A stretch of DNA of 48,713 nucleotides from Candidatus Gastranaerophilales bacterium. GTDB taxonomy: Bacteria; Cyanobacteriota; Vampirovibrionia; Gastranaerophilales; Gastranaerophilaceae. Location: positions 1 through 48,713 of the forward strand of contig CALVAS010000004.1 in assembly GCA_944325585.1 (NCBI GenBank), in the 5' to 3' direction. The notes below the pieces were generated by a model. The model saw nothing but the letters and a program-made list of their open reading frames with translations, was not told the DNA's origin and did no database searches. The first letter of the stretch is position 1, and every line of letters starts with the position of its first letter. Of the stretch, positions 1 through 48,713 are shown one piece after another. The position numbers and the translations under genes were made by a program.

Positions 1-612
1 CAAACCGTATCTGGAAACGCGTCCGTAAGTCGGTTTCATACCTACAATTCCGCAGAAAGATGCCGGAAGTCTGATAGAGCCGCCTGTATCGGAACCGAGT
101 GCTAATGTTGCTTCACATGAAGAAACACTGGCTGCAGAACCGCCTGATGAACCGCCGGGAACCTTTTTTAAATCCCAGGGGTTGTGAACTTTTTTGAATG
201 CTGAATTTTCGTTGGATGAACCCATTGCAAATTCATCCAAATTAGCTTTTCCGACAATCGGAACAAGGTTATTTAAAAGTTTTTCCGTAACAGTTGCATT
301 AAAAGGCGAAACAAAATTTTCAAGAATTTTGCTTGATGCTGTTGTTCTTGAACCTTTTAAATTCATGTTATCTTTCAGGGCAAGCGGAATTCCTGCAAGA
401 AGCGGAAGTTCTTCGCCTTTTGCTATTTTTTCATCAACTTTTTTAGCAGTTTCCAGAGCTGTTTCTTTTGTTAAAGAATTAAAGGCTCCCAATTTTTCAT
501 CAAGTTCTTCAATTCTTTCAAAAGCTGCATTTGTCAGTTCTACTGCTGAAATTTCTTTATTTTTCAAAGCTCTGCTTTGTTCGGCTGCTGATTTTTTTAA
601 AACCTCGTTCAT
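1..612 (-). CDS. gatA: Asp-tRNA(Asn)/Glu-tRNA(Gln) amidotransferase subunit A, partial (N-terminal 204 residues)
   Basis: The amidase subunit of GatCAB releases ammonia from glutamine to convert misacylated Glu-tRNA(Gln) or Asp-tRNA(Asn). The gene starts at the ATG at 612 behind GGAG and is cut by the left window edge, so the C-terminal half is missing. The amidase signature is visible: IPLALKDN with the catalytic Lys near residue 80, then the glycine/serine-rich [12 protein letters not shown] segment and [13 protein letters not shown], which hold the cis-Ser and the nucleophilic Ser. The last residues in the window are RYGL. No gatC or gatB is in the window. A promoter fits just upstream (645-673). 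The signature is diagnostic of the amidase family; GatA rather than another amidase is inferred from the close overall match. Confidence 0.93.
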
Positions 613-644
613 AATTTCTCCTTAAAGCTGTAGTCTCTGCAAAA

Positions 645-673
645 ATAATATGACAAAAACACTACTTTCGCAA
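645..673 (-). promoter_or_regulatory. Predicted sigma-70 promoter of gatA
   Basis: On the minus strand TTGCGA (668-673) is followed after 17 bp by TATTAT (645-650). The start would be near 638, giving a leader of about 25 nt before the gatA ATG. Confidence 0.5.
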
Positions 674-708
674 GTGAAACTTAACATTATAAAGCATTTT
701 AAACACGG

Positions 709-3690
709 CTATTTTCTAACTTCAATTGAAATTTTGTTAAGCTGGCAAAATGTTCTTAAAACCGCTTTTGCTTTTTGAATTTCCTGATGAATGCAATTGT
801 TTTTTGTGGTTGTTTTTACGATTTCGGAGGCTTTTTCATACATTTTTGACGCACCGTTAAGATATTCTCTTTGTTTTTGGGATTTTATCAGACCCAATTC
901 CTGAAAATACTGGCCGTATTGAAGATATAATCGTGAAAGCAAATCATTCAATCCGTATTGACGCGCTGTAATAATTGCATTTTCGAGGTTGATTTTTGCG
1001 CTCTCAAAATCCGACAGCCCGATGCATGCCTTTGCCATAACCATTTGTAAAAGAATTGCAAAGAAATGGTTGTTGATTTTCGGGTTCTGTGCAACCTGAA
1101 GCGCCTGAGAAGCTATGTCATGAGCCTGCTGCGGACCTTCCGTAATAATTGTTGCATCCGCAATCAAATACCATGTTAAAAGTGCTCCGAGTGCCATTTT
1201 TTCTTTTGAAAAATACGCAATCTGATCGTTATAAATGTCCATTGCCTGATTTGTCTGGTCATTGTGGCGGAATATTATTCCAAGAAGCGATTTGAGAATA
1301 TTTTTTGTAAAATTGTCGCCGTTATTGTTTGCAAAAGTTACGACCTGAAACAAATCTTCCTGAAGTCCGTTGTATCTTTTTCTGAAAATATTATTCAGAA
1401 TATTAACAAAATTCCATTTGATTACGCATTCATTATCCAGAGATTTTGACTGTGACGTTTTGTGAATTTCTTCAAGCATTTTTTCTGATTCCGGAATGTC
1501 GCCTTTCATTGTGTTTGCAAGAGCAAGTGAAAGCCGGATTTTGCACATCAGATTGTCATCTTCAATATGGTTTCTTTCAATAATGTCAAAAAGAATTGTC
1601 AAAATTTCAAAAGCTCTGTTGTTTCCCTGCATAACAAGCGCATTTGCCAGTACAAGATAAGTTTTTACCCATGTTTCAAATACCAGATCCATCGGTATTG
1701 ACGGATGAGGCTCATTTTTGCTTAAAAATTCATCAAACGCGGGCATGATTTCGTTGTCAATAAGGTTGATAATTTGTCCGCAGTTTCCTATGTTTAAAAG
1801 AGCGTTTAATTTTGTTGATTTGACAAGTGCGGTTTCAAAATTTTGTTCGGGACGCATTTTTTCCAATACTGCATCCACGCATTCAACTTCGCCGAAGTAA
1901 TTTCCTGTTTTGCGGCAGCAGCTTGCCATATAACCCAGAAGTTCAATTTCGCGCGGAGTGTCACCGATACTTTGTGCGTTTGAAATAGCGTCCGGAAGGT
2001 AATCCATCGCTTCCTGAGGGTTGAAATCAGCAAGAAGTTTCCCTAATCTTTCACAAATATTGTATCTTGTTTTAAGAGTTTCCGTGTCATCAAGTTCGTT
2101 GATTAGTGCAAGACATTGTTTTTGTGAAATAGCATAAAGATTTGTGTCACCGATAAATGAAGCAAGTCTTGTATTTTTTGTCCAAATATCCAGCGCAAGT
2201 TTCGGGTGCTTAAGATTTTGAGCAATAATCCCCAAAATCGCGGTTGAATTCATTGTAAAGCCGGTGAGAGAGGTGAAAATTTGTTTGTTAATATCTTCAA
2301 ACCTTTCATCATTTTTCATTGCTTTTACAACGGTTTCCCAGAGATATAAACTCTTAAATCTGTAATAAATATCGTTAAGCGGTTCAATAAAATATTTCTG
2401 CTGAAGATATGCAATTATATTGCTAAAATCTTCATCTCTCAGTTCAAAAATTTGTTTAATAAGGTTCAGATTTATTTTTTCACCCAGAACAGCGCAGCCT
2501 GCAAGCGTAAAATATGCTTTCAGATTGGAATCTTTTAATATCATCAGTCTGCGGTTAATAACTTCTGCAAAAGTCTGAGGGATTACAAAATTATTGTTAT
2601 GAGTTTTGGGGCTTTCTTTGAAAAGTTCAAGCGCCTGCTCAAGAAACGCGGGATTCCCGTTGCTTTGCATAAAAAGTTTCCGCTTAACAGAATCTTCAAG
2701 TTTTGGAAAATCTTCTTCACTTTCTTTTGCGTCAGCAAAAACAAACATCTGTTTTGCATCAAGCGGAGCCAGATAAACATCCGTATAAATTCCGTCTGAT
2801 TTGTCTTCCGGAAGATAGAAAAATCCTTTTACAGGTTTGTGTTCGTCGTAGACAATCAGAATTTTTAAATCTCCGAAAATGTAATCTTTTTTGATGAAAT
2901 TGTTCAAAAATTCATATGAAAATCCGTCGATATTTTCAAAATTATTTACGACAATTACGAATTTGCTGTATTGAATTATTTTGTCAAAAATTTTATTGAG
3001 AAGTTCAAAATGTTTTGTTTTATTTGCAAGAATTGTTTCAAAAGTTCCGTTCTTTGTCGGATATAAAAAGTTCAACAAATCGTTAACTTCATTGACGTCC
3101 AAATATGGAAATTCGTTTTGGAAATATTTTGAGGCATCTTTTCTGAATTTGTTGTTGTTGATGCAAAAATTCGGCAGATTAAAAAGATTCAATATAATAT
3201 CCTGCAAGAGCCCGCCGGGTGTGAGCTGGGTTATGGGCGTGCAATTTCCGTAAAACCAGACGTAATTTTTCTCTTTCAGTTCCTGCATAACATGCGAAAT
3301 TACAAGAGTTTTGCCTGTGCCTTTGGGGCCGCTCAAAGACATGATTTTTTTCGTCTCGGAAAGAATACTTTTTACAAGAATATTTTTTGCGCTCTGCTGT
3401 GCAACCAGATTCTGTGAAGCAAATTCAAAAAGGTTTGGTTTTTGCGGTTTTGGTTCTTCTTTTGGCGGGAAAGGATATTTACATTTCCTGCAATTTAAAG
3501 CATTTGGAAAATTCACACTTTTACACTGCGGACAAATTTTCAAAATTTCATGACCGCAGTTTTTACAAACTAAATCAAAAATTGAGTTGATTGTGTTGCA
3601 ATTTTTACAAACTAATCCGGTTCTGGTTTTGCAATAAGGACATTTTAATGCATCGTCCGGAATCGTTTTTTTGCAAATTGGACATTTCAT
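709..3690 (-). CDS. Double zinc-ribbon P-loop ATPase with long TPR-like helical tail
   Basis: This 993-residue soluble protein has three visible parts. Residues 1-75 carry a string of CxxC knuckles (CPIC, CPYC, CKNC, CKNC, CPQC, CRKC), i.e. zinc ribbons. Around residues 118-130 is a Walker A, GPKGTGKT, followed by an AAA/STAND-like NTPase region; the Walker B-like strand reads FVIVVNNFEN, so its acidic residues are replaced by Asn and hydrolysis may be weak. The remaining roughly 550 residues are helical and TPR-like. The build resembles the ATPase-TPR part of MalT- or cyclase-type signalling NTPases, but no output domain is seen. It is the last gene of a cluster, 16 nt after the sigma factor, with AGGAT before the ATG. 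Inference: a signalling NTPase working with that sigma factor. Confidence 0.7.
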   Translation of the reverse strand: MKCPICKKTIPDDALKCPYCKTRTGLVCKNCNTINSIFDLVCKNCGHEILKICPQCKSVNFPNALNCRKCKYPFPPKEEPKPQKPNLFEFASQNLVAQQSAKNILVKSILSETKKIMSLSGPKGTGKTLVISHVMQELKEKNYVWFYGNCTPITQLTPGGLLQDIILNLFNLPNFCINNNKFRKDASKYFQNEFPYLDVNEVNDLLNFLYPTKNGTFETILANKTKHFELLNKIFDKIIQYSKFVIVVNNFENIDGFSYEFLNNFIKKDYIFGDLKILIVYDEHKPVKGFFYLPEDKSDGIYTDVYLAPLDAKQMFVFADAKESEEDFPKLEDSVKRKLFMQSNGNPAFLEQALELFKESPKTHNNNFVIPQTFAEVINRRLMILKDSNLKAYFTLAGCAVLGEKINLNLIKQIFELRDEDFSNIIAYLQQKYFIEPLNDIYYRFKSLYLWETVVKAMKNDERFEDINKQIFTSLTGFTMNSTAILGIIAQNLKHPKLALDIWTKNTRLASFIGDTNLYAISQKQCLALINELDDTETLKTRYNICERLGKLLADFNPQEAMDYLPDAISNAQSIGDTPREIELLGYMASCCRKTGNYFGEVECVDAVLEKMRPEQNFETALVKSTKLNALLNIGNCGQIINLIDNEIMPAFDEFLSKNEPHPSIPMDLVFETWVKTYLVLANALVMQGNNRAFEILTILFDIIERNHIEDDNLMCKIRLSLALANTMKGDIPESEKMLEEIHKTSQSKSLDNECVIKWNFVNILNNIFRKRYNGLQEDLFQVVTFANNNGDNFTKNILKSLLGIIFRHNDQTNQAMDIYNDQIAYFSKEKMALGALLTWYLIADATIITEGPQQAHDIASQALQVAQNPKINNHFFAILLQMVMAKACIGLSDFESAKINLENAIITARQYGLNDLLSRLYLQYGQYFQELGLIKSQKQREYLNGASKMYEKASEIVKTTTKNNCIHQEIQKAKAVLRTFCQLNKISIEVRK

Positions 3691-3706
3691 ATTATTTAAA
3701 TCCTGA

Positions 3707-4288
3707 TTAGTTAAACGATTGTTTAATCTTTTCCATCAGCTTGAACAAACGTTTTGAGACTTCGGATTGTGATAAATTCAAATCCTGGGCAATCTCTTTT
3801 TGTGTCATACCATTATCATAACGCAATTTGAAGATTTGTAAATACTTTTTATCAGGATCTTCATTGTCTATTTTTTCTAAAGAGTTGATAACATGCTGTA
3901 AAATCTCTTTTTTCAACAGGGTATCTTCCGGAGTGTCTTGTATGTCAGCGGTTTCATAAATAATTTTTGTATTTGCGTAAATGTTGCCGCTTTCTTTATT
4001 GCTTTCCTCATGAATCTGTTCTATTGAGATTTCTTTTGTTGGTGTAAATCCTTCTCTGGTACGACGAAGTCTGCCCGAGTCCTTTAATACGTTAAGGATT
4101 GATGTCGTGGCTATTTTTTTGAGATAAGCCTCAAGCGTTGCATCTGACGTGATTGTTTTTACGATATTCAATGAGCGTTTGCAAGTTTCATTGAAAAAAT
4201 CGTCATACAAATCTTCGTTATTTGCAAATTTTCGGTCGTTTTTTATTATTCTCTCTATTAAATCTATCTTATCCTGAGTAAATTCCAC
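3707..4288 (-). CDS. Sigma-70 family RNA polymerase sigma factor (ECF-like size)
   Basis: The 193-residue protein ends in a clear sigma region 4 helix-turn-helix (LRYDNGMTQKEIAQDLNLSQ, then SEVSKRLFKLMEKI). The first half (LYDDFFNETCKRSLNIVKTI, ATTSILNVLKDSGRLRR) fits a region 2-like segment, though it is divergent. Its length fits ECF or other small group 3/4 sigma factors. The start is GTG at 4288, with AAAGGAT 11 nt upstream. It lies 39 nt after the large TonB-like membrane protein and 16 nt before the zinc-ribbon ATPase, so all three are probably co-transcribed. No classical anti-sigma factor with a ZAS motif is present; the neighbouring membrane protein is the obvious candidate regulator, which is inference. 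Confidence 0.88.
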   Translation of the reverse strand: MEFTQDKIDLIERIIKNDRKFANNEDLYDDFFNETCKRSLNIVKTITSDATLEAYLKKIATTSILNVLKDSGRLRRTREGFTPTKEISIEQIHEESNKESGNIYANTKIIYETADIQDTPEDTLLKKEILQHVINSLEKIDNEDPDKKYLQIFKLRYDNGMTQKEIAQDLNLSQSEVSKRLFKLMEKIKQSFN

Positions 4289-4327
4289 TATACAATAATC
4301 CTTTACACTAACAGTATTATATCATAA

Positions 4328-7300
4328 TTAAAAATTAATTATAAGCCCCAGTTTGAAAGTATCGGTAGGAATCTCTCCAGATGCGGGTTTCACCACATTT
4401 AAGGTGTCTTTAACAGTTCGTAACACAATGTCATTTATCTGATTAGAACCGCTGGATTTTGTGATTTGTATATTTTCAATAGCTCCGTTATTCTTGAGTT
4501 TCAATTCAACTTTCACCTGATTTGAGTATGCGTATTCCGTTGCAAGAAGCAAATCGCTGGAAAGTGTTAATCTTATACTTTTTCCTGCTGTTTGCAGATA
4601 TTTCTTAACCTTGTCGCTGTATGACAGATAATCCGGAACTTCCCATACTAAACTTTTTATAGAAACATATGGTGTCGGGGTGCCGGCCGGTTTGGAAGCA
4701 GGCGCTTGCACCTGTGCTGAATTTGCTTTGGCTTCGGCGGGTGCTTTTGCTTTTGGTGCAGGAGTTTTGTCCGGTTTTGCCGGTTTTTGTTCTGCGGCTG
4801 CGGGTGCCGGAGTTGCTGGAGCTGCCGGTGCCTGTGTTTCAGCAGGTGACGGTGCCGGAGGCATGCCGTCTGGAGTATTTGTCATAAGATCAGTATTATC
4901 AGTAACACCGGGGGCAGGAGCCTCAGGTGTCGGAAGATTTGAATTGTCATTTTCAATCGGATTTTGTGCAAGAACGCCTGAATTCATATCATTTTTACTT
5001 TTCAGGAACATACCTGCGCCTGCAGCTGCCGCTAAAACTGCAACAAGTGCAGCGGCAACAATAATTGCTTTTTTGCCTTTTTCGGGTGCTGAAACTTTTT
5101 GTTGATCAATGAAGTTATCATCATCACTCAATTCAGAATCTTCAGAATTGCCATCCTGATTCATGTCTCCGGAATTAAACAGCATTTCCAATTTGTTGTC
5201 ATTATTTGCAGATTTTGCGTCTAAAGAATCTGCATCTGAGTTTGCGGCCGTTTCTTCTTCACTTCCGAGCAGGTCATCAATTTCAGAAATCAAATCACCT
5301 GTATTTGCTTCGCCTGCGGGTTCTTCCTCTGTTGAAAGCCCTTCGACACTCAGTCCAAGATCTTTCAAGTCATCAATGCTTATATCGTCAGGATCTTGAG
5401 CTTTTGGTGTCTCTTCATTATTTAAGTCTGATTCGTCAAGTGCGTCCAAAATCTCATTTTGTTTTGCGGAATCTGAATCAGCAGTTTCTTCTGTAAGATT
5501 TTCAAGCGCAAGCATTTGGTCAAGTTCTTTATCTTCTTCTGTTATTGCGGGAATTTCATCAACGACTTCTGCCGGTTCAGGTTGATGTAATTTTTCATCT
5601 TCATTTAACAGATTTTCTATAGAGTCAAGGTTAACAGTATTGTTGCTTGCTTCGGGCTGCTCTGCCTGTGTTGACGGAGATGAAACCGCAGAAACTTCAG
5701 GTTCTTTAGTTTCAGATTCCATTTGTAATTCATCAAGAGTTATTGTCTCGTCAAGTGTCAAATCTGCTGTCATATTTTCATCAAGAAGCATTTCGGGTTC
5801 TTGATGAAGTTCTTCAGTTTCAGCAGAGTTGAGCAGTTCAATATTGTCTTTATTCGAAACTGTTTCGGTATGTTCCGTATCCAATGTCAGGTCTTCAAGA
5901 TTTTCCAATTCAAGGGAAGGTTCGGAAATCAAGTTTTCGGAATGTTCTTCCTGATTTACAGGCTCAATGTCGTCAAAATTCAAGGTTTCCGGCTGAACAT
6001 CTGCGGATTCGTGATGTTCTTCAGCTTGTACCGGTGCGATTTCATCCAGATTTACCGTCTCCGGAGCTTTTTCTTCCGAATCTTTTGTTTCTGGCGCGAC
6101 GGTTGCTATTTCTTCAAGATTTACTGTTTCCGGCTGAATGTCGCTGGAGTCATGGTCTGAGGAAATATCCAATGTCGGAAGTTCTTCAAGATCCACGGTT
6201 AAATTTTCTATTTCATTTTCGTTAATTTCGGAATCTGAAGTTGTATCAGAAACCTCAGCAAGAGAATCTAAATCAACTGTTTCTGTATTTTCAACTGCTG
6301 TGTTTTCAGTATCATTTTGTGGAATAGTTTCCTGAGGAGAGTCCGTAATTTCATCAGACGTTGTGTCAATCGTTAATTCTTCAAGAGCCGCATCTGCAAG
6401 ACTGTTTTCGTATTCATCAAGCGTTTTGTCGGCTTCGTCCGGGGTAAAGTCCGGAAGGTTGCGTTCAAGATTGTTGAATCCGTTCATGATTTCTTCATCT
6501 TTACGCGGTTCATCAGGAAGCTGGTATGTATATTCCTGAAGCGCTGCTGCTGTTGCTTCTGCGGCTTTGTCAAGAGAAAACTCCGGTAATCCGGCCTGTT
6601 TTACTACGTCAGGCGAATGTTCCGCTCTGTATGAAAGCATTTCAAAGTTTTCAAATTCAATAAATCTGTCTCTTAACTCTGCGGATTTAACAAGATTTTT
6701 TAACAGTTGTTTTTTGTCTTTCTCAGAAATGTCATGGTCAATAAGTGACAAAATCATCATGTCTGATTCGTCAATTTCTGAGGCGGAAAGTTTTTGGGCT
6801 GTGTTGCCTTTATAATTTTCAATAAATTCTTTCAGATTTTCAGGGGCGGAAAGTTTTTCTTTTTCAATAAAATAATATTCTTCATTTTGGTTATTTTTAT
6901 TAATGAGTTTGGGCTCAAAAAATCCCAAAAATTTCATATATTTTTTGTCGTTAGACATCAAAAGAACAAGATAAATGTCAGGGAGAATATCGTATTCAAA
7001 GTGGCTTTTGGGCACGAAAATATAGTTTTCATTAAACACAACGCGGACGTCAATGTGGATATTATTAAGCATGATGTCTGCAATATCCAATTCTTCAAGA
7101 ACTTTTTGAATGCTGTGAATGTTATAGATATTTGAGATATCAACATTCTCGCTTGCAAGAAATTTCTTTGCGAGTTTTGCGCCCAGAGTATTGTAATATG
7201 CGCGGTTTTTAGTATCTTCTTTTGCAAAGTTTTTAGCGCTTACGCCTGCATCCAATTGGTCATTTTCGTCAATATAAATTAAAGTTTCCTGTCCAGCCAT
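4328..7300 (-). CDS. Large acidic single-pass membrane protein: probable DUF1822-like N-terminus, acidic repeats, TonB-like C-terminus
   Basis: The 990-residue protein starts behind a strong GGAGG. Residues about 1-170 form a folded domain; the segment VVFNENYIFVPKSHFEYDIL, then PDIYLV, recalls the cyanobacterial DUF1822 family (my recognition, not searched). Residues about 250-735 are very acidic and low in complexity, with a repeated PETVNLEEI/PETVNLDEI/PETLNFDDI unit around 375-470. A transmembrane helix, KKAIIVAAALVAVLAAAAGA, lies near 743-765. A Pro/Ala-rich spacer follows, and residues about 870-990 look like a TonB C-terminal domain (VKVELKLKNNGAIENIQITK, then SSG). Predicted topology is a cytoplasmic N-terminus with a periplasmic TonB-like end. 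It is the first gene of the cluster with the sigma factor and ATPase, suggesting envelope-to-transcription signalling. Confidence 0.7.
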   Translation of the reverse strand: MAGQETLIYIDENDQLDAGVSAKNFAKEDTKNRAYYNTLGAKLAKKFLASENVDISNIYNIHSIQKVLEELDIADIMLNNIHIDVRVVFNENYIFVPKSHFEYDILPDIYLVLLMSNDKKYMKFLGFFEPKLINKNNQNEEYYFIEKEKLSAPENLKEFIENYKGNTAQKLSASEIDESDMMILSLIDHDISEKDKKQLLKNLVKSAELRDRFIEFENFEMLSYRAEHSPDVVKQAGLPEFSLDKAAEATAAALQEYTYQLPDEPRKDEEIMNGFNNLERNLPDFTPDEADKTLDEYENSLADAALEELTIDTTSDEITDSPQETIPQNDTENTAVENTETVDLDSLAEVSDTTSDSEINENEIENLTVDLEELPTLDISSDHDSSDIQPETVNLEEIATVAPETKDSEEKAPETVNLDEIAPVQAEEHHESADVQPETLNFDDIEPVNQEEHSENLISEPSLELENLEDLTLDTEHTETVSNKDNIELLNSAETEELHQEPEMLLDENMTADLTLDETITLDELQMESETKEPEVSAVSSPSTQAEQPEASNNTVNLDSIENLLNEDEKLHQPEPAEVVDEIPAITEEDKELDQMLALENLTEETADSDSAKQNEILDALDESDLNNEETPKAQDPDDISIDDLKDLGLSVEGLSTEEEPAGEANTGDLISEIDDLLGSEEETAANSDADSLDAKSANNDNKLEMLFNSGDMNQDGNSEDSELSDDDNFIDQQKVSAPEKGKKAIIVAAALVAVLAAAAGAGMFLKSKNDMNSGVLAQNPIENDNSNLPTPEAPAPGVTDNTDLMTNTPDGMPPAPSPAETQAPAAPATPAPAAAEQKPAKPDKTPAPKAKAPAEAKANSAQVQAPASKPAGTPTPYVSIKSLVWEVPDYLSYSDKVKKYLQTAGKSIRLTLSSDLLLATEYAYSNQVKVELKLKNNGAIENIQITKSSGSNQINDIVLRTVKDTLNVVKPASGEIPTDTFKLGLIINF

Positions 7301-7474
7301 CTTAATTTCCTCCCTACATTAAATAAGATGACACGGGAATAGAAAATATTCCAAATTTTTTGTAAACTTTTGTAACAAATGTTGTAAAAAAAATCTGTTT
7401 GAGACAAAATATTTTATGTTCAGGTTTTTATTTTAGTGTTAAAAAAGTGTGTAATAATATAAGGAGGTTTTCTC

Positions 7475-7909
7475 ATGATAAGTTCTGTTTCAAGTGTAAG
7501 TTTTCGCGGCGACAAAGATGTCAATGCTTTAATCAATTCACCCGGTAAATTTTCAAATACCACGGCTCCTGCTCCGCAGTCTGCTGTTCAAAACCAACCG
7601 GAAGGCGACAAAGCTGATTTATCAACTAAAGCAGAAAATAAAGAAGATAAAAAACATACAGGTGCCATTATCGGCGGTATAATCGGTGCATTGTTTGTTA
7701 TCTGGGCAGGATTGGGTATTGCTGTAGGTAAAGGCAAAATGGCTGATTGGAATGTTGACAAAGCCGAAGGTATCGCACAAAAAGCTAAAAAGGCTGTTTT
7801 CCAAATCGGAGAATCTGCCAAAAAAGCCTATGATGCAACTCTTGGAAAATTATTTAACAAAGCTAAAAAAGCAGAGGGAGAAAGTACTCCTGCAGCTTCT
7901 CAATCATAA
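7475..7909 (+). CDS. Small membrane-anchored hypothetical protein with SVSFRG N-terminus
   Basis: The 144-residue protein is preceded by a perfect AAGGAGG. The N-terminus reads ISSVSSVSFRGDKD, then comes a polar linker, one glycine-rich transmembrane segment near residues 66-87 (TGAIIGGIIGALFVIWAGLG), and a Lys/Ala-rich amphipathic tail (AKKAVFQIGESAKKAYDATL). It has no recognised domain. It is a single-gene unit diverging from the large TonB-like gene and ending in a strong terminator shared with hemW. The tail could bind nucleic acid or membrane lipid, but this is a guess. It is real rather than a shadow: RBS, terminator and composition all agree. Confidence 0.7.
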   Translation: MISSVSSVSFRGDKDVNALINSPGKFSNTTAPAPQSAVQNQPEGDKADLSTKAENKEDKKHTGAIIGGIIGALFVIWAGLGIAVGKGKMADWNVDKAEGIAQKAKKAVFQIGESAKKAYDATLGKLFNKAKKAEGESTPAASQS

Positions 7910-7934
7910 TAAAACAGACTTATCAATAAAATAT

Positions 7935-7967
7935 AAAAATCCGCATTTTATAAAATGCGGATTTTTT
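7935..7967. terminator. Bidirectional rho-independent terminator
   Basis: The inverted repeat AAAATCCGCATTTTA/TAAAATGCGGATTTT has A and T runs on both sides. It sits between the convergent 144-residue gene and hemW and overlaps the hemW stop. Confidence 0.85.
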
Positions 7968-9048
7968 AGTCAATAAATTCTGATAAAATTACATTACTTA
8001 CAAGAATTCCGTTATTTGTCAGCGAGTACCCGCAAGAAGTCTTTTTAATATGACCGCTTGCAAGATATTTAGTTAAAATTGCGGAATATTTTTTTTCAAA
8101 ATCAATGTTGAATTTTTTATTTATGTTTCTGGTATTTATGCCTGACATTTTGCGGAAACCTAAAAATATTTCCTCCTCAAGCATTTCTTGATTTGATAAT
8201 TTGTGTTCGGTTTCTTTTTGGAGCGGATTTTCAGTATAATTTTTTATATTTTTTTGATTTGAATAACGTATGTTATTCAGGTATCCGTGGGCTGCTGTGC
8301 CGAATCCGTAATAGTTTCCGTTGCTCCAGTAATTAAGATTGTGGCGTGATACAAAATTGTTTTTTGCAAAGTTGCTGATTTCATAATGCTCAAAATCTGA
8401 GAGAGTTTTGATTGCCTCCAGATACATATCTGCTTGCAAATCTTCATCCGCAATATTTGTCGGCGGATTTTTATAAAAATAACATCCCTCATCTATTTTC
8501 AGTCCGTAAAGTGAAATGTGCTGAATATTTAATTCTTTTGCACGCGTTAAATCATTTGTAAAACTTGTAAGAGTTTGTTCCGGCAGTCCGTAGATAAAGT
8601 CAAGGCTGATATTGTTAAACCCGCAATTCTTGGCTGTTTTTACAACAAATTCAACATCCGTCGGTGTATGTTTTCTGCCGATTAGTTTTAAAATATTTTC
8701 GTCAAAACTCTGGCAGCCGATGCTTAATCTGTTAACGCCTGCGTTTTTTATTTCTTTTAAATATTTTTCATCAACCTGTTCAGGATTTAATTCCATTGTG
8801 ACTTCTGTTGTTTTGGAAAAATTAAACAACGATAAAATCTTAAAAATTTGTGATGAAGATAATATTGAAGGGGTGCCGCCGCCTATATATAAAGTTTTAA
8901 GCGGTTCGTTTGCGTAAAAATATGTAATCTCTTTTTCCAGTGCCGCAAGGTAGGTTTCTATGTATTCAGGCATGGCAAAAGATACAAATGAACAATAAAA
9001 ACATTTTTGTCTGCAAAACGGAATGTGGATATAAACGCTTTCTGTCAT
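7966..9048 (-). CDS. hemW: HemW-type radical SAM heme chaperone (coproporphyrinogen III oxidase-like)
   Basis: The 360-residue protein starts MTESVYIHIPFCRQKCFYC, with the radical SAM cluster motif CX3CX2C at C12, C16 and C19. GGGTPS follows near residue 57, then RLSIGCQSFDENIL and the HemW-type stretch NYYGFGTAAHGYL. The family binds heme and helps insert it into respiratory enzymes. True HemN enzymes are longer and have an extra N-terminal extension that is absent here, so HemW is the better call. It stands alone, convergent with the 144-residue gene. Heme-related function fits a respiring or partly respiring lifestyle, but no respiratory genes are in the window. Confidence 0.9.
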   Translation of the reverse strand: MTESVYIHIPFCRQKCFYCSFVSFAMPEYIETYLAALEKEITYFYANEPLKTLYIGGGTPSILSSSQIFKILSLFNFSKTTEVTMELNPEQVDEKYLKEIKNAGVNRLSIGCQSFDENILKLIGRKHTPTDVEFVVKTAKNCGFNNISLDFIYGLPEQTLTSFTNDLTRAKELNIQHISLYGLKIDEGCYFYKNPPTNIADEDLQADMYLEAIKTLSDFEHYEISNFAKNNFVSRHNLNYWSNGNYYGFGTAAHGYLNNIRYSNQKNIKNYTENPLQKETEHKLSNQEMLEEEIFLGFRKMSGINTRNINKKFNIDFEKKYSAILTKYLASGHIKKTSCGYSLTNNGILVSNVILSEFID

Positions 9049-9078
9049 AAATAAATTATATCATGAGGTGAATTAATT

Positions 9079-9110
9079 AAGGCGCCGGCCGGCAGGCCGG
9101 CGCCTTTTGT
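9079..9110. terminator. GC-rich perfect hairpin between hemW and fliR
   Basis: A 12-bp stem, AAGGCGCCGGCC (9079-9090) and GGCCGGCGCCTT (9095-9106), has a 4-nt loop. It follows fliR on the minus strand, where TTAATTAATT comes next, and probably ends the flagellar operon. It is unusually GC-rich for this DNA. Confidence 0.7.
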
Positions 9111-9111
9111 C

Positions 9112-9894
9112 TTAAAATATATTTGCGTAAGTTATAAAGTAATCGGATATAACATTCAAAAGCATGGGCAGAATCCAAACCATAATAGCCGCACCGAAAA
9201 CAGGTTTAAAAAGAAAACTTAATTGAAAAACGTTAACCTGCGGGGCTGTTTTTGAAATTACGCCTAATATAATATCCTGCCCCAGTGTTGCAAGCAGAAC
9301 CGGTGATGCGATTTGCAATCCCATAAAAAGAACGTTTGAACTCATTTTGATTAAATAATCCATATTAACGAGTTCTTTAAGTGGAACAGAGGTTGCAAAG
9401 AGCGGAAAAATTTCAAAACTTCTTAAGAGCGCTCTGATTAGCCAGTAAACCCCACCGACATGCATAAAAATTAAAACACCGAGCAATGCCATTATTCTTG
9501 TTAAAATCGAAACCTGACTTGATGTTGTCGGGTCAAGAACCATGGCTGAAGAAAGTCCCATTTGCATATTTATCATATCAGCGCCAGCATCAACCGCAAG
9601 CAGAATAAGCTGTGCAAGATAACCTATCATTGCTCCGACCGCAAAGTTTAAAAGAATTGATAAAACAAATGAATCCTGCGTGCCAGCAAGAGTCGCCGGA
9701 CTTAAAAACGGGGTTATGATTATTGTAAACAACAACGCAAGACAAATTTTTATCATCCCGGGAATTTCTTTTTTGTTAAAAACAGGCGCGAATCTGAAAA
9801 ATCCCATCAATCTTGCAAAGACATAAATCCCGGCTGCAAGAGATGCGTTTAACTGCGGAAACATTTTCATTAATTCAACATAAATCGTATCCAT
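9112..9894 (-). CDS. fliR: Flagellar biosynthesis protein FliR
   Basis: The 260-residue, highly hydrophobic protein is an export-gate subunit of the flagellar type III secretion system. Family features are the N-terminal FARLMGFFRFAPVFNKKEIP, then several membrane helices, the loop GADMINMQMGLSSAMVLDPT, and a C-terminal pair of helices. The length is normal for FliR. It starts 8 nt after the fliQ stop, with GGGGAGAT inside the end of fliQ as ribosome binding site. It is last in the order C-ring gene, fliO, fliP, fliQ, fliR, which is the usual flagellar order. flhB and flhA do not follow and must lie elsewhere if the organelle is complete. Confidence 0.93.
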   Translation of the reverse strand: MDTIYVELMKMFPQLNASLAAGIYVFARLMGFFRFAPVFNKKEIPGMIKICLALLFTIIITPFLSPATLAGTQDSFVLSILLNFAVGAMIGYLAQLILLAVDAGADMINMQMGLSSAMVLDPTTSSQVSILTRIMALLGVLIFMHVGGVYWLIRALLRSFEIFPLFATSVPLKELVNMDYLIKMSSNVLFMGLQIASPVLLATLGQDIILGVISKTAPQVNVFQLSFLFKPVFGAAIMVWILPMLLNVISDYFITYANIF

Positions 9895-9902
9895 TTAAGA
9901 AA

Positions 9903-10397
9903 TTATCTCCCCAGTATTGTTGTTGTTTCCGTAAAATCAGGCTGAGGATTCGGCATTCTGTTTGTACGCGAATCTTTCAGTCTTTCCTGATTATTTATAA
10001 ACGGAATTTGTCCCGGATGGCGCATTATATAATCAATGTCGCCGGTATGATTATTAAATCTGTTTTTAAATTCGCCCTGAAAAGGTACAGTGTATTTATA
10101 ATAGTCGCCTGACAGAACATAACTGTCGTTTTTGGATACTCCGTTAAATGCAAGCGCCATTCCTTCGTAAAAAAGATTGGTGAGCATTCTGATGAATCCG
10201 AAGCCGCCGATAATAATTACAAGAAAGACCGCAAGAATTTTCGGGGCTGCCGCAATTGTTTGTTCCTGAACCTGCGTAACCGCCTGCAAAATACCGACAA
10301 TAAGACCGATTCCTGCTGCGACAAGTACACACGGCATTGATATCGCAAGCATAACGATAAATCCTTTTGACAAATATTCTGCTAAAACTTCCATCAT
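9903..10397 (-). CDS. fliQ: Flagellar biosynthesis protein FliQ with unusual C-terminal extension
   Basis: The first about 88 residues are a standard FliQ with two membrane helices and the family core VGILQAVTQVQEQTIAAAPK. FliQ normally ends there. This protein continues for about 75 polar residues ending in DFTETTTILGR, with no recognised motif. I place the start at the ATG at 10397, 22 nt after the fliP stop and behind AAGGAAA; the open frame extends further upstream into fliP, but the longer start would add residues unlike FliQ. The extension could face the cytoplasm and contact FlhA/FlhB or the C-ring. Function of the core is secure; the tail is unknown. Confidence 0.9.
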   Translation of the reverse strand: MMEVLAEYLSKGFIVMLAISMPCVLVAAGIGLIVGILQAVTQVQEQTIAAAPKILAVFLVIIIGGFGFIRMLTNLFYEGMALAFNGVSKNDSYVLSGDYYKYTVPFQGEFKNRFNNHTGDIDYIMRHPGQIPFINNQERLKDSRTNRMPNPQPDFTETTTILGR

Positions 10398-10419
10398 AAT
10401 GAGTTTTTCCTTATTTTTA

Positions 10420-11058
10420 TCAGTTGTAACTTGTGACAAGCCCCTGAACAATCAGCGCCCAGCCGTCTACTGCAATAAAGATAAGCAGTTTAAACGGCAG
10501 TGAAATAATTGTCGGCGAGAGCATGAACATACCGAGTGCAAGAAGAATGTTTGCAACAACAAGGTCTAGCACAATAAACGGTACAAATATAATAAAACCG
10601 ATTTCAAAAGCTGTTTTCAATTCGCTTATGATAAAGGCCGGCGCTACCTGCCATATTGTTATTTCCTCAGGCGATTTGGGCGGAGTTTTTTGCGAAAGTT
10701 CGACAAAAAATGCAAGATCGGTTTCCCTCGTCTGTTTCATCATAAATTCTTTTAAAGGTTTTGAGCCTTCACTAATGGCCTCAACAATGTTTTGATTTTG
10801 TTTGTAAGGCACACTTCCCATCTCATACATTCTTTGAAAAGTTGAGCCCATTGTAAAAAATGTCAAAATCATTGACAAACCTATAATTACAATAGAAGGC
10901 GGCACCTGCTGCGTTCCCATTGCTGTTTTAAGCATAGAAAATACAACTACAAATCTCAAAAAACTTGTCATACAGCAAAAAACAAACGGCAAAAGCGAAA
11001 ATACCGTCATTACGATAAGCATTTGAATTATAGGATTTAAATCTTTTATGGCATCCAT
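10420..11058 (-). CDS. fliP: Flagellar biosynthesis protein FliP
   Basis: The 212-residue membrane protein carries the FliP signature: MTSFLRFVVVFSMLKTAMGT followed by QQVPP, and later the FLPF-like end FKLLIFIAVDGWALIVQGLV. FliP forms the export gate core with FliQ and FliR. Many FliP proteins (about 245 residues) have a cleaved signal peptide; here the N-terminus MDAIKDLNPIIQMLIVMTVF has none, so it is the short, uncleaved form. It starts 4 nt after fliO, with AAAGGAAT as ribosome binding site. Confidence 0.95.
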   Translation of the reverse strand: MDAIKDLNPIIQMLIVMTVFSLLPFVFCCMTSFLRFVVVFSMLKTAMGTQQVPPSIVIIGLSMILTFFTMGSTFQRMYEMGSVPYKQNQNIVEAISEGSKPLKEFMMKQTRETDLAFFVELSQKTPPKSPEEITIWQVAPAFIISELKTAFEIGFIIFVPFIVLDLVVANILLALGMFMLSPTIISLPFKLLIFIAVDGWALIVQGLVTSYN

Positions 11059-11062
11059 AAAT

Positions 11063-11554
11063 TTATTCCTTTACTTTTGAAATCATGCTTTTAATAACAT
11101 TGCCTGATTTTTTGCCGGATTTTTTTTGAGGGAAATCCACAATCTGCGGTAAATCATCAATCCCTTTAAAATTTGTGTTTTCTTTAAAAACTTCTTGCTT
11201 TACAACGTGAGTTTCCGCCGGTGGAATTTCATAATTATTCAGCTTCTGGGGCTGAATCTGAACCTGCCGGAGCTGGGAAGCAAATTCTGAATTTTGCTCG
11301 GAACTTTCCGCAAGTTTTGAAATAAGAGAAGTTTTGTCGGCATCTCCCGCAACAAGAAATTTTTCTTTGCCTGCGCGTATCACATAAAGAGTTTTTCTGG
11401 GGCCTAAAGATAATGTGTCTTCCACATTCAAAAATTTTGAATTTTTGGAATACATGCCGCCGTCTGCAAATTTTTTATATACAAACAGTGCGAAAAATAT
11501 AAGTCCGCACATTGCCATTGTATAAACCGTAAAATTTAAAATATAACTTCCCAT
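11063..11554 (-). CDS. fliO: FliO-like flagellar export assembly protein
   Basis: The 163-residue protein has one N-terminal membrane helix (TVYTMAMCGLIFFALFVYKK) and a cytoplasmic segment, LNVEDTLSLGPRKTLYVIRA, that matches the FliO pattern (small beta domain with GPRK/VxAGKEKFLVA). FliO helps FliP assemble. The tail (residues 90-163) is polar and basic with no motif. It lies between the C-ring gene and fliP, the classic place for fliO, and its presence supports a flagellar rather than a virulence type III system. The ribosome binding site is AAGGGG. Confidence 0.85.
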   Translation of the reverse strand: MGSYILNFTVYTMAMCGLIFFALFVYKKFADGGMYSKNSKFLNVEDTLSLGPRKTLYVIRAGKEKFLVAGDADKTSLISKLAESSEQNSEFASQLRQVQIQPQKLNNYEIPPAETHVVKQEVFKENTNFKGIDDLPQIVDFPQKKSGKKSGNVIKSMISKVKE

Positions 11555-11583
11555 TATTACCCCTTAAATTTAATTAAGTAAAA

Positions 11584-12804
11584 TTAAATATCTTCATCTT
11601 CCAGCTCAAAATCGCTGTAATCAAACTCTTCTTCTTCATTTGCCTGCGGTTCCGGCATAGGCATGGGTTCATCATGACCTGCGGACTGTGCTGCGGGCAT
11701 CGGTTCATTGTAATTTTGCTGCGGCATTGCGGCTTGAGATTGCTGCATTGACTGCATGTCTTCAACCGCCTGTTGTCCGCCCTGAACTATATCAGAAATC
11801 TTTACTCCGTATCTGTCATTTATAATTACAAGTTCACCGTGTCCGATAACTTTGTTTTCAACACGGAGCGTAACTTTGTTATCATATAAGGCCGCAATAT
11901 CCACAACAAGCCCCTGTTCTATTCGTTTCAAATTGCCGAGAGTAATCTTTACGGGATCAAATTCGGCGTACATGTCGACTTCAATACTATCCCATAAATT
12001 TGTATTTTCGGTATTTTCGCTCATTTTATCTCCTCCGTCCGCATCCAGCGGATATTCAAGTCCCATATTTGGGTTAATTTTAAAATCTTTTTCGTAGTCA
12101 TTAAGTATAAATTTAAGAGTGTCGGTTTGGCTGTTTTCAAGAACAATAATATCTTCCGGCTCAAGCCCTTTCATTTCTTTGACCGTAAATCTTGTTGAAC
12201 CGATTTGAATTTTTGCTTGAATAGGGCACTCATAGAAGTCTGAAAATTCAAATTTATCCTCTTTAACAACAACTTTATTAGCCTCAAGTCTCACCGAGGG
12301 CAGTGAAATAATAAACTTGCCGACGTTTCCGTCTTCTTTGTTTTTGACTATAAAGGTCAGATGTATCATGTCAAAGTTTGTGCGTTTAATATTTACAACC
12401 GGGGTCGGGGTGAGGAATTTAGCCATAATCCTAAACATATAATCATTAAACGCAGTTAACACTTCACCTTCAAGGTCAGTCATTCTGTTAATATTAAAAC
12501 TTCTGTTCGGGCGTCCGAGTGCTTTTTCAAGAAGCATACCGACTGTTTTGTCGGATATTCTGAAAAACATATCATAAAGTTTGTCAATTCTTATTTTAGT
12601 TACAAAGTAAGATTCTTTAGTCATCAAAAGATTAATGTTTTTGCTGACCGCAATCAGTTCAAAACGGAATCCGGGCAGAAAAAAGCCGTCAAGAGACTTT
12701 TGGCCGGCAATCGGAAAAACTTTTTTAAACCAGTCATATTCTTCATACAAATTATCGGTTACAGGTATTTTGGTATGTTCAAGCGCCTTTAAAATATTTT
12801 CCAT
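11584..12804 (-). CDS. FliM/FliN/YscQ-type flagellar switch (C-ring) protein with two SPOA-like domains
   Basis: The 406-residue protein has an N-terminal half resembling a degenerate FliM/CheC-like middle domain (about 40-185). Two SPOA-like beta domains follow: about 185-250 (CPIQAKIQIGSTRFTVKEMK, then GLEPEDIIVL) and about 270-345 (VDMYAEFDPVKITLGNLKRI, ending VIINDRYGVKISDIV). The tail is rich in Gln, Met and acidic residues. The second domain is FliN-like, so the protein looks like FliM and FliN duties in one chain. The CheC/FliY phosphatase motif is not intact: D-x3-E is present, but the Asn is displaced. No FliM N-terminal CheY-binding peptide is evident. It is the first gene of the flagellar operon. 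Whether a separate fliM exists elsewhere is unknown. Confidence 0.8.
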   Translation of the reverse strand: MENILKALEHTKIPVTDNLYEEYDWFKKVFPIAGQKSLDGFFLPGFRFELIAVSKNINLLMTKESYFVTKIRIDKLYDMFFRISDKTVGMLLEKALGRPNRSFNINRMTDLEGEVLTAFNDYMFRIMAKFLTPTPVVNIKRTNFDMIHLTFIVKNKEDGNVGKFIISLPSVRLEANKVVVKEDKFEFSDFYECPIQAKIQIGSTRFTVKEMKGLEPEDIIVLENSQTDTLKFILNDYEKDFKINPNMGLEYPLDADGGDKMSENTENTNLWDSIEVDMYAEFDPVKITLGNLKRIEQGLVVDIAALYDNKVTLRVENKVIGHGELVIINDRYGVKISDIVQGGQQAVEDMQSMQQSQAAMPQQNYNEPMPAAQSAGHDEPMPMPEPQANEEEEFDYSDFELEDEDI

Positions 12805-12848
12805 TCTTACGGCTGTTCCTCTTAAGATGTATAATTTCCCTCAAATAC

Positions 12849-12878
12849 AGTATAATATTTTTTTTCACTACATTTCAA
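12849..12878 (-). promoter_or_regulatory. Predicted promoter of the flagellar operon
   Basis: On the minus strand TTGAAA (12873-12878) is followed after 18 bp by TATACT (12849-12854). The leader to the ATG at 12804 would be about 38 nt. It is a sigma-70-type match, not a sigma-28 or sigma-54 pattern. Confidence 0.45.
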
Positions 12879-12928
12879 CTTTGTAATGTATTTTAATGAA
12901 ATTAAAAGGAATGGCAACAAAAAAATAT

Positions 12929-14107
12929 TTATAACCTTGACTTAACAAAATCCGCGATATCGCAGGCATCAATCGTTCCGATTACAATTTCAAAATCAAG
13001 ACCTGCGGATTTGATTGCTGCATCAAGCTCTTTTTTCATATGAGCAAGAAGTCCGGGGATTATAATTTTGCGGTTTTTGACTTTTTCTGAAAAATTTGTT
13101 TTCTTAAGCATTTGAACAACTGTTTTTGCAGTGAATTTTTCGGCTGACCATGCGGTCAGAACACTCATTCCGTCGGCCGGAATTACAATCAAATAAGATG
13201 AAGTTTTCAGATTTTCCAACTCGTTTGCGACCGCGAAAAATGTGAGAGCAAAGTTTGTTGTCAGAAAAATCAGAGAATTTTCTGAGGGTTCGTTAAATTC
13301 ATAAATTTTCGATTCAACTTTTAACGGTTTTTGCGGATCCGTAAAAATGTTTTCTCTCAGTGTCATAAGAGAAGAAAACATCGCCTCGTTAAAATCTTCA
13401 AAAATAATCATATTTGCATATTTACAAATATAAAATGCCGCTTTGGCACAGAGTTCGTTTATTTTTTCGGAATGCGCCAACTTTGCAAAATGAACACAAA
13501 CAGGGGCTGAATAGTTTTCGTCTTTTTCTTTAATTGCTTTTTCCCGTATAAATTTTAACTCGTTTGCGGTTTTGGTAAACTTTTCATCTTCAATAATTTT
13601 TATCGGAAGTTTTTGAAAATCTTCCAAATAAATTACTCTATTGCTATGCTCCGCGTCAATTTCTGCGGGCGAAAAATTCGTTTTTTGCTGAAGTATTTGT
13701 GAATTTTTCAAAATAATTAAATCAACTTTTTTTGTTTTATTTAAAATGCAAATTTCAAAGTTTTTGACGCGTTCAAATTTTTTTTCAAAATCAGGTGCGG
13801 CGCAGTCAAGCAAAACGCATAATGCTGTGGGATTCAGAAAGGTTTTTTCGTGTCTGAATAAAACATTTTCTCCGCCTGTTTTCAGACCCTTAATTTCAAC
13901 AGTTTTCTGCGCAAGTTTTTGTGATTTTTGATAAATATTTTTCAACTCATCCGGAACATGTTTGCAGTTTTCAATTTTTGTATTTCCCTTTGCAAGTTTT
14001 AGTGCAAAAGCCATGCACGTCGGGCATCCGCATTCTTTGCAATTTGCATCCGCTGACTTTTTTGCGGCGGGAAGGTATTTAAAAATCTGTAAACCTGAAA
14101 GTTCCAT
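12929..14107 (-). CDS. Corrinoid iron-sulfur protein large (gamma) subunit, AcsC/CdhE-like
   Basis: In the Wood-Ljungdahl pathway this subunit holds a 4Fe-4S cluster and, with the delta subunit, a cobamide that carries methyl groups to acetyl-CoA synthase. With the ATG at 14107 as start (AAAGGA upstream), the cluster motif is C23-x2-C26-x4-C31-x16-C48, exactly the family spacing. The C-terminal part (TAWSAEKFTAKTVVQMLKK and NRKIIIPGLLAHMKKEL) matches the corrinoid-binding end, including the IPG strand. Its 392 residues are shorter than the usual about 445, with a divergent middle. It starts one base after the delta-subunit stop. No CO dehydrogenase, acetyl-CoA synthase or methyltransferase gene is in the window, so its methyl acceptor is unknown. 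Confidence 0.82.
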   Translation of the reverse strand: MELSGLQIFKYLPAAKKSADANCKECGCPTCMAFALKLAKGNTKIENCKHVPDELKNIYQKSQKLAQKTVEIKGLKTGGENVLFRHEKTFLNPTALCVLLDCAAPDFEKKFERVKNFEICILNKTKKVDLIILKNSQILQQKTNFSPAEIDAEHSNRVIYLEDFQKLPIKIIEDEKFTKTANELKFIREKAIKEKDENYSAPVCVHFAKLAHSEKINELCAKAAFYICKYANMIIFEDFNEAMFSSLMTLRENIFTDPQKPLKVESKIYEFNEPSENSLIFLTTNFALTFFAVANELENLKTSSYLIVIPADGMSVLTAWSAEKFTAKTVVQMLKKTNFSEKVKNRKIIIPGLLAHMKKELDAAIKSAGLDFEIVIGTIDACDIADFVKSRL

Positions 14108-14108
14108 A

Positions 14109-14999
14109 TTATTCAAGTCCTTTCATTATTTTTAAAGTTTCGGGATGATTGATTACGATTAAGTCGGCTCCTGCTGCCCTAACCGCGCTTGCCGCTGCAA
14201 TTTCAAACATAACAATTCTTTCATTCAAACTTCCCCAGCTTTTTGAAAAGTCCGTTGATTTTGTCTCTTTTGTTTTAAGTGCTTCTTCGCAGGCAAATGA
14301 AATTATCGGTGCGGATAAATATTTATCTTTATTTTCCTCAAGTTTAATTTTTTCGATTATGCTGTAACCGTATTCAAATCCGTAACCCAGTCCTCCGATA
14401 TCAGTATCAATGATTATTTTATCAAGCGGCTGACCCAAATCATGAGATAAAATATTAATTTCTTTTGCAAGATTTATGTCAATGGGCGAGCGAAGAACAA
14501 TATAGTGTTTTTCTTTTGTAAAAGGCACAATTGTTTTATACGTATTTTCATTTGCTGAAGCTATTATAGCTTCGCGGTCAAGAGTTTTTGCAAGTTCAGG
14601 CAAAAGAAGTTTATCAAGTTCGTCATTGCCGGCTCCACGTATCATAAGAGGTTTTCTGATAAAGGGAAGAAGGTTTTGTAAAATTTCAACAGCTCTTTTT
14701 TTATCATTTTCTTTTTCGATATTAAATTTTAATCCCAGAATATCGGGTTCAAGATTTTCCGCGGCTGTCACAAGATGTTTGCGGATTTCGTCATCTCCGG
14801 CGCCCGCGCCGTGTTTGATGCCTTCTGAATTTTTTGCTCCTGCGCGGGCGCCGGAGCAATATTCCCGCATAAAAGGAAATCCGTTTTCAAGATTGAAAAT
14901 CGGAAGTTCCAAAATGTATAAAGAATTTATCGGAAAACCTCCCGCCTTCAGGCTTGGAAGGTTTTCCGATAAAGTTTTGTTAACAAGTTTGTCTGTCAC
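14109..14999 (-). CDS. Corrinoid iron-sulfur protein small (delta) subunit, AcsD/CdhD-like
   Basis: The 296-residue protein has the family's TIM-barrel core: [34 protein letters not shown], the [20 protein letters not shown] strand-helix, [19 protein letters not shown], and the end [18 protein letters not shown]. All fit CdhD/AcsD, the subunit that pairs with the gamma subunit to hold the cobamide between them. The start is GTG at 14999, inside the last codons of ftsH (20-nt overlap, different frame); the next ATG would cut off 43 residues that include conserved-looking sequence. Overlap with ftsH and one-base spacing to the gamma subunit indicate translational coupling in one operon. Confidence 0.82.
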
Positions 15000-16875
15000 G
15001 TCTTACTTTTTCCATCAATTCGTTAAATTCTTTTTCATCCAGAGTTTCACGCTCCAAAAGATTCTTGGAAATATATTCAAGCATATCGCGGTTTTCGGTC
15101 AAAAGTCTTTTTGCGATTTCATATCTTTCATCAACAATCTTTTTAACTTCTTTGTCGATTTCCGCAGCGATTTCTTCTGAAAAGTCACGTTTCATTCCAA
15201 AGTCGCGTCCTAAAAATATGTTTTGTTCATTTTTGCCGTAAGCCATATTGCCCATTTTTTCGCTCATACCGTAAGCAGTTACCATATTCCGCGCCATTCT
15301 TGAAACTTTTTCCAAATCGTTGCTTGCACCTGTTGTAATTGAATCTTTGCCGTAAACGATTTCTTCCGCAACGCGTCCGCCTAGAGTCATTGTGATTGTG
15401 TCAAGAATTTGGGATTTTTTCATCGTCAAATGGTCTTTTTCCGGCAGAACCATAGTGATTCCAAGAGCCATTCCGCGAGGAATTATTGAAACTTTGTGAA
15501 GCGGGTCGCAGTTTTTAAGAAGTTTTGCAAGAAGTGCGTGTCCGACTTCATGATATGCCGTATTTTCTTTTTCTTCATCAGTTATTATTCTGCTTTTCTT
15601 TTCAGGCCCTGCCATAACTTTATCAATGGCTTCTTCAAGGTTGTCCATCGTGATAAGTTTTTGATCATGCCGTGCAGCAAGAAGTGCCGCTTCATTAAGA
15701 AGGTTTTGCAAATCAGCGCCTGAAAATCCCGGCGTGCGTTTGGCAAGAGTTTTAAGTTCCACATCTTTGTCAAGCGGTTTGTTCTTTGCATGAACTTCCA
15801 AAATCTGTTCACGGCCTAAAATGTCCGGCTTGTTGATAACAATTTGTCTGTCAAAACGTCCCGGACGAAGAAGTGCATTGTCCAAAATATCAGGTCTGTT
15901 TGTTGCCGCAATTACAATGATGTTTGTGTTTTCATCAAAACCGTCCATTTCAACCAGCAACTGGTTCAATGTTTGTTCGCGTTCATCATGTCCGCCGCCC
16001 ATTCCGGCTCCGCGCTGACGGCCTACCGCATCAATTTCATCAATAAAAATTATACACGGCTGATGCTTTTTGGCCTGATCAAAAAGGTCACGAACACGGC
16101 TTGCGCCGACACCGACAAACATTTCAACAAAATCGGAGCCGCTGATGGAGAAGAACGGAACACCGGCTTCTCCGGCAACTGCTTTTGCCATCAATGTTTT
16201 ACCTGTACCGGGGGCGCCGATTAAAAGTACGCCTTTCGGAATTTTTGCACCGAGTTTTATGTATTTGTCGCCGTTTTTCAAAAAGTCAACAATTTCTTCA
16301 AGTTCTTTTTTCTCTTCGTCAATTCCTGCAACATCTTTGAAGGTTGTTTTTACTTTGCTGTCAAGCATGAGTTTTGCCTTGCTTTTGCCGAAAGACATTG
16401 CCTGAGAACCGCCTGCCTGAATACTTTTTGCCGTTACGACAAGCAGGATTATAAATAAAAGCGGGAGCAGAAGTGAACCGATTATGCTCATAATCTGTGA
16501 GGATTCACTCGGCTTTTTAACGGCTATTTCTGCGTCTGAAGCCTCCAATTTTTTCATCAAATCCGGATCCGCAGGTGTTAAAACTTTGTATTGAACTGTC
16601 GGTGCCTGTTTTTCAAGCGGCATAAACGGATTTTGAGTAATTGCCGTTGTCTCGGTTTTGGTTTCTTTTTGTTTGGGCTGTTCTTTCGGCACTGCAATTA
16701 AAAAGTCGTCAGCTTTTTCTATTCTGCTGAACTCATTGTTGCTCAACTTTTCCAGAAAGTTTGAATACGAAAGTTCGCTTGTTTCCGTCACAGGTCCGCC
16801 TATAAATACTGATGCCGTAAAAATAATTACAACAATGGCAAGTATTATATATCCTGCAGATTGGCTTTTGTTCAT
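14980..16875 (-). CDS. ftsH: ATP-dependent zinc metalloprotease FtsH
   Basis: The 631-residue inner-membrane protease degrades unneeded or misfolded membrane and regulatory proteins. It has membrane helices near residues 8-25 and 128-148 flanking a periplasmic domain, Walker A GAPGTGKT near 225, Walker [13 protein letters not shown], the second region of homology ([20 protein letters not shown]), and the zinc site HEVGH near 442. Length and order are normal. The periplasmic part is long and Lys/Glu/Thr-rich. It is first in an operon with the two corrinoid iron-sulfur protein genes that overlap its 3' end. AGGGAG precedes the ATG. A 14-bp palindrome lies in its upstream region. Confidence 0.97.
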
Positions 16876-16915
16876 TAAATTCTCCCTCTAAATTCTACAC
16901 ATTTTCCATAAATTT

Positions 16916-16943
16916 ATTATACCGCAAAAATACTATATAGTAT
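16916..16943 (-). promoter_or_regulatory. Possible ftsH -10 box with adjacent 14-bp palindrome
   Basis: On the minus strand TATAAT sits at 16916-16921. The perfect palindrome ATACTATATAGTAT (16930-16943) covers the spacer and the edge of the expected -35 place, where only a weak hexamer is found. It could be an operator, or simply AT-rich symmetry. Confidence 0.35.
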
Positions 16944-17015
16944 AGAGTCATGTATAAAGGCATAAGGTAAAATTTGTAAAGATATGTTTTTATATTCTTA
17001 TTATTGCGCAACAAT

Positions 17016-17043
17016 TTGACTATTAAAGTTTTTATACTATAAA
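17016..17043 (+). promoter_or_regulatory. Predicted promoter of the 271-residue gene
   Basis: TTGACT (17016-17021), a 16-bp gap and TATAAA (17038-17043) would start transcription only a few bases before the ATG at 17054, i.e. an almost leaderless mRNA. An alternative -10 box TATACT (17033-17038) would give a leader of about 9 nt. Confidence 0.4.
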
Positions 17044-17053
17044 TAGGTAGTTT

Positions 17054-17869
17054 ATGGCTATAGAAAGTGTCAAAAAAACAAATAAGCAGGATTTAATTTT
17101 TTCCGCAGGCGCCGGCGTATGCGGCGGGCTTTTGTCTGCATCAGCGGGGGCATACAAGTTTTTTCAGAACGGAATCCCCTCGGATGTTTTTGTCAAGCAG
17201 GTGGAAAAAAATATTATAAATAAAACAGACAGGGAATCTGTTAAAACTATAAAAGCATTTCAGGAATACGAAAAAAATCTTGATAAAGCAAAATCTTTGG
17301 GGGATTTTGTTGATGCAAGTATTAATTTGAATTTAAAATATTACGATACATCTGATTTTACGGTTTTAAAAAGTATTGTTAAGCATAATTTGGTGCACGG
17401 AGAAGGGTTTAGCGAATCAGTTGTGCAAAATCCGAATTTGATGCTGGATTATCTTTTGGATATTAAAGGCTGCGAAAATATAGGCGAATTAAAGAATGTA
17501 ATGACTTCACAGTTAGATAAAACCTATCCCGGTTGGTCAATTGAACAAATAAGAGACAGCTTGAAAGCTGATTTAAACCATACAAAGCAGCAGCTGAATA
17601 TAGTTCATTTTGATGATGTTGCAAAAGCTGCGATTGGTTGTGCTTATGATGTCAAAAAAGAGAAATTTGTTTTTAATAAAGAAAATATTACAAAAGAAAT
17701 GTTTGATATTGTAAAAGGCACTGCGGAGAAGATGCAGTTTAAATCTGCTGCATTATATGGAGCCGTGGGAACTTTAATTGTCGGCGGTGCGACTTATTTG
17801 ATAATAAAACTCAGCGATTTATGCAGGGGAATTAAAAAAAGTAAAGTTCAAACTGACAAGAAGGTTTGA
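17054..17869 (+). CDS. Hypothetical membrane protein with hydrophobic segments at both ends
   Basis: The 271-residue protein has a glycine-rich N-terminal hydrophobic stretch (residues 15-38, LIFSAGAGVCGGLLSASAGA), a long polar, helical middle without a recognised motif, and a C-terminal transmembrane helix (AALYGAVGTLIVGGATYLII, about 233-256) ending in a basic tail. Architecture and composition resemble the 232- and 554-residue hypotheticals elsewhere in this window, suggesting a loose lineage family of helical, membrane-tethered proteins. There is only a weak ribosome binding site (AGGTAG), in keeping with the very short predicted leader. Function unknown. Confidence 0.65.
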   Translation: MAIESVKKTNKQDLIFSAGAGVCGGLLSASAGAYKFFQNGIPSDVFVKQVEKNIINKTDRESVKTIKAFQEYEKNLDKAKSLGDFVDASINLNLKYYDTSDFTVLKSIVKHNLVHGEGFSESVVQNPNLMLDYLLDIKGCENIGELKNVMTSQLDKTYPGWSIEQIRDSLKADLNHTKQQLNIVHFDDVAKAAIGCAYDVKKEKFVFNKENITKEMFDIVKGTAEKMQFKSAALYGAVGTLIVGGATYLIIKLSDLCRGIKKSKVQTDKKV

Positions 17870-17931
17870 AGGAAAAAAAAATTAATAAAGTTGCAGAAAA
17901 TTTAAAAATGTTACGTTTTGTAAATACTGAT

Positions 17932-17959
17932 TTGCATATGTCCGAAAGCCTTATATAAT
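17932..17959 (+). promoter_or_regulatory. Predicted sigma-70 promoter of the annexin-like gene
   Basis: TTGCAT (17932-17937), a 16-bp spacer and a consensus TATAAT (17954-17959). The transcription start would fall at about 17966, at the beginning of the ATAGG repeat, giving a leader of about 135 nt. Confidence 0.6.
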
Positions 17960-17964
17960 CTGCT

Positions 17965-17989
17965 ATAGGATAGGATAGGATAGGATAGG
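17965..17989 (+). repeat. Five tandem ATAGG pentamers at the predicted transcription start
   Basis: Five perfect ATAGG copies run from 17965 to 17989, just after the TATAAT, followed by a G-rich CGGGGTGG. A pentamer tract at the start site could vary in number by slippage and change initiation or leader length. Confidence 0.8.
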
Positions 17990-18023
17990 CGGGGTGGTAT
18001 GCAATTTTTCATGGAAGAAATAC

Positions 18024-18068
18024 TTTATACCTGTACGAGGATTTAATGAATTCACGTGAGGTATAAAA
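18024..18068 (+). promoter_or_regulatory. Leader hairpin upstream of the annexin-like gene
   Basis: TTTATACCT (18024-18032) pairs perfectly with AGGTATAAA (18059-18067) across a 26-nt loop that itself contains TCACGTGA and GAATTC palindromes. It ends about 20 nt before the Shine-Dalgarno, so it could affect mRNA stability or translation. No known riboswitch class is recognised. Confidence 0.4.
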
Positions 18069-18101
18069 GCATCTTGTGTGCGCTATGAAAGGAGTAAAGC
18101 T

Positions 18102-19205
18102 ATGCCAATTGATCCCACAACAAACTTATCTAACGGTATGGATGTAAAAACTGTCGGAACAGGTGCTTCGCAGAAAAAACAGTCTATTGCCGAAACTGTA
18201 ATTAATTTTTTAAGCGCAGATACCGAAGCAGAAAAAGATTATCCGGGGCTCGGAATTGAAAAATCAGAAGGCAAAAACTCTGATATTACAAAAATAGCGG
18301 CGCGGGAACTGGAGGATTTAAACAGAGCCGTTGAGCGTCAGGAGAGAAAGATTGAAAGAGCTGAACGAAGAATGGAAAAATACGGTTCACAAAGAGTTTC
18401 AGCATTCGGTTATCAAAAGATGAAAGAAGAATTGGCTGAATTAAAGGCTGACCGCGACAATCTTGCAAAAGGCGAAAATGTTGAAGAAATTCTGGAAAAA
18501 TATGCGCCGAAATCTATGGAAAGACTTGAGAAAAAAGAGACGCGTCCGATTAGACGGGAACTTAATAAAATAGAATCTCAAATTCAGAAAAAGACATCAC
18601 AACTTTATCAAACCCGCGATTTTGGCGAAGATTCAGAAAGTGCAAAATTAAAAGCCGAATTAAGTGAATTGAATGCGAAGAAAGCTGAATTAAATGCACG
18701 GTTAAACAACACTGTTGATACGCCGGCTGAAACCGCCGCGGCTGATACCCAAGCAAATGCCGGAAAACCAAGAGTTTCAACTGCCAATCCAGAAGAAGTG
18801 AATGAGATTTGTGACGATATGTTTAAAGCAATTGACGGGCTTGGAACAGATGATGAACTGTTTGAAAAGACACTTTCCCGTCTCAACAAGGATAACATAA
18901 TTGAAGTTATGGATCAGTGGAATAAAACTTACGGCAAAGATTACAATGAAACTTTTATGGATTCTTTTTTAGGTGATGCTGATCAAAAACAGAAGACAGA
19001 ATTCGGTACAAAAATTATTGATATGCTTGAAGAAAGAGCAAAGGAAAGCGGGCTGGATTTTGCAGGGAAATCGGCATCTTTAACAATGGAATTAAAACGT
19101 GATTTGGCGCCGAATTTAAAGAGACTCGAAAGCGAAAATCTTATAGGATATAATGTTGCACAAATGTTCGGTGAGATTAAAGCTAAAGAAAATCCGAATT
19201 TATAA
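18102..19205 (+). CDS. Coiled-coil protein with one C-terminal annexin-like repeat
   Basis: I start at the ATG at 18102 (AGGAG 7 nt upstream) rather than the GTG at 18078, which gives 367 residues. Residues about 60-205 are charged coiled coil (ERQERKIERAERRMEKYGSQ; KLKAELSELNAKKAELNARL). After an Ala/Thr-rich linker, residues about 235-305 contain AIDGLGTDDELFEKTLSRLN, then WNKTYGKDYNETF and FLGD. These line up gap-free with an annexin repeat: GLGTD, hydrophobic spacing, Y-G-K-D at 28-31 and G at 42 after the GxGT threonine. The usual distal Glu of the calcium site is Ser, with Asp just before it. No signal peptide is seen. Monocistronic with its own promoter and terminator. Possible role: calcium-dependent membrane binding (inference). 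Confidence 0.7.
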   Translation: MPIDPTTNLSNGMDVKTVGTGASQKKQSIAETVINFLSADTEAEKDYPGLGIEKSEGKNSDITKIAARELEDLNRAVERQERKIERAERRMEKYGSQRVSAFGYQKMKEELAELKADRDNLAKGENVEEILEKYAPKSMERLEKKETRPIRRELNKIESQIQKKTSQLYQTRDFGEDSESAKLKAELSELNAKKAELNARLNNTVDTPAETAAADTQANAGKPRVSTANPEEVNEICDDMFKAIDGLGTDDELFEKTLSRLNKDNIIEVMDQWNKTYGKDYNETFMDSFLGDADQKQKTEFGTKIIDMLEERAKESGLDFAGKSASLTMELKRDLAPNLKRLESENLIGYNVAQMFGEIKAKENPNL

Positions 19206-19209
19206 CAAC

Positions 19210-19241
19210 AAAAAAGCGGGATTTTAATCCCGCTTTTTTTA
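19210..19241. terminator. Rho-independent terminator
   Basis: AAAAAGCGGGATT/AATCCCGCTTTTT hairpin with flanking A and T runs. It lies between the convergent annexin-like gene and the last exbD gene and can serve both. Confidence 0.85.
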
Positions 19242-19253
19242 TATTTTCTACTA

Positions 19254-19643
19254 TTACACCTGTGAAACCGAAATACTTGTAATTCCGGAGTTTCTCGCAC
19301 TGTCCATAAGTTTTACAACTGCGCCGTGCGTCGCCTCGCCGTCCGTTTCAATCATCATTCCGTCAGGATATTTCGCAGCCTGCTCTTTTATATAGCTTTC
19401 AAGTTCATTAACAGGAATTTCCTGACCGCCGATAAAGTATCTGTTATCGGCCGTTACATTTACGGTCAAAATTTTTGAATCCTGTTTTGCCTGCTCCTGA
19501 GCAACGTTTTCCGGCACCGTAAGATTAAGCCCCTGTTGATCCAGCAGCGGTGCAATTACCATCATGATAATCAGCAGTACAAGAAAAATATCCGTTAACG
19601 GTGTTATGTTTATTTCATTAAATTCTCCGCGGTTACGGCTCAT
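19254..19643 (-). CDS. ExbD/TolR-family protein (second copy)
   Basis: The 129-residue protein has one N-terminal membrane helix, ITPLTDIFLVLLIIMMVIAP, with the essential Asp of ExbD/TolR in it, then a periplasmic domain ending SVSQV. ExbD forms the stator with ExbB, using proton flow to drive a TonB or TolA partner. It starts 2 nt after the first exbD, so the two are surely co-expressed. It is the last gene of the TonB operon. ExbD and TolR cannot be told apart from sequence alone; the neighbouring TonB-type gene favours ExbD. Confidence 0.9.
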   Translation of the reverse strand: MSRNRGEFNEINITPLTDIFLVLLIIMMVIAPLLDQQGLNLTVPENVAQEQAKQDSKILTVNVTADNRYFIGGQEIPVNELESYIKEQAAKYPDGMMIETDGEATHGAVVKLMDSARNSGITSISVSQV

Positions 19644-19645
19644 TT

Positions 19646-20095
19646 TTAGACTCCTTGCTTCTTCTCTTTAAGGTCTTTTTGTTCTTTTTTCGAAAGCGGT
19701 TCGCCCGCTACGATAAGTTTTTTGTATTCTGCATCCTGTGCCGCATTCATAACTTTCATTATTTCAGCACTCTTTACGCTTTCGTCCGCTTTAACAACAA
19801 CCTCGGGCTTTTCAATAGAACTCTTTAATGCAATAAGCTCATCCGTTAATTGCTCCTCGGTTATTTGTTTGCCGTTTATAAACATCAAACCTTCCCGTGT
19901 TATTGAAATCGTTGCATTCTTCTGCTCTATAGCTACCCCGCTGTTGATTTCCGGAACGGTTATTGCGTTGTCCATAGACTGAAACGTCGGTGCCACAACC
20001 ATCATGATAATTAACAAAACAAGAAAAATGTCTGTTAACGGTGTGATATTTATTTCGGTAAATAATTTACCTTTTTTGTTTGTGCTCATTGCCAT
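19646..20095 (-). CDS. ExbD/TolR-family protein (first copy)
   Basis: The 149-residue protein shares the helix EINITPLTDIFLVLLIIMMV with its downstream paralogue, including the key Asp, but the periplasmic domain differs (FINGKQITEEQLTDELIALK) and it has a Lys-rich tail (KKEQKDLKEKKQGV). Two tandem ExbDs next to one ExbB occur in other gliding, Tol-like or TonB systems, where they may form a mixed dimer; that is known of such operons generally, not shown here. It starts 36 nt after the exbB stop. Confidence 0.9.
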   Translation of the reverse strand: MAMSTNKKGKLFTEINITPLTDIFLVLLIIMMVVAPTFQSMDNAITVPEINSGVAIEQKNATISITREGLMFINGKQITEEQLTDELIALKSSIEKPEVVVKADESVKSAEIMKVMNAAQDAEYKKLIVAGEPLSKKEQKDLKEKKQGV

Positions 20096-20131
20096 TGTTG
20101 TTTTTCCTTTAATATTTGCGCATTGTGTGCT

Positions 20132-20776
20132 CTATAATGAAACGTTTGACGCTGTTTTGTTTGATTCGTCTTCTGAATCTACAAAACTAAGGAATAATAA
20201 TTTGATTAATTGGAAATCGTCTTCATAACGTTTAACGATGGATTGGAAAGAGTTGTAAAATACAACCGCAACGATTGCAACTCCAAGACCGAAGGCTGTT
20301 GCAATCAAAGCTGAACCGATACCCATTGCAACTGCTGCTGATTGGTTGCCCTGCATTGCCAGATCCTGAAATGTATAAAGAATACGAACAACGGTTCCGA
20401 ACAAACCTAAGAACGGTGCAACACCGCCGATTGTACCCAAAATGGTCAGGTGGCTTTCGAGTTTTCTTGTTGCAAGAGCTGCTGCAATGTCAAATGAACG
20501 GGAAAATCCGTTTCTTTGTTCAGAAAAGATTCTGACGGCTTCTTCCGTAACTTCTCCGATTACTCCGCCGCAATTTTCAGCAACGCTCTGTGCGCCCTGA
20601 AGATTGTTTTTGGCAAGTTCTCTTTGCAATTTCGGGATGAAAAGTACAACGTCGCGTTTGTTCTTTTTGTAAAATTGAAATCTGTTGAAAACAACCGCAA
20701 CAACCAGAATTGAACAAATCAGTATCGGCAACAATACCGGCCAATCCAGTTTAATTGAGTGTAATAGTAGTTCCAT
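20132..20776 (-). CDS. MotA/TolQ/ExbB-family proton channel protein
   Basis: The 214-residue protein has an N-terminal membrane helix (residues 13-33), a cytoplasmic loop, and two C-terminal helices with the ExbB/TolQ signature: LGTIGGVAPFLGLFGTVVRI and AMGIGSALIATAFGLGVAIV. It is the pentameric part of the ExbBD motor that energises TonB. The length is typical for the short ExbB/TolQ type. AGAGAGGAT precedes the ATG, and two exbD-like genes follow. Confidence 0.92.
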   Translation of the reverse strand: MELLLHSIKLDWPVLLPILICSILVVAVVFNRFQFYKKNKRDVVLFIPKLQRELAKNNLQGAQSVAENCGGVIGEVTEEAVRIFSEQRNGFSRSFDIAAALATRKLESHLTILGTIGGVAPFLGLFGTVVRILYTFQDLAMQGNQSAAVAMGIGSALIATAFGLGVAIVAVVFYNSFQSIVKRYEDDFQLIKLLFLSFVDSEDESNKTASNVSL

Positions 20777-20865
20777 GTTTTTATCCTCTCTTTTTGTATA
20801 GTTTTAGTCTTGTTGATTGCTTGTCAGACTATTATTCCGAAATTATTTCGGGGGTTATTTTACTT

Positions 20866-22131
20866 TTACTGATATCCGGATGCTCCGAATACGTTGTAGT
20901 CAAAGGTGAATTGAATATCAATGCTTTGGCCTTTGTATTCTGCGGGGAGTGGCTTAAACGGTGCCGTAAGTTTTACCGCATTAAGAGCCGCATCATCCGC
21001 ACTTTTTAATCCTGAAGATTTATAGACGTTGCAAGATAAAAGTCTTCCGTCTTTTGCGATTTTAAACATCAGAACAACGCGTTTGCTTTCGTTGCCTTTT
21101 GGCGGATCCCAATTCATCTTGATTCGTCTTTGGAGTTCTCTCATATAAGGTCCGAAGTCGGGTTCTCTGATTGTATCAATTCCGGGACGTCCGTTGGGAT
21201 TGCCGGGGCCGGGATTTCCTATACCGCCGGTTCCGCCTCCGCCGCCTTTAGCAAGTTTTTGACCTGATGAATTTCCGCCGCCGGTCGGTGCAAGCGATGG
21301 AGCCGGTGTATATTTTCCTGCGCTGCTGCTGCCGCTGCCTGTTGTCGGCCCGCCTGAACCTCCGCCTTTGTTAGCGGTTCCGGAACCGCTAATCGGGCCG
21401 GTTGTATAGCTTCCTGATTTTGTTCCGCCTGACGGAACCGGAACCTGAAATGCTGAGCTTGGTTTTGCAACAGGTTTTGGTGTTGTCGGCGGTTTGATTG
21501 AAGGTCTTGCTGTCGGCGGTGCCGGTTTAGCTGCCTGCGGTGCTTTTGGTGCCGGCTGAGGCTGTGGTTTAGGCTCAGGCTTTGGCTGAGGTTGTTGAAC
21601 CGCTTTTTGAATTTGTTCAGCAAGAGAAGGTTTCTTCGCCGGCTGCGGTTTTGGTGCAGGCTGTTGTTTCTGCGGTGCCGGTTTTTGAGATTTTGCCGGC
21701 TGCTGAGGCGCCGGTGATGTTTTTTTAGATGCCGACGGTGTAGGGGACGGCATTGAAACCTTTTTGGTCGGATCGTGATGTCCGCCGGCTCTGGAATTTA
21801 TATCAGAGCGGTACGGAGTATTTTTATTAATTGGAGTATCCTCTTTGTCCACAAGAACAAATTCAATATCTCTCATTTTGGGTTTTGGTCTTTCAAAAAT
21901 GTTAAAAGAAATTCCGAGAAACAGCAAAACTAATGATATCAGATAAATTACCCCTAAAACTGCAGGGTGAAGAATAGCCGAAATCGTAATATCTTTTTTC
22001 AGATTATCGCCTTTGTCTTTTTTTATGACAACAGGAACCGTATAACCGGTTGATTCCTGATTATCATCTTCTTCAAGTGTGTTATCTGTATATTTTCCTA
22101 ATATTGACATATCCCTCGACAATCCTTTCAT
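20866..22131 (-). CDS. TonB-family energy transducer with long Pro/Gly-rich spacer
   Basis: The 421-residue protein has a cytoplasmic N-terminus of about 50 residues, one membrane helix near 52-76 (HPAVLGVIYLISLVLLFLGI), and a very long Pro/Lys/Gln then Gly/Ser/Thr-rich spacer (about 120-320). Its TonB/TolA-type C-terminal domain has YMRELQRRIKMNWDPP, LMFKIAKDGRLLSCNVYKSS and DDAALNAVKLTAPFKPLP. The spacer can cross the periplasm. The long N-terminal cytoplasmic part is unusual for TonB. It heads the motor part of the operon (then exbB, exbD, exbD). The start could be the ATG at 22110 (GAGGG close by) instead. No TonB-dependent receptor is in the window. Confidence 0.88.
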   Translation of the reverse strand: MKGLSRDMSILGKYTDNTLEEDDNQESTGYTVPVVIKKDKGDNLKKDITISAILHPAVLGVIYLISLVLLFLGISFNIFERPKPKMRDIEFVLVDKEDTPINKNTPYRSDINSRAGGHHDPTKKVSMPSPTPSASKKTSPAPQQPAKSQKPAPQKQQPAPKPQPAKKPSLAEQIQKAVQQPQPKPEPKPQPQPAPKAPQAAKPAPPTARPSIKPPTTPKPVAKPSSAFQVPVPSGGTKSGSYTTGPISGSGTANKGGGSGGPTTGSGSSSAGKYTPAPSLAPTGGGNSSGQKLAKGGGGGTGGIGNPGPGNPNGRPGIDTIREPDFGPYMRELQRRIKMNWDPPKGNESKRVVLMFKIAKDGRLLSCNVYKSSGLKSADDAALNAVKLTAPFKPLPAEYKGQSIDIQFTFDYNVFGASGYQ

Positions 22132-22146
22132 TGTCTGTATTCTTTT

Positions 22147-22186
22147 GGTGATAATTTTATTTTAAATTATCAATAAAATTATCACC
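22147..22186. repeat. Perfect 14-bp inverted repeat between TrbI-like gene and tonB
   Basis: GGTGATAATTTTAT (22147-22160) and ATAAAATTATCACC (22173-22186) flank a 12-nt loop. On the transcribed minus strand no T run follows, so it looks more like an mRNA processing or stability hairpin, or an operator, than a terminator. Confidence 0.65.
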
Positions 22187-22193
22187 TGATTTA

Positions 22194-23018
22194 CTAATAA
22201 TTTGTATTATAAACTGCGGGATTTACGGTAATTGCCTGGGTAAGAGTAAGCTCAATTCCTGCATTTGCCGGAATTTCGACGTTATCGCCTTTATCCCAGA
22301 TTGATTTGACAAGCCCGCCGCCTGCGCCTACCGCGGTTCCGAGTGCTGTTCCTCTGCCGAGTTCCCCGCCTGAGAGTGCACTCATCACAAGCCCTGCTGT
22401 TGCACCTGCTGCTGAACCTACAGCAAGATCTTTTCCGTAATCTTTTGCAACATCAAGTTTTGTGCCGCCGACAAGAACACCAGTGTTATCGTCGGTTTTT
22501 ATAACGGCAGAAATCGGTATTTGAGTTCCGTAAGGCGTTGTTATCTGCGTAAATCTTATCATAAGTTTTCCGTTCATGCTTCCGCGTTTTGCTTTGGAAA
22601 CTTCAAGAACCTGACCTGTGACAGAGCTTCCTGCCGGAGCTATCAGGCTTCCGTTGTAGTAGAAGTCGGAGCTTAATGCAACGGAAACATTTTGTCCTAA
22701 AGTCAAATTTTCTGAACTTAATGCCATTGTTGTTACTGCCGGAATATTTTGTCCTGCAGGAACCGTTACAACGTGACCCCGCAAAGTTTGGTTTGTATTT
22801 GTATTTGTGGTCTGCGGCGGGTTATAATTTTGTCTTTGATATTGCTGATACTGCGCTCCGAATTGCGGTTGAGAACCGTAATATTGACCGCTTTGAAAAT
22901 TTTGGGGCTGTTGTTGATACACAGGTGTTTGTTCAGTGTATGTAAAATTGCTTGCTGCAAAAGATGCGTTTGCACTCAATAAAATTGCTGCAAGTATAAT
23001 ATTCAAGTGTCTGCTCAT
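22194..23018 (-). CDS. Exported protein with TrbI/VirB10-like beta domain and glycine zipper
   Basis: I start at the ATG at 23018 (GGGAGAAC upstream), giving 274 residues with a signal peptide (MSRHLNIILAAILLSANASF, cleaved near AAS). A Gln/Tyr/Asn-rich linker follows, then a domain with the VirB10/TrbI pattern: SDFYYNGSLIAPAGSSVTGQ, RFTQITTPYGTQIPISAVIK, VLVGGTKLDVAKDYGK. Next is a glycine-zipper segment (GSAAGATAGLVMSALSGG; GTALGTAVGAGGGLV) and an end with PANAGIELTLTQAI. TrbI/VirB10 normally bridges both membranes in type IV secretion; no other type IV genes are here, so this is a domain likeness only. The gene lies directly upstream of tonB. Confidence 0.72.
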   Translation of the reverse strand: MSRHLNIILAAILLSANASFAASNFTYTEQTPVYQQQPQNFQSGQYYGSQPQFGAQYQQYQRQNYNPPQTTNTNTNQTLRGHVVTVPAGQNIPAVTTMALSSENLTLGQNVSVALSSDFYYNGSLIAPAGSSVTGQVLEVSKAKRGSMNGKLMIRFTQITTPYGTQIPISAVIKTDDNTGVLVGGTKLDVAKDYGKDLAVGSAAGATAGLVMSALSGGELGRGTALGTAVGAGGGLVKSIWDKGDNVEIPANAGIELTLTQAITVNPAVYNTNY

Positions 23019-23083
23019 AGTTCTCCCTTCCTTCTGACTAAGTAAAACTGTTTCTAACATTTTATTTTAGATTAAATATATTG

Positions 23084-23680
23084 TCAATTTGTTAATATAT
23101 GTGTAATTTCTAAAGGATCGGTCAAAATGATAATTAAATCAAGACCTGACTGGAGAGTTGTGTGCTCGCCCAGTTTTCTTTTTTCGCCTGGTTTAATCTG
23201 CAAAGAGGCTGTTCCTCTTAATCTGTTTTGATAATGCGGCATTCTTATCCATTCGGCAGGTTCTGCCATCCCGCCGCCGATAAGGTTGTTGTTTGAGGTA
23301 TATATATAGCCTTTCATCGGTAATTCATATCCGTCTGGAAGAATCATTTTTGAAATTCTGATGATTAATGAAGCGTTTGTGCCGACAACAGGCTCGTTCA
23401 TTTTTTCAATGTAACCTTCGAAAATCGTATCTTCCGCAACGATTTTTGTTTCATACATAAAAAGGTCGTGAGTGGCAATGAATTTGAGTTTTTGCCCTTC
23501 CGTCATATACTGTGTTGAAATTTCCTGTGCGTTAATCACTGGAATAAATGTTCCGGCCTGAAGCTCAACAGGATCATAATCGCGCATTTCAAGCTGAATA
23601 TTTTCCAGCGGCTCTGCCGAATATGCTTTAAATCCGCAAAAACTTAATATTATAAAAAATGAAATTAAAACTCTCTTCAT
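23084..23680 (-). CDS. Exported beta-rich protein, paralogue-like to the next gene
   Basis: The 198-residue protein starts with a signal peptide (MKRVLISFFIILSFCGFKAY, cleavage near YSA). The mature part has the same run of motifs as the following TrbI/VirB10-like protein: AGTFIPVINAQEISTQYMTE, then THDLFMYETKIVAEDTIFEG, IRISKMILPDGYELPMKGYI, GGGM, and a last strand LDLIIILTDPLEI. It lacks the glycine zipper. I infer a shared fold and possible joint assembly. It is first in the operon that continues with the TrbI-like protein, TonB, ExbB and two ExbD. No named family is recognised with certainty. Confidence 0.65.
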   Translation of the reverse strand: MKRVLISFFIILSFCGFKAYSAEPLENIQLEMRDYDPVELQAGTFIPVINAQEISTQYMTEGQKLKFIATHDLFMYETKIVAEDTIFEGYIEKMNEPVVGTNASLIIRISKMILPDGYELPMKGYIYTSNNNLIGGGMAEPAEWIRMPHYQNRLRGTASLQIKPGEKRKLGEHTTLQSGLDLIIILTDPLEITHILTN

Positions 23681-23816
23681 AAGGTAATTATAACAGTTTT
23701 TTAAGCAAAAGCAAAATTTTTTATTACAATTGTAAAAATATTTTTCCTGATGGCAATTTAGGCGGGAAAAAATACTTTATATAAATGTATAGTAGTGTGT
23801 AAAAGGTTATCAGGAA

Positions 23817-24515
23817 GTGTTTAGTCCGGTTGCATCAACAATATTTGCATATAGAAACGCTGAAAAGACAAAAGACGGCGATGTCGGCAGAAGTGTAGTT
23901 ACTGTCGGGCAATGCGCGGGTGTTTTTCAGGAAATTTCCAAATACGACAATATTTTTGCGCTTTCAGCCCGAAGCGCTCTGAAAGCATACGAAAATCTTT
24001 CAAAAGACAACAAAGCATTGAGTTATGCGGGAAAAGCCCTAAAGTTTGCGGCTGACAATGTAAATCCGCTGATTTGTGCATCAGGCGCACTAAAGGTAGC
24101 GATGGCTGATGACAAAGTCCACGCAGGTATTACGGAAACAACTGCACTTGCGGGAATGTTTCTCGGCGAAGCTGTTATGAAACAAACTTTTGACAATATT
24201 TTCAATGAGAAAAATGTAAAAAATATAGCTGAAAAAGCATCCGATAAAAATATTTTAAAGCCGCTTGCCGAATACTTTAAAACTTCAAAATTTTCAGGGC
24301 GAACAGCAGCATTTTTAAAAGGCGTGCTTTTTGTCTGCGGTTCCATAACATCCTATGCGCTTGCTGAAAAAACAGGCAACTTTTACGCTGATGACATAAT
24401 GAAAAAACTCGGAATTAAGAAAAAACAAACTTCAAAAGCAACCGATAACGTACAAACAGACTTTTCTCCAAAAGATAATGCGGAAAAAGCGGGACAAAAG
24501 AGTGCAGCAGACTAA
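23817..24515 (+). CDS. Hypothetical helical protein with C-terminal hydrophobic segment
   Basis: The 232-residue protein starts at GTG 23817, the only usable start after the upstream stop, with AAAAGG 10 nt before it. It is Ala/Lys-rich and helical (ALKAYENLSKDNKALSYAGK) with modest hydrophobic stretches near 110-130 and 165-190 (FLKGVLFVCGSITSYALAEK), and ends in a polar Lys/Asp tail. There is no signal peptide or known motif. General style matches the other membrane-tethered hypotheticals here. It lies 54 nt before the SpoIID-like gene on the same strand. Function unknown. Confidence 0.6.
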   Translation: MFSPVASTIFAYRNAEKTKDGDVGRSVVTVGQCAGVFQEISKYDNIFALSARSALKAYENLSKDNKALSYAGKALKFAADNVNPLICASGALKVAMADDKVHAGITETTALAGMFLGEAVMKQTFDNIFNEKNVKNIAEKASDKNILKPLAEYFKTSKFSGRTAAFLKGVLFVCGSITSYALAEKTGNFYADDIMKKLGIKKKQTSKATDNVQTDFSPKDNAEKAGQKSAAD

Positions 24516-24557
24516 AAAATCAATCTAAAGAACTAATTCCTTTTGCCGGAAATATGT

Positions 24558-24563
24558 TATAAT
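24558..24563 (+). promoter_or_regulatory. -10 box implying a leaderless spoIID-like transcript
   Basis: A consensus TATAAT ends 6 nt before the ATG at 24570, and no Shine-Dalgarno precedes that ATG. Transcription would start at about the A of the start codon. No good -35 box is seen at the proper distance. Confidence 0.4.
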
Positions 24564-24569
24564 GAAATT

Positions 24570-25454
24570 ATGAAGAAGAGAATGATAACATTTTCGGCTG
24601 GATTTATTTTGATGTTTTCAGCCTTTGCAAATCCCTGTTATGCAATCAAAATAGGGATTCAGACGAATGTTGACCGTATCGGAATCGGTTCGTCTCTTGA
24701 AACTTCTCTGATTGACGCAAACACAAACAAAACGGTAACAAAGTTTGAAGCAATGAAGGGGTATGAAATTATCCCGTACAAAAATACAATGGCAATTGCT
24801 TTAAACGGAAAATTTTATCAAATATATTCCGATTATGTTGTTTTGAAGGCGCCGGAAGGCGGTTTTGTCAGCGCAAAAGGCAAATGGTACCGCGGAATTT
24901 TGATTGTACAGAATAAAAATAAAAAATTGACTGTAATAAATGACGTTGAACTGGAAGATTATCTGAAAGGCGTTGTGCCTTCAGAAATGCCTTCAAGCTG
25001 GGAACTTGAAGCCTTAAAGGCACAGGCGATTGCCGCAAGAAGTTATGCACTTGCAAATCTCGGAAAGCGTGCCTCTATGGGGTTTGACCTGAAAGATACG
25101 CCGGAAGATCAGGCTTACGGCGGGGCATCGGCTGAGACAGCCAAAACAAATCTTGCTGTCGAAAGCACTCTCGGACAGGTTCTGACATACAATATGAAAG
25201 TAATTCCGGCATATTATTCGGCATCCGCAGGAGGCCAAACCATAAACGCATCAGCCGCGTGGGGCAGTGATTTGCCTTTTATCCGTTCAGTACCTTCTTA
25301 TGACGACAATATTAAGAAAAACGGGCATGGTGTCGGTATGTCACAGCATGGCGCAAATAATCTTGCAAAAGAAGGCTACAATGCATATCAAATCCTGAGT
25401 TACTTTTTCCAAAACGTGAAATTTGCAAAAGTCAGCGAAAAATCGGTTAATTAA
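24570..25454 (+). CDS. Compact SpoIID/LytB-domain protein (peptidoglycan lytic transglycosylase family)
   Basis: From the ATG at 24570 (294 residues) the protein begins with a signal peptide (MKKRMITFSAGFILMFSAFA, cleaved near CYA). The SpoIID domain is clear: VELEDYLKGVVPSEMPSSWE with the catalytic Glu of SEMP, LEALKAQAIAARSYALANLG, the SASAGGQT loop, and GHGVGMSQHGANNLAKEGYN. In typical members the stretch between the FIRSVPS-like segment and GHGVGMSQ is tens of residues longer; here it is only about 8 (YDDNIKKN), so a subdomain is missing while both motifs stay intact. The family cleaves denuded glycan strands; in non-sporulating bacteria its role is cell-wall remodelling. Confidence 0.85.
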   Translation: MKKRMITFSAGFILMFSAFANPCYAIKIGIQTNVDRIGIGSSLETSLIDANTNKTVTKFEAMKGYEIIPYKNTMAIALNGKFYQIYSDYVVLKAPEGGFVSAKGKWYRGILIVQNKNKKLTVINDVELEDYLKGVVPSEMPSSWELEALKAQAIAARSYALANLGKRASMGFDLKDTPEDQAYGGASAETAKTNLAVESTLGQVLTYNMKVIPAYYSASAGGQTINASAAWGSDLPFIRSVPSYDDNIKKNGHGVGMSQHGANNLAKEGYNAYQILSYFFQNVKFAKVSEKSVN

Positions 25455-25467
25455 TCAAACCCCTTGC

Positions 25468-25489
25468 AAACAGTGCTTTTGCGCTGTTT
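25468..25489 (+). terminator. Possible hairpin terminator after the SpoIID-like gene
   Basis: AAACAGTGC-TTTT-GCGCTGTTT forms a 9-bp stem with one wobble pair, just after the stop. It lacks a proper T run, so the call is weak. Confidence 0.4.
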
Positions 25490-25547
25490 AATTCCGCCGA
25501 AATTCAGAATATAATTACATAAATCAGAAAAAATTCAGCTAAACCCC

Positions 25548-25575
25548 TTGTCAAAAAACAATAAAGTGGTATAAT
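25548..25575 (+). promoter_or_regulatory. Strong predicted promoter of the HU gene
   Basis: TTGTCA (25548-25553), 16-bp spacer, TATAAT (25570-25575). Both boxes are near consensus, as expected for an abundant DNA-binding protein. The leader would be about 80 nt. Confidence 0.7.
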
Positions 25576-25663
25576 AGCTTTGTCGATTACAAAATGCATG
25601 CGGAAGAGAGAATGGTTTCTGTTGAACCGTAGGCGTAAAGAAAAGGTAAGAAGGAGGTTCGTA

Positions 25664-25939
25664 ATGAACAAAGAAGAATTGGTAAAAGAAGTATCAAAAA
25701 AAGCAAAAGTTTCTCAAAAAGCAACAGGTGATGTAATTGCTGCTACATTGGAAACAATTGAAAAAGCAGTTTCAAAAGGCAAAAAAGTTACACTTGTTGG
25801 ATTTGGTACTTTTGAACCCAGAAAAAGAGCAGCAAGAACCGGTAGAAATCCGCAAACCGGTGCTGAATTGAAAATTGCAGCAAAAACAGTTCCTGCATTT
25901 ACAGCCGGTAAAAAATTCAAAGAACTTTTTAGCAAGTAA
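25664..25939 (+). CDS. hup: HU-family DNA-binding protein
   Basis: The start is the ATG at 25664 behind a perfect AGGAGG; the open frame reaches further up but those residues are not HU-like. The 91-residue protein has the full HU fold: N-terminal helices (MNKEELVKEVSKKAKVSQKA), the beta-saddle VTLVGFGTFEPRKRAARTGR, the arm with NPQTG and the intercalating-type proline, and the end VPAFTAGKKFKELF. HU bends and compacts DNA. It is monocistronic with a strong promoter and terminator. Confidence 0.96.
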   Translation: MNKEELVKEVSKKAKVSQKATGDVIAATLETIEKAVSKGKKVTLVGFGTFEPRKRAARTGRNPQTGAELKIAAKTVPAFTAGKKFKELFSK

Positions 25940-25956
25940 TTATTGAACAATATAAG

Positions 25957-25998
25957 AAAACGGAACGCATTTTTAGTAAGCGTTCCGTTTTTTTTTTT
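25957..25998 (+). terminator. Strong rho-independent terminator of the HU gene
   Basis: Stem ACGGAACGC (25960-25968) and GCGTTCCGT (25980-25988) is followed by an unbroken T run to 25998. Confidence 0.92.
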
Positions 25999-25999
25999 G

Positions 26000-26028
26000 T
26001 TGAACACTCAGCAAAAATATGCTACAAT
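26000..26028 (+). promoter_or_regulatory. Predicted promoter of prepilin-like gene 1
   Basis: TTGAAC (26000-26005), 17-bp spacer, TACAAT (26023-26028). It directly abuts the HU terminator. The leader is about 30 nt and holds AAGGAG at 26049-26054. Confidence 0.55.
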
Positions 26029-26063
26029 GAGAGAGAAGAAAAAATAAGAAGGAGCTAAAAGGT

Positions 26064-26858
26064 ATGAAAAGTATTGATATGACTGGATTTCAGGGGGGGG
26101 GGGCAACCCGCAATAAAGCTCCTGAGTGCGATTTATCCCAATCTGATTCGCACGCATTTACGCTTGCGGAAGTTCTTATAACACTCGGTATAATCGGAAT
26201 CGTTGCAGCAATGACGTTGCCATCACTAATAGGCAAATGGCAGAAGAAAGCAACCGTAACCAGATTAAAGCGAACATATACAGTTTTGGCGCAGGCGGTT
26301 CAGCGTTCGATAGCGGATTACGGAGATCCTTCAGGCTGGGGAACCGAAGGTTATTATGATAGTGAAGCGACCCCTGAAAATCTGCAAAAAATAGTTGAAA
26401 GTTTTTCCTCAACATATATAGTACCATATCTGGCCAAGGTCAAAAAAGCGGAATGGGGTTCGTTTGCTGATTTGGGTTACAAAGAGATAAAGGATGGAAG
26501 TTATGCTGTACCGATTGTTGCAAGAGACGGGAAAATGATTATTTTAAATGACGGAACAGTGCTTCAGATAAGGATGTCAACACACAATTTGGGAACTGAT
26601 GAAGATAGAGATGACAGATATACGAGTATAATTATTTATGCTGATATAAACGGTCTAAGAGGACCGAATTGGGTCGGAAAAGATATTTTTATGTTTATGG
26701 TGGATTCAAAAACCGGAAAGTTTGATTTTTACGGATATCACGGATATGACATAACAAGAGAGCAGGTATATTCAACTTGTAAAGCGAATGCGGTAACATG
26801 CGGACGATTAATAATTATGGACGGCTGGGAAATCAAAGATGATTACCCGTGGTGGTAG
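26064..26858 (+). CDS. Prepilin-like protein 1, with in-frame poly-G tract (candidate phase-ON)
   Basis: The 264-residue protein has a long leader (about 31 residues), then the type IV prepilin/pseudopilin cleavage region HA/FTLAEVLITLGIIGIVAAMT with the usual Glu at mature position 5. A globular domain follows, ending in DGWEIKDDYPWW. The processed protein would go to the inner membrane and into a pilus or type II-like fibre. The ATG at 26064 has AAGGAG 9 nt upstream. Codons 10-14 contain an 11-base G run (26093-26103), encoding QGGGA; any change in its length not a multiple of three would abolish the product. It stands alone between HU and an exported protein. A paralogue lies at 36490-37287. 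Confidence 0.85.
   Translation: MKSIDMTGFQGGGATRNKAPECDLSQSDSHAFTLAEVLITLGIIGIVAAMTLPSLIGKWQKKATVTRLKRTYTVLAQAVQRSIADYGDPSGWGTEGYYDSEATPENLQKIVESFSSTYIVPYLAKVKKAEWGSFADLGYKEIKDGSYAVPIVARDGKMIILNDGTVLQIRMSTHNLGTDEDRDDRYTSIIIYADINGLRGPNWVGKDIFMFMVDSKTGKFDFYGYHGYDITREQVYSTCKANAVTCGRLIIMDGWEIKDDYPWW
26093..26103 (+). repeat. Poly-G tract (G11) in prepilin-like gene 1
   Basis: Eleven consecutive G bases early in the coding sequence of an AT-rich genome. Slippage here would switch the gene off and on. At this length the frame is open. Confidence 0.9.
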
Positions 26859-26872
26859 AGATTTATGAAATT

Positions 26873-26901
26873 GTCAGGCGCCGCCGCAGGCGGCGCCTGA
26901 C
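26873..26901. terminator. GC-rich perfect hairpin between convergent genes
   Basis: GTCAGGCGCCGCC (26873-26885) and GGCGGCGCCTGAC (26889-26901) form a 13-bp stem with a 3-nt loop. It lies between prepilin gene 1 and the convergent exported-protein gene. There is no clear T run, but position and strength suggest a terminator for both. Confidence 0.65.
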
Positions 26902-26927
26902 TTAAATATACTTTCGCGGTATCAAAA

Positions 26928-27497
26928 TTAAAGCTGAATCGTTCTGAAAATCGTGTAATATCTGTAGTTTCCCCAGTAAATTACAAGCGATAAATAATTG
27001 TGTTCCAAATCAGTTGACTCAAGGTATGTTTGAGGTGTCGGCTCACGTTTTGCACTCGGGAAAAATTTGCCAATGGTGTCGAGTGCTTTAATATGAAGAC
27101 TTTGTGTAATAGTCAGTTTCGGCTGCGGAATATGATCCTGATAAAAGGTTACAGGTACCACTTCGCGATCGTAAGCCGGAATTATATATTTGATTTTTCC
27201 GTTCTCTTTAAATAAAATATACCAGTTTTCTTTGTACTCCCTCGGGGTTAAAACATAATATCCCGGCTCAATCGTAATTGTTTTAAAATAAATCGGGCTT
27301 GCCAGTCTGAAAAGCGGATACGGCGACCAGGTAGAATTTTGTGTGTCATAATATTCCCCCGGATCAACATCATGAATATATCTGTGCGTCGGAACTTCCA
27401 AATCGCGATAAACCTGTTCGTAATCCACGTTTTTGGCGAAAACTCCGGCTCCCGTAAAAAATATCAGACTTGTTAATAAAATGAAACTTTTCTTCAT
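26928..27497 (-). CDS. Exported hypothetical protein
   Basis: The 189-residue protein has a signal peptide (MKKSFILLTSLIFFTGAGVF, cleaved near AKN) and a mature part rich in Tyr, Pro and aromatic residues, with no Cys and no membrane helix. Notable segments are YFKTITIEPGYYVLTPREYK, ENWYILFKENGKIKYIIPAY and a C-terminal YLSLVIYWGNYRYYTIFRTI. This suggests a periplasmic beta-rich domain. No family recognised. It is a single gene, convergent with prepilin gene 1 and divergent from the agmatinase gene. Confidence 0.7.
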   Translation of the reverse strand: MKKSFILLTSLIFFTGAGVFAKNVDYEQVYRDLEVPTHRYIHDVDPGEYYDTQNSTWSPYPLFRLASPIYFKTITIEPGYYVLTPREYKENWYILFKENGKIKYIIPAYDREVVPVTFYQDHIPQPKLTITQSLHIKALDTIGKFFPSAKREPTPQTYLESTDLEHNYLSLVIYWGNYRYYTIFRTIQL

Positions 27498-27604
27498 ACA
27501 GGTATTTTAACGTTTTTTACTTAAAAATCAATCATTTGTATATATTATAAAAAAATCACATATTTTTGTTGTAAAATATACATAAGAGCAAAGGAGAAAA
27601 AGAA

Positions 27605-28441
27605 ATGTTGAGCGGACCGTTTTTGGATAGGAATTGGATGGGACAAAATCCCGATTATGAAACATCAAAAGTCGTAATGATAGGGCTTCCTTTTGACGGA
27701 ACGGTTTCGTACAGACCGGGATCAAGGTTTGCGCCAGAGCAAATCCGTCTTGCAAGCTGGGGATTGGAAGAATATTCTCCGTATTTTGATAAACATCTCG
27801 GGGATGTCAATTTTCATGATGCTGGAGATTTGGAATTCCCGTTGGGTAATACCTACAAATCTCTTGATGTAATTGAGAGAAATGTTGAGGAAATTTATAA
27901 AGACGGCAAAAAAGTTTTCGGAATCGGCGGTGAACATCTGGTTACACTGCCTGAAATTAAAGCATTGTCTAAATTTTATAAAGATTTGGCAATTGTCCAC
28001 TTTGATGCTCATACTGATTTGAGACGGGAATATTTGGGCGAGGAAATGTCTCATTCTGCTGTAATTCGTCACTGTACGGATATTATAGGCCCGCAAAATC
28101 TGCGTCAAATCGGCATCCGCTCCGGAATGAAAGAAGAGTTTGAATTTATGAAAATCCATAATACGCTTGCCAAAAACTTTTCTGATCTTGATGCATTGAA
28201 AAATAAGAAAATTTTTGTAACGGTAGATTTGGATGTTCTTGATCCGTCAATTATGTCAGGAACTGGAACACCGGAATCAGGCGGACTGGATTTTAATACT
28301 TTAATCGGCTGGTTTAAATATTTAAAAGACTTTGATATTGTCGGAGCAGATGTTGTTGAACTTGCGCCTGATTATGATTCATCAGGTGTTTCAACAGCTG
28401 TCGCAACAAAAGTTATCCGCGAATTGTTAATGATTTTATAA
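27605..28441 (+). CDS. speB: Agmatinase-type ureohydrolase (arginase/agmatinase family)
   Basis: The 278-residue enzyme has all the binuclear manganese motifs: GGEH near residue 118, DAHTD near 140 and DLDVLDP near 214, plus the N-terminal GLPFDGTVSYRPGSRFAPEQ typical of SpeB-like members. Agmatinase splits agmatine into putrescine and urea; the family also holds arginases and guanidino-acid hydrolases, so the substrate is inferred from overall likeness. AAGGAG precedes the ATG. ligA follows after 43 nt and may be co-transcribed. No arginine decarboxylase gene is in the window. Confidence 0.87.
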   Translation: MLSGPFLDRNWMGQNPDYETSKVVMIGLPFDGTVSYRPGSRFAPEQIRLASWGLEEYSPYFDKHLGDVNFHDAGDLEFPLGNTYKSLDVIERNVEEIYKDGKKVFGIGGEHLVTLPEIKALSKFYKDLAIVHFDAHTDLRREYLGEEMSHSAVIRHCTDIIGPQNLRQIGIRSGMKEEFEFMKIHNTLAKNFSDLDALKNKKIFVTVDLDVLDPSIMSGTGTPESGGLDFNTLIGWFKYLKDFDIVGADVVELAPDYDSSGVSTAVATKVIRELLMIL

Positions 28442-28460
28442 ATTTTTACATGATAAGTAA

Positions 28461-30470
<2,010 letters not shown>

Positions 30471-30486
30471 GGAAAGGAAGTGTATT

Positions 30487-30924
30487 ATGAGAAAAAATGC
30501 GAGGATTATACAGATTTCAGGTCTGAAAGGCCTAATATTTGCAGCATTTGTTGTAATCTGTCTGATAATGGGCTTTGTAGCATTTCCGGGTATTGTTGCA
30601 ATGTGTTTGTGGAACATGGCATCAGGCTCGTTATCGTTCCTTCCGCAGATTAATATTTTTCAAGGTATTTTGTTGTGGGTAATTATTGCACTTGCAATAT
30701 ATGTTTCAGGCGGAAGCAAAACTTTCGTTGCCCTAAAACAGCCAGCACAGCTTAGTGAATCCGAAGTACGGGATTTAATGCTAAAAATCAAGACTCAGGC
30801 GCAAGCCCGTCAAATTAACGCAATGATTTTAAAATCCGATGAATTAAAAGAACTTGATAAAGTTGAAAATAATGAGTTGAAAAACTCGGTTTCAGTTGAT
30901 GAAAATGATAAGGAGAAATTATGA
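30487..30924 (+). CDS. Small two-helix membrane protein, unknown function
   Basis: The 145-residue protein has two membrane helices (about 14-42, LIFAAFVVICLIMGFVAFPG; about 57-78, GILLWVIIALAIYVSGGSKT) and a charged, helical cytoplasmic tail with LSESEVRDLMLKIKTQAQAR. AAAGGAAG is its ribosome binding site, 16 nt after ligA, and its stop overlaps the ATG of the SIMPL gene (ATGA), so the two are translationally coupled. No family recognised. Confidence 0.72.
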   Translation: MRKNARIIQISGLKGLIFAAFVVICLIMGFVAFPGIVAMCLWNMASGSLSFLPQINIFQGILLWVIIALAIYVSGGSKTFVALKQPAQLSESEVRDLMLKIKTQAQARQINAMILKSDELKELDKVENNELKNSVSVDENDKEKL

Positions 30925-31679
30925 AAAGATTTTTGGTTGCAGCGGCAGCAGTGGCATTGATTGCAGGTTTGTCAGTAAATTCGGTAAATGCGGCAGCGTC
31001 TGAAAAAGATGAACGCGGTTATGTTTCAATCAGCGCATCAAGCAACAAAGAGCTGGCACCTGATGTAGCGGAAATTTCTATTTCTGTTGTAACTTCAGAC
31101 AACAAATCAATGCAAAAAGCAACAACAGAAAACAAAGAGATTTCAGATAAAGTTTATTCCGCTCTGAAAGGAATGATTAATCCGGAAAACGGAGATTATG
31201 TAAAAACAACAAATTTCAGAGCAAATCCGGTTTATACATATTCTTCAAACAACAAGAGAAATCTTGATAAATATGAAGTTTCAAACACAATTGTCGTTCA
31301 TACAAAATCAATTGACAAAGCCGGCGATATGATTGATAAAGCAATTTCTCTCGGTGCAACAGACGTAAGCAATTTGAGTTTCACGCTTTCTCAATACGAA
31401 AAAGAATGCGATGAACTGCTTTCTGTTGCAACTAAAAGAGCACGTACACAGGCTGACAGTATTGTTAAAGCAGCAGGTTCATCAATTACAGGCGTCAAAT
31501 CCATAAGCGGAAGCTGCAGTCCGAATGCATCAACAAGAGTGACTTACCGCAATATGATGTTAAGCGCAAAAGCTGCCGATTCAGCAGAAGCTGTACCTGC
31601 TTACGGAGCTGCAACTCCGATTGAAGTCGGTGCCGTAAAAATTTATGCTAATGTTAACGCCAGCTTTTTTGTAAAATAG
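30921..31679 (+). CDS. SIMPL-domain (DUF541) periplasmic protein
   Basis: The 252-residue protein has a signal peptide (MKRFLVAAAAVALIAGLSVN, cleaved near VNA) and a SIMPL/DUF541 fold: GYVSISASSNKELAPDVAEI, SISVVTSD, the TTNFRANPVYTYSSNN loop, YEVSNTIVVHTKSIDKAGDM, and ATKRARTQADSIVKAAG. The family is exported and of uncertain function; it includes a mammalian signalling partner and bacterial oxidative-stress proteins. It overlaps the preceding small membrane-protein gene by 4 nt. Confidence 0.87.
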   Translation: MKRFLVAAAAVALIAGLSVNSVNAAASEKDERGYVSISASSNKELAPDVAEISISVVTSDNKSMQKATTENKEISDKVYSALKGMINPENGDYVKTTNFRANPVYTYSSNNKRNLDKYEVSNTIVVHTKSIDKAGDMIDKAISLGATDVSNLSFTLSQYEKECDELLSVATKRARTQADSIVKAAGSSITGVKSISGSCSPNASTRVTYRNMMLSAKAADSAEAVPAYGAATPIEVGAVKIYANVNASFFVK

Positions 31680-31760
31680 TTAAAGTTATGTAAAAAATAA
31701 ATACTTTTTAGCAAAAAAAAATCTTCACAAGGTTTGAAGTGAACGGCTAAAAGGTTAACC

Positions 31761-33425
31761 ATGAATGTATCAAAAATAAACGTTTTAAAGATAAATAATT
31801 CGGGAGTATCGCCGTTTAGCGGTGATGCTCCCGTTTATAATGACAAGCCGGAAAATAAGAAAATTAACAGAGCTGATAAATTTTTATACGGAGCCGGAAT
31901 TGTTTCAGCAGGTATTCTTGCAGCGGCTCTGGCTGCGCGTTTTGGCGTTTTCGGCAGAGGCAAAAATGTTGTTGATGAAGTTTCAGGACTGACTAATGAA
32001 ATAAAAGACAGCCTTTTGAAGTTTGACGCAAAGCCTTCAAAAAAGCAGTTTGTTCCAATGTGTCCGCCAAGAGAAGAGAGACTTAAAAAAGGCGCGGTGA
32101 ATCTTGATAAATATAAATCCGTAATTCCTTACAACAAGTTTGAAAAATATAAAACAGTTTCAGAGCAGACAGAGTTTTTTAATCAAGTTTATTCCAAACT
32201 TGAAAGTTTGTCTTATGAGAGGCAATATGAAGAGTTTGGATATTTCCTTGATTTTTTGAAAAATCACAAAGCCTCAGATGTCAAAGTTGATATAAAATTC
32301 AATTTAGATAACTACAAACGTGATAACAGGTTCAGAATATCGCGGGATATAGTCAGGTTTTCAAAAAACAATCCTGAATATCAAGGTCATTTTAAAAACT
32401 TTGTTGATGAAGTAAAAGATTATTTTGTGGATTATTCCAAATACAATACAGACAAGCTGAGTGACAAAGTTTCGTTTTTTACGAATGTAGAAAATAAAAT
32501 TGCAAAATTAAAAGGCGAAGTGCAGCTTGAGGAATTTGAAAATTATCTTGCATTTATAAAAACTCTTGATCCGGAGGATTTGACATACAATATACTTTTT
32601 ACTCCGGGAAAGTACGGGCTTGAAAATAATGTGAAAATAGCAAAACTTGCCCTTAAATTTGCAGAAGAAAATCCGCAATTCAAAGACGTAATTTTAAATA
32701 ATTTGGTGGCATATGAACCGGCTGCTGATTTTGCAAGGGATCTTGCCTATGCCGGATTCAGAAAAACAGATGCTTTTGATGCTATATACGATACGCATGT
32801 CAGAAGCATTATTGAGATTCGTAAACTTTTGGCAGAATCTGAGCTAAAGCCGACGCGTAATACAATTTTAAAAAATCGACAGGATTGGATTAACATAGGA
32901 CTTCCGACTCCAAATCGATATATGTTGGGATTTCAGTTCAGCGAGCAGATTGCTGATATTCGTAAAGCTGCATTTGAATATGATATGAAAAACGGTATCA
33001 CTCAAAAGGAAGCGGATTTTATGATAAAGGAGCTTTCTGCGGATACGTCCGTTGCTAAAAAATCTTTAAAAGAGGTGCTGGATGAATTGAAGAATTCTAA
33101 AATTCCGCAAGAGCGCGCTGAAAATTTATTTAATCAGCTTTTAGAAGATAAAAAACTTCTGGCTAAACAATTACAGGAAGCGGATTTATCAAATGTGAAA
33201 AATTCGGATTTTGTGTTATCTGAACTCGCTGAAAAAAGTGCTTTGATTAATAAACGCATGACAAATGTTTTTGATGAATTTGAAAAGTATGGTATTACCC
33301 AAAAACAAACTCAAAAGTATCTGGAGCAGCTCACAACAGAAAGAAAGTTGACTAAAACTCAAGAAAAATACGGTATGACGCTTGAGGAGATGATTGACAA
33401 AATTAATAAGGCAATCGTTGATTAA
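31761..33425 (+). CDS. Membrane-anchored helical repeat protein, unknown function
   Basis: The 554-residue protein starts INVLKINNSGVSPFSGDAPV, then has one membrane segment near 43-63 (FLYGAGIVSAGILAAALAAR). It contains two diverged copies of a roughly 88-residue unit: about 130-215 (EFFNQVYSKLESLSYERQYE; YFLDFLKNH; SKNNPEYQGHFKNFV) and about 227-315 (VSFFTNVENKIAKLKGEVQL; YLAFIKTLD; AEENPQFKDVILNNLV). A coiled C-terminal part follows (ADFMIKELSADTSVAKKSLK). AAAAGG is the ribosome binding site. No enzyme motif is seen. The stop codon overlaps that of the convergent glycosidase-like gene. Confidence 0.7.
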   Translation: MNVSKINVLKINNSGVSPFSGDAPVYNDKPENKKINRADKFLYGAGIVSAGILAAALAARFGVFGRGKNVVDEVSGLTNEIKDSLLKFDAKPSKKQFVPMCPPREERLKKGAVNLDKYKSVIPYNKFEKYKTVSEQTEFFNQVYSKLESLSYERQYEEFGYFLDFLKNHKASDVKVDIKFNLDNYKRDNRFRISRDIVRFSKNNPEYQGHFKNFVDEVKDYFVDYSKYNTDKLSDKVSFFTNVENKIAKLKGEVQLEEFENYLAFIKTLDPEDLTYNILFTPGKYGLENNVKIAKLALKFAEENPQFKDVILNNLVAYEPAADFARDLAYAGFRKTDAFDAIYDTHVRSIIEIRKLLAESELKPTRNTILKNRQDWINIGLPTPNRYMLGFQFSEQIADIRKAAFEYDMKNGITQKEADFMIKELSADTSVAKKSLKEVLDELKNSKIPQERAENLFNQLLEDKKLLAKQLQEADLSNVKNSDFVLSELAEKSALINKRMTNVFDEFEKYGITQKQTQKYLEQLTTERKLTKTQEKYGMTLEEMIDKINKAIVD

Positions 33426-34228
33426 TTAAAGACCTGCATAAAAGATTTTACACTTCTTCCGGCACCGTCGCCCTTTGTGGAAATCACTTCTATTTCATCT
33501 TTATAATTCATAGATGTTGAACTGCCGCCGTCAAATGCCATTGCGCGTTCAAGCCCCAATTCTCTGCAAAATTTTTGCACTTCATATAAATCCATCGGAT
33601 GTTCGTCGGTTATTATCAGAATATGCACTTCTCCGTTTTTAAGCCCGATAATAGTTCTTGCCGTTTTTTGAAGAACAGATGCGGATTCTCTTATAACTTG
33701 ACCGTCTTTTTTTACGACAAAAAATTCCTCTTCAAGCCGTAATTCAGGCAAAATTAACGGTCCTCCTTGTGCTGCAGTTCTTACGGAACAGCCGAAACTT
33801 GAAGGACTGTTGTGCGGAACAATTTCATAACTGAATTTTGTTTTGCCTTCACTGCATTCAAGAATTCGAAATTCTGTTCTGTTGAGAATTTTAGTAAGGT
33901 TTTTGCGTAAAACGGGGTTTTTTAGCAAATTCTCATTAAAATACGGATCCTCAGATGTAACATAATCCGTTGTAACATAAGAAATTGTTTTTTGGTTTTC
34001 CGGATCAAAATATCCTGCGTTGATTGTTAAAACTGCTCCTGTGGCATTGTGCATTTCTTTGTTTGTTATAAGACTTTCATTTGATGTGAACCTTATTTTT
34101 TTCTTTATTTTTTCGCCATGCAAAATTATGTGATAAATTCCGTCATTAAAATTTATTTCAATCGGCTCGGCTGCAAAACATGAGCTGCCGAACAAAAATA
34201 ATGCAAACAGGAATAGAAGTTTTTTCAT
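33422..34228 (-). CDS. Exported phosphodiester glycosidase-family (NAGPA/DUF2233-like) protein
   Basis: I start at the ATG at 34228 (AAGGAT upstream, just after the lptF/G stop), giving 268 residues with a signal peptide (MKKLLFLFALFLFGSSCFAA). The mature part has family marks: AVLTINAGYFDP, RTAAQGGPLI, ARTIIGLKNGEVHILIITDE and the C-terminal LERAMAFDGGSSTSMNYKDE. Members hydrolyse sugar phosphodiesters, such as the lysosomal mannose-6-phosphate uncovering enzyme; bacterial ones act on envelope polymers. Its place right after lptB and lptF/G suggests an envelope substrate, which is inference. Confidence 0.85.
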   Translation of the reverse strand: MKKLLFLFALFLFGSSCFAAEPIEINFNDGIYHIILHGEKIKKKIRFTSNESLITNKEMHNATGAVLTINAGYFDPENQKTISYVTTDYVTSEDPYFNENLLKNPVLRKNLTKILNRTEFRILECSEGKTKFSYEIVPHNSPSSFGCSVRTAAQGGPLILPELRLEEEFFVVKKDGQVIRESASVLQKTARTIIGLKNGEVHILIITDEHPMDLYEVQKFCRELGLERAMAFDGGSSTSMNYKDEIEVISTKGDGAGRSVKSFMQVFN

Positions 34229-34232
34229 AAGA

Positions 34233-35345
34233 TTACAGATCCTTAGATTTATAAAATGCAACAATACAGGTCAGGAATGCAAGCGGCGGGAATAGTGCCG
34301 TAATAAGCGGCGGAAGAATTCCTTTTTCCGCAAGCAAATCAAAGAACGGAAGAGTAATATAATAAACAAATATACATCCGATTGCAATTGTAAAACCAAC
34401 CAATCTTTGTTCTCTCGGTTTGCTAAAACCGAGCAGTGTTCCCATAATAGCCAGTAAAACGCAGACGAACGGATGGAAAAATCTTTGGAAATATTTGTTT
34501 AGCATAAATCTGTATTCTTCCGTCATATTCTCTTCTTTTAAAAGAGAAATATAATTTTTTAAATCATTGTTTGTTATATCTCTGTCACGTTTTGTGCTGT
34601 ACATCATAAGCGTATATGCATTTTGTGCGGCTTTTGCATCAAGAATATCCATTTTATCAAGTTTTAAAATATCTTTAAATATGCCGTCTGATGTTATAAC
34701 GTATTTGGTTACATCGTTGAGTTCCCAATAATCTTTTAGACATTTTCCTGTTTTTGCAACATAAATTTCTGACAGTTGGTGAACGTCGCTGTAAAGTTTT
34801 TTAGAAAAATCGAGCACAATAATATTTTGCATGTCGCCTAAAGAAAATTTTGAGACAACTATGGCTTTTGTCGGATGTCCTGAATCGTCTTTTTGTGTGT
34901 AAATATATTGTGTTGTCGGGCGAATTCCGTTAATTGCCTGAAGTTTCTGACATGAAAACGGGATTAGTTTGTCGTAAGTTACAAAACAAAGCCCTGTGAC
35001 CAGAAAGCTCAAAACAAGAACCGGAGCCAGAATTCTGAAAAAAGACATGCCGACCGCCCTAAAGATAGTCAATTCACTGTCTTTACTGAGTTTGTCAAAT
35101 GTAAAAAGGGTTCCCAAAAGTAATCCGACAGGAAATGCTTTGCCCAGAATTTTCGGAAGTTCATAAGTCAGAATAAGAATTGCGGTTTTTATTCCGTATT
35201 CGCCGGCAAGAGTTCTTTTGATTGTGTTTAAAAGCATTTCCGGCGCAATCCAAACTACGGTGAACAGCAAAATCGAAACGAATGCTGCAAAAAATACCTG
35301 TGTAAAAATATATTTGTCATAAACCGTAATTTTAAAAGGTTTCAT
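34233..35345 (-). CDS. LptF/LptG-family lipopolysaccharide export permease
   Basis: The 370-residue membrane protein has the LptF/LptG plan: two or three N-terminal helices (YIFTQVFFAAFVSILLFTVV; ILILTYELPKILGKAFPVGL with the typical ELP motif), a large periplasmic beta domain (about 130-260), and three C-terminal helices (FVCVLLAIMGTLLGFSKPRE). LptF and LptG form the membrane pair that feeds lipopolysaccharide to LptC. Only one permease gene is here, so its partner must lie elsewhere or it acts as a homodimer. It overlaps the lptB stop by one base. Confidence 0.9.
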   Translation of the reverse strand: MKPFKITVYDKYIFTQVFFAAFVSILLFTVVWIAPEMLLNTIKRTLAGEYGIKTAILILTYELPKILGKAFPVGLLLGTLFTFDKLSKDSELTIFRAVGMSFFRILAPVLVLSFLVTGLCFVTYDKLIPFSCQKLQAINGIRPTTQYIYTQKDDSGHPTKAIVVSKFSLGDMQNIIVLDFSKKLYSDVHQLSEIYVAKTGKCLKDYWELNDVTKYVITSDGIFKDILKLDKMDILDAKAAQNAYTLMMYSTKRDRDITNNDLKNYISLLKEENMTEEYRFMLNKYFQRFFHPFVCVLLAIMGTLLGFSKPREQRLVGFTIAIGCIFVYYITLPFFDLLAEKGILPPLITALFPPLAFLTCIVAFYKSKDL

Positions 35346-36070
35346 TAAAGCGCAAAATCCTTTCCTAAATAAAATTCTTTTGCAACCGGATCAACAGCTA
35401 CATCACGGCTTCTGCCTTGAATTTTAATTTTTCCGTCAAAGATTACATAAGCTCTGTCTGTGATTGAAAGTGTTGCTTTGGGGTTGTGGTCTGTGATAAG
35501 TACGCCGAGTCCCTTGTCCTGAGAAATTTTTCTGATGTTATCTTTAATTTCGCCTATTGCAATCGGGTCAATCCCTGCAAACGGTTCGTCGAGCAGCATA
35601 AAATCGGGGCTTGCTGCAAGTGCTCTTGCGATTTCAACCCGGCGTCGTTCTCCGCCTGACAGCGAAACAGCAGAATAGTTGCGGAGTTTCAGAACACCGA
35701 ATTCAGTTAAAAGCTCTTCAAGTTTTCGTTTTTTCTCGTTTTCGGTAAGTTTATCGTTCATTTCAAGAACGAGTTTGATATTATCTTCAACCGTCAGTTT
35801 TCTGAAAATGGATGCTTCCTGCGGAAGATACCCGATTCCGGCTTTTGCACGAATATTCATGGGCCAGCTTGTTATATCCTGACCGTCAAGCAAAATTTGT
35901 CCTTTGTTCGGTTTTACAAGCCCGACGACCATATAAAACGTAGTTGTTTTTCCGGCGCCGTTAGGGCCTAAAAGACAAACAACTTCACCTTTATTCATAT
36001 TAAATGAAATATCGTTTACAACGCTTCTGTCACCGTATATTTTGACTAAATTTTTAGCTGTAATCTCCAT
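35345..36070 (-). CDS. lptB: Lipopolysaccharide export ABC transporter ATPase
   Basis: The 241-residue ATPase has Walker A GPNGAGKTT near residue 36, the Q-loop (LPQEASIFRKLTVEDN), ABC signature LSGGERRRVEIARALA near 138, Walker B FMLLDEPFAGIDPIAIGEIK, and the H-loop ITDHN. The FAGIDP sequence is typical of LptB. It powers LPS extraction with LptF/LptG. It is first in the lptB, lptF/G, glycosidase-like operon and has a near-consensus promoter. Presence of Lpt genes supports an outer membrane with LPS-type lipid. Confidence 0.95.
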   Translation of the reverse strand: MEITAKNLVKIYGDRSVVNDISFNMNKGEVVCLLGPNGAGKTTTFYMVVGLVKPNKGQILLDGQDITSWPMNIRAKAGIGYLPQEASIFRKLTVEDNIKLVLEMNDKLTENEKKRKLEELLTEFGVLKLRNYSAVSLSGGERRRVEIARALAASPDFMLLDEPFAGIDPIAIGEIKDNIRKISQDKGLGVLITDHNPKATLSITDRAYVIFDGKIKIQGRSRDVAVDPVAKEFYLGKDFAL

Positions 36071-36100
36071 TAATATACCCCATTGTCTAATATATAAAGT

Positions 36101-36129
36101 ATTTTACTTTAAATAATCCCTCATTGCAA
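36101..36129 (-). promoter_or_regulatory. Predicted promoter of the lptB operon
   Basis: On the minus strand TTGCAA (36124-36129), 17-bp spacer, TAAAAT (36101-36106). The leader is about 24 nt, with GGGG 7 nt before the ATG. Confidence 0.6.
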
Positions 36130-36297
36130 TTTTTTATTAAGGTTTGAAACGAATAGTCACAATTGATATCTTTAAGATATGTAAAGGATATAATAAATAT
36201 ATGTTATACACTTAATCATTGCGGGCATACCATGATTATAAAACCATTTTCTTTTTCTTTATTTTCTCCTACACACTAACCTTTTACAATGAGATAA

Positions 36298-36321
36298 AGC
36301 CGCGACAGCGGCTATTATTTT
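36298..36321 (+). terminator. Weak hairpin terminator upstream of prepilin gene 2
   Basis: A 6-bp GC stem with a GACA tetraloop and a T-rich tail. It could insulate prepilin gene 2 from upstream reading. Confidence 0.4.
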
Positions 36322-36329
36322 GTCTAAAT

Positions 36330-36358
36330 TTGCCAAAAGGATGATAATATTATATAAT
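36330..36358 (+). promoter_or_regulatory. Strong predicted promoter of prepilin-like gene 2
   Basis: TTGCCA (36330-36335), 17-bp spacer, TATAAT (36353-36358). The start would be about 36365. AGGAG (36382-36386) and the ATG at 36395 follow, which supports 36395 as the true gene start. Confidence 0.65.
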
Positions 36359-36394
36359 CAAAATGGAGAAGATTAAATTAAGAGGAGATATAAA

Positions 36395-36472
36395 ATGCTG
36401 GAAATGCACGCTATGCTTGAAAAAACGGGGGGGGGGCACCCGAGAATAAGCTCCTCAAAGGAAAATTTTTAG
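36395..36472 (+). other. Out-of-frame 5' leader of prepilin-like gene 2 (candidate phase-OFF)
   Basis: This short reading frame has the promoter, the Shine-Dalgarno AGGAG and the ATG, and encodes MLEMHAMLEKTGGG before the poly-G run shifts it. It then reads HPRISSSKENF and stops at TAG (36470-36472). If the run had 11 G instead of 10, the frame would continue as APENKLLKG into the prepilin frame at 36490 with no stop between. It is therefore the true start of the downstream gene, disconnected by one base. Confidence 0.75.
36427..36436 (+). repeat. Poly-G tract (G10) in prepilin-like gene 2
   Basis: Ten consecutive G bases about ten codons after the ATG. One G fewer than in prepilin gene 1, and here the frame is broken. 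Confidence 0.9.
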
Positions 36473-36489
36473 GATTTGTATTAGAATTA

Positions 36490-37287
36490 TTGAGGTTTAA
36501 AAAGCCGATTTTACTCTGTCATCCTGAGGGTGAAACCCGAAGGATCTATAAAAATGGCATACAAGAGATTCTTCGCTTCGCTCAGAATGACAAAAAGTGC
36601 GCATTCACTATGGCAGAAGTTCTGATAACCTTAGGGATAATCGGCATTGTAATAGCAATGACGCTACCATCGATAATCGGAAAATATCAGAAAAAAGTAA
36701 CAGCTGAACGTTTAAAACAGACCTATTCAATATTGAGTCAGGCTTTTTTACGTTCTCAAGTTGACAATGGCGAGCCTAGAGAGTGGAATTTGGAACGTTA
36801 TTCTAAAAATGATTCAGCTGCACTAGAAGAAATTTGTAAGCTTTATATTGAACCATATCTACAAATGAATGGCAAACCAAAACGCGGAAGTCTGAAAAAT
36901 GCGGGCTGGAAAAGTTATCATTTATTATCTGGTGAAGTTTCAGAAAGACCAAGTATAAATAATTCTGCGATGTATATAATGCCTCTTGCAAACGGTGTAT
37001 CGATTATGCTTAGTTTTAAATCAGATGCTACAAAACTCAATGGTTTATTGATATATGTTGATATTAATGGACCTGCCGGTCCAAATATTTCCGGAATTGA
37101 TGGGTTTTGCCTTTCATTAAATTTTGAAAATGCACAGTTGAGTTTTTGGAACTCAGACCAGCCAAGGGATTATATTAAACAAAATATTTGTACTCGTAAA
37201 ACAGGAGGGGTAAATACCTCGTTGGGGTGTGGTGCTCTAATATTTAAAGATAATTGGGAGATAAGGGAAGATTATCCTTGGAAATAA
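36490..37287 (+). CDS. Prepilin-like protein 2, frameshifted from its start (candidate phase-OFF)
   Basis: The open frame encodes a leader with an embedded repeat, then CA/FTMAEVLITLGIIGIVIAMT (prepilin cleavage region with Glu5) and a globular domain ending DNWEIREDYPWK. It is a clear paralogue of the 26064 gene, with shared middle and C-terminus (YVDINGPAGPN versus YADINGLRGPN). The TTG at 36490 is not a credible start: it has no ribosome binding site, and the only in-frame ATG before the globular domain lies inside the cleavage region. The real start is the ATG at 36395, out of frame because of G10. In this state no functional product is expected. Adding one G would give a protein of about 297 residues. 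Confidence 0.82.
   Translation: MRFKKPILLCHPEGETRRIYKNGIQEILRFAQNDKKCAFTMAEVLITLGIIGIVIAMTLPSIIGKYQKKVTAERLKQTYSILSQAFLRSQVDNGEPREWNLERYSKNDSAALEEICKLYIEPYLQMNGKPKRGSLKNAGWKSYHLLSGEVSERPSINNSAMYIMPLANGVSIMLSFKSDATKLNGLLIYVDINGPAGPNISGIDGFCLSLNFENAQLSFWNSDQPRDYIKQNICTRKTGGVNTSLGCGALIFKDNWEIREDYPWK
36517..36592. repeat. REP-like imperfect inverted repeat inside the prepilin leader
   Basis: The left arm begins TGTCATCCTGAGGGTGAAAC and the right arm ends CTTCGCTTCGCTCAGAATGACA-like (36571-36592); reversed, it reads TGTCATTCTGAGCGAAGCGA. This resembles a palindromic element widespread in bacteria. It is read in frame as CHPEGETRRI...EILRFAQND within the leader peptide. Confidence 0.75.
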
Positions 37288-37300
37288 AGCAAAGTAAAAA

Positions 37301-37335
37301 CAAAGCGAGCTTATATAAAATATAAGCTCGCTTTG
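37301..37335. terminator. Bidirectional terminator between prepilin gene 2 and trpS
   Basis: CAAAGCGAGCTTATA (37301-37315) pairs perfectly with TATAAGCTCGCTTTG (37321-37335). On the minus strand TTTTTAC follows, so it ends trpS well; it can also serve the pilin gene. Confidence 0.82.
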
Positions 37336-37358
37336 TAATTCAAATTATTTTATTCAAT

Positions 37359-38363
37359 TTAGTACATATTCACAAGTCTTCTTACTTCTTTGAGAACTTT
37401 TTGAGCTTCAGCTCTTGCTTTTTCAGAACCTTCTTTAATAATTTTGTGAACAATTTCAGGGTGAGCTTCGTAGTATGCTCTTTTTTCTCTAATTGGAGCA
37501 ATTTTTTCATTAATCAATGCCCCTAATTGTCTTTTACAATCAGCACATCCTCTTAATCCTTTTTCGCATTCACATCTTACTTTTTCTACTTGGTCTTTCT
37601 CTGCAAAAATATTCCAGTATTTGAAAGCAACTTCACACTCATCAGGATGTCCGGGATCGTCTTTTCTCATACGGCTTCTATCCGTAATCGCAGACATCAC
37701 TTTTTTTGCCGTAACTTCAGCAGAGTCAGAAATCTTTATGTCGTTTTGGAATGATTTACCCATTTTGTTTCCGTCAAGTCCGCAGATTAAAGAGCAGTGA
37801 TTCAAAAGCGGCTCCGGTTCATTGAAAAATTCGCATTTGTAAATGTTATTGAATCTTCTTGCTATGTCGCGCGTAATCTCGATATGCGCAACCTGATCAA
37901 CGCCTACGGGTACGTATGATGAATTAAACATCATAATATCTGCGCTCATTAAAACGGGATATCCCATCAAGCCGTAACTGATTTGAGAATTTGCGCCTTC
38001 TTTTGTGCGTAAAATTTTTGCCATATCTTTAAGACAAGGGTCACGTTCCACCCAGTTTTGAGGAGTTATCATTCCGAGGTATATGTTGAGTTCCGCAATC
38101 TCCGGAACAAGTGATTGTACATATATTGTCGAAATTTCTGGGTCGATTCCGCAGCTTAACCAATCAATTACAACATCAACAACATCGTTTTTTAAATTTT
38201 CCGTTTTATCGTATTTTGTCGTCAGAGCGTGCCAATCCGCAACAAAGAAAAAACTCTCGTATTTTTTTTGAAGTTCCACCCAGTTTTGAATTACGCCTAA
38301 ATAATGCCCCAGATGAAGTTTGCCTGTCGGTCTCATTCCCGATACTATTCTTTTGTTGTCCAT
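37359..38363 (-). CDS. trpS: Tryptophanyl-tRNA synthetase
   Basis: I start at the ATG at 38363 (GAAAGGACG upstream), giving 334 residues; the longer frame adds non-conserved sequence. The class I motifs are clear: RPTGKLHLGHYLG (HIGH) and GNKMGKSFQNDI (KMSKS). The tryptophan pocket segment MGYPVLMSADIMMFNSSYVP, then GVDQVAHIEITRDIA, is typical of TrpS. It charges tRNA(Trp). Single gene between two terminators. Confidence 0.96.
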   Translation of the reverse strand: MDNKRIVSGMRPTGKLHLGHYLGVIQNWVELQKKYESFFFVADWHALTTKYDKTENLKNDVVDVVIDWLSCGIDPEISTIYVQSLVPEIAELNIYLGMITPQNWVERDPCLKDMAKILRTKEGANSQISYGLMGYPVLMSADIMMFNSSYVPVGVDQVAHIEITRDIARRFNNIYKCEFFNEPEPLLNHCSLICGLDGNKMGKSFQNDIKISDSAEVTAKKVMSAITDRSRMRKDDPGHPDECEVAFKYWNIFAEKDQVEKVRCECEKGLRGCADCKRQLGALINEKIAPIREKRAYYEAHPEIVHKIIKEGSEKARAEAQKVLKEVRRLVNMY

Positions 38364-38436
38364 TTTGCACGTCCTTTCTAACTTTTTTATTATAGCAGAA
38401 AAAATAACAGACTGCGTACAAAACAAAGATTTAATA

Positions 38437-38466
38437 AAAAAAGACGGTTTTAATACCGTCTTTTTT
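38437..38466 (-). terminator. Rho-independent terminator
   Basis: AAAAAAGACGGT/ACCGTCTTTTTT stem with a 6-nt loop and a T run on either strand. It ends the 94-residue gene before trpS. Confidence 0.85.
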
Positions 38467-38490
38467 GTATTTTCCTTCTTTTCCTATTAA

Positions 38491-38775
38491 TTATGCAACG
38501 ACTTTTGATACGAAATTTGTTATTTCAAAGAATGTGTCTTTAACAAATTCTTTTGTAAGTGTTGAAATCGGTCTGTTTTCAATGCAGTCAAACACATAAT
38601 AAATCGGGTCGCGTGCATTGTTAAATCTCATTCTTTTATCAGTTTTATCCAAATATGTGTAATTTTCGTAGGATAATCCTTTTTTACTTTTACGGTTTGT
38701 TCTTTTTCTGATTAATGTTCCGAATTGACCGTTGCCGTTAGTATCGTTTTTTGATCCTGATGCAGTTGGTAACAT
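38491..38775 (-). CDS. Small hypothetical protein
   Basis: The 94-residue protein has a Gly/Asn/Lys/Arg-rich N-terminal third (GNGQFGTLIRKRTNRKSKKG) and a mixed C-terminal part (RDPIYYVFDCIENRPISTLT). It has no membrane helix or signal peptide. The basic first half might bind nucleic acid. It has its own terminator and a weak GAGAG ribosome binding site. No family recognised. Confidence 0.6.
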   Translation of the reverse strand: MLPTASGSKNDTNGNGQFGTLIRKRTNRKSKKGLSYENYTYLDKTDKRMRFNNARDPIYYVFDCIENRPISTLTKEFVKDTFFEITNFVSKVVA

Positions 38776-38892
38776 TTTGTGCTCTCTTTCTTAAAATCTC
38801 TTCTTTATTATCTCTTACATATATATAAAATATATAAACATTAAAAAATTGCCTTTTGTTTTAAATTTCGTGAAGAAATGTTAACAAAACAA

Positions 38893-38915
38893 AATCCCGC
38901 TGTTTTTGCGGGATT
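38893..38915 (-). terminator. Rho-independent terminator of the efflux operon
   Basis: AATCCCGC (38893-38900) and GCGGGATT (38908-38915) with a T-rich tail on the minus strand, just after the tolC-like stop. Confidence 0.78.
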
Positions 38916-38942
38916 CCAAGACAAAGTATATGTAATAAAAAA

Positions 38943-40388
38943 TTATTTTGAGGCTTTGATATCTTCATCAAGTTCAAGTTCAATATCTTCTTCAGCCTGA
39001 CTTGCAAGATTTTTTCCTATTGCCTTTTCAAGAGCGGCCTTGGCCGTGTTGTACTGGTAAAGTGCACCGTAATAATTCAACTGCGCTGTCTGATAAGTAG
39101 TCTGTGCTTCTTTAAGTTCAATCGGATTGGCCTCGCCGACTCTGTATCTTCCGTATGAAAGCTCATAATTTTCTTTTGCTTGTTTGACCTGCAAAATAGC
39201 AACCGGAATCTGATTTTTCTTTTCGATAAGTGTCAGATAAGCATTTTGAATCTCAAGATATATCTGGTTTTGCGTTATTTGAGCGTTTGCAAGTTCCTTA
39301 TCATACAAATATCTTGCTTCTTTAATTTCATTCCTGATAAGCATTCCGTTGATTGTCGGAAAATTTAAATATCCGCCCAAATTGTAACCGTGGTTAGATG
39401 TCCAGTTTTTACCGCCGACCTGAACCTGACCTTCTACAGATAATGTCGGGAAATATGATTTTTTAACAAGTTTAAGAGTTTGTTTTGCCGCTTCGACTTT
39501 TGTTTCTGCAAGTTTCAAATCCGGACGGGCATCGCGTGCAATATCAACAGCACCTTCAAGCGTAATATTGACAGGTTCATACCTGAGACGCTCCTGAACA
39601 TTATAGGGCTCAATAAAAGGAACACCCATAATGTTGTTAAGCTGTGCTACAGCAAGATTAACAGCATTGCTTGCCTGAATCAGCTGCAATTTTGCATTGC
39701 TTAAATTGGATTCGGCAATTGTAACGTCAACTTTCGGGTTCAGACCGATTTCATAAAAGGCTTTAGCCTGATCATAAAACATTGAGTATTGCGACACTGT
39801 CATTTCTGTAACGCGCTTTTTCTCGTAAGAATACAAAAGATTGAAATATGCGTCTTTTGTTTGATAAATTACATTGTTAATAGTTTCAGACAGTGTTGAT
39901 TTTTGACCTTCGTATTCCAAACGTCTTATTGTTGCCTGATTTTGCGTTACGCCGAAGTCATAAAGCATTTGCTGCAAAGTGATTTGTCCAAGAATAAAAT
40001 AGTTGAAGGTCAGGTTTTGTCCCAGAGCATCAGACAATTGCAGTTGACGGATTCTTGTATAACCTGTCTGCCAGCTGAATTGAGGAAAGTAATTTGACCA
40101 GACCTGTTTGATTTTGGCATCAGATGCCAGAACATCATGGAATGCGGCATTAATCTGCGGATTGTTTCCGAGAGCAATTTCAATACAGCGTTCGAGCGTA
40201 AGATCAATATTTTTTTCGACGGAACCTTCAATAACTACTTTATCGTCAACTTTTTTAGGCAAAACTTCTTCCGCATGCGGAAATTCTTTCGGATTTAAGG
40301 TGTTTCCGACATGCTGGGCCGTTGTTGCGGCTTTTGCGTTCAAGCCCAAGCTGATTATTAAAGCTGATATAAGTATTCGTTTCAACAT
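38943..40388 (-). CDS. TolC-family outer membrane efflux protein
   Basis: The 481-residue protein has a signal peptide (MLKRILISALIISLGLNAKA) and the two TolC/OEP repeats with long helices: IDLTLERCIEIALGNNPQIN and NITLEGAVDIARDARPDLKL, plus SLSVEGQVQVGG-like strands. The tail is acidic. It forms the outer-membrane channel of the tripartite pump encoded upstream in the same operon (4 nt from the RND gene). Confidence 0.93.
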   Translation of the reverse strand: MLKRILISALIISLGLNAKAATTAQHVGNTLNPKEFPHAEEVLPKKVDDKVVIEGSVEKNIDLTLERCIEIALGNNPQINAAFHDVLASDAKIKQVWSNYFPQFSWQTGYTRIRQLQLSDALGQNLTFNYFILGQITLQQMLYDFGVTQNQATIRRLEYEGQKSTLSETINNVIYQTKDAYFNLLYSYEKKRVTEMTVSQYSMFYDQAKAFYEIGLNPKVDVTIAESNLSNAKLQLIQASNAVNLAVAQLNNIMGVPFIEPYNVQERLRYEPVNITLEGAVDIARDARPDLKLAETKVEAAKQTLKLVKKSYFPTLSVEGQVQVGGKNWTSNHGYNLGGYLNFPTINGMLIRNEIKEARYLYDKELANAQITQNQIYLEIQNAYLTLIEKKNQIPVAILQVKQAKENYELSYGRYRVGEANPIELKEAQTTYQTAQLNYYGALYQYNTAKAALEKAIGKNLASQAEEDIELELDEDIKASK

Positions 40389-40392
40389 AATT

Positions 40393-43300
40393 TTAAACGT
40401 TACCTTTATTTTTCTTTTCTCTTTGTTTTTTTACGAATTGGTAGATATTTTGTTTAAACTGTTCGATTAAAACATAATATGCAGGCACAAGGAAGGTTCC
40501 GATAAACGCAACAGCCATCATACCTCCAAAAACCGTCATGCCGACAGAGTTTCTGCTTGCGGCTCCGGCTCCTGTTGCAAAAACAAGCGGAAGCAAACCT
40601 AAAATGAATGCAATGTTTGTCATCATAACAGCGCGGAATCTTAATTTTGCAGCCTGCATTGCGGCGTCTTTAATATTCATACCTTCCTGATGGGCGTCTT
40701 TTGCAAACTCAATAATCAAGATTGCCTGCTTTGTTGACAGACCTATTAACATAACAAGTCCGATTTGAGCGTAAATATCAAGTGAATAACCTGAAACATA
40801 CTGGAAGAACAGTGCTCCGACCAGTGCAACAGGTGAAATCAGAAGTACTGCAATCGGAAGCATCCAGCTTTCGTAAAGTCCGACAAGGAACAAGTACACA
40901 AATACAAGCGACATTGCGATAATCGGTCCGATTTGTCCTGAAGATTCGTGTTCCTGTAAAGAACTTCCTGACCATGAGTAACCCATATCATCAGGCAGAA
41001 CTTCATCGGAAATTTGTTCCATAATACTCATAGCCTCACCTGAACTTACTCCGGGGCGTGTCATTCCGTTAATTGTAATTGCGGGATACATGTTAAACCT
41101 TGTTAAACTGTAAGGCCCGACTATTTCCTTAACTTCAACAACAGATGTTAAAGGCACCATTGTACCGTATTTGTTTTTAACGAAGATTTTTTCAATATCT
41201 GCCGGCTTTTCACGGAATTCCGAATCTGCCTGCAAATAAACACGGTAAACACGTCCGTATTTGTTAAAGTCATTTACGTAAGATTTTCCGAAATACCCTG
41301 CAAGAGCGCTGTAAATTTCTGATATTTCAACACCCTGCGCCATTGCTTTGTCCGCGTTTACGTTCAACAGCAGCTGCGGAAGATTTGCCGTAAAAGATGT
41401 ATATACAAGCTGAAATGCAGGATTTTTATTAGCTGCGGCAATTAGTTTTTCCGCTTCTTCATATAATTCCTGCGGTGTACGGTCGCCTTTGTCCAGAAGC
41501 TGATATTCAAAACCTCCGAACATACCAAGACCTGAAATTGAAGGCGGTGCAAATACCGCAATTTTAGCTGCAGGATAGTCGGAAAATTCTTTTTGCATTT
41601 TGCTCATAATACTTTGCATTGAAAGGTCTTTGCTTTTTCTTTCAGACCATTCGGCAAGTCTTGCAACAATCAGTGCTGTGTTTTCGCCGGAAAATCCTAC
41701 CATTGTAATTGTATTTTCAACTCCGGGAATGTTAAGTATTTTAGATTCTATTTCTGTTGCGACAATATCGGTTCTTGAGGCCGATGAACCGTCAGGAAGC
41801 TGAATTTGTGCAAAAATTGCTCCCTTATCTTCTGTCGGCAAAAATCCGCTCGGTATAATCTTGCCCATAAATCCGATGAACAGAATAATTATTAAAAATG
41901 TGACTACTGTTGCAACCGGTGAATCAATAAAGAATTTCGCACCGACAAGATACTTGTCTCTTACTTTATTAAACCACTCGTCAAATTTTTGTATAACTAC
42001 AAAATGACTGTGCTCTTCACCTGATTTCAAAATCATTGAACAAAGAGCAGGCGCAAGTGTCAGTGCAACAAGTGTTGACAAACCGATTGAGGAAGCGATA
42101 CACAGTGCAAACTGACGGAACATTTGACCTGTAATACCTGCCATAAAAGAAACCGGTACAAATACTGCCATCAATACAAGAGAAGTTGCAAGAACAGCAC
42201 CGAAAACTTCTTTCATTGTGATTTCAGTTGCATCTTTCGGATTTTTGCCCTCCTGAATGTGGCGCTGGGTATTTTCAAGTACAACAATCGCGTCATCTAC
42301 AACCAGACCTACCGCAAGAACCAAACCGAACAATATCAAAAGGTTTATTGAAAATCCCAGAAGGTTCATGAATATAAATACGCCGATTAATGAAACCGGA
42401 ATTGCGCAAAATGGAATTAATGCGGCTCTTGCGCTTCCAAGGAACATATAAGTTACGATTCCGACAAGCACAATTGCAAGTCCGATTGCATTGATTACTT
42501 CTTTAATTGATTCTCTGACGAAGTCTGTTTCATCACGTTCAATTTTATACTCAATACCTTGCGGAAAACCTTTGGAAAGTTCTGCCATTTTTTTAGTTAT
42601 TTTATTTGACAAATCAATTGCGTTGGCTTCCGGAAGCTGGCTTATTGAAATAATTGCGGAATCGCGGCCGCCGATACGTGAAAAATATGAGTAACTTTCA
42701 GCACCGAGTTCAATACGAGCAATGTCTTTCAGTTTTATTTGTGAACCGTCGGGTTTTGAGCGGACAATTATGTCTTCAAATTCTTTAACATCCTGTAAAC
42801 GGCCTTTTGTCCTCATTGTAAGTTTAATCAACTGTTTATTTTTCATCGGCTCAACGCCAAGGTCACCCGCCGGACTCTGGGTGTTTTGATATTGAATTGC
42901 ATTGTTGACTTCGGATATTGAAACTCCGAGGTTTGCCATTTTTGCCGCATCAAGCCAGATACGCATTGAATAATCCGCAGAACCGAATACTGAAACTTTA
43001 CCGACACCTTTGATACGCGCGAGTTCATCCTTAATGTAGATTGATGCATAGTTTGCAATGTACAGCGAGTCATATGTGTGAGTCGGCGAATTAACTGCAA
43101 TCATCATTAATCCGGGACCGCCTGTTGATTTTTTAACGGAAAGCCCATAACGTTTAACATCTTCCGGCAAACGCGGTGTTACAAGCTGTAACTGGTTTTG
43201 TACGTTTACAACTGCCATATCCGGATCCGAACCGATTGCAAAATAAAGCGTCAATTCATATTGCCCGTTTCTTGATGTTGATGACATATAAATCATATCT

Positions 43301-43533
43301 TCAACACCGTTCAACTGTGCTTCAATCGGAGCCGCAACCGTTGATTCAACAACATCTGAACTTGCGCCGGCATATGTTGCCGTTACTACAACCTGCGGAG
43401 GCGTAATTGACGGATATTCTTCCAATGGAAGCATATTTATCATCAGCATTCCCGCTAAAATTATCGCAAGCGATATTACGATTGCGAGTTTTGGTCGTTT
43501 TATAAATAAATTTCCGTTATTATTTTCTGCCAT
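40393..43533 (-). CDS. RND-family (HAE1/AcrB-type) efflux transporter
   Basis: The 1046-residue inner-membrane pump uses proton flow to expel hydrophobic compounds. It has the expected twelve helices and two large periplasmic loops, the paired Asp in helix 4 (LVLAVGLVVDDAIVVLENTQ), the helix 10 Lys (GLSTKQAILIIEFAKD), and the HAE1 start FIKRPKLAIVISLAIILAGM. Length is normal for AcrB. Substrate cannot be told from sequence by eye; hydrophobic drugs or bile salts are plausible for a gut organism. It lies between the adaptor and the TolC gene. Confidence 0.95.
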   Translation of the reverse strand: MAENNNGNLFIKRPKLAIVISLAIILAGMLMINMLPLEEYPSITPPQVVVTATYAGASSDVVESTVAAPIEAQLNGVEDMIYMSSTSRNGQYELTLYFAIGSDPDMAVVNVQNQLQLVTPRLPEDVKRYGLSVKKSTGGPGLMMIAVNSPTHTYDSLYIANYASIYIKDELARIKGVGKVSVFGSADYSMRIWLDAAKMANLGVSISEVNNAIQYQNTQSPAGDLGVEPMKNKQLIKLTMRTKGRLQDVKEFEDIIVRSKPDGSQIKLKDIARIELGAESYSYFSRIGGRDSAIISISQLPEANAIDLSNKITKKMAELSKGFPQGIEYKIERDETDFVRESIKEVINAIGLAIVLVGIVTYMFLGSARAALIPFCAIPVSLIGVFIFMNLLGFSINLLILFGLVLAVGLVVDDAIVVLENTQRHIQEGKNPKDATEITMKEVFGAVLATSLVLMAVFVPVSFMAGITGQMFRQFALCIASSIGLSTLVALTLAPALCSMILKSGEEHSHFVVIQKFDEWFNKVRDKYLVGAKFFIDSPVATVVTFLIIILFIGFMGKIIPSGFLPTEDKGAIFAQIQLPDGSSASRTDIVATEIESKILNIPGVENTITMVGFSGENTALIVARLAEWSERKSKDLSMQSIMSKMQKEFSDYPAAKIAVFAPPSISGLGMFGGFEYQLLDKGDRTPQELYEEAEKLIAAANKNPAFQLVYTSFTANLPQLLLNVNADKAMAQGVEISEIYSALAGYFGKSYVNDFNKYGRVYRVYLQADSEFREKPADIEKIFVKNKYGTMVPLTSVVEVKEIVGPYSLTRFNMYPAITINGMTRPGVSSGEAMSIMEQISDEVLPDDMGYSWSGSSLQEHESSGQIGPIIAMSLVFVYLFLVGLYESWMLPIAVLLISPVALVGALFFQYVSGYSLDIYAQIGLVMLIGLSTKQAILIIEFAKDAHQEGMNIKDAAMQAAKLRFRAVMMTNIAFILGLLPLVFATGAGAASRNSVGMTVFGGMMAVAFIGTFLVPAYYVLIEQFKQNIYQFVKKQREKKNKGNV

Positions 43534-43586
43534 ATTTTTTAATTACCTGACCGCATATTGCGGTAAAAGCCCTTTCATTTTGACGG

Positions 43587-44774
43587 TTATTTTTGGTTTT
43601 TGTCAGTATTTGTATCAGCCGCTTTTTCTTCCGCTTCAATTTTTTTCATTTCTTCTTGCGAAACTATTGTAACAGGGCGGCCGGGGGTAAGTTTTTGAAG
43701 TCCGTTTGTAACAATTCTGTCGCCTTTTTTAAGCCCGTCTTCCACAATCCAGGTATCTCCGTTTTGTCCTTTTGTTTTTATATAAGTTAACTGCGGAAGA
43801 TCGTTTTCATCAAGTTTGTAAACATATTTTCCGGCTTGATTTTCCTGAACTGCAACAAGCGGTACAACCGGAACATTTGACGGCTTGTTTGCATAAAGTT
43901 TTGCTGTCAAAAATTCACCTTGAATAAGCGCGTTGTTAGGGTTTTGGAATGTAGCACGCATTGTTATTGTACCTGTGGATTGGTCAACTTTGTTGTCCTG
44001 AAAATCCTGAACGCCGTCAAATTTATATTTTTCACCGTTAGGGAGGTATAATTCGACTTTTCTGTTAGAATTTGCTTCTCCGTCAGAGTTTGCAAGGATT
44101 GCGTAGTCGCTTGAATCAAGCGGAAAAGTTACATAAATAGGGTTCATACTGTTTATGGTTGTTAAGGCACCTGATGATGGTGTTACATAGTTTCCGACAG
44201 TCACGTTGATTATACCGACGCGTCCGTCAACCGGAGATTTTACTATTGTGTAGCCCATAATCCGCTGGCTGTCATTGTAGCTTGCTTCGGCAGATGCAAC
44301 CTGAGCGCGAAGTGAATCCCGCTGAGAGAGCATCTGGTCGTATTGTGATTTTGCAATATAATCTTTTTTTACAAGTTCTTCCGATCTTGCAAGTTGTTTT
44401 TCAGCAAATTCAAGCTGTGCTTTTAAATTTGCCACATTAGCTTTTGCCATTTTTGCGGCATTTGAAAACTCTGTAGGTTCGATTTGAAATAGTGTTTGTC
44501 CTTTTTTTACGTAATCGCCTTCCTTAAAGTAGCTTTTTGTAAGATATCCTGAAATACGTGCAAGAACATCTACTCTGTATTTTGAAACGACACGCGCAGG
44601 AGCTTCGTAAGTTCGTATAATGCTTCTTTCCTGTATCGTGTCAACAGTGACCTGCGGAGCGGGGCGGTTTTTCAGAGCATTTCCTGATTTGATGTTATTA
44701 AATACAGTAATTCCGTATCTTACAAGAATTGCGCCGATGATGAGCGACAATATTATAATTATATTTTTTTTCAT
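43587..44774 (-). CDS. RND efflux periplasmic adaptor (membrane fusion) protein
   Basis: The 395-residue AcrA/MexA-type adaptor is anchored by an N-terminal helix (NIIIILSLIIGAILVRYGIT) without a lipobox. It has the lipoyl half-motifs (DVLARISGYLTKSYFKEGDY, VKSPVDGRVGIINVTVGNYV), the helical hairpin between them, and a membrane-proximal domain ending GLQKLTPGRPVTIV. It is the first gene of the operon, and the promoter with an 18-bp palindrome lies just upstream. AGGGG precedes the ATG. Confidence 0.94.
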   Translation of the reverse strand: MKKNIIIILSLIIGAILVRYGITVFNNIKSGNALKNRPAPQVTVDTIQERSIIRTYEAPARVVSKYRVDVLARISGYLTKSYFKEGDYVKKGQTLFQIEPTEFSNAAKMAKANVANLKAQLEFAEKQLARSEELVKKDYIAKSQYDQMLSQRDSLRAQVASAEASYNDSQRIMGYTIVKSPVDGRVGIINVTVGNYVTPSSGALTTINSMNPIYVTFPLDSSDYAILANSDGEANSNRKVELYLPNGEKYKFDGVQDFQDNKVDQSTGTITMRATFQNPNNALIQGEFLTAKLYANKPSNVPVVPLVAVQENQAGKYVYKLDENDLPQLTYIKTKGQNGDTWIVEDGLKKGDRIVTNGLQKLTPGRPVTIVSQEEMKKIEAEEKAADTNTDKNQK

Positions 44775-44827
44775 TTATTTTCCCCTAATCGTGTTTATAA
44801 TGGATATTTGTATATTTGTAAAAAACT

Positions 44828-44845
44828 TTGTTGCAATTGCAACAA
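44828..44845. promoter_or_regulatory. Perfect 18-bp palindrome, likely operator of the efflux operon
   Basis: TTGTTGCAATTGCAACAA is fully symmetric and covers the predicted transcription start just after the -10 box. The size and place fit a dimeric TetR- or MarR-type repressor site. No regulator gene is adjacent. Confidence 0.65.
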
Positions 44846-44849
44846 TTCA

Positions 44850-44878
44850 ATTATACATAAGAACATTTTTAAAAGCAA
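44850..44878 (-). promoter_or_regulatory. Predicted promoter of the RND efflux operon
   Basis: On the minus strand TTGCTT (44873-44878), 17-bp spacer, TATAAT (44850-44855). The -35 box is next to the rdgB stop. The start near 44843 falls in the palindrome. Confidence 0.65.
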
Positions 44879-44882
44879 TATA

Positions 44883-45479
44883 TTACATGGGTAAATAGGA
44901 ATTGTTTTCCAGGAATGCGAAAACCTGCTGAAGTGCCAGACTGCGGTGTGAAATTCTATTTTTTTCCGCTTCTGTCATATCGGCCATGGTTTTGTCCGTA
45001 CCGTCAACTAAAAATACTGGATCATAACCGAAACCGTGCGTTCCTGACTGTGAAAGCGCAATTTTGCCTTTACATTCTCCTGTTGCCTTAAAAATTATTT
45101 CTCCCCTCGGATTGATTAAGGTCATTGCACAGACAAATTTTGCTTTACGATTTGTTTCATTTTTTATTGCGTCCAAAAGTTTGTCAATTCGTTTTTGAGC
45201 GGTGTCGGCATATCTTGCGGAGTGTATTCCGGGGGCACCGTTCAGAGCCTCAACACATAAACCGGAGTCGTCAGCGAGCGTATATTCTTTTGTAAGCCTG
45301 TTTGCCTCTTTTGCTTTTATTATGGAATTTTCTTCAAACGTTTTGCCGTCCTCAACCGGATTAAAATTTAGAGACTTATCAATCGGACAAAATCCAATTC
45401 CATGAATATTAAAAAGGTTTGCAATATCCCGAATTTCTTCGACCTTGTGAGGGTTTTGAGTTGCAATAATTATTTTCAT
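44883..45479 (-). CDS. rdgB: XTP/dITP diphosphatase (RdgB/HAM1 family)
   Basis: I start at the ATG at 45479 (GGAG upstream), giving 198 residues; the longer frame overlaps uppS and is not conserved. Motifs: IIATQNPHKVEEIRDI, the FEENSIIKAKEA helix, LADDSGLCVEALNGAPGIHS ARYA, and the C-terminal FGYDPVF, AEKNRISHRSLAL. The enzyme removes non-canonical purine nucleotides such as ITP and XTP. It follows uppS by 16 nt. Confidence 0.95.
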   Translation of the reverse strand: MKIIIATQNPHKVEEIRDIANLFNIHGIGFCPIDKSLNFNPVEDGKTFEENSIIKAKEANRLTKEYTLADDSGLCVEALNGAPGIHSARYADTAQKRIDKLLDAIKNETNRKAKFVCAMTLINPRGEIIFKATGECKGKIALSQSGTHGFGYDPVFLVDGTDKTMADMTEAEKNRISHRSLALQQVFAFLENNSYLPM

Positions 45480-45495
45480 ATAAAGTTTTCTCCGT

Positions 45496-46236
45496 TTATT
45501 TTCCGTAGCGTCTTTGACGGTTGTGAAACTCTGAAATTGCTTCGGCAAGGGCTTCTTTATCAAATTCCGGCCAGTATCTTTTTGTAACTAAAAGCTCAGA
45601 ATAGGCAATTTGCCATAAAAGATAGTTTGACACCCTCATTTCACCGCCTGTTCGAATCAGTAAATCCGGATCCGGAATGCTTTTTGTATATAAATTCTGT
45701 GAAACAGTTTCTTCTGTTATGTTTTCAGGACTAATTTCGCCCGATTGAACCTTTTTGCAAATATTTTTAACCGCATGAACAATTTCGTCCCGTGCGCCGT
45801 AATTGAATGCGATTTGAAGGTTTACGCCTGTGTTGTTTTTGGTCGTTTCTACCGAGTTTTTAAGAATTTTTTGCAGTTTGTCACTCAACTTTGTTGTGTC
45901 GCCTATAAAACTTATCACAACATTATTTTCGTGCATCTCTTTAAGTTCATTTTGTAATGTGACGCCAAGCAAATCCATTAAAAAAGCAACTTCTTCCGGA
46001 TTTCTGTTCCAGTTTTCCGTTGAGAACGCATAAACCGTTAAATATTTAACTCCAAAGTCATCACACGCTCTCATTGCGGCTTTCAATGCATCAACGCCTT
46101 TTTTGTGCCCGAAAGCGGAGGGTAAATTGTGTGATTTTGCCCAGCGGCGATTGCCGTCCATTATTATTGCAATATGCTGTAAGTTCGTTTCTTTTACAAT
46201 ATCTTTTATTTTTTCGTCTGCTGCTATTGCCGGCAT
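45496..46236 (-). CDS. uppS: Isoprenyl transferase (undecaprenyl diphosphate synthase)
   Basis: The 246-residue cis-prenyltransferase makes the C55 carrier lipid for peptidoglycan and surface polysaccharide. It has IAIIMDGNRRWAKSHNLPSA with the catalytic Asp, GHKKGVDAL, YAFSTENWNR, and the end LLIRTGGEMRVSNYLLWQIA, YSEL. Length is normal. AAAGGAAT precedes the ATG. It is followed by rdgB in the same operon. Confidence 0.96.
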   Translation of the reverse strand: MPAIAADEKIKDIVKETNLQHIAIIMDGNRRWAKSHNLPSAFGHKKGVDALKAAMRACDDFGVKYLTVYAFSTENWNRNPEEVAFLMDLLGVTLQNELKEMHENNVVISFIGDTTKLSDKLQKILKNSVETTKNNTGVNLQIAFNYGARDEIVHAVKNICKKVQSGEISPENITEETVSQNLYTKSIPDPDLLIRTGGEMRVSNYLLWQIAYSELLVTKRYWPEFDKEALAEAISEFHNRQRRYGK

Positions 46237-46292
46237 TTTTGTAATTCCTTTGCCTGTTAATTATATATAAAAAAGTTTTTCATGTAAAGCGA

Positions 46293-46325
46293 AGCGCGCG
46301 CTGATTACTTTAATCAGCGCGCGCT
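46293..46325. terminator. Very strong GC-rich hairpin
   Basis: AGCGCGCGCTGATTA (46293-46307) and TAATCAGCGCGCGCT (46311-46325) form a perfect 15-bp stem with a 3-nt loop. It lies after the 46351 gene and before uppS on the minus strand. No T run follows directly. Confidence 0.65.
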
Positions 46326-46350
46326 GTCTTATATTATAGAGTATTGTTTA

Positions 46351-46875
46351 TTATTTTCTAAATCCGTTGATAAATTTTGAAATTTTATCGATTGTATTAA
46401 GAACTGCAGTTGTTCCTTTTTCAGTTAAATTTTTGGCTGCTTCGCCCACTTTTTCAGCTGTTTTCTGCGGATTTTGGATTGAAGTTTTTGTTTCATTTAT
46501 TACTTCATTAATTTTTGTCTCAATTTGCTGACCGCTTGGGCTTTGTCTCAGGTCGTTAAATTTTTCTTTAACATTCAAATCTTTAAAATATTTGAAAATC
46601 TTTTTATAATTAAATAATATGCCTGCGGCAGCACCAAGTCCGGCAAGAGTCAAAAGAGTTTTCTGAACGGGTGTCATTGATTTTTTGAATGTAAAATCTT
46701 CATCCCTAATTATTTTGTCCTGATTTTTTTGAAGATTTCTTTCAAACTGATCTCTTGTAAGAACTGTTTTATGTCCGTTTTTATCTGTAACGTGATAACG
46801 GTTTTTGTTATCCAGCTGTACAAGATTACCGCCGATTACAGACGAATTAATCATACTTACCATTTCCGTTTTCAT
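46351..46875 (-). CDS. Small membrane-associated hypothetical protein
   Basis: I start at the ATG at 46875 (AAGGAAGGA upstream), giving 174 residues. The N-terminal part holds short beta-like segments (VIGGNLVQLDNKNRYHVTDK NGHK), then a hydrophobic segment near 70-88 (VQKTLLTLAGLGAAAGILFN) with basic residues after it, and an amphipathic Lys/Thr-rich helical tail (KINEVINETKTSIQNPQKTA). Style is like the 144-residue protein at 7475. Function unknown. Confidence 0.65.
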   Translation of the reverse strand: MKTEMVSMINSSVIGGNLVQLDNKNRYHVTDKNGHKTVLTRDQFERNLQKNQDKIIRDEDFTFKKSMTPVQKTLLTLAGLGAAAGILFNYKKIFKYFKDLNVKEKFNDLRQSPSGQQIETKINEVINETKTSIQNPQKTAEKVGEAAKNLTEKGTTAVLNTIDKISKFINGFRK

Positions 46876-46970
46876 AATATAAATCCTTCCTTGGTACACT
46901 ACGTATATATTAAAAGACTAAAAACAGAAAAGTTTTGACTGTTTTTGCGGTAATTTTTACGAAAGTTTAC

Positions 46971-47017
46971 ATAAAAAAGACATACCTTATTCAAAAACGA
47001 ATCTGGTATGTCTTTTA
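46971..47017 (-). terminator. Rho-independent terminator of nrdJ
   Basis: On the minus strand AAAAGACATACC/GGTATGTCTTTT, with an inner small hairpin, is followed by a T run. It lies about 70 nt after the nrdJ stop. Confidence 0.78.
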
Positions 47018-47072
47018 AAGTTTGACTAATATATTTAAAAGTGCCGCTACTAACATCTAACCAATGTGTAGG

Positions 47073-47089
47073 AGCGGACTTCGTCCGCT
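47073..47089. repeat. Short REP-like palindrome overlapping the nrdJ stop
   Basis: AGCGGAC-TTC-GTCCGCT, a 7-bp perfect stem with a 3-nt loop. The TAG stop of nrdJ (47088-47090) lies partly in the stem. The sequence resembles widespread short intergenic repeats. Confidence 0.55.
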
Positions 47090-48713
47090 ATGAACAGCCG
47101 GAGTAACCGCACTTGAGGCAGATGAAACAGCCTTCTGCCATCTGAATTTCGTTTCCGCATTCAGGGCACTTAACTGTTTTAATTTCGCCTGTCGGATTGT
47201 AATCTTCCGTTTTTTCTTCTTTTATCGGATTTGTAACTTCAGCCTTCTTTTCAGGCTCAGAAACGGTTTTCATTGATTTTTCAGCCTCAACCTGAGCTTC
47301 TGATTTTTTAGAATCAAGGTTCATCGGCTGGAACTGACGGCTGTTGTTTCTGTAAACAGTGATACCTTTTAGGTTGTTTTCGTAAGCCAGAACGTATGCT
47401 TCTTCAATGTCTTCACGGGTTGCGTGCTCTTCAAAGTTTACAGTTTTAGAAACAGCGTTGTCGGTATGAAGCTGGAATGCAGCCTGCATTTTAACGTGCC
47501 AGTATGGTGAAACATCATGAGCCGTTACGAAAATCTTTTTAGCATCAGCAGGAACTTTGTCAACATGCGCAACAGAACCGGTTTTAGCAATTTCTTTCAT
47601 CAAATCTTCTGAATAGAAACCGTGTTTGATAGCGTATTCTTTGAAAATCGGATTTACTTCAAGCATTTCGGTTCCATCCATAATCAGTCTTGAGAATACA
47701 AGCCCGAACAGAGGTTCAACACCGCCTGAGGCTCCGGCTATCATTGAAATTGTACCTGTCGGTGCAATACAGGTTGTAGTTGCATTGCGGATTCCGTATT
47801 TTTCGATTTGCGCATCAAGGTCTTTCCATTGTTCGTCGGAAATTTTTCCGGCAGATTTTCCTTTGTATTTGTTGTAGAGGAAGTTTTTGCCGTCGTAAAC
47901 GCTTCCTTTGAAGTTGTTAAATCTGCCTCTTTCTTTTGAAAGTTCAATGGATTCGCATTTTGATTCGTAATCAATGAATTCCATAACCTGAGAAGCGAGT
48001 TTTGTACCTTCTTCTGAGCTGTAGGAAATTCCCATTTTCATAAGCATATCAGCCCAGCCCATAACACCGAGTCCGATTTTGCGGTTATTTTGAACCATTT
48101 CTGAAATCTGCGGAAGCGGATAGTTATTAACGGCGATTACGTTGTCCAAGAATCTGATTGCAGTTCTTGTTGTTTGGGCAAGAGTTTTCCAGTCAACTTC
48201 AGGGCCGTTTGCGCCTTCAATAACCATTCTGCCGAGGTTTATAGAACCTAAGTTGCAGGCTTCGTAAGCAAGAAGCGGAACTTCACCGCAAGGATTGGTT
48301 GATTCAATCTGTCCGACAAGCGGGGTCGGGTTATCTGAATTCATTTTGTCGATAAAGATAATTCCCGGTTCACCGTTTCTCCATGCGCCGTCAACGATAA
48401 GGTCAAATACTTTTTTAGCGCTTAATCTTGCAACAACCTGATTATTCTGCGGATTAACTAAATCATAATCTTCGCCTTTTTTGAGAGCTTCCATAAATTT
48501 GTCAGTAATTGCAACAGAAATATTAAAGTTGTTCAATTTGTTGTTATCGGATTTGCAGTTAATAAAGTCTAAGATATCAGGGTGATCAACTCTTAAAATA
48601 CCCATGTTTGCGCCGCGTCTTGTACCGCCTTGCTTAACCGCTTCGGTTGCAGCGTTAAATACTTCCATACATGAAACAGGACCTGAAGAAACACCCATTG
48701 TAGATCTTACAAC
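47088..48713 (-). CDS. nrdJ: Adenosylcobalamin-dependent (class II) ribonucleotide reductase, partial (C-terminal part)
   Basis: The frame runs off the right edge; the first residues in the window are VVRST before [14 protein letters not shown]. About 541 C-terminal residues are present. Landmarks: [20 protein letters not shown], the [20 protein letters not shown] core with the active-site Asn, Cys and Glu, the phosphate loop [19 protein letters not shown], and a C-terminal zinc-ribbon tail ([28 protein letters not shown]). The enzyme makes deoxynucleotides with coenzyme B12. The organism therefore needs cobamides, as does the corrinoid iron-sulfur protein at 12929-14999. Confidence 0.95.

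What the first reader, a model, noticed from the sequence alone, without database searches (positions are those of the whole stretch)
18800..19010. Annexin-type repeat at the end of a bacterial coiled-coil protein
GLGTDDELF...YGKD...FLGD aligns with a human annexin A5 repeat without a gap: G-x-G-T-D, hydrophobic positions, (F/Y)-G-(K/R)-D at 28-31 and Gly at 42 after the Thr. The calcium-ligand Glu at 39 is Ser here, with Asp at 38. Annexins are mostly eukaryotic, usually with four repeats; a single repeat on a coiled coil is unusual and could dimerise to bind membranes.
Basis: partly seen in the sequence, partly recalled or inferred. Interest (0 to 1): 0.7.

Follow-up and report, generated by a model that had tools for sequence, protein, structure and literature searches.

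The report
Single annexin repeat in gut bacteria
A gene of a non-photosynthetic gut relative of cyanobacteria ends in one genuine annexin-type repeat (the calcium-dependent membrane-binding module known mainly from animals and plants), and many related species carry a whole family of such proteins, one of them, in this same genome, joined to a calpain-like protease.

Summary
The repeat is real. The ORF (ATG 18102, stop 19205, 367 aa) ends in a domain whose family profile matches annexins first in the PDB, aligns with undisputed annexin repeats of the same bacterial family far above shuffled controls, and folds (AlphaFold2, pLDDT 92) into the five-helix annexin repeat; the 50 best structural matches are annexin chains (best Z 11.1, 84 residues, 2.0 Å). 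Alone, the protein stays below Pfam's annexin cut-off (17.6-19 against 25 bits), but three family members pass it. It has one repeat, not four. One correction: the calcium-ligand acid is probably not lost. A short insert shifts the register; Asp292 of FLGDAD takes the place, and that column is acidic in 75 of 77 relatives. The family occurs in 197 of 382 genomes sampled from the class, almost all in one family. A paralogue in this genome joins an annexin repeat to a calpain-like core. Bacterial annexins, single-repeat ones included, are published, so this is a new variant of a known kind. Calcium and membrane binding, oligomerisation and export are inferred, not shown.

The parts
18102..19205 (+). 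whole gene, 367 aa: N-terminal stretch, charged helical (probable coiled-coil) region, linker, annexin-type repeat, two C-terminal helices
   Evidence: ORF; start by agreement with orthologues L001, L002 and AAGGAG upstream; conserved locus between ftsH/up271 and tolR in L001 and L002 and beside tolR in L003
17931..17959 (+). promoter-like site (TTTGCA-17-TATAAT), consistent with the gene having its own promoter
   Evidence: consensus match only; number of such matches not above shuffles
18282..18716 (+). charged helical region with heptad periodicity, aa 61-205, probable coiled coil
   Evidence: 43% charged; 3 of 500 shuffles reach the best heptad score
18789..19046 (+). annexin-type repeat, aa 230-315, helices A-E
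   Evidence: AlphaFold2 pLDDT 92; VIA-align top 50 all annexin chains, Z up to 11.1; profile searches
18837..18851 (+). GLGTD, type II calcium-binding A/B loop
   Evidence: G and T kept in 75 and 70 of 80 aligned members
18927..18953 (+). insert region between helices C and D (TYGKDYNET) that shifts the register against annexin A5
   Evidence: profile-profile gap KDYN; relatives L027 and L033 lack most of it
18975..18977 (+). Asp292, last residue of helix D, proposed bidentate calcium ligand
   Evidence: aligned with the Asp of GDFSG in true annexin repeats; D or E in 75 of 77; end of helix D in the model
19062..19190 (+). two extra C-terminal helices, aa 321-363, beyond the annexin repeat
   Evidence: AlphaFold2; region shared by most family members
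19210..19239 (.). bidirectional terminator-like hairpin between this gene and the convergent tolR gene
   Evidence: 13-pair stem with T tails on both strands

Best explanation
The C-terminal domain is a true, diverged annexin repeat: five helices (A-E) with a type II calcium loop GLGT and an acidic ligand at the end of helix D. Shown by computation: the fold and the homology. Inferred: a calcium ion held by the GLGT loop carbonyls and Asp292 bridges to acidic phospholipid head groups. One repeat should bind weakly, so the charged helical region is expected to oligomerise the protein and give the avidity that four tandem repeats give eukaryotic annexins. The result would be a calcium-dependent peripheral membrane scaffold. 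Relatives use the same repeat next to calpain-like and other effector-like domains, probably as a membrane-attachment module. Whether the window protein acts inside the cell or is exported is open. Confidence by step: annexin homology about 0.95, calcium binding about 0.6, membrane binding about 0.5. The number given here is for the whole statement.
For: Profile of 26 relatives against the PDB: annexins fill the top of the list (E 3.6e-17, summed over repeats), ahead of any other fold. Profile-profile with 15 annexin repeats from Gastranaerophilales genomes E 2.7e-13, score 75.6 against a shuffle maximum of 21.5; with vertebrate repeats 50.2 against 22.6; with the GLGTD motif blanked still 47.5 against the bacterial repeats. 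AlphaFold2 pLDDT 91.8, pTM 0.87; VIA-align Z 11.1 over 84 residues at 2.0 Å to annexin A8 and 1.5 Å over 75 residues to an annexin A2 fusion chain, all 50 rows annexin chains. Family members L044, L045, L047 exceed Pfam's annexin cut-off and match our family profile. Calcium-site residues conserved: GT plus D/E in 67 of 80.
Against: The protein alone is below Pfam's cut-off (17.6-19 against 25 bits). Foldseek's own E-values are weak (0.23), though ranks 1-30 are all annexins. Single-repeat matches in the PDB search are not significant one by one (best 0.12 in the alignments shown). Against vertebrate repeats the signal falls to the shuffle ceiling when the motif is blanked (22.3). A Z of 11 alone would not be conclusive for a helical domain; it counts because all listed rows are annexin chains. 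Nothing here measures calcium or lipid binding, oligomerisation or location.
Confidence: 0.5

Rival explanations
1. The repeat keeps the annexin fold but works as a protein-protein adaptor or structural module, without calcium or lipid.
For: Extra C-terminal helices and long helical partner regions in most members; several members lose T or D of GTD; a short insert next to the calcium site.
Against: GT plus acidic ligand kept in 67 of 80 members, including divergent ones; the acidic column is far more conserved than the Ser288 column.
Confidence: 0.28
2. The protein is an exported effector, delivered by the type III-like export apparatus found in these genomes, and the annexin repeat docks it on target-cell membranes.
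For: Paralogues carry effector-like domains: a calpain core in this genome, and RHS, EF-hand, LysM, FHA and, by eye only, an ADP-ribosyltransferase-like end in other family proteins. A type III export gate is in 324 of 382 genomes of the class. Published single annexin domains precede toxin domains in polymorphic toxins (PMC3482391).
Against: The window protein has no enzymatic domain and its annexin repeat is at the C-terminus, not before a toxin domain. No export signal was tested. The export gate is nearly universal in the clade, so co-occurrence says little. Its locus is a stable chromosomal one next to housekeeping genes.
Confidence: 0.15
3. Chance or convergent resemblance: an unrelated helical domain that happens to carry a GLGTD loop.
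For: Below the Pfam cut-off on its own; the short motif dominates the match to vertebrate repeats.
Against: Shuffle controls, motif-blanked control against bacterial repeats, intermediates above the Pfam cut-off, and the predicted fold.
Confidence: 0.03

Closest known systems
Eukaryotic annexins (Pfam PF00191; e.g. annexin A4, A6, A8)
   Same: Five-helix repeat, GxGT calcium loop, acidic residue at the end of helix D
   Different: One repeat instead of four or eight; helical region in front, two extra helices behind; about 8-20% identity in structural alignments; below the Pfam cut-off
Bacterial annexins of Kodavali et al. 2014 (PMC3894181), including the single-domain annexin of Cytophaga hutchinsonii
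   Same: Bacterial, single or few repeats, GxGTD loop, varied partner domains
   Different: That survey listed 17 species from Bacteroidetes/Chlorobi, Gemmatimonadetes, beta- and delta-Proteobacteria and Actinobacteria, with no Cyanobacteria; here a clade-wide, many-copy family
Annexin domains in polymorphic toxins delivered by PVC-type systems (Zhang et al. 2012, PMC3482391)
   Same: Single annexin domain in a bacterial protein; paralogues here are joined to protease-like domains
   Different: There the annexin domain is always followed by an enzymatic toxin domain; the window protein has none
Multi-repeat annexins in the same bacterial family (L038/L107: four repeats, 187 bits)
   Same: Same repeat, best profile match
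   Different: Four repeats, well above the Pfam cut-off, no insert before helix D

Membership tests
Annexin repeat / PF00191 | Five-helix annexin fold | tested here: met
   AlphaFold2 pLDDT 91.8; 50 of 50 VIA-align rows annexin chains, best Z 11.1, 84 aa, 2.0 Å
Annexin repeat / PF00191 | Homology to annexin repeats by profile comparison | tested here: met
   hhalign E 2.7e-13 and 7e-9 with shuffle, reversal and motif-blanked controls; PDB profile search
Annexin repeat / PF00191 | Score of this protein on its own above the curated Pfam cut-off | tested here: not met
   17.6-19 bits against 25; three other members of its family pass with 27.3-28.8 bits. This is a reporting threshold, so homology is claimed on the other tests
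Annexin repeat / PF00191 | GxGT type II calcium loop | tested here: met
   GLGTDD at aa 246-251; GT conserved in the family
Annexin repeat / PF00191 | Acidic ligand at the end of helix D | tested here: met
   Asp292 by profile alignment and by its place in the model; acidic in 75 of 77. Coordinates of the site could not be inspected
Canonical annexin protein | Four (or eight) tandem repeats | tested here: not met
   One repeat in 367 aa
Canonical annexin protein | Calcium-dependent binding to acidic phospholipid | not testable with these tools
   needs purified protein
Annexin-bearing polymorphic toxin | Enzymatic toxin domain after the annexin domain | tested here: not met
   only two helices follow; no such Pfam match
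Calpain (Peptidase_C2), for the paralogue L098 only | Calpain protease core fold and Gln/Cys/His/Asn residues | tested here: met
   VIA-align Z 12.8, 213 residues, 3.7 Å to calpain-3; Q230, C235, H412, N430 invariant in five homologues; related protein L132 scores 22.9 bits for PF00648, cut-off 23.8. The model is of uneven confidence

The most novel reading that the evidence does not exclude
Gastranaerophilaceae, common gut bacteria, carry an expanded calcium toolkit of annexin, EF-hand and calpain modules fused in single proteins, exported through a non-flagellar type III-like apparatus to act on membranes of other cells; the coiled-coil single-repeat annexin of this window is one exported member.
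Probability: 0.15. Interest if true: 0.85.

Novelty: new variant of a known kind. Interest (0 to 1): 0.55.

Why it matters
Bacterial annexins were reported as rare and patchy (34 proteins in 17 species in 2014, PMC3894181). Here an annexin-repeat family is present in about half of the sampled genomes of one bacterial class and is almost confined to one family of gut bacteria, with single-repeat and four-repeat forms side by side. That gives a natural series for the open question of how the four-repeat annexin arose, and a compact single repeat on which minimal calcium-dependent membrane binding can be tested. The annexin-calpain fusion in the same genome brings together two calcium-linked families best known from eukaryotes.

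Tried and rejected
The PF00191 search of the own genome at the default threshold found nothing; at E 0.01 in a larger search the window's repeat appears with 20 bits. The Methanobrevibacter match L004 is spurious, a short overlap with a different protein. DUF5805 matched only the window protein, at E 0.0064 and below cut-off, and was dropped. Pfam found no protease domain in L098, L104 or L095; the calpain core was seen only by conserved residues and fold. Foldseek alone ranked galectins and a ComA peptidase for L098 without a significant E-value, and that model is uneven (mean pLDDT 69.5, the other four models 44-52), so the calpain reading rests on VIA-align, the four invariant residues and L132. 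No correlation between annexin family and type III export could be tested because the export gate is nearly universal. A tree of 65-residue repeats was not attempted because the signal is too short, so the origin (vertical descent, or transfer from or to eukaryotes) is not addressed. Literature searches found no paper that describes annexins in these bacteria.

Full report
The window is contig C4 of a 1.76 Mb genome. Its nearest named relatives are Candidatus Gastranaerophilales and Melainabacteria MAGs (L001-L003), so it belongs to the non-photosynthetic gut relatives of cyanobacteria.

Observation. The GLGTDD...YGKD...FLGD stretch is at the stated place, in an ORF on the + strand ending at 19205. 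The tool's GTG start at 18078 gives 375 aa; ATG 18102, preceded by AAGGAG and matching the orthologues L001 and L002, gives 367 aa. Numbering below uses the ATG. A promoter-like site lies at 17931 and a bidirectional terminator-like hairpin at 19210-19239, so the gene is probably transcribed alone. The gene sits between ftsH plus a fast-changing upstream gene and the convergent tolR-tolR-tolQ-tonB-like group; this order is kept in L001 and L002, and the tol side in L003. The gene names are assigned from sequence by knowledge of the families, not by a profile search.

Is it annexin? Pfam annexin is the best match of the domain with E 0.0015 but 19 bits against a cut-off of 25. phmmer of the domain against the PDB returns annexins at the top. 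A profile of 26 relatives gives annexins at the head of the list, best E 3.6e-17; this is a sum over repeats, and single repeats shown reach only 0.12, so controls were needed. hhalign of the family against 15 annexin repeats found in Gastranaerophilales genomes (from L038-L050) gives E 2.7e-13 and score 75.6; 200 column shuffles reach at most 21.5, the reversed profile 11.6. Against ten vertebrate repeats the score is 50.2 against 22.6. With the GLGTD motif blanked it is 47.5 for the bacterial repeats but 22.3 for the vertebrate ones. So the link to bacterial annexins does not depend on the motif, and those in turn align with vertebrate repeats at E 7.5e-22. Members L044, L045 and L047 of the family pass Pfam's cut-off on their own and match the family profile.

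Fold. AlphaFold2 on the alignment gives mean pLDDT 91.8 and pTM 0.87 with helices at aa 230-244 (A), 251-258 (B), 266-275 (C), 277-281, 285-292 (D), 295-315 (E), 321-332 and 339-363. Foldseek ranks 1-30 are annexins with weak E-values. VIA-align over those candidates lists 50 of 50 rows as annexins or annexin fusions, best Z 11.1 with 84 residues at 2.0 Å (1w3w, annexin A8), and 75 residues at 1.5 Å for an annexin A2 fusion chain. The last two helices are largely outside the match.

Calcium site. The profile alignment instead opens a gap at KDYN and pairs GD of FLGDAD with GD of GDFSG in the bacterial annexins, the position of the ligand acid. Relatives L027 and L033, which lack most of the insert, show the same register by eye: GESLMEAFMAD against GESLMDAIKGD of L038. 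In 80 aligned members the Asp292 column is D 51, E 24, other 2, gap 3; the Ser288 column is S 23, A 21, T 15 and others. In the model Asp292 is the last residue of helix D, where annexins carry the ligand (the annexin side from established knowledge).

Family. With the single protein as query 118 of 192 genomes of the order match; with the profile 197 of 382 genomes of the class match, nearly all in one family-level group, up to seven places per genome. In this genome there are five places at E below 1e-6. Architectures: helical or low-complexity N-terminus plus C-terminal repeat, like the window's (most of A1); four repeats behind an EF-hand-like segment (L038/L107, 187 bits for annexin; the EF-hand-like segment by motif only); LysM, FHA and EF-hand matches in proteins of 1100-2300 aa; annexin repeat followed by a papain-like region. 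For the last, the own-genome paralogue L098 (455 aa) has Gln230, Cys235, His412 and Asn430 invariant in five homologues; its model, uneven in confidence, matches calpain protease cores from residue 181 on with Z 12.8 over 213 residues, and annexins over about residues 37-123 with Z about 7. L132 from another genome scores 22.9 bits for Peptidase_C2, just under its cut-off.

Mechanism. Shown by computation: an annexin repeat, conserved calcium-site residues, purifying selection on the repeat (dN 0.08, dS 1.1). Inferred: calcium bridges the repeat to acidic phospholipid, and the helical region oligomerises the protein to give avidity. From established knowledge, eukaryotic annexins bind membranes through several such loops at once, which is why oligomerisation is proposed. 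Rivals are a calcium-independent adaptor and an exported effector; the second has support from paralogue architectures and from published annexin-bearing toxins, but the window protein has no toxin domain and a stable chromosomal locus.

Known or new. Single-domain and multi-domain bacterial annexins, some with toxin and metalloprotease domains, were described in 2012 and 2014 (PMC3482391, PMC3894181). The 2014 survey does not mention Cyanobacteria. The new part is the clade-wide family, the single-repeat form on a helical stalk, and the annexin-calpain fusion. Hence new variant of a known kind, interest 0.55.

Noticed in passing
L098:2783-4150 (own genome C16), also L104, L106, L103, L132: Annexin-type repeat fused to a calpain-like cysteine protease core; L106 has an EF-hand match above cut-off and L104's 936-aa protein an EF-hand-like motif at the N-terminus.
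   Followed up: partly
L117 (own genome C14:16000-33675): A type III export gate (FlhA/SctV-like, below both NCBIfam cut-offs) with FliF/SctJ-like and FliH/SctL-like genes. All twelve sampled genomes of the window's genus have one strong gate match of about 720 bits, whereas many other genera also have one of about 870 bits, so this genus may keep only a non-flagellar system. A 2013 paper noted a gut genome of this group lacking filament, hook-filament junction and L/P ring genes (PMC3787301).
   Followed up: partly
own genome C12:11190-12224 and C70:416-1495 (L115, L116): Two ORFs (491 and 593 aa) that match only the C-terminal part of the type III export gate family, as if it stood alone.
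   Followed up: no
L094:473-6178 (own genome C54): A 1901-aa protein with LysM and FHA matches, a divergent annexin-like stretch, and a C-terminal end that looks like an ADP-ribosyltransferase by eye; the last was not confirmed by a profile.
   Followed up: partly
L107:1470-3530 (G137): A four-repeat annexin (187 bits) in a bacterium of the same family, next to a related upstream gene and with an EF-hand-like N-terminal segment.
   Followed up: partly
L043 (G226, a 5.3 Mb genome of the same phylum): A single annexin match above the Pfam cut-off (31 bits) near the N-terminus of a protein with an ABC1-kinase-like region by eye; the genome is listed with 9% contamination.
   Followed up: no
window 17054-17869: The upstream gene (271 aa, hydrophobic stretches near both ends) is at the same place in two relatives but only 41% and 31% identical, far less than its neighbours (97% and 94% for FtsH).
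   Followed up: no

Follow-up and report, generated by a model that had tools for sequence, protein, structure and literature searches.

Can the number of G residues in a leader decide whether a type IV prepilin gene is read? The question is raised by the second of two prepilin genes in the window, i.e., the whole 48,713-nt stretch of DNA that was analyzed, where an ATG and the pilin downstream of it lie in different frames on either side of a G10 tract. Our answer, to which we assign a probability of about 0.78, is that this gene (hereafter the window gene) would be one of a large number of dispersed type IV prepilin genes in which the length of a leader G tract decides whether translation reaches the pilin.

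Start, tract, and pilin of the window gene

The original prediction held that the frame opened by ATG 36395 runs through G10 to a stop at 36470 with the pilin in another frame, and this was reproduced with all its coordinates (Table 1). The peptide of this frame as sequenced is MLEMHAMLEKTGGGHPRISSSKENF, followed by the stop. A single added G was said to join the two frames without a stop, and it does, since G11 brings the pilin into frame and the linker is open in the pilin frame. The 167-nt linker contains no stop in that frame and 3 and 6 in the other two, and the pilin frame remains stop-free from the tract through to 37287. The absence of a usable downstream start was also borne out: TTG 36490 is in frame without a convincing Shine-Dalgarno site, and ATG 36610 lies within the mature N terminus, so that no processable prepilin would be made from it. 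In the assembly, the window gene is OFF at an offset of -1, i.e., one G short. The proposed near-consensus promoter is present, with an 11/12 match, yet the region has 7 promoter-like matches in total, close to the shuffle mean of 5.4. Gene 1, located 10 kb upstream, is one open frame and is ON with G11, as had been claimed. Runs of at least nine G gave 5 overlapping matches in the window (2 tracts) against 0.07 expected from dinucleotide shuffles, and an Rfam search of the window matched no known structured RNA.

Table 1. Positions in the window of gene 1 and of the features of the window gene.
Feature	Position	Strand	Remark
Gene 1, prepilin	26064..26858	+	G11 (26093-26103), in frame (ON)
Promoter-like TTGCCA-17-TATAAT	36330..36358	+	11/12 matches; consensus match only
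Shine-Dalgarno GAGGAG	36382..36387	+	Complementary to CTCCTC 36451-36456
Leader frame as sequenced	36395..36472	+	ATG 36395, second in-frame ATG 36404, TAG 36470-36472
G10 tract	36427..36436	+	Pilin in frame with ATG 36395 at G11 (or G8/G14)
Linker	36437..36603	+	Open in pilin frame only; part of prepilin leader when in frame
CTCCTC, complement of Shine-Dalgarno	36451..36456	+	AGCTCCT motif kept in genus
Dispersed repeat TCATCCTGAGG...CAGAATGACA	36519..36593	+	In frame inside linker, CHPEGETRRI...EILRFAQNDK
Mature type IV pilin-like protein, 227 aa	36604..37287	+	Predicted prepilin cleavage before F at 36604
17-bp stem-loop, terminator-like	37300..37336	not assigned	3' of window pilin gene

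The window prepilin has a class III leader with predicted cleavage at A^FTMAEVLITLGIIGIV and Glu at position +5, and this N-terminal motif is kept across the alignment despite family scores under the cut-offs of both PF07963 and TIGR02532, which the gene 1 protein exceeds. In an AF2 model of the window pilin (pLDDT 70.5), a helix covers residues 3 to 55 (53 residues) and is accompanied by strands. Solved type IV pilins gave weak profile matches to the N-terminal segment (E of 0.008 and above), and a Foldseek search of the model against the PDB gave no significant match. The motif, the modeled helix, and the weak profile matches fit a putative pilin or pseudopilin. The window pilin has no LPXTG motif, and no sortase was found among the neighboring genes, which we take from their translations to encode an LptB-like ABC ATPase and a tryptophanyl-tRNA-synthetase-like protein. 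The genome encodes a prepilin peptidase and several T2SSE-family (PilB/PilT-type) ATPase homologues, and the window protein may be assembled into a pilus.

Within the genus of the window, the Shine-Dalgarno sequence is complementary to a motif just past the tract (AGGAGCT/AGCTCCT; here GAGGAG/CTCCTC). The AGCTCCT motif is read in differing frames depending on the locus (NKAPE and ENKLLKG) and is thus conserved as nucleic acid. The mean duplex value in the genus was -10.66, compared to -10.18 when partners were permuted (0/500 permutations), a support for locus-specific matching that related loci can inflate. Such pairing could mask the ribosome site. It is absent in G022 and G016, and a family-wide hairpin was consequently rejected in favor of a secondary, genus-level feature. 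As for the element at 36519 to 36593, it is presumably a common dispersed repeat. This dispersed intergenic repeat (TCATCCTGAG...CAGAATGACA) forms an in-frame part of the prepilin leader in many tract pilins (HPE...QNDKK), and repeat-bearing linkers amount to 11/23 in G003 and 5/13 in G012.

A recurring leader architecture

The genome that carries the window, a Gastranaerophilales-type draft of 1.76 Mb in 105 contigs from a gut relative of the cyanobacteria, was read in the stretches around tracts and pilins. It contains 42 tracts of at least seven G, most of them in one recurring architecture that comprises AAGGAGCT, an ATG, a leader of about 20 to 33 nt, the G tract, a linker of 12 to 300 nt, and a pilin starting with FT(M/L)AEVLI. 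Approximately 52 type IV pilin-like N termini were found, of which 32 have this ATG-Gn-pilin leader, and few tracts of at least seven G lie away from pilin genes. Among relatives, represented by one genome per species and by draft assemblies throughout, the number of tracts of at least nine G ranges from 0 to 115 per genome. In another family of the order, a radical-SAM-like gene with a CNLKCEYCYLD motif (L133 in G041, L161 in G046) has G10 and an open frame in one species and G11 and a broken frame in the other; it is possibly a phase-variable enzyme.

Across eight genomes, 197 tract loci have a pilin motif, paralogues included, and at 190 of them no stop interrupts the pilin frame between tract and pilin. 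In the seven exceptions, the motif is far downstream, possibly in a neighboring gene, or the break is genuine (e.g., L389). When the linkers were reduced to 80 non-redundant ones by a k-mer filter, the 2616 codons of the pilin frame included 0 stops, whereas the two alternative frames together had 470 (P of about 10^-33 by frame permutation). Many linkers are only 12 to 30 nt long and leave no room for another start. An internal start was considered and rejected, given that a Shine-Dalgarno-like site with an in-frame start occurs in only 12 of the 80 and that many linkers are too short. As the pilin frame is open and such linkers cannot hold a second start, translation of the pilin would, most simply, begin at the upstream ATG and proceed through the tract. 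The sequences thus strongly support a prepilin frame gated by G-tract length far beyond the pair of genes initially noted.

At the window gene, translation would begin at ATG 36395 and pass through a short leader and the tract, decoded as poly-glycine; ribosomes would reach the pilin in frame only if the tract length is right modulo 3. Replication slippage would alter this length and thereby switch the gene, presumably in a reversible manner.

Tract length differences and the excess of one extra G

The closest named relative of the window gene, among the matches listed, is in a Candidatus Gastranaerophilales draft, CALVAU010000062. The pilin most similar to that of the window, with 90% amino acid identity (L103/L166/L258), has G12 and is in frame; compared to it, the window has G10 and one extra A ahead of the tract. 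Between the two, dN/dS is 0.10 over 226 codons, indicating that the window pilin has been kept functional under purifying selection. A decaying pseudogene, or a plain sequencing error at this one locus, would also present a broken frame in the assembly, but both are highly improbable: decay was rejected on the dN/dS measured against a relative with a joined frame, and the architecture is matched at about 190 other loci.

Tract length differs by one G between species at loci with near-identical flanks (L041 G13 versus L194 G12; L042 G12 versus L311 G13) and between paralogues with near-identical flanks (L066 G12 versus L031 G11; L363/L361; L387/L383), while other such pairs have the same tract length. 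These data fit slipped-strand phase variation in the prepilin leader, with replication slippage as the probable cause. Between the lptB-like and trpS-like genes, G012 (L306) and G011 (L290) likewise have a tract pilin in this slot, with 44% and 37% identity to the window pilin, respectively, and the 90% relative occupies a different slot, in G003. With comparable patterns at other slots, pilins appear from these alignments to be exchanged or to diverge fast inside conserved slots, in which the leader and tract persist. At several loci (L040/L319, L043/L312, L042/L311, and others), the flanking genes align at 80 to 90% between species, and the enclosed pilin often does not.

ON and OFF were assigned with a simple score that picked the start with the best Shine-Dalgarno support, supported starts being present in more than one frame at few loci. 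Among 140 loci that were left non-redundant by a k-mer filter, 107 were one G too long (+1), 21 were ON, and 12 were one G short (-1), the window gene being a member of this rare -1 class. Shuffling lengths among loci within genomes gave a mean of 67 loci at +1 and a maximum of 85 in 5000 trials. The modal tract is G13 for loci that are ON at 12, G12 for those ON at 11, and G11 for those ON at 10, with a G12:G11:G13 ratio of 50:4:1 in the ON-at-11 class. Since the modes shift with the reading-frame class within genomes, a preferred tract length is not the explanation. G019 was left out of the count; its loci (L321-L350) are nearly all G10 at offset -1, unlike those of other genomes, and its sequencing technology may differ. 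The original prediction had viewed one ON and one OFF gene as the expected outcome for independent contingency loci. Although both states were correct, independence is not supported by the counts: tract length follows the frame class, and the offsets depart from about one third each through a strong common bias. Independent states are nonetheless not a strict criterion for contingency loci, because selection can skew them.

Simple ON/OFF switching gives no reason to expect this strong excess of +1 over -1 loci (107 versus 12). A rationale is offered by Bifidobacterium breve, in which both G-tract-switched pilus genes rest one G too long and are turned ON by omission, and in which omission at bbr_0113 in mice exceeds addition at least fourfold (PMC9187656). 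By analogy, +1 may be the OFF state closest to ON via the commonest slip. The usual resting state of the set would be +1 (OFF), from which loss of one G turns a gene ON.

Programmed slippage would instead make +1 the working state, some ribosomes or RNA polymerases slipping by -1 to give a low constitutive level of pilin; ON genes would yield more pilin and -1 genes such as the window gene little. We consider this unlikely. It would account for the 107:12 split between two OFF frames that should be equivalent, for the 50:4:1 ratio of the ON-at-11 class, and for +1/+1 orthologues under purifying selection (dN/dS of 0.07 to 0.13), and after slipping by -1 on poly-G, glycine tRNA could presumably pair perfectly again. 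However, a 7-base slippery site would be enough, making 10 to 14 G a mutational hazard, no stimulatory structure is common to the genera (the Shine-Dalgarno pairing being absent in G022 and G016), and close copies differ in tract length. Moreover, the +1 resting state of B. breve is explained by replication slippage alone (PMC9187656). A three-level switch, in which the +1 set leaks a low, mixed level of pilin by -1 slippage and replication slippage sets genes to full ON or full OFF, seems just as doubtful.

The bias could also be technical if real tracts were mostly in frame and short-read assemblies added one G or, at the window gene, called one too few. Poly-G reads are error-prone, and 14 of the 42 tracts of at least seven G in the genome of the window are no more than 120 bp away from a contig end. 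Among these ends (G000; e.g., L059 1-120, L053), one is garbled, with extra G/C past the tract, and resembles the "G's end" artefact reported together with a wrong annotated length in B. breve; tract lengths from draft assemblies can be incorrect (PMC9187656). The systematic difference of G019 (G10, offset -1) suggests technology effects as well. Yet an assembly bias would need to produce exactly +1 in seven separately assembled genomes, and close copies vary in both directions, which makes this explanation improbable, more so than programmed slippage. Gating by replication slippage remains our preferred reading.

Known switches and biological meaning

As in contingency genes, a 5'-proximal coding repeat is present in which unit changes join or break the frame, and its length varies between species and between paralogues whose flanks are nearly identical. 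Neisseria pilC, a type IV pilus gene, undergoes phase variation through a poly-G tract located in its signal-peptide region. PilC, encoded in one or two copies, is a pilus-tip/adhesin protein and not a pilin; the two systems share poly-G in the signal-peptide region, whereas only the window gene codes for a pilin-like protein. The Opa genes of Neisseria are likewise scattered paralogues for surface proteins, and each is switched by slippage in a separate repeat within its signal-peptide region, but they number about 11, encode outer-membrane proteins, and use pentamer CTCTT repeats in the leader (PMC3960869, PMC3745409). The nearest parallel lies in the sortase-dependent pili of B. breve (bbr_0113 and bbr_1889), for which G-tract switching was demonstrated experimentally (Penno et al. 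2022, PMC9187656). There too, in a gut commensal, a G tract (9 to 12 in B. breve) links a start/leader ORF to a pilin ORF without a usable downstream start, the resting state is one G long, and omission of one G gives ON. B. breve differs in having sortase/LPXTG pili, in belonging to the Actinobacteria, and in carrying two loci per genome, compared to dispersed single type IV pilin-like genes here, with 32 tract loci and up to 115 tracts of at least nine G in the genome of a relative. The window locus works like the B. breve locus without being a member of that system.

Among the papers searched, none dealt with phase variation in Gastranaerophilales; type IV pilus genes have been reported in termite-gut relatives (PMC5877343). 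If our reading is true, the surface repertoire of these uncultured gut bacteria would rank among the largest described that are switched by slippage, and it would consist of pilins at conserved chromosomal slots where the pilin can differ between species. Most of these pilins would then be missed or truncated by gene annotation. In quantitative terms, a +1 resting state specific to the frame lies outside what simple ON/OFF models foresee. Together, the genes could give the bacterium a randomly varying surface, making it testable whether a random mix of pilins aids gut colonization or phage escape.
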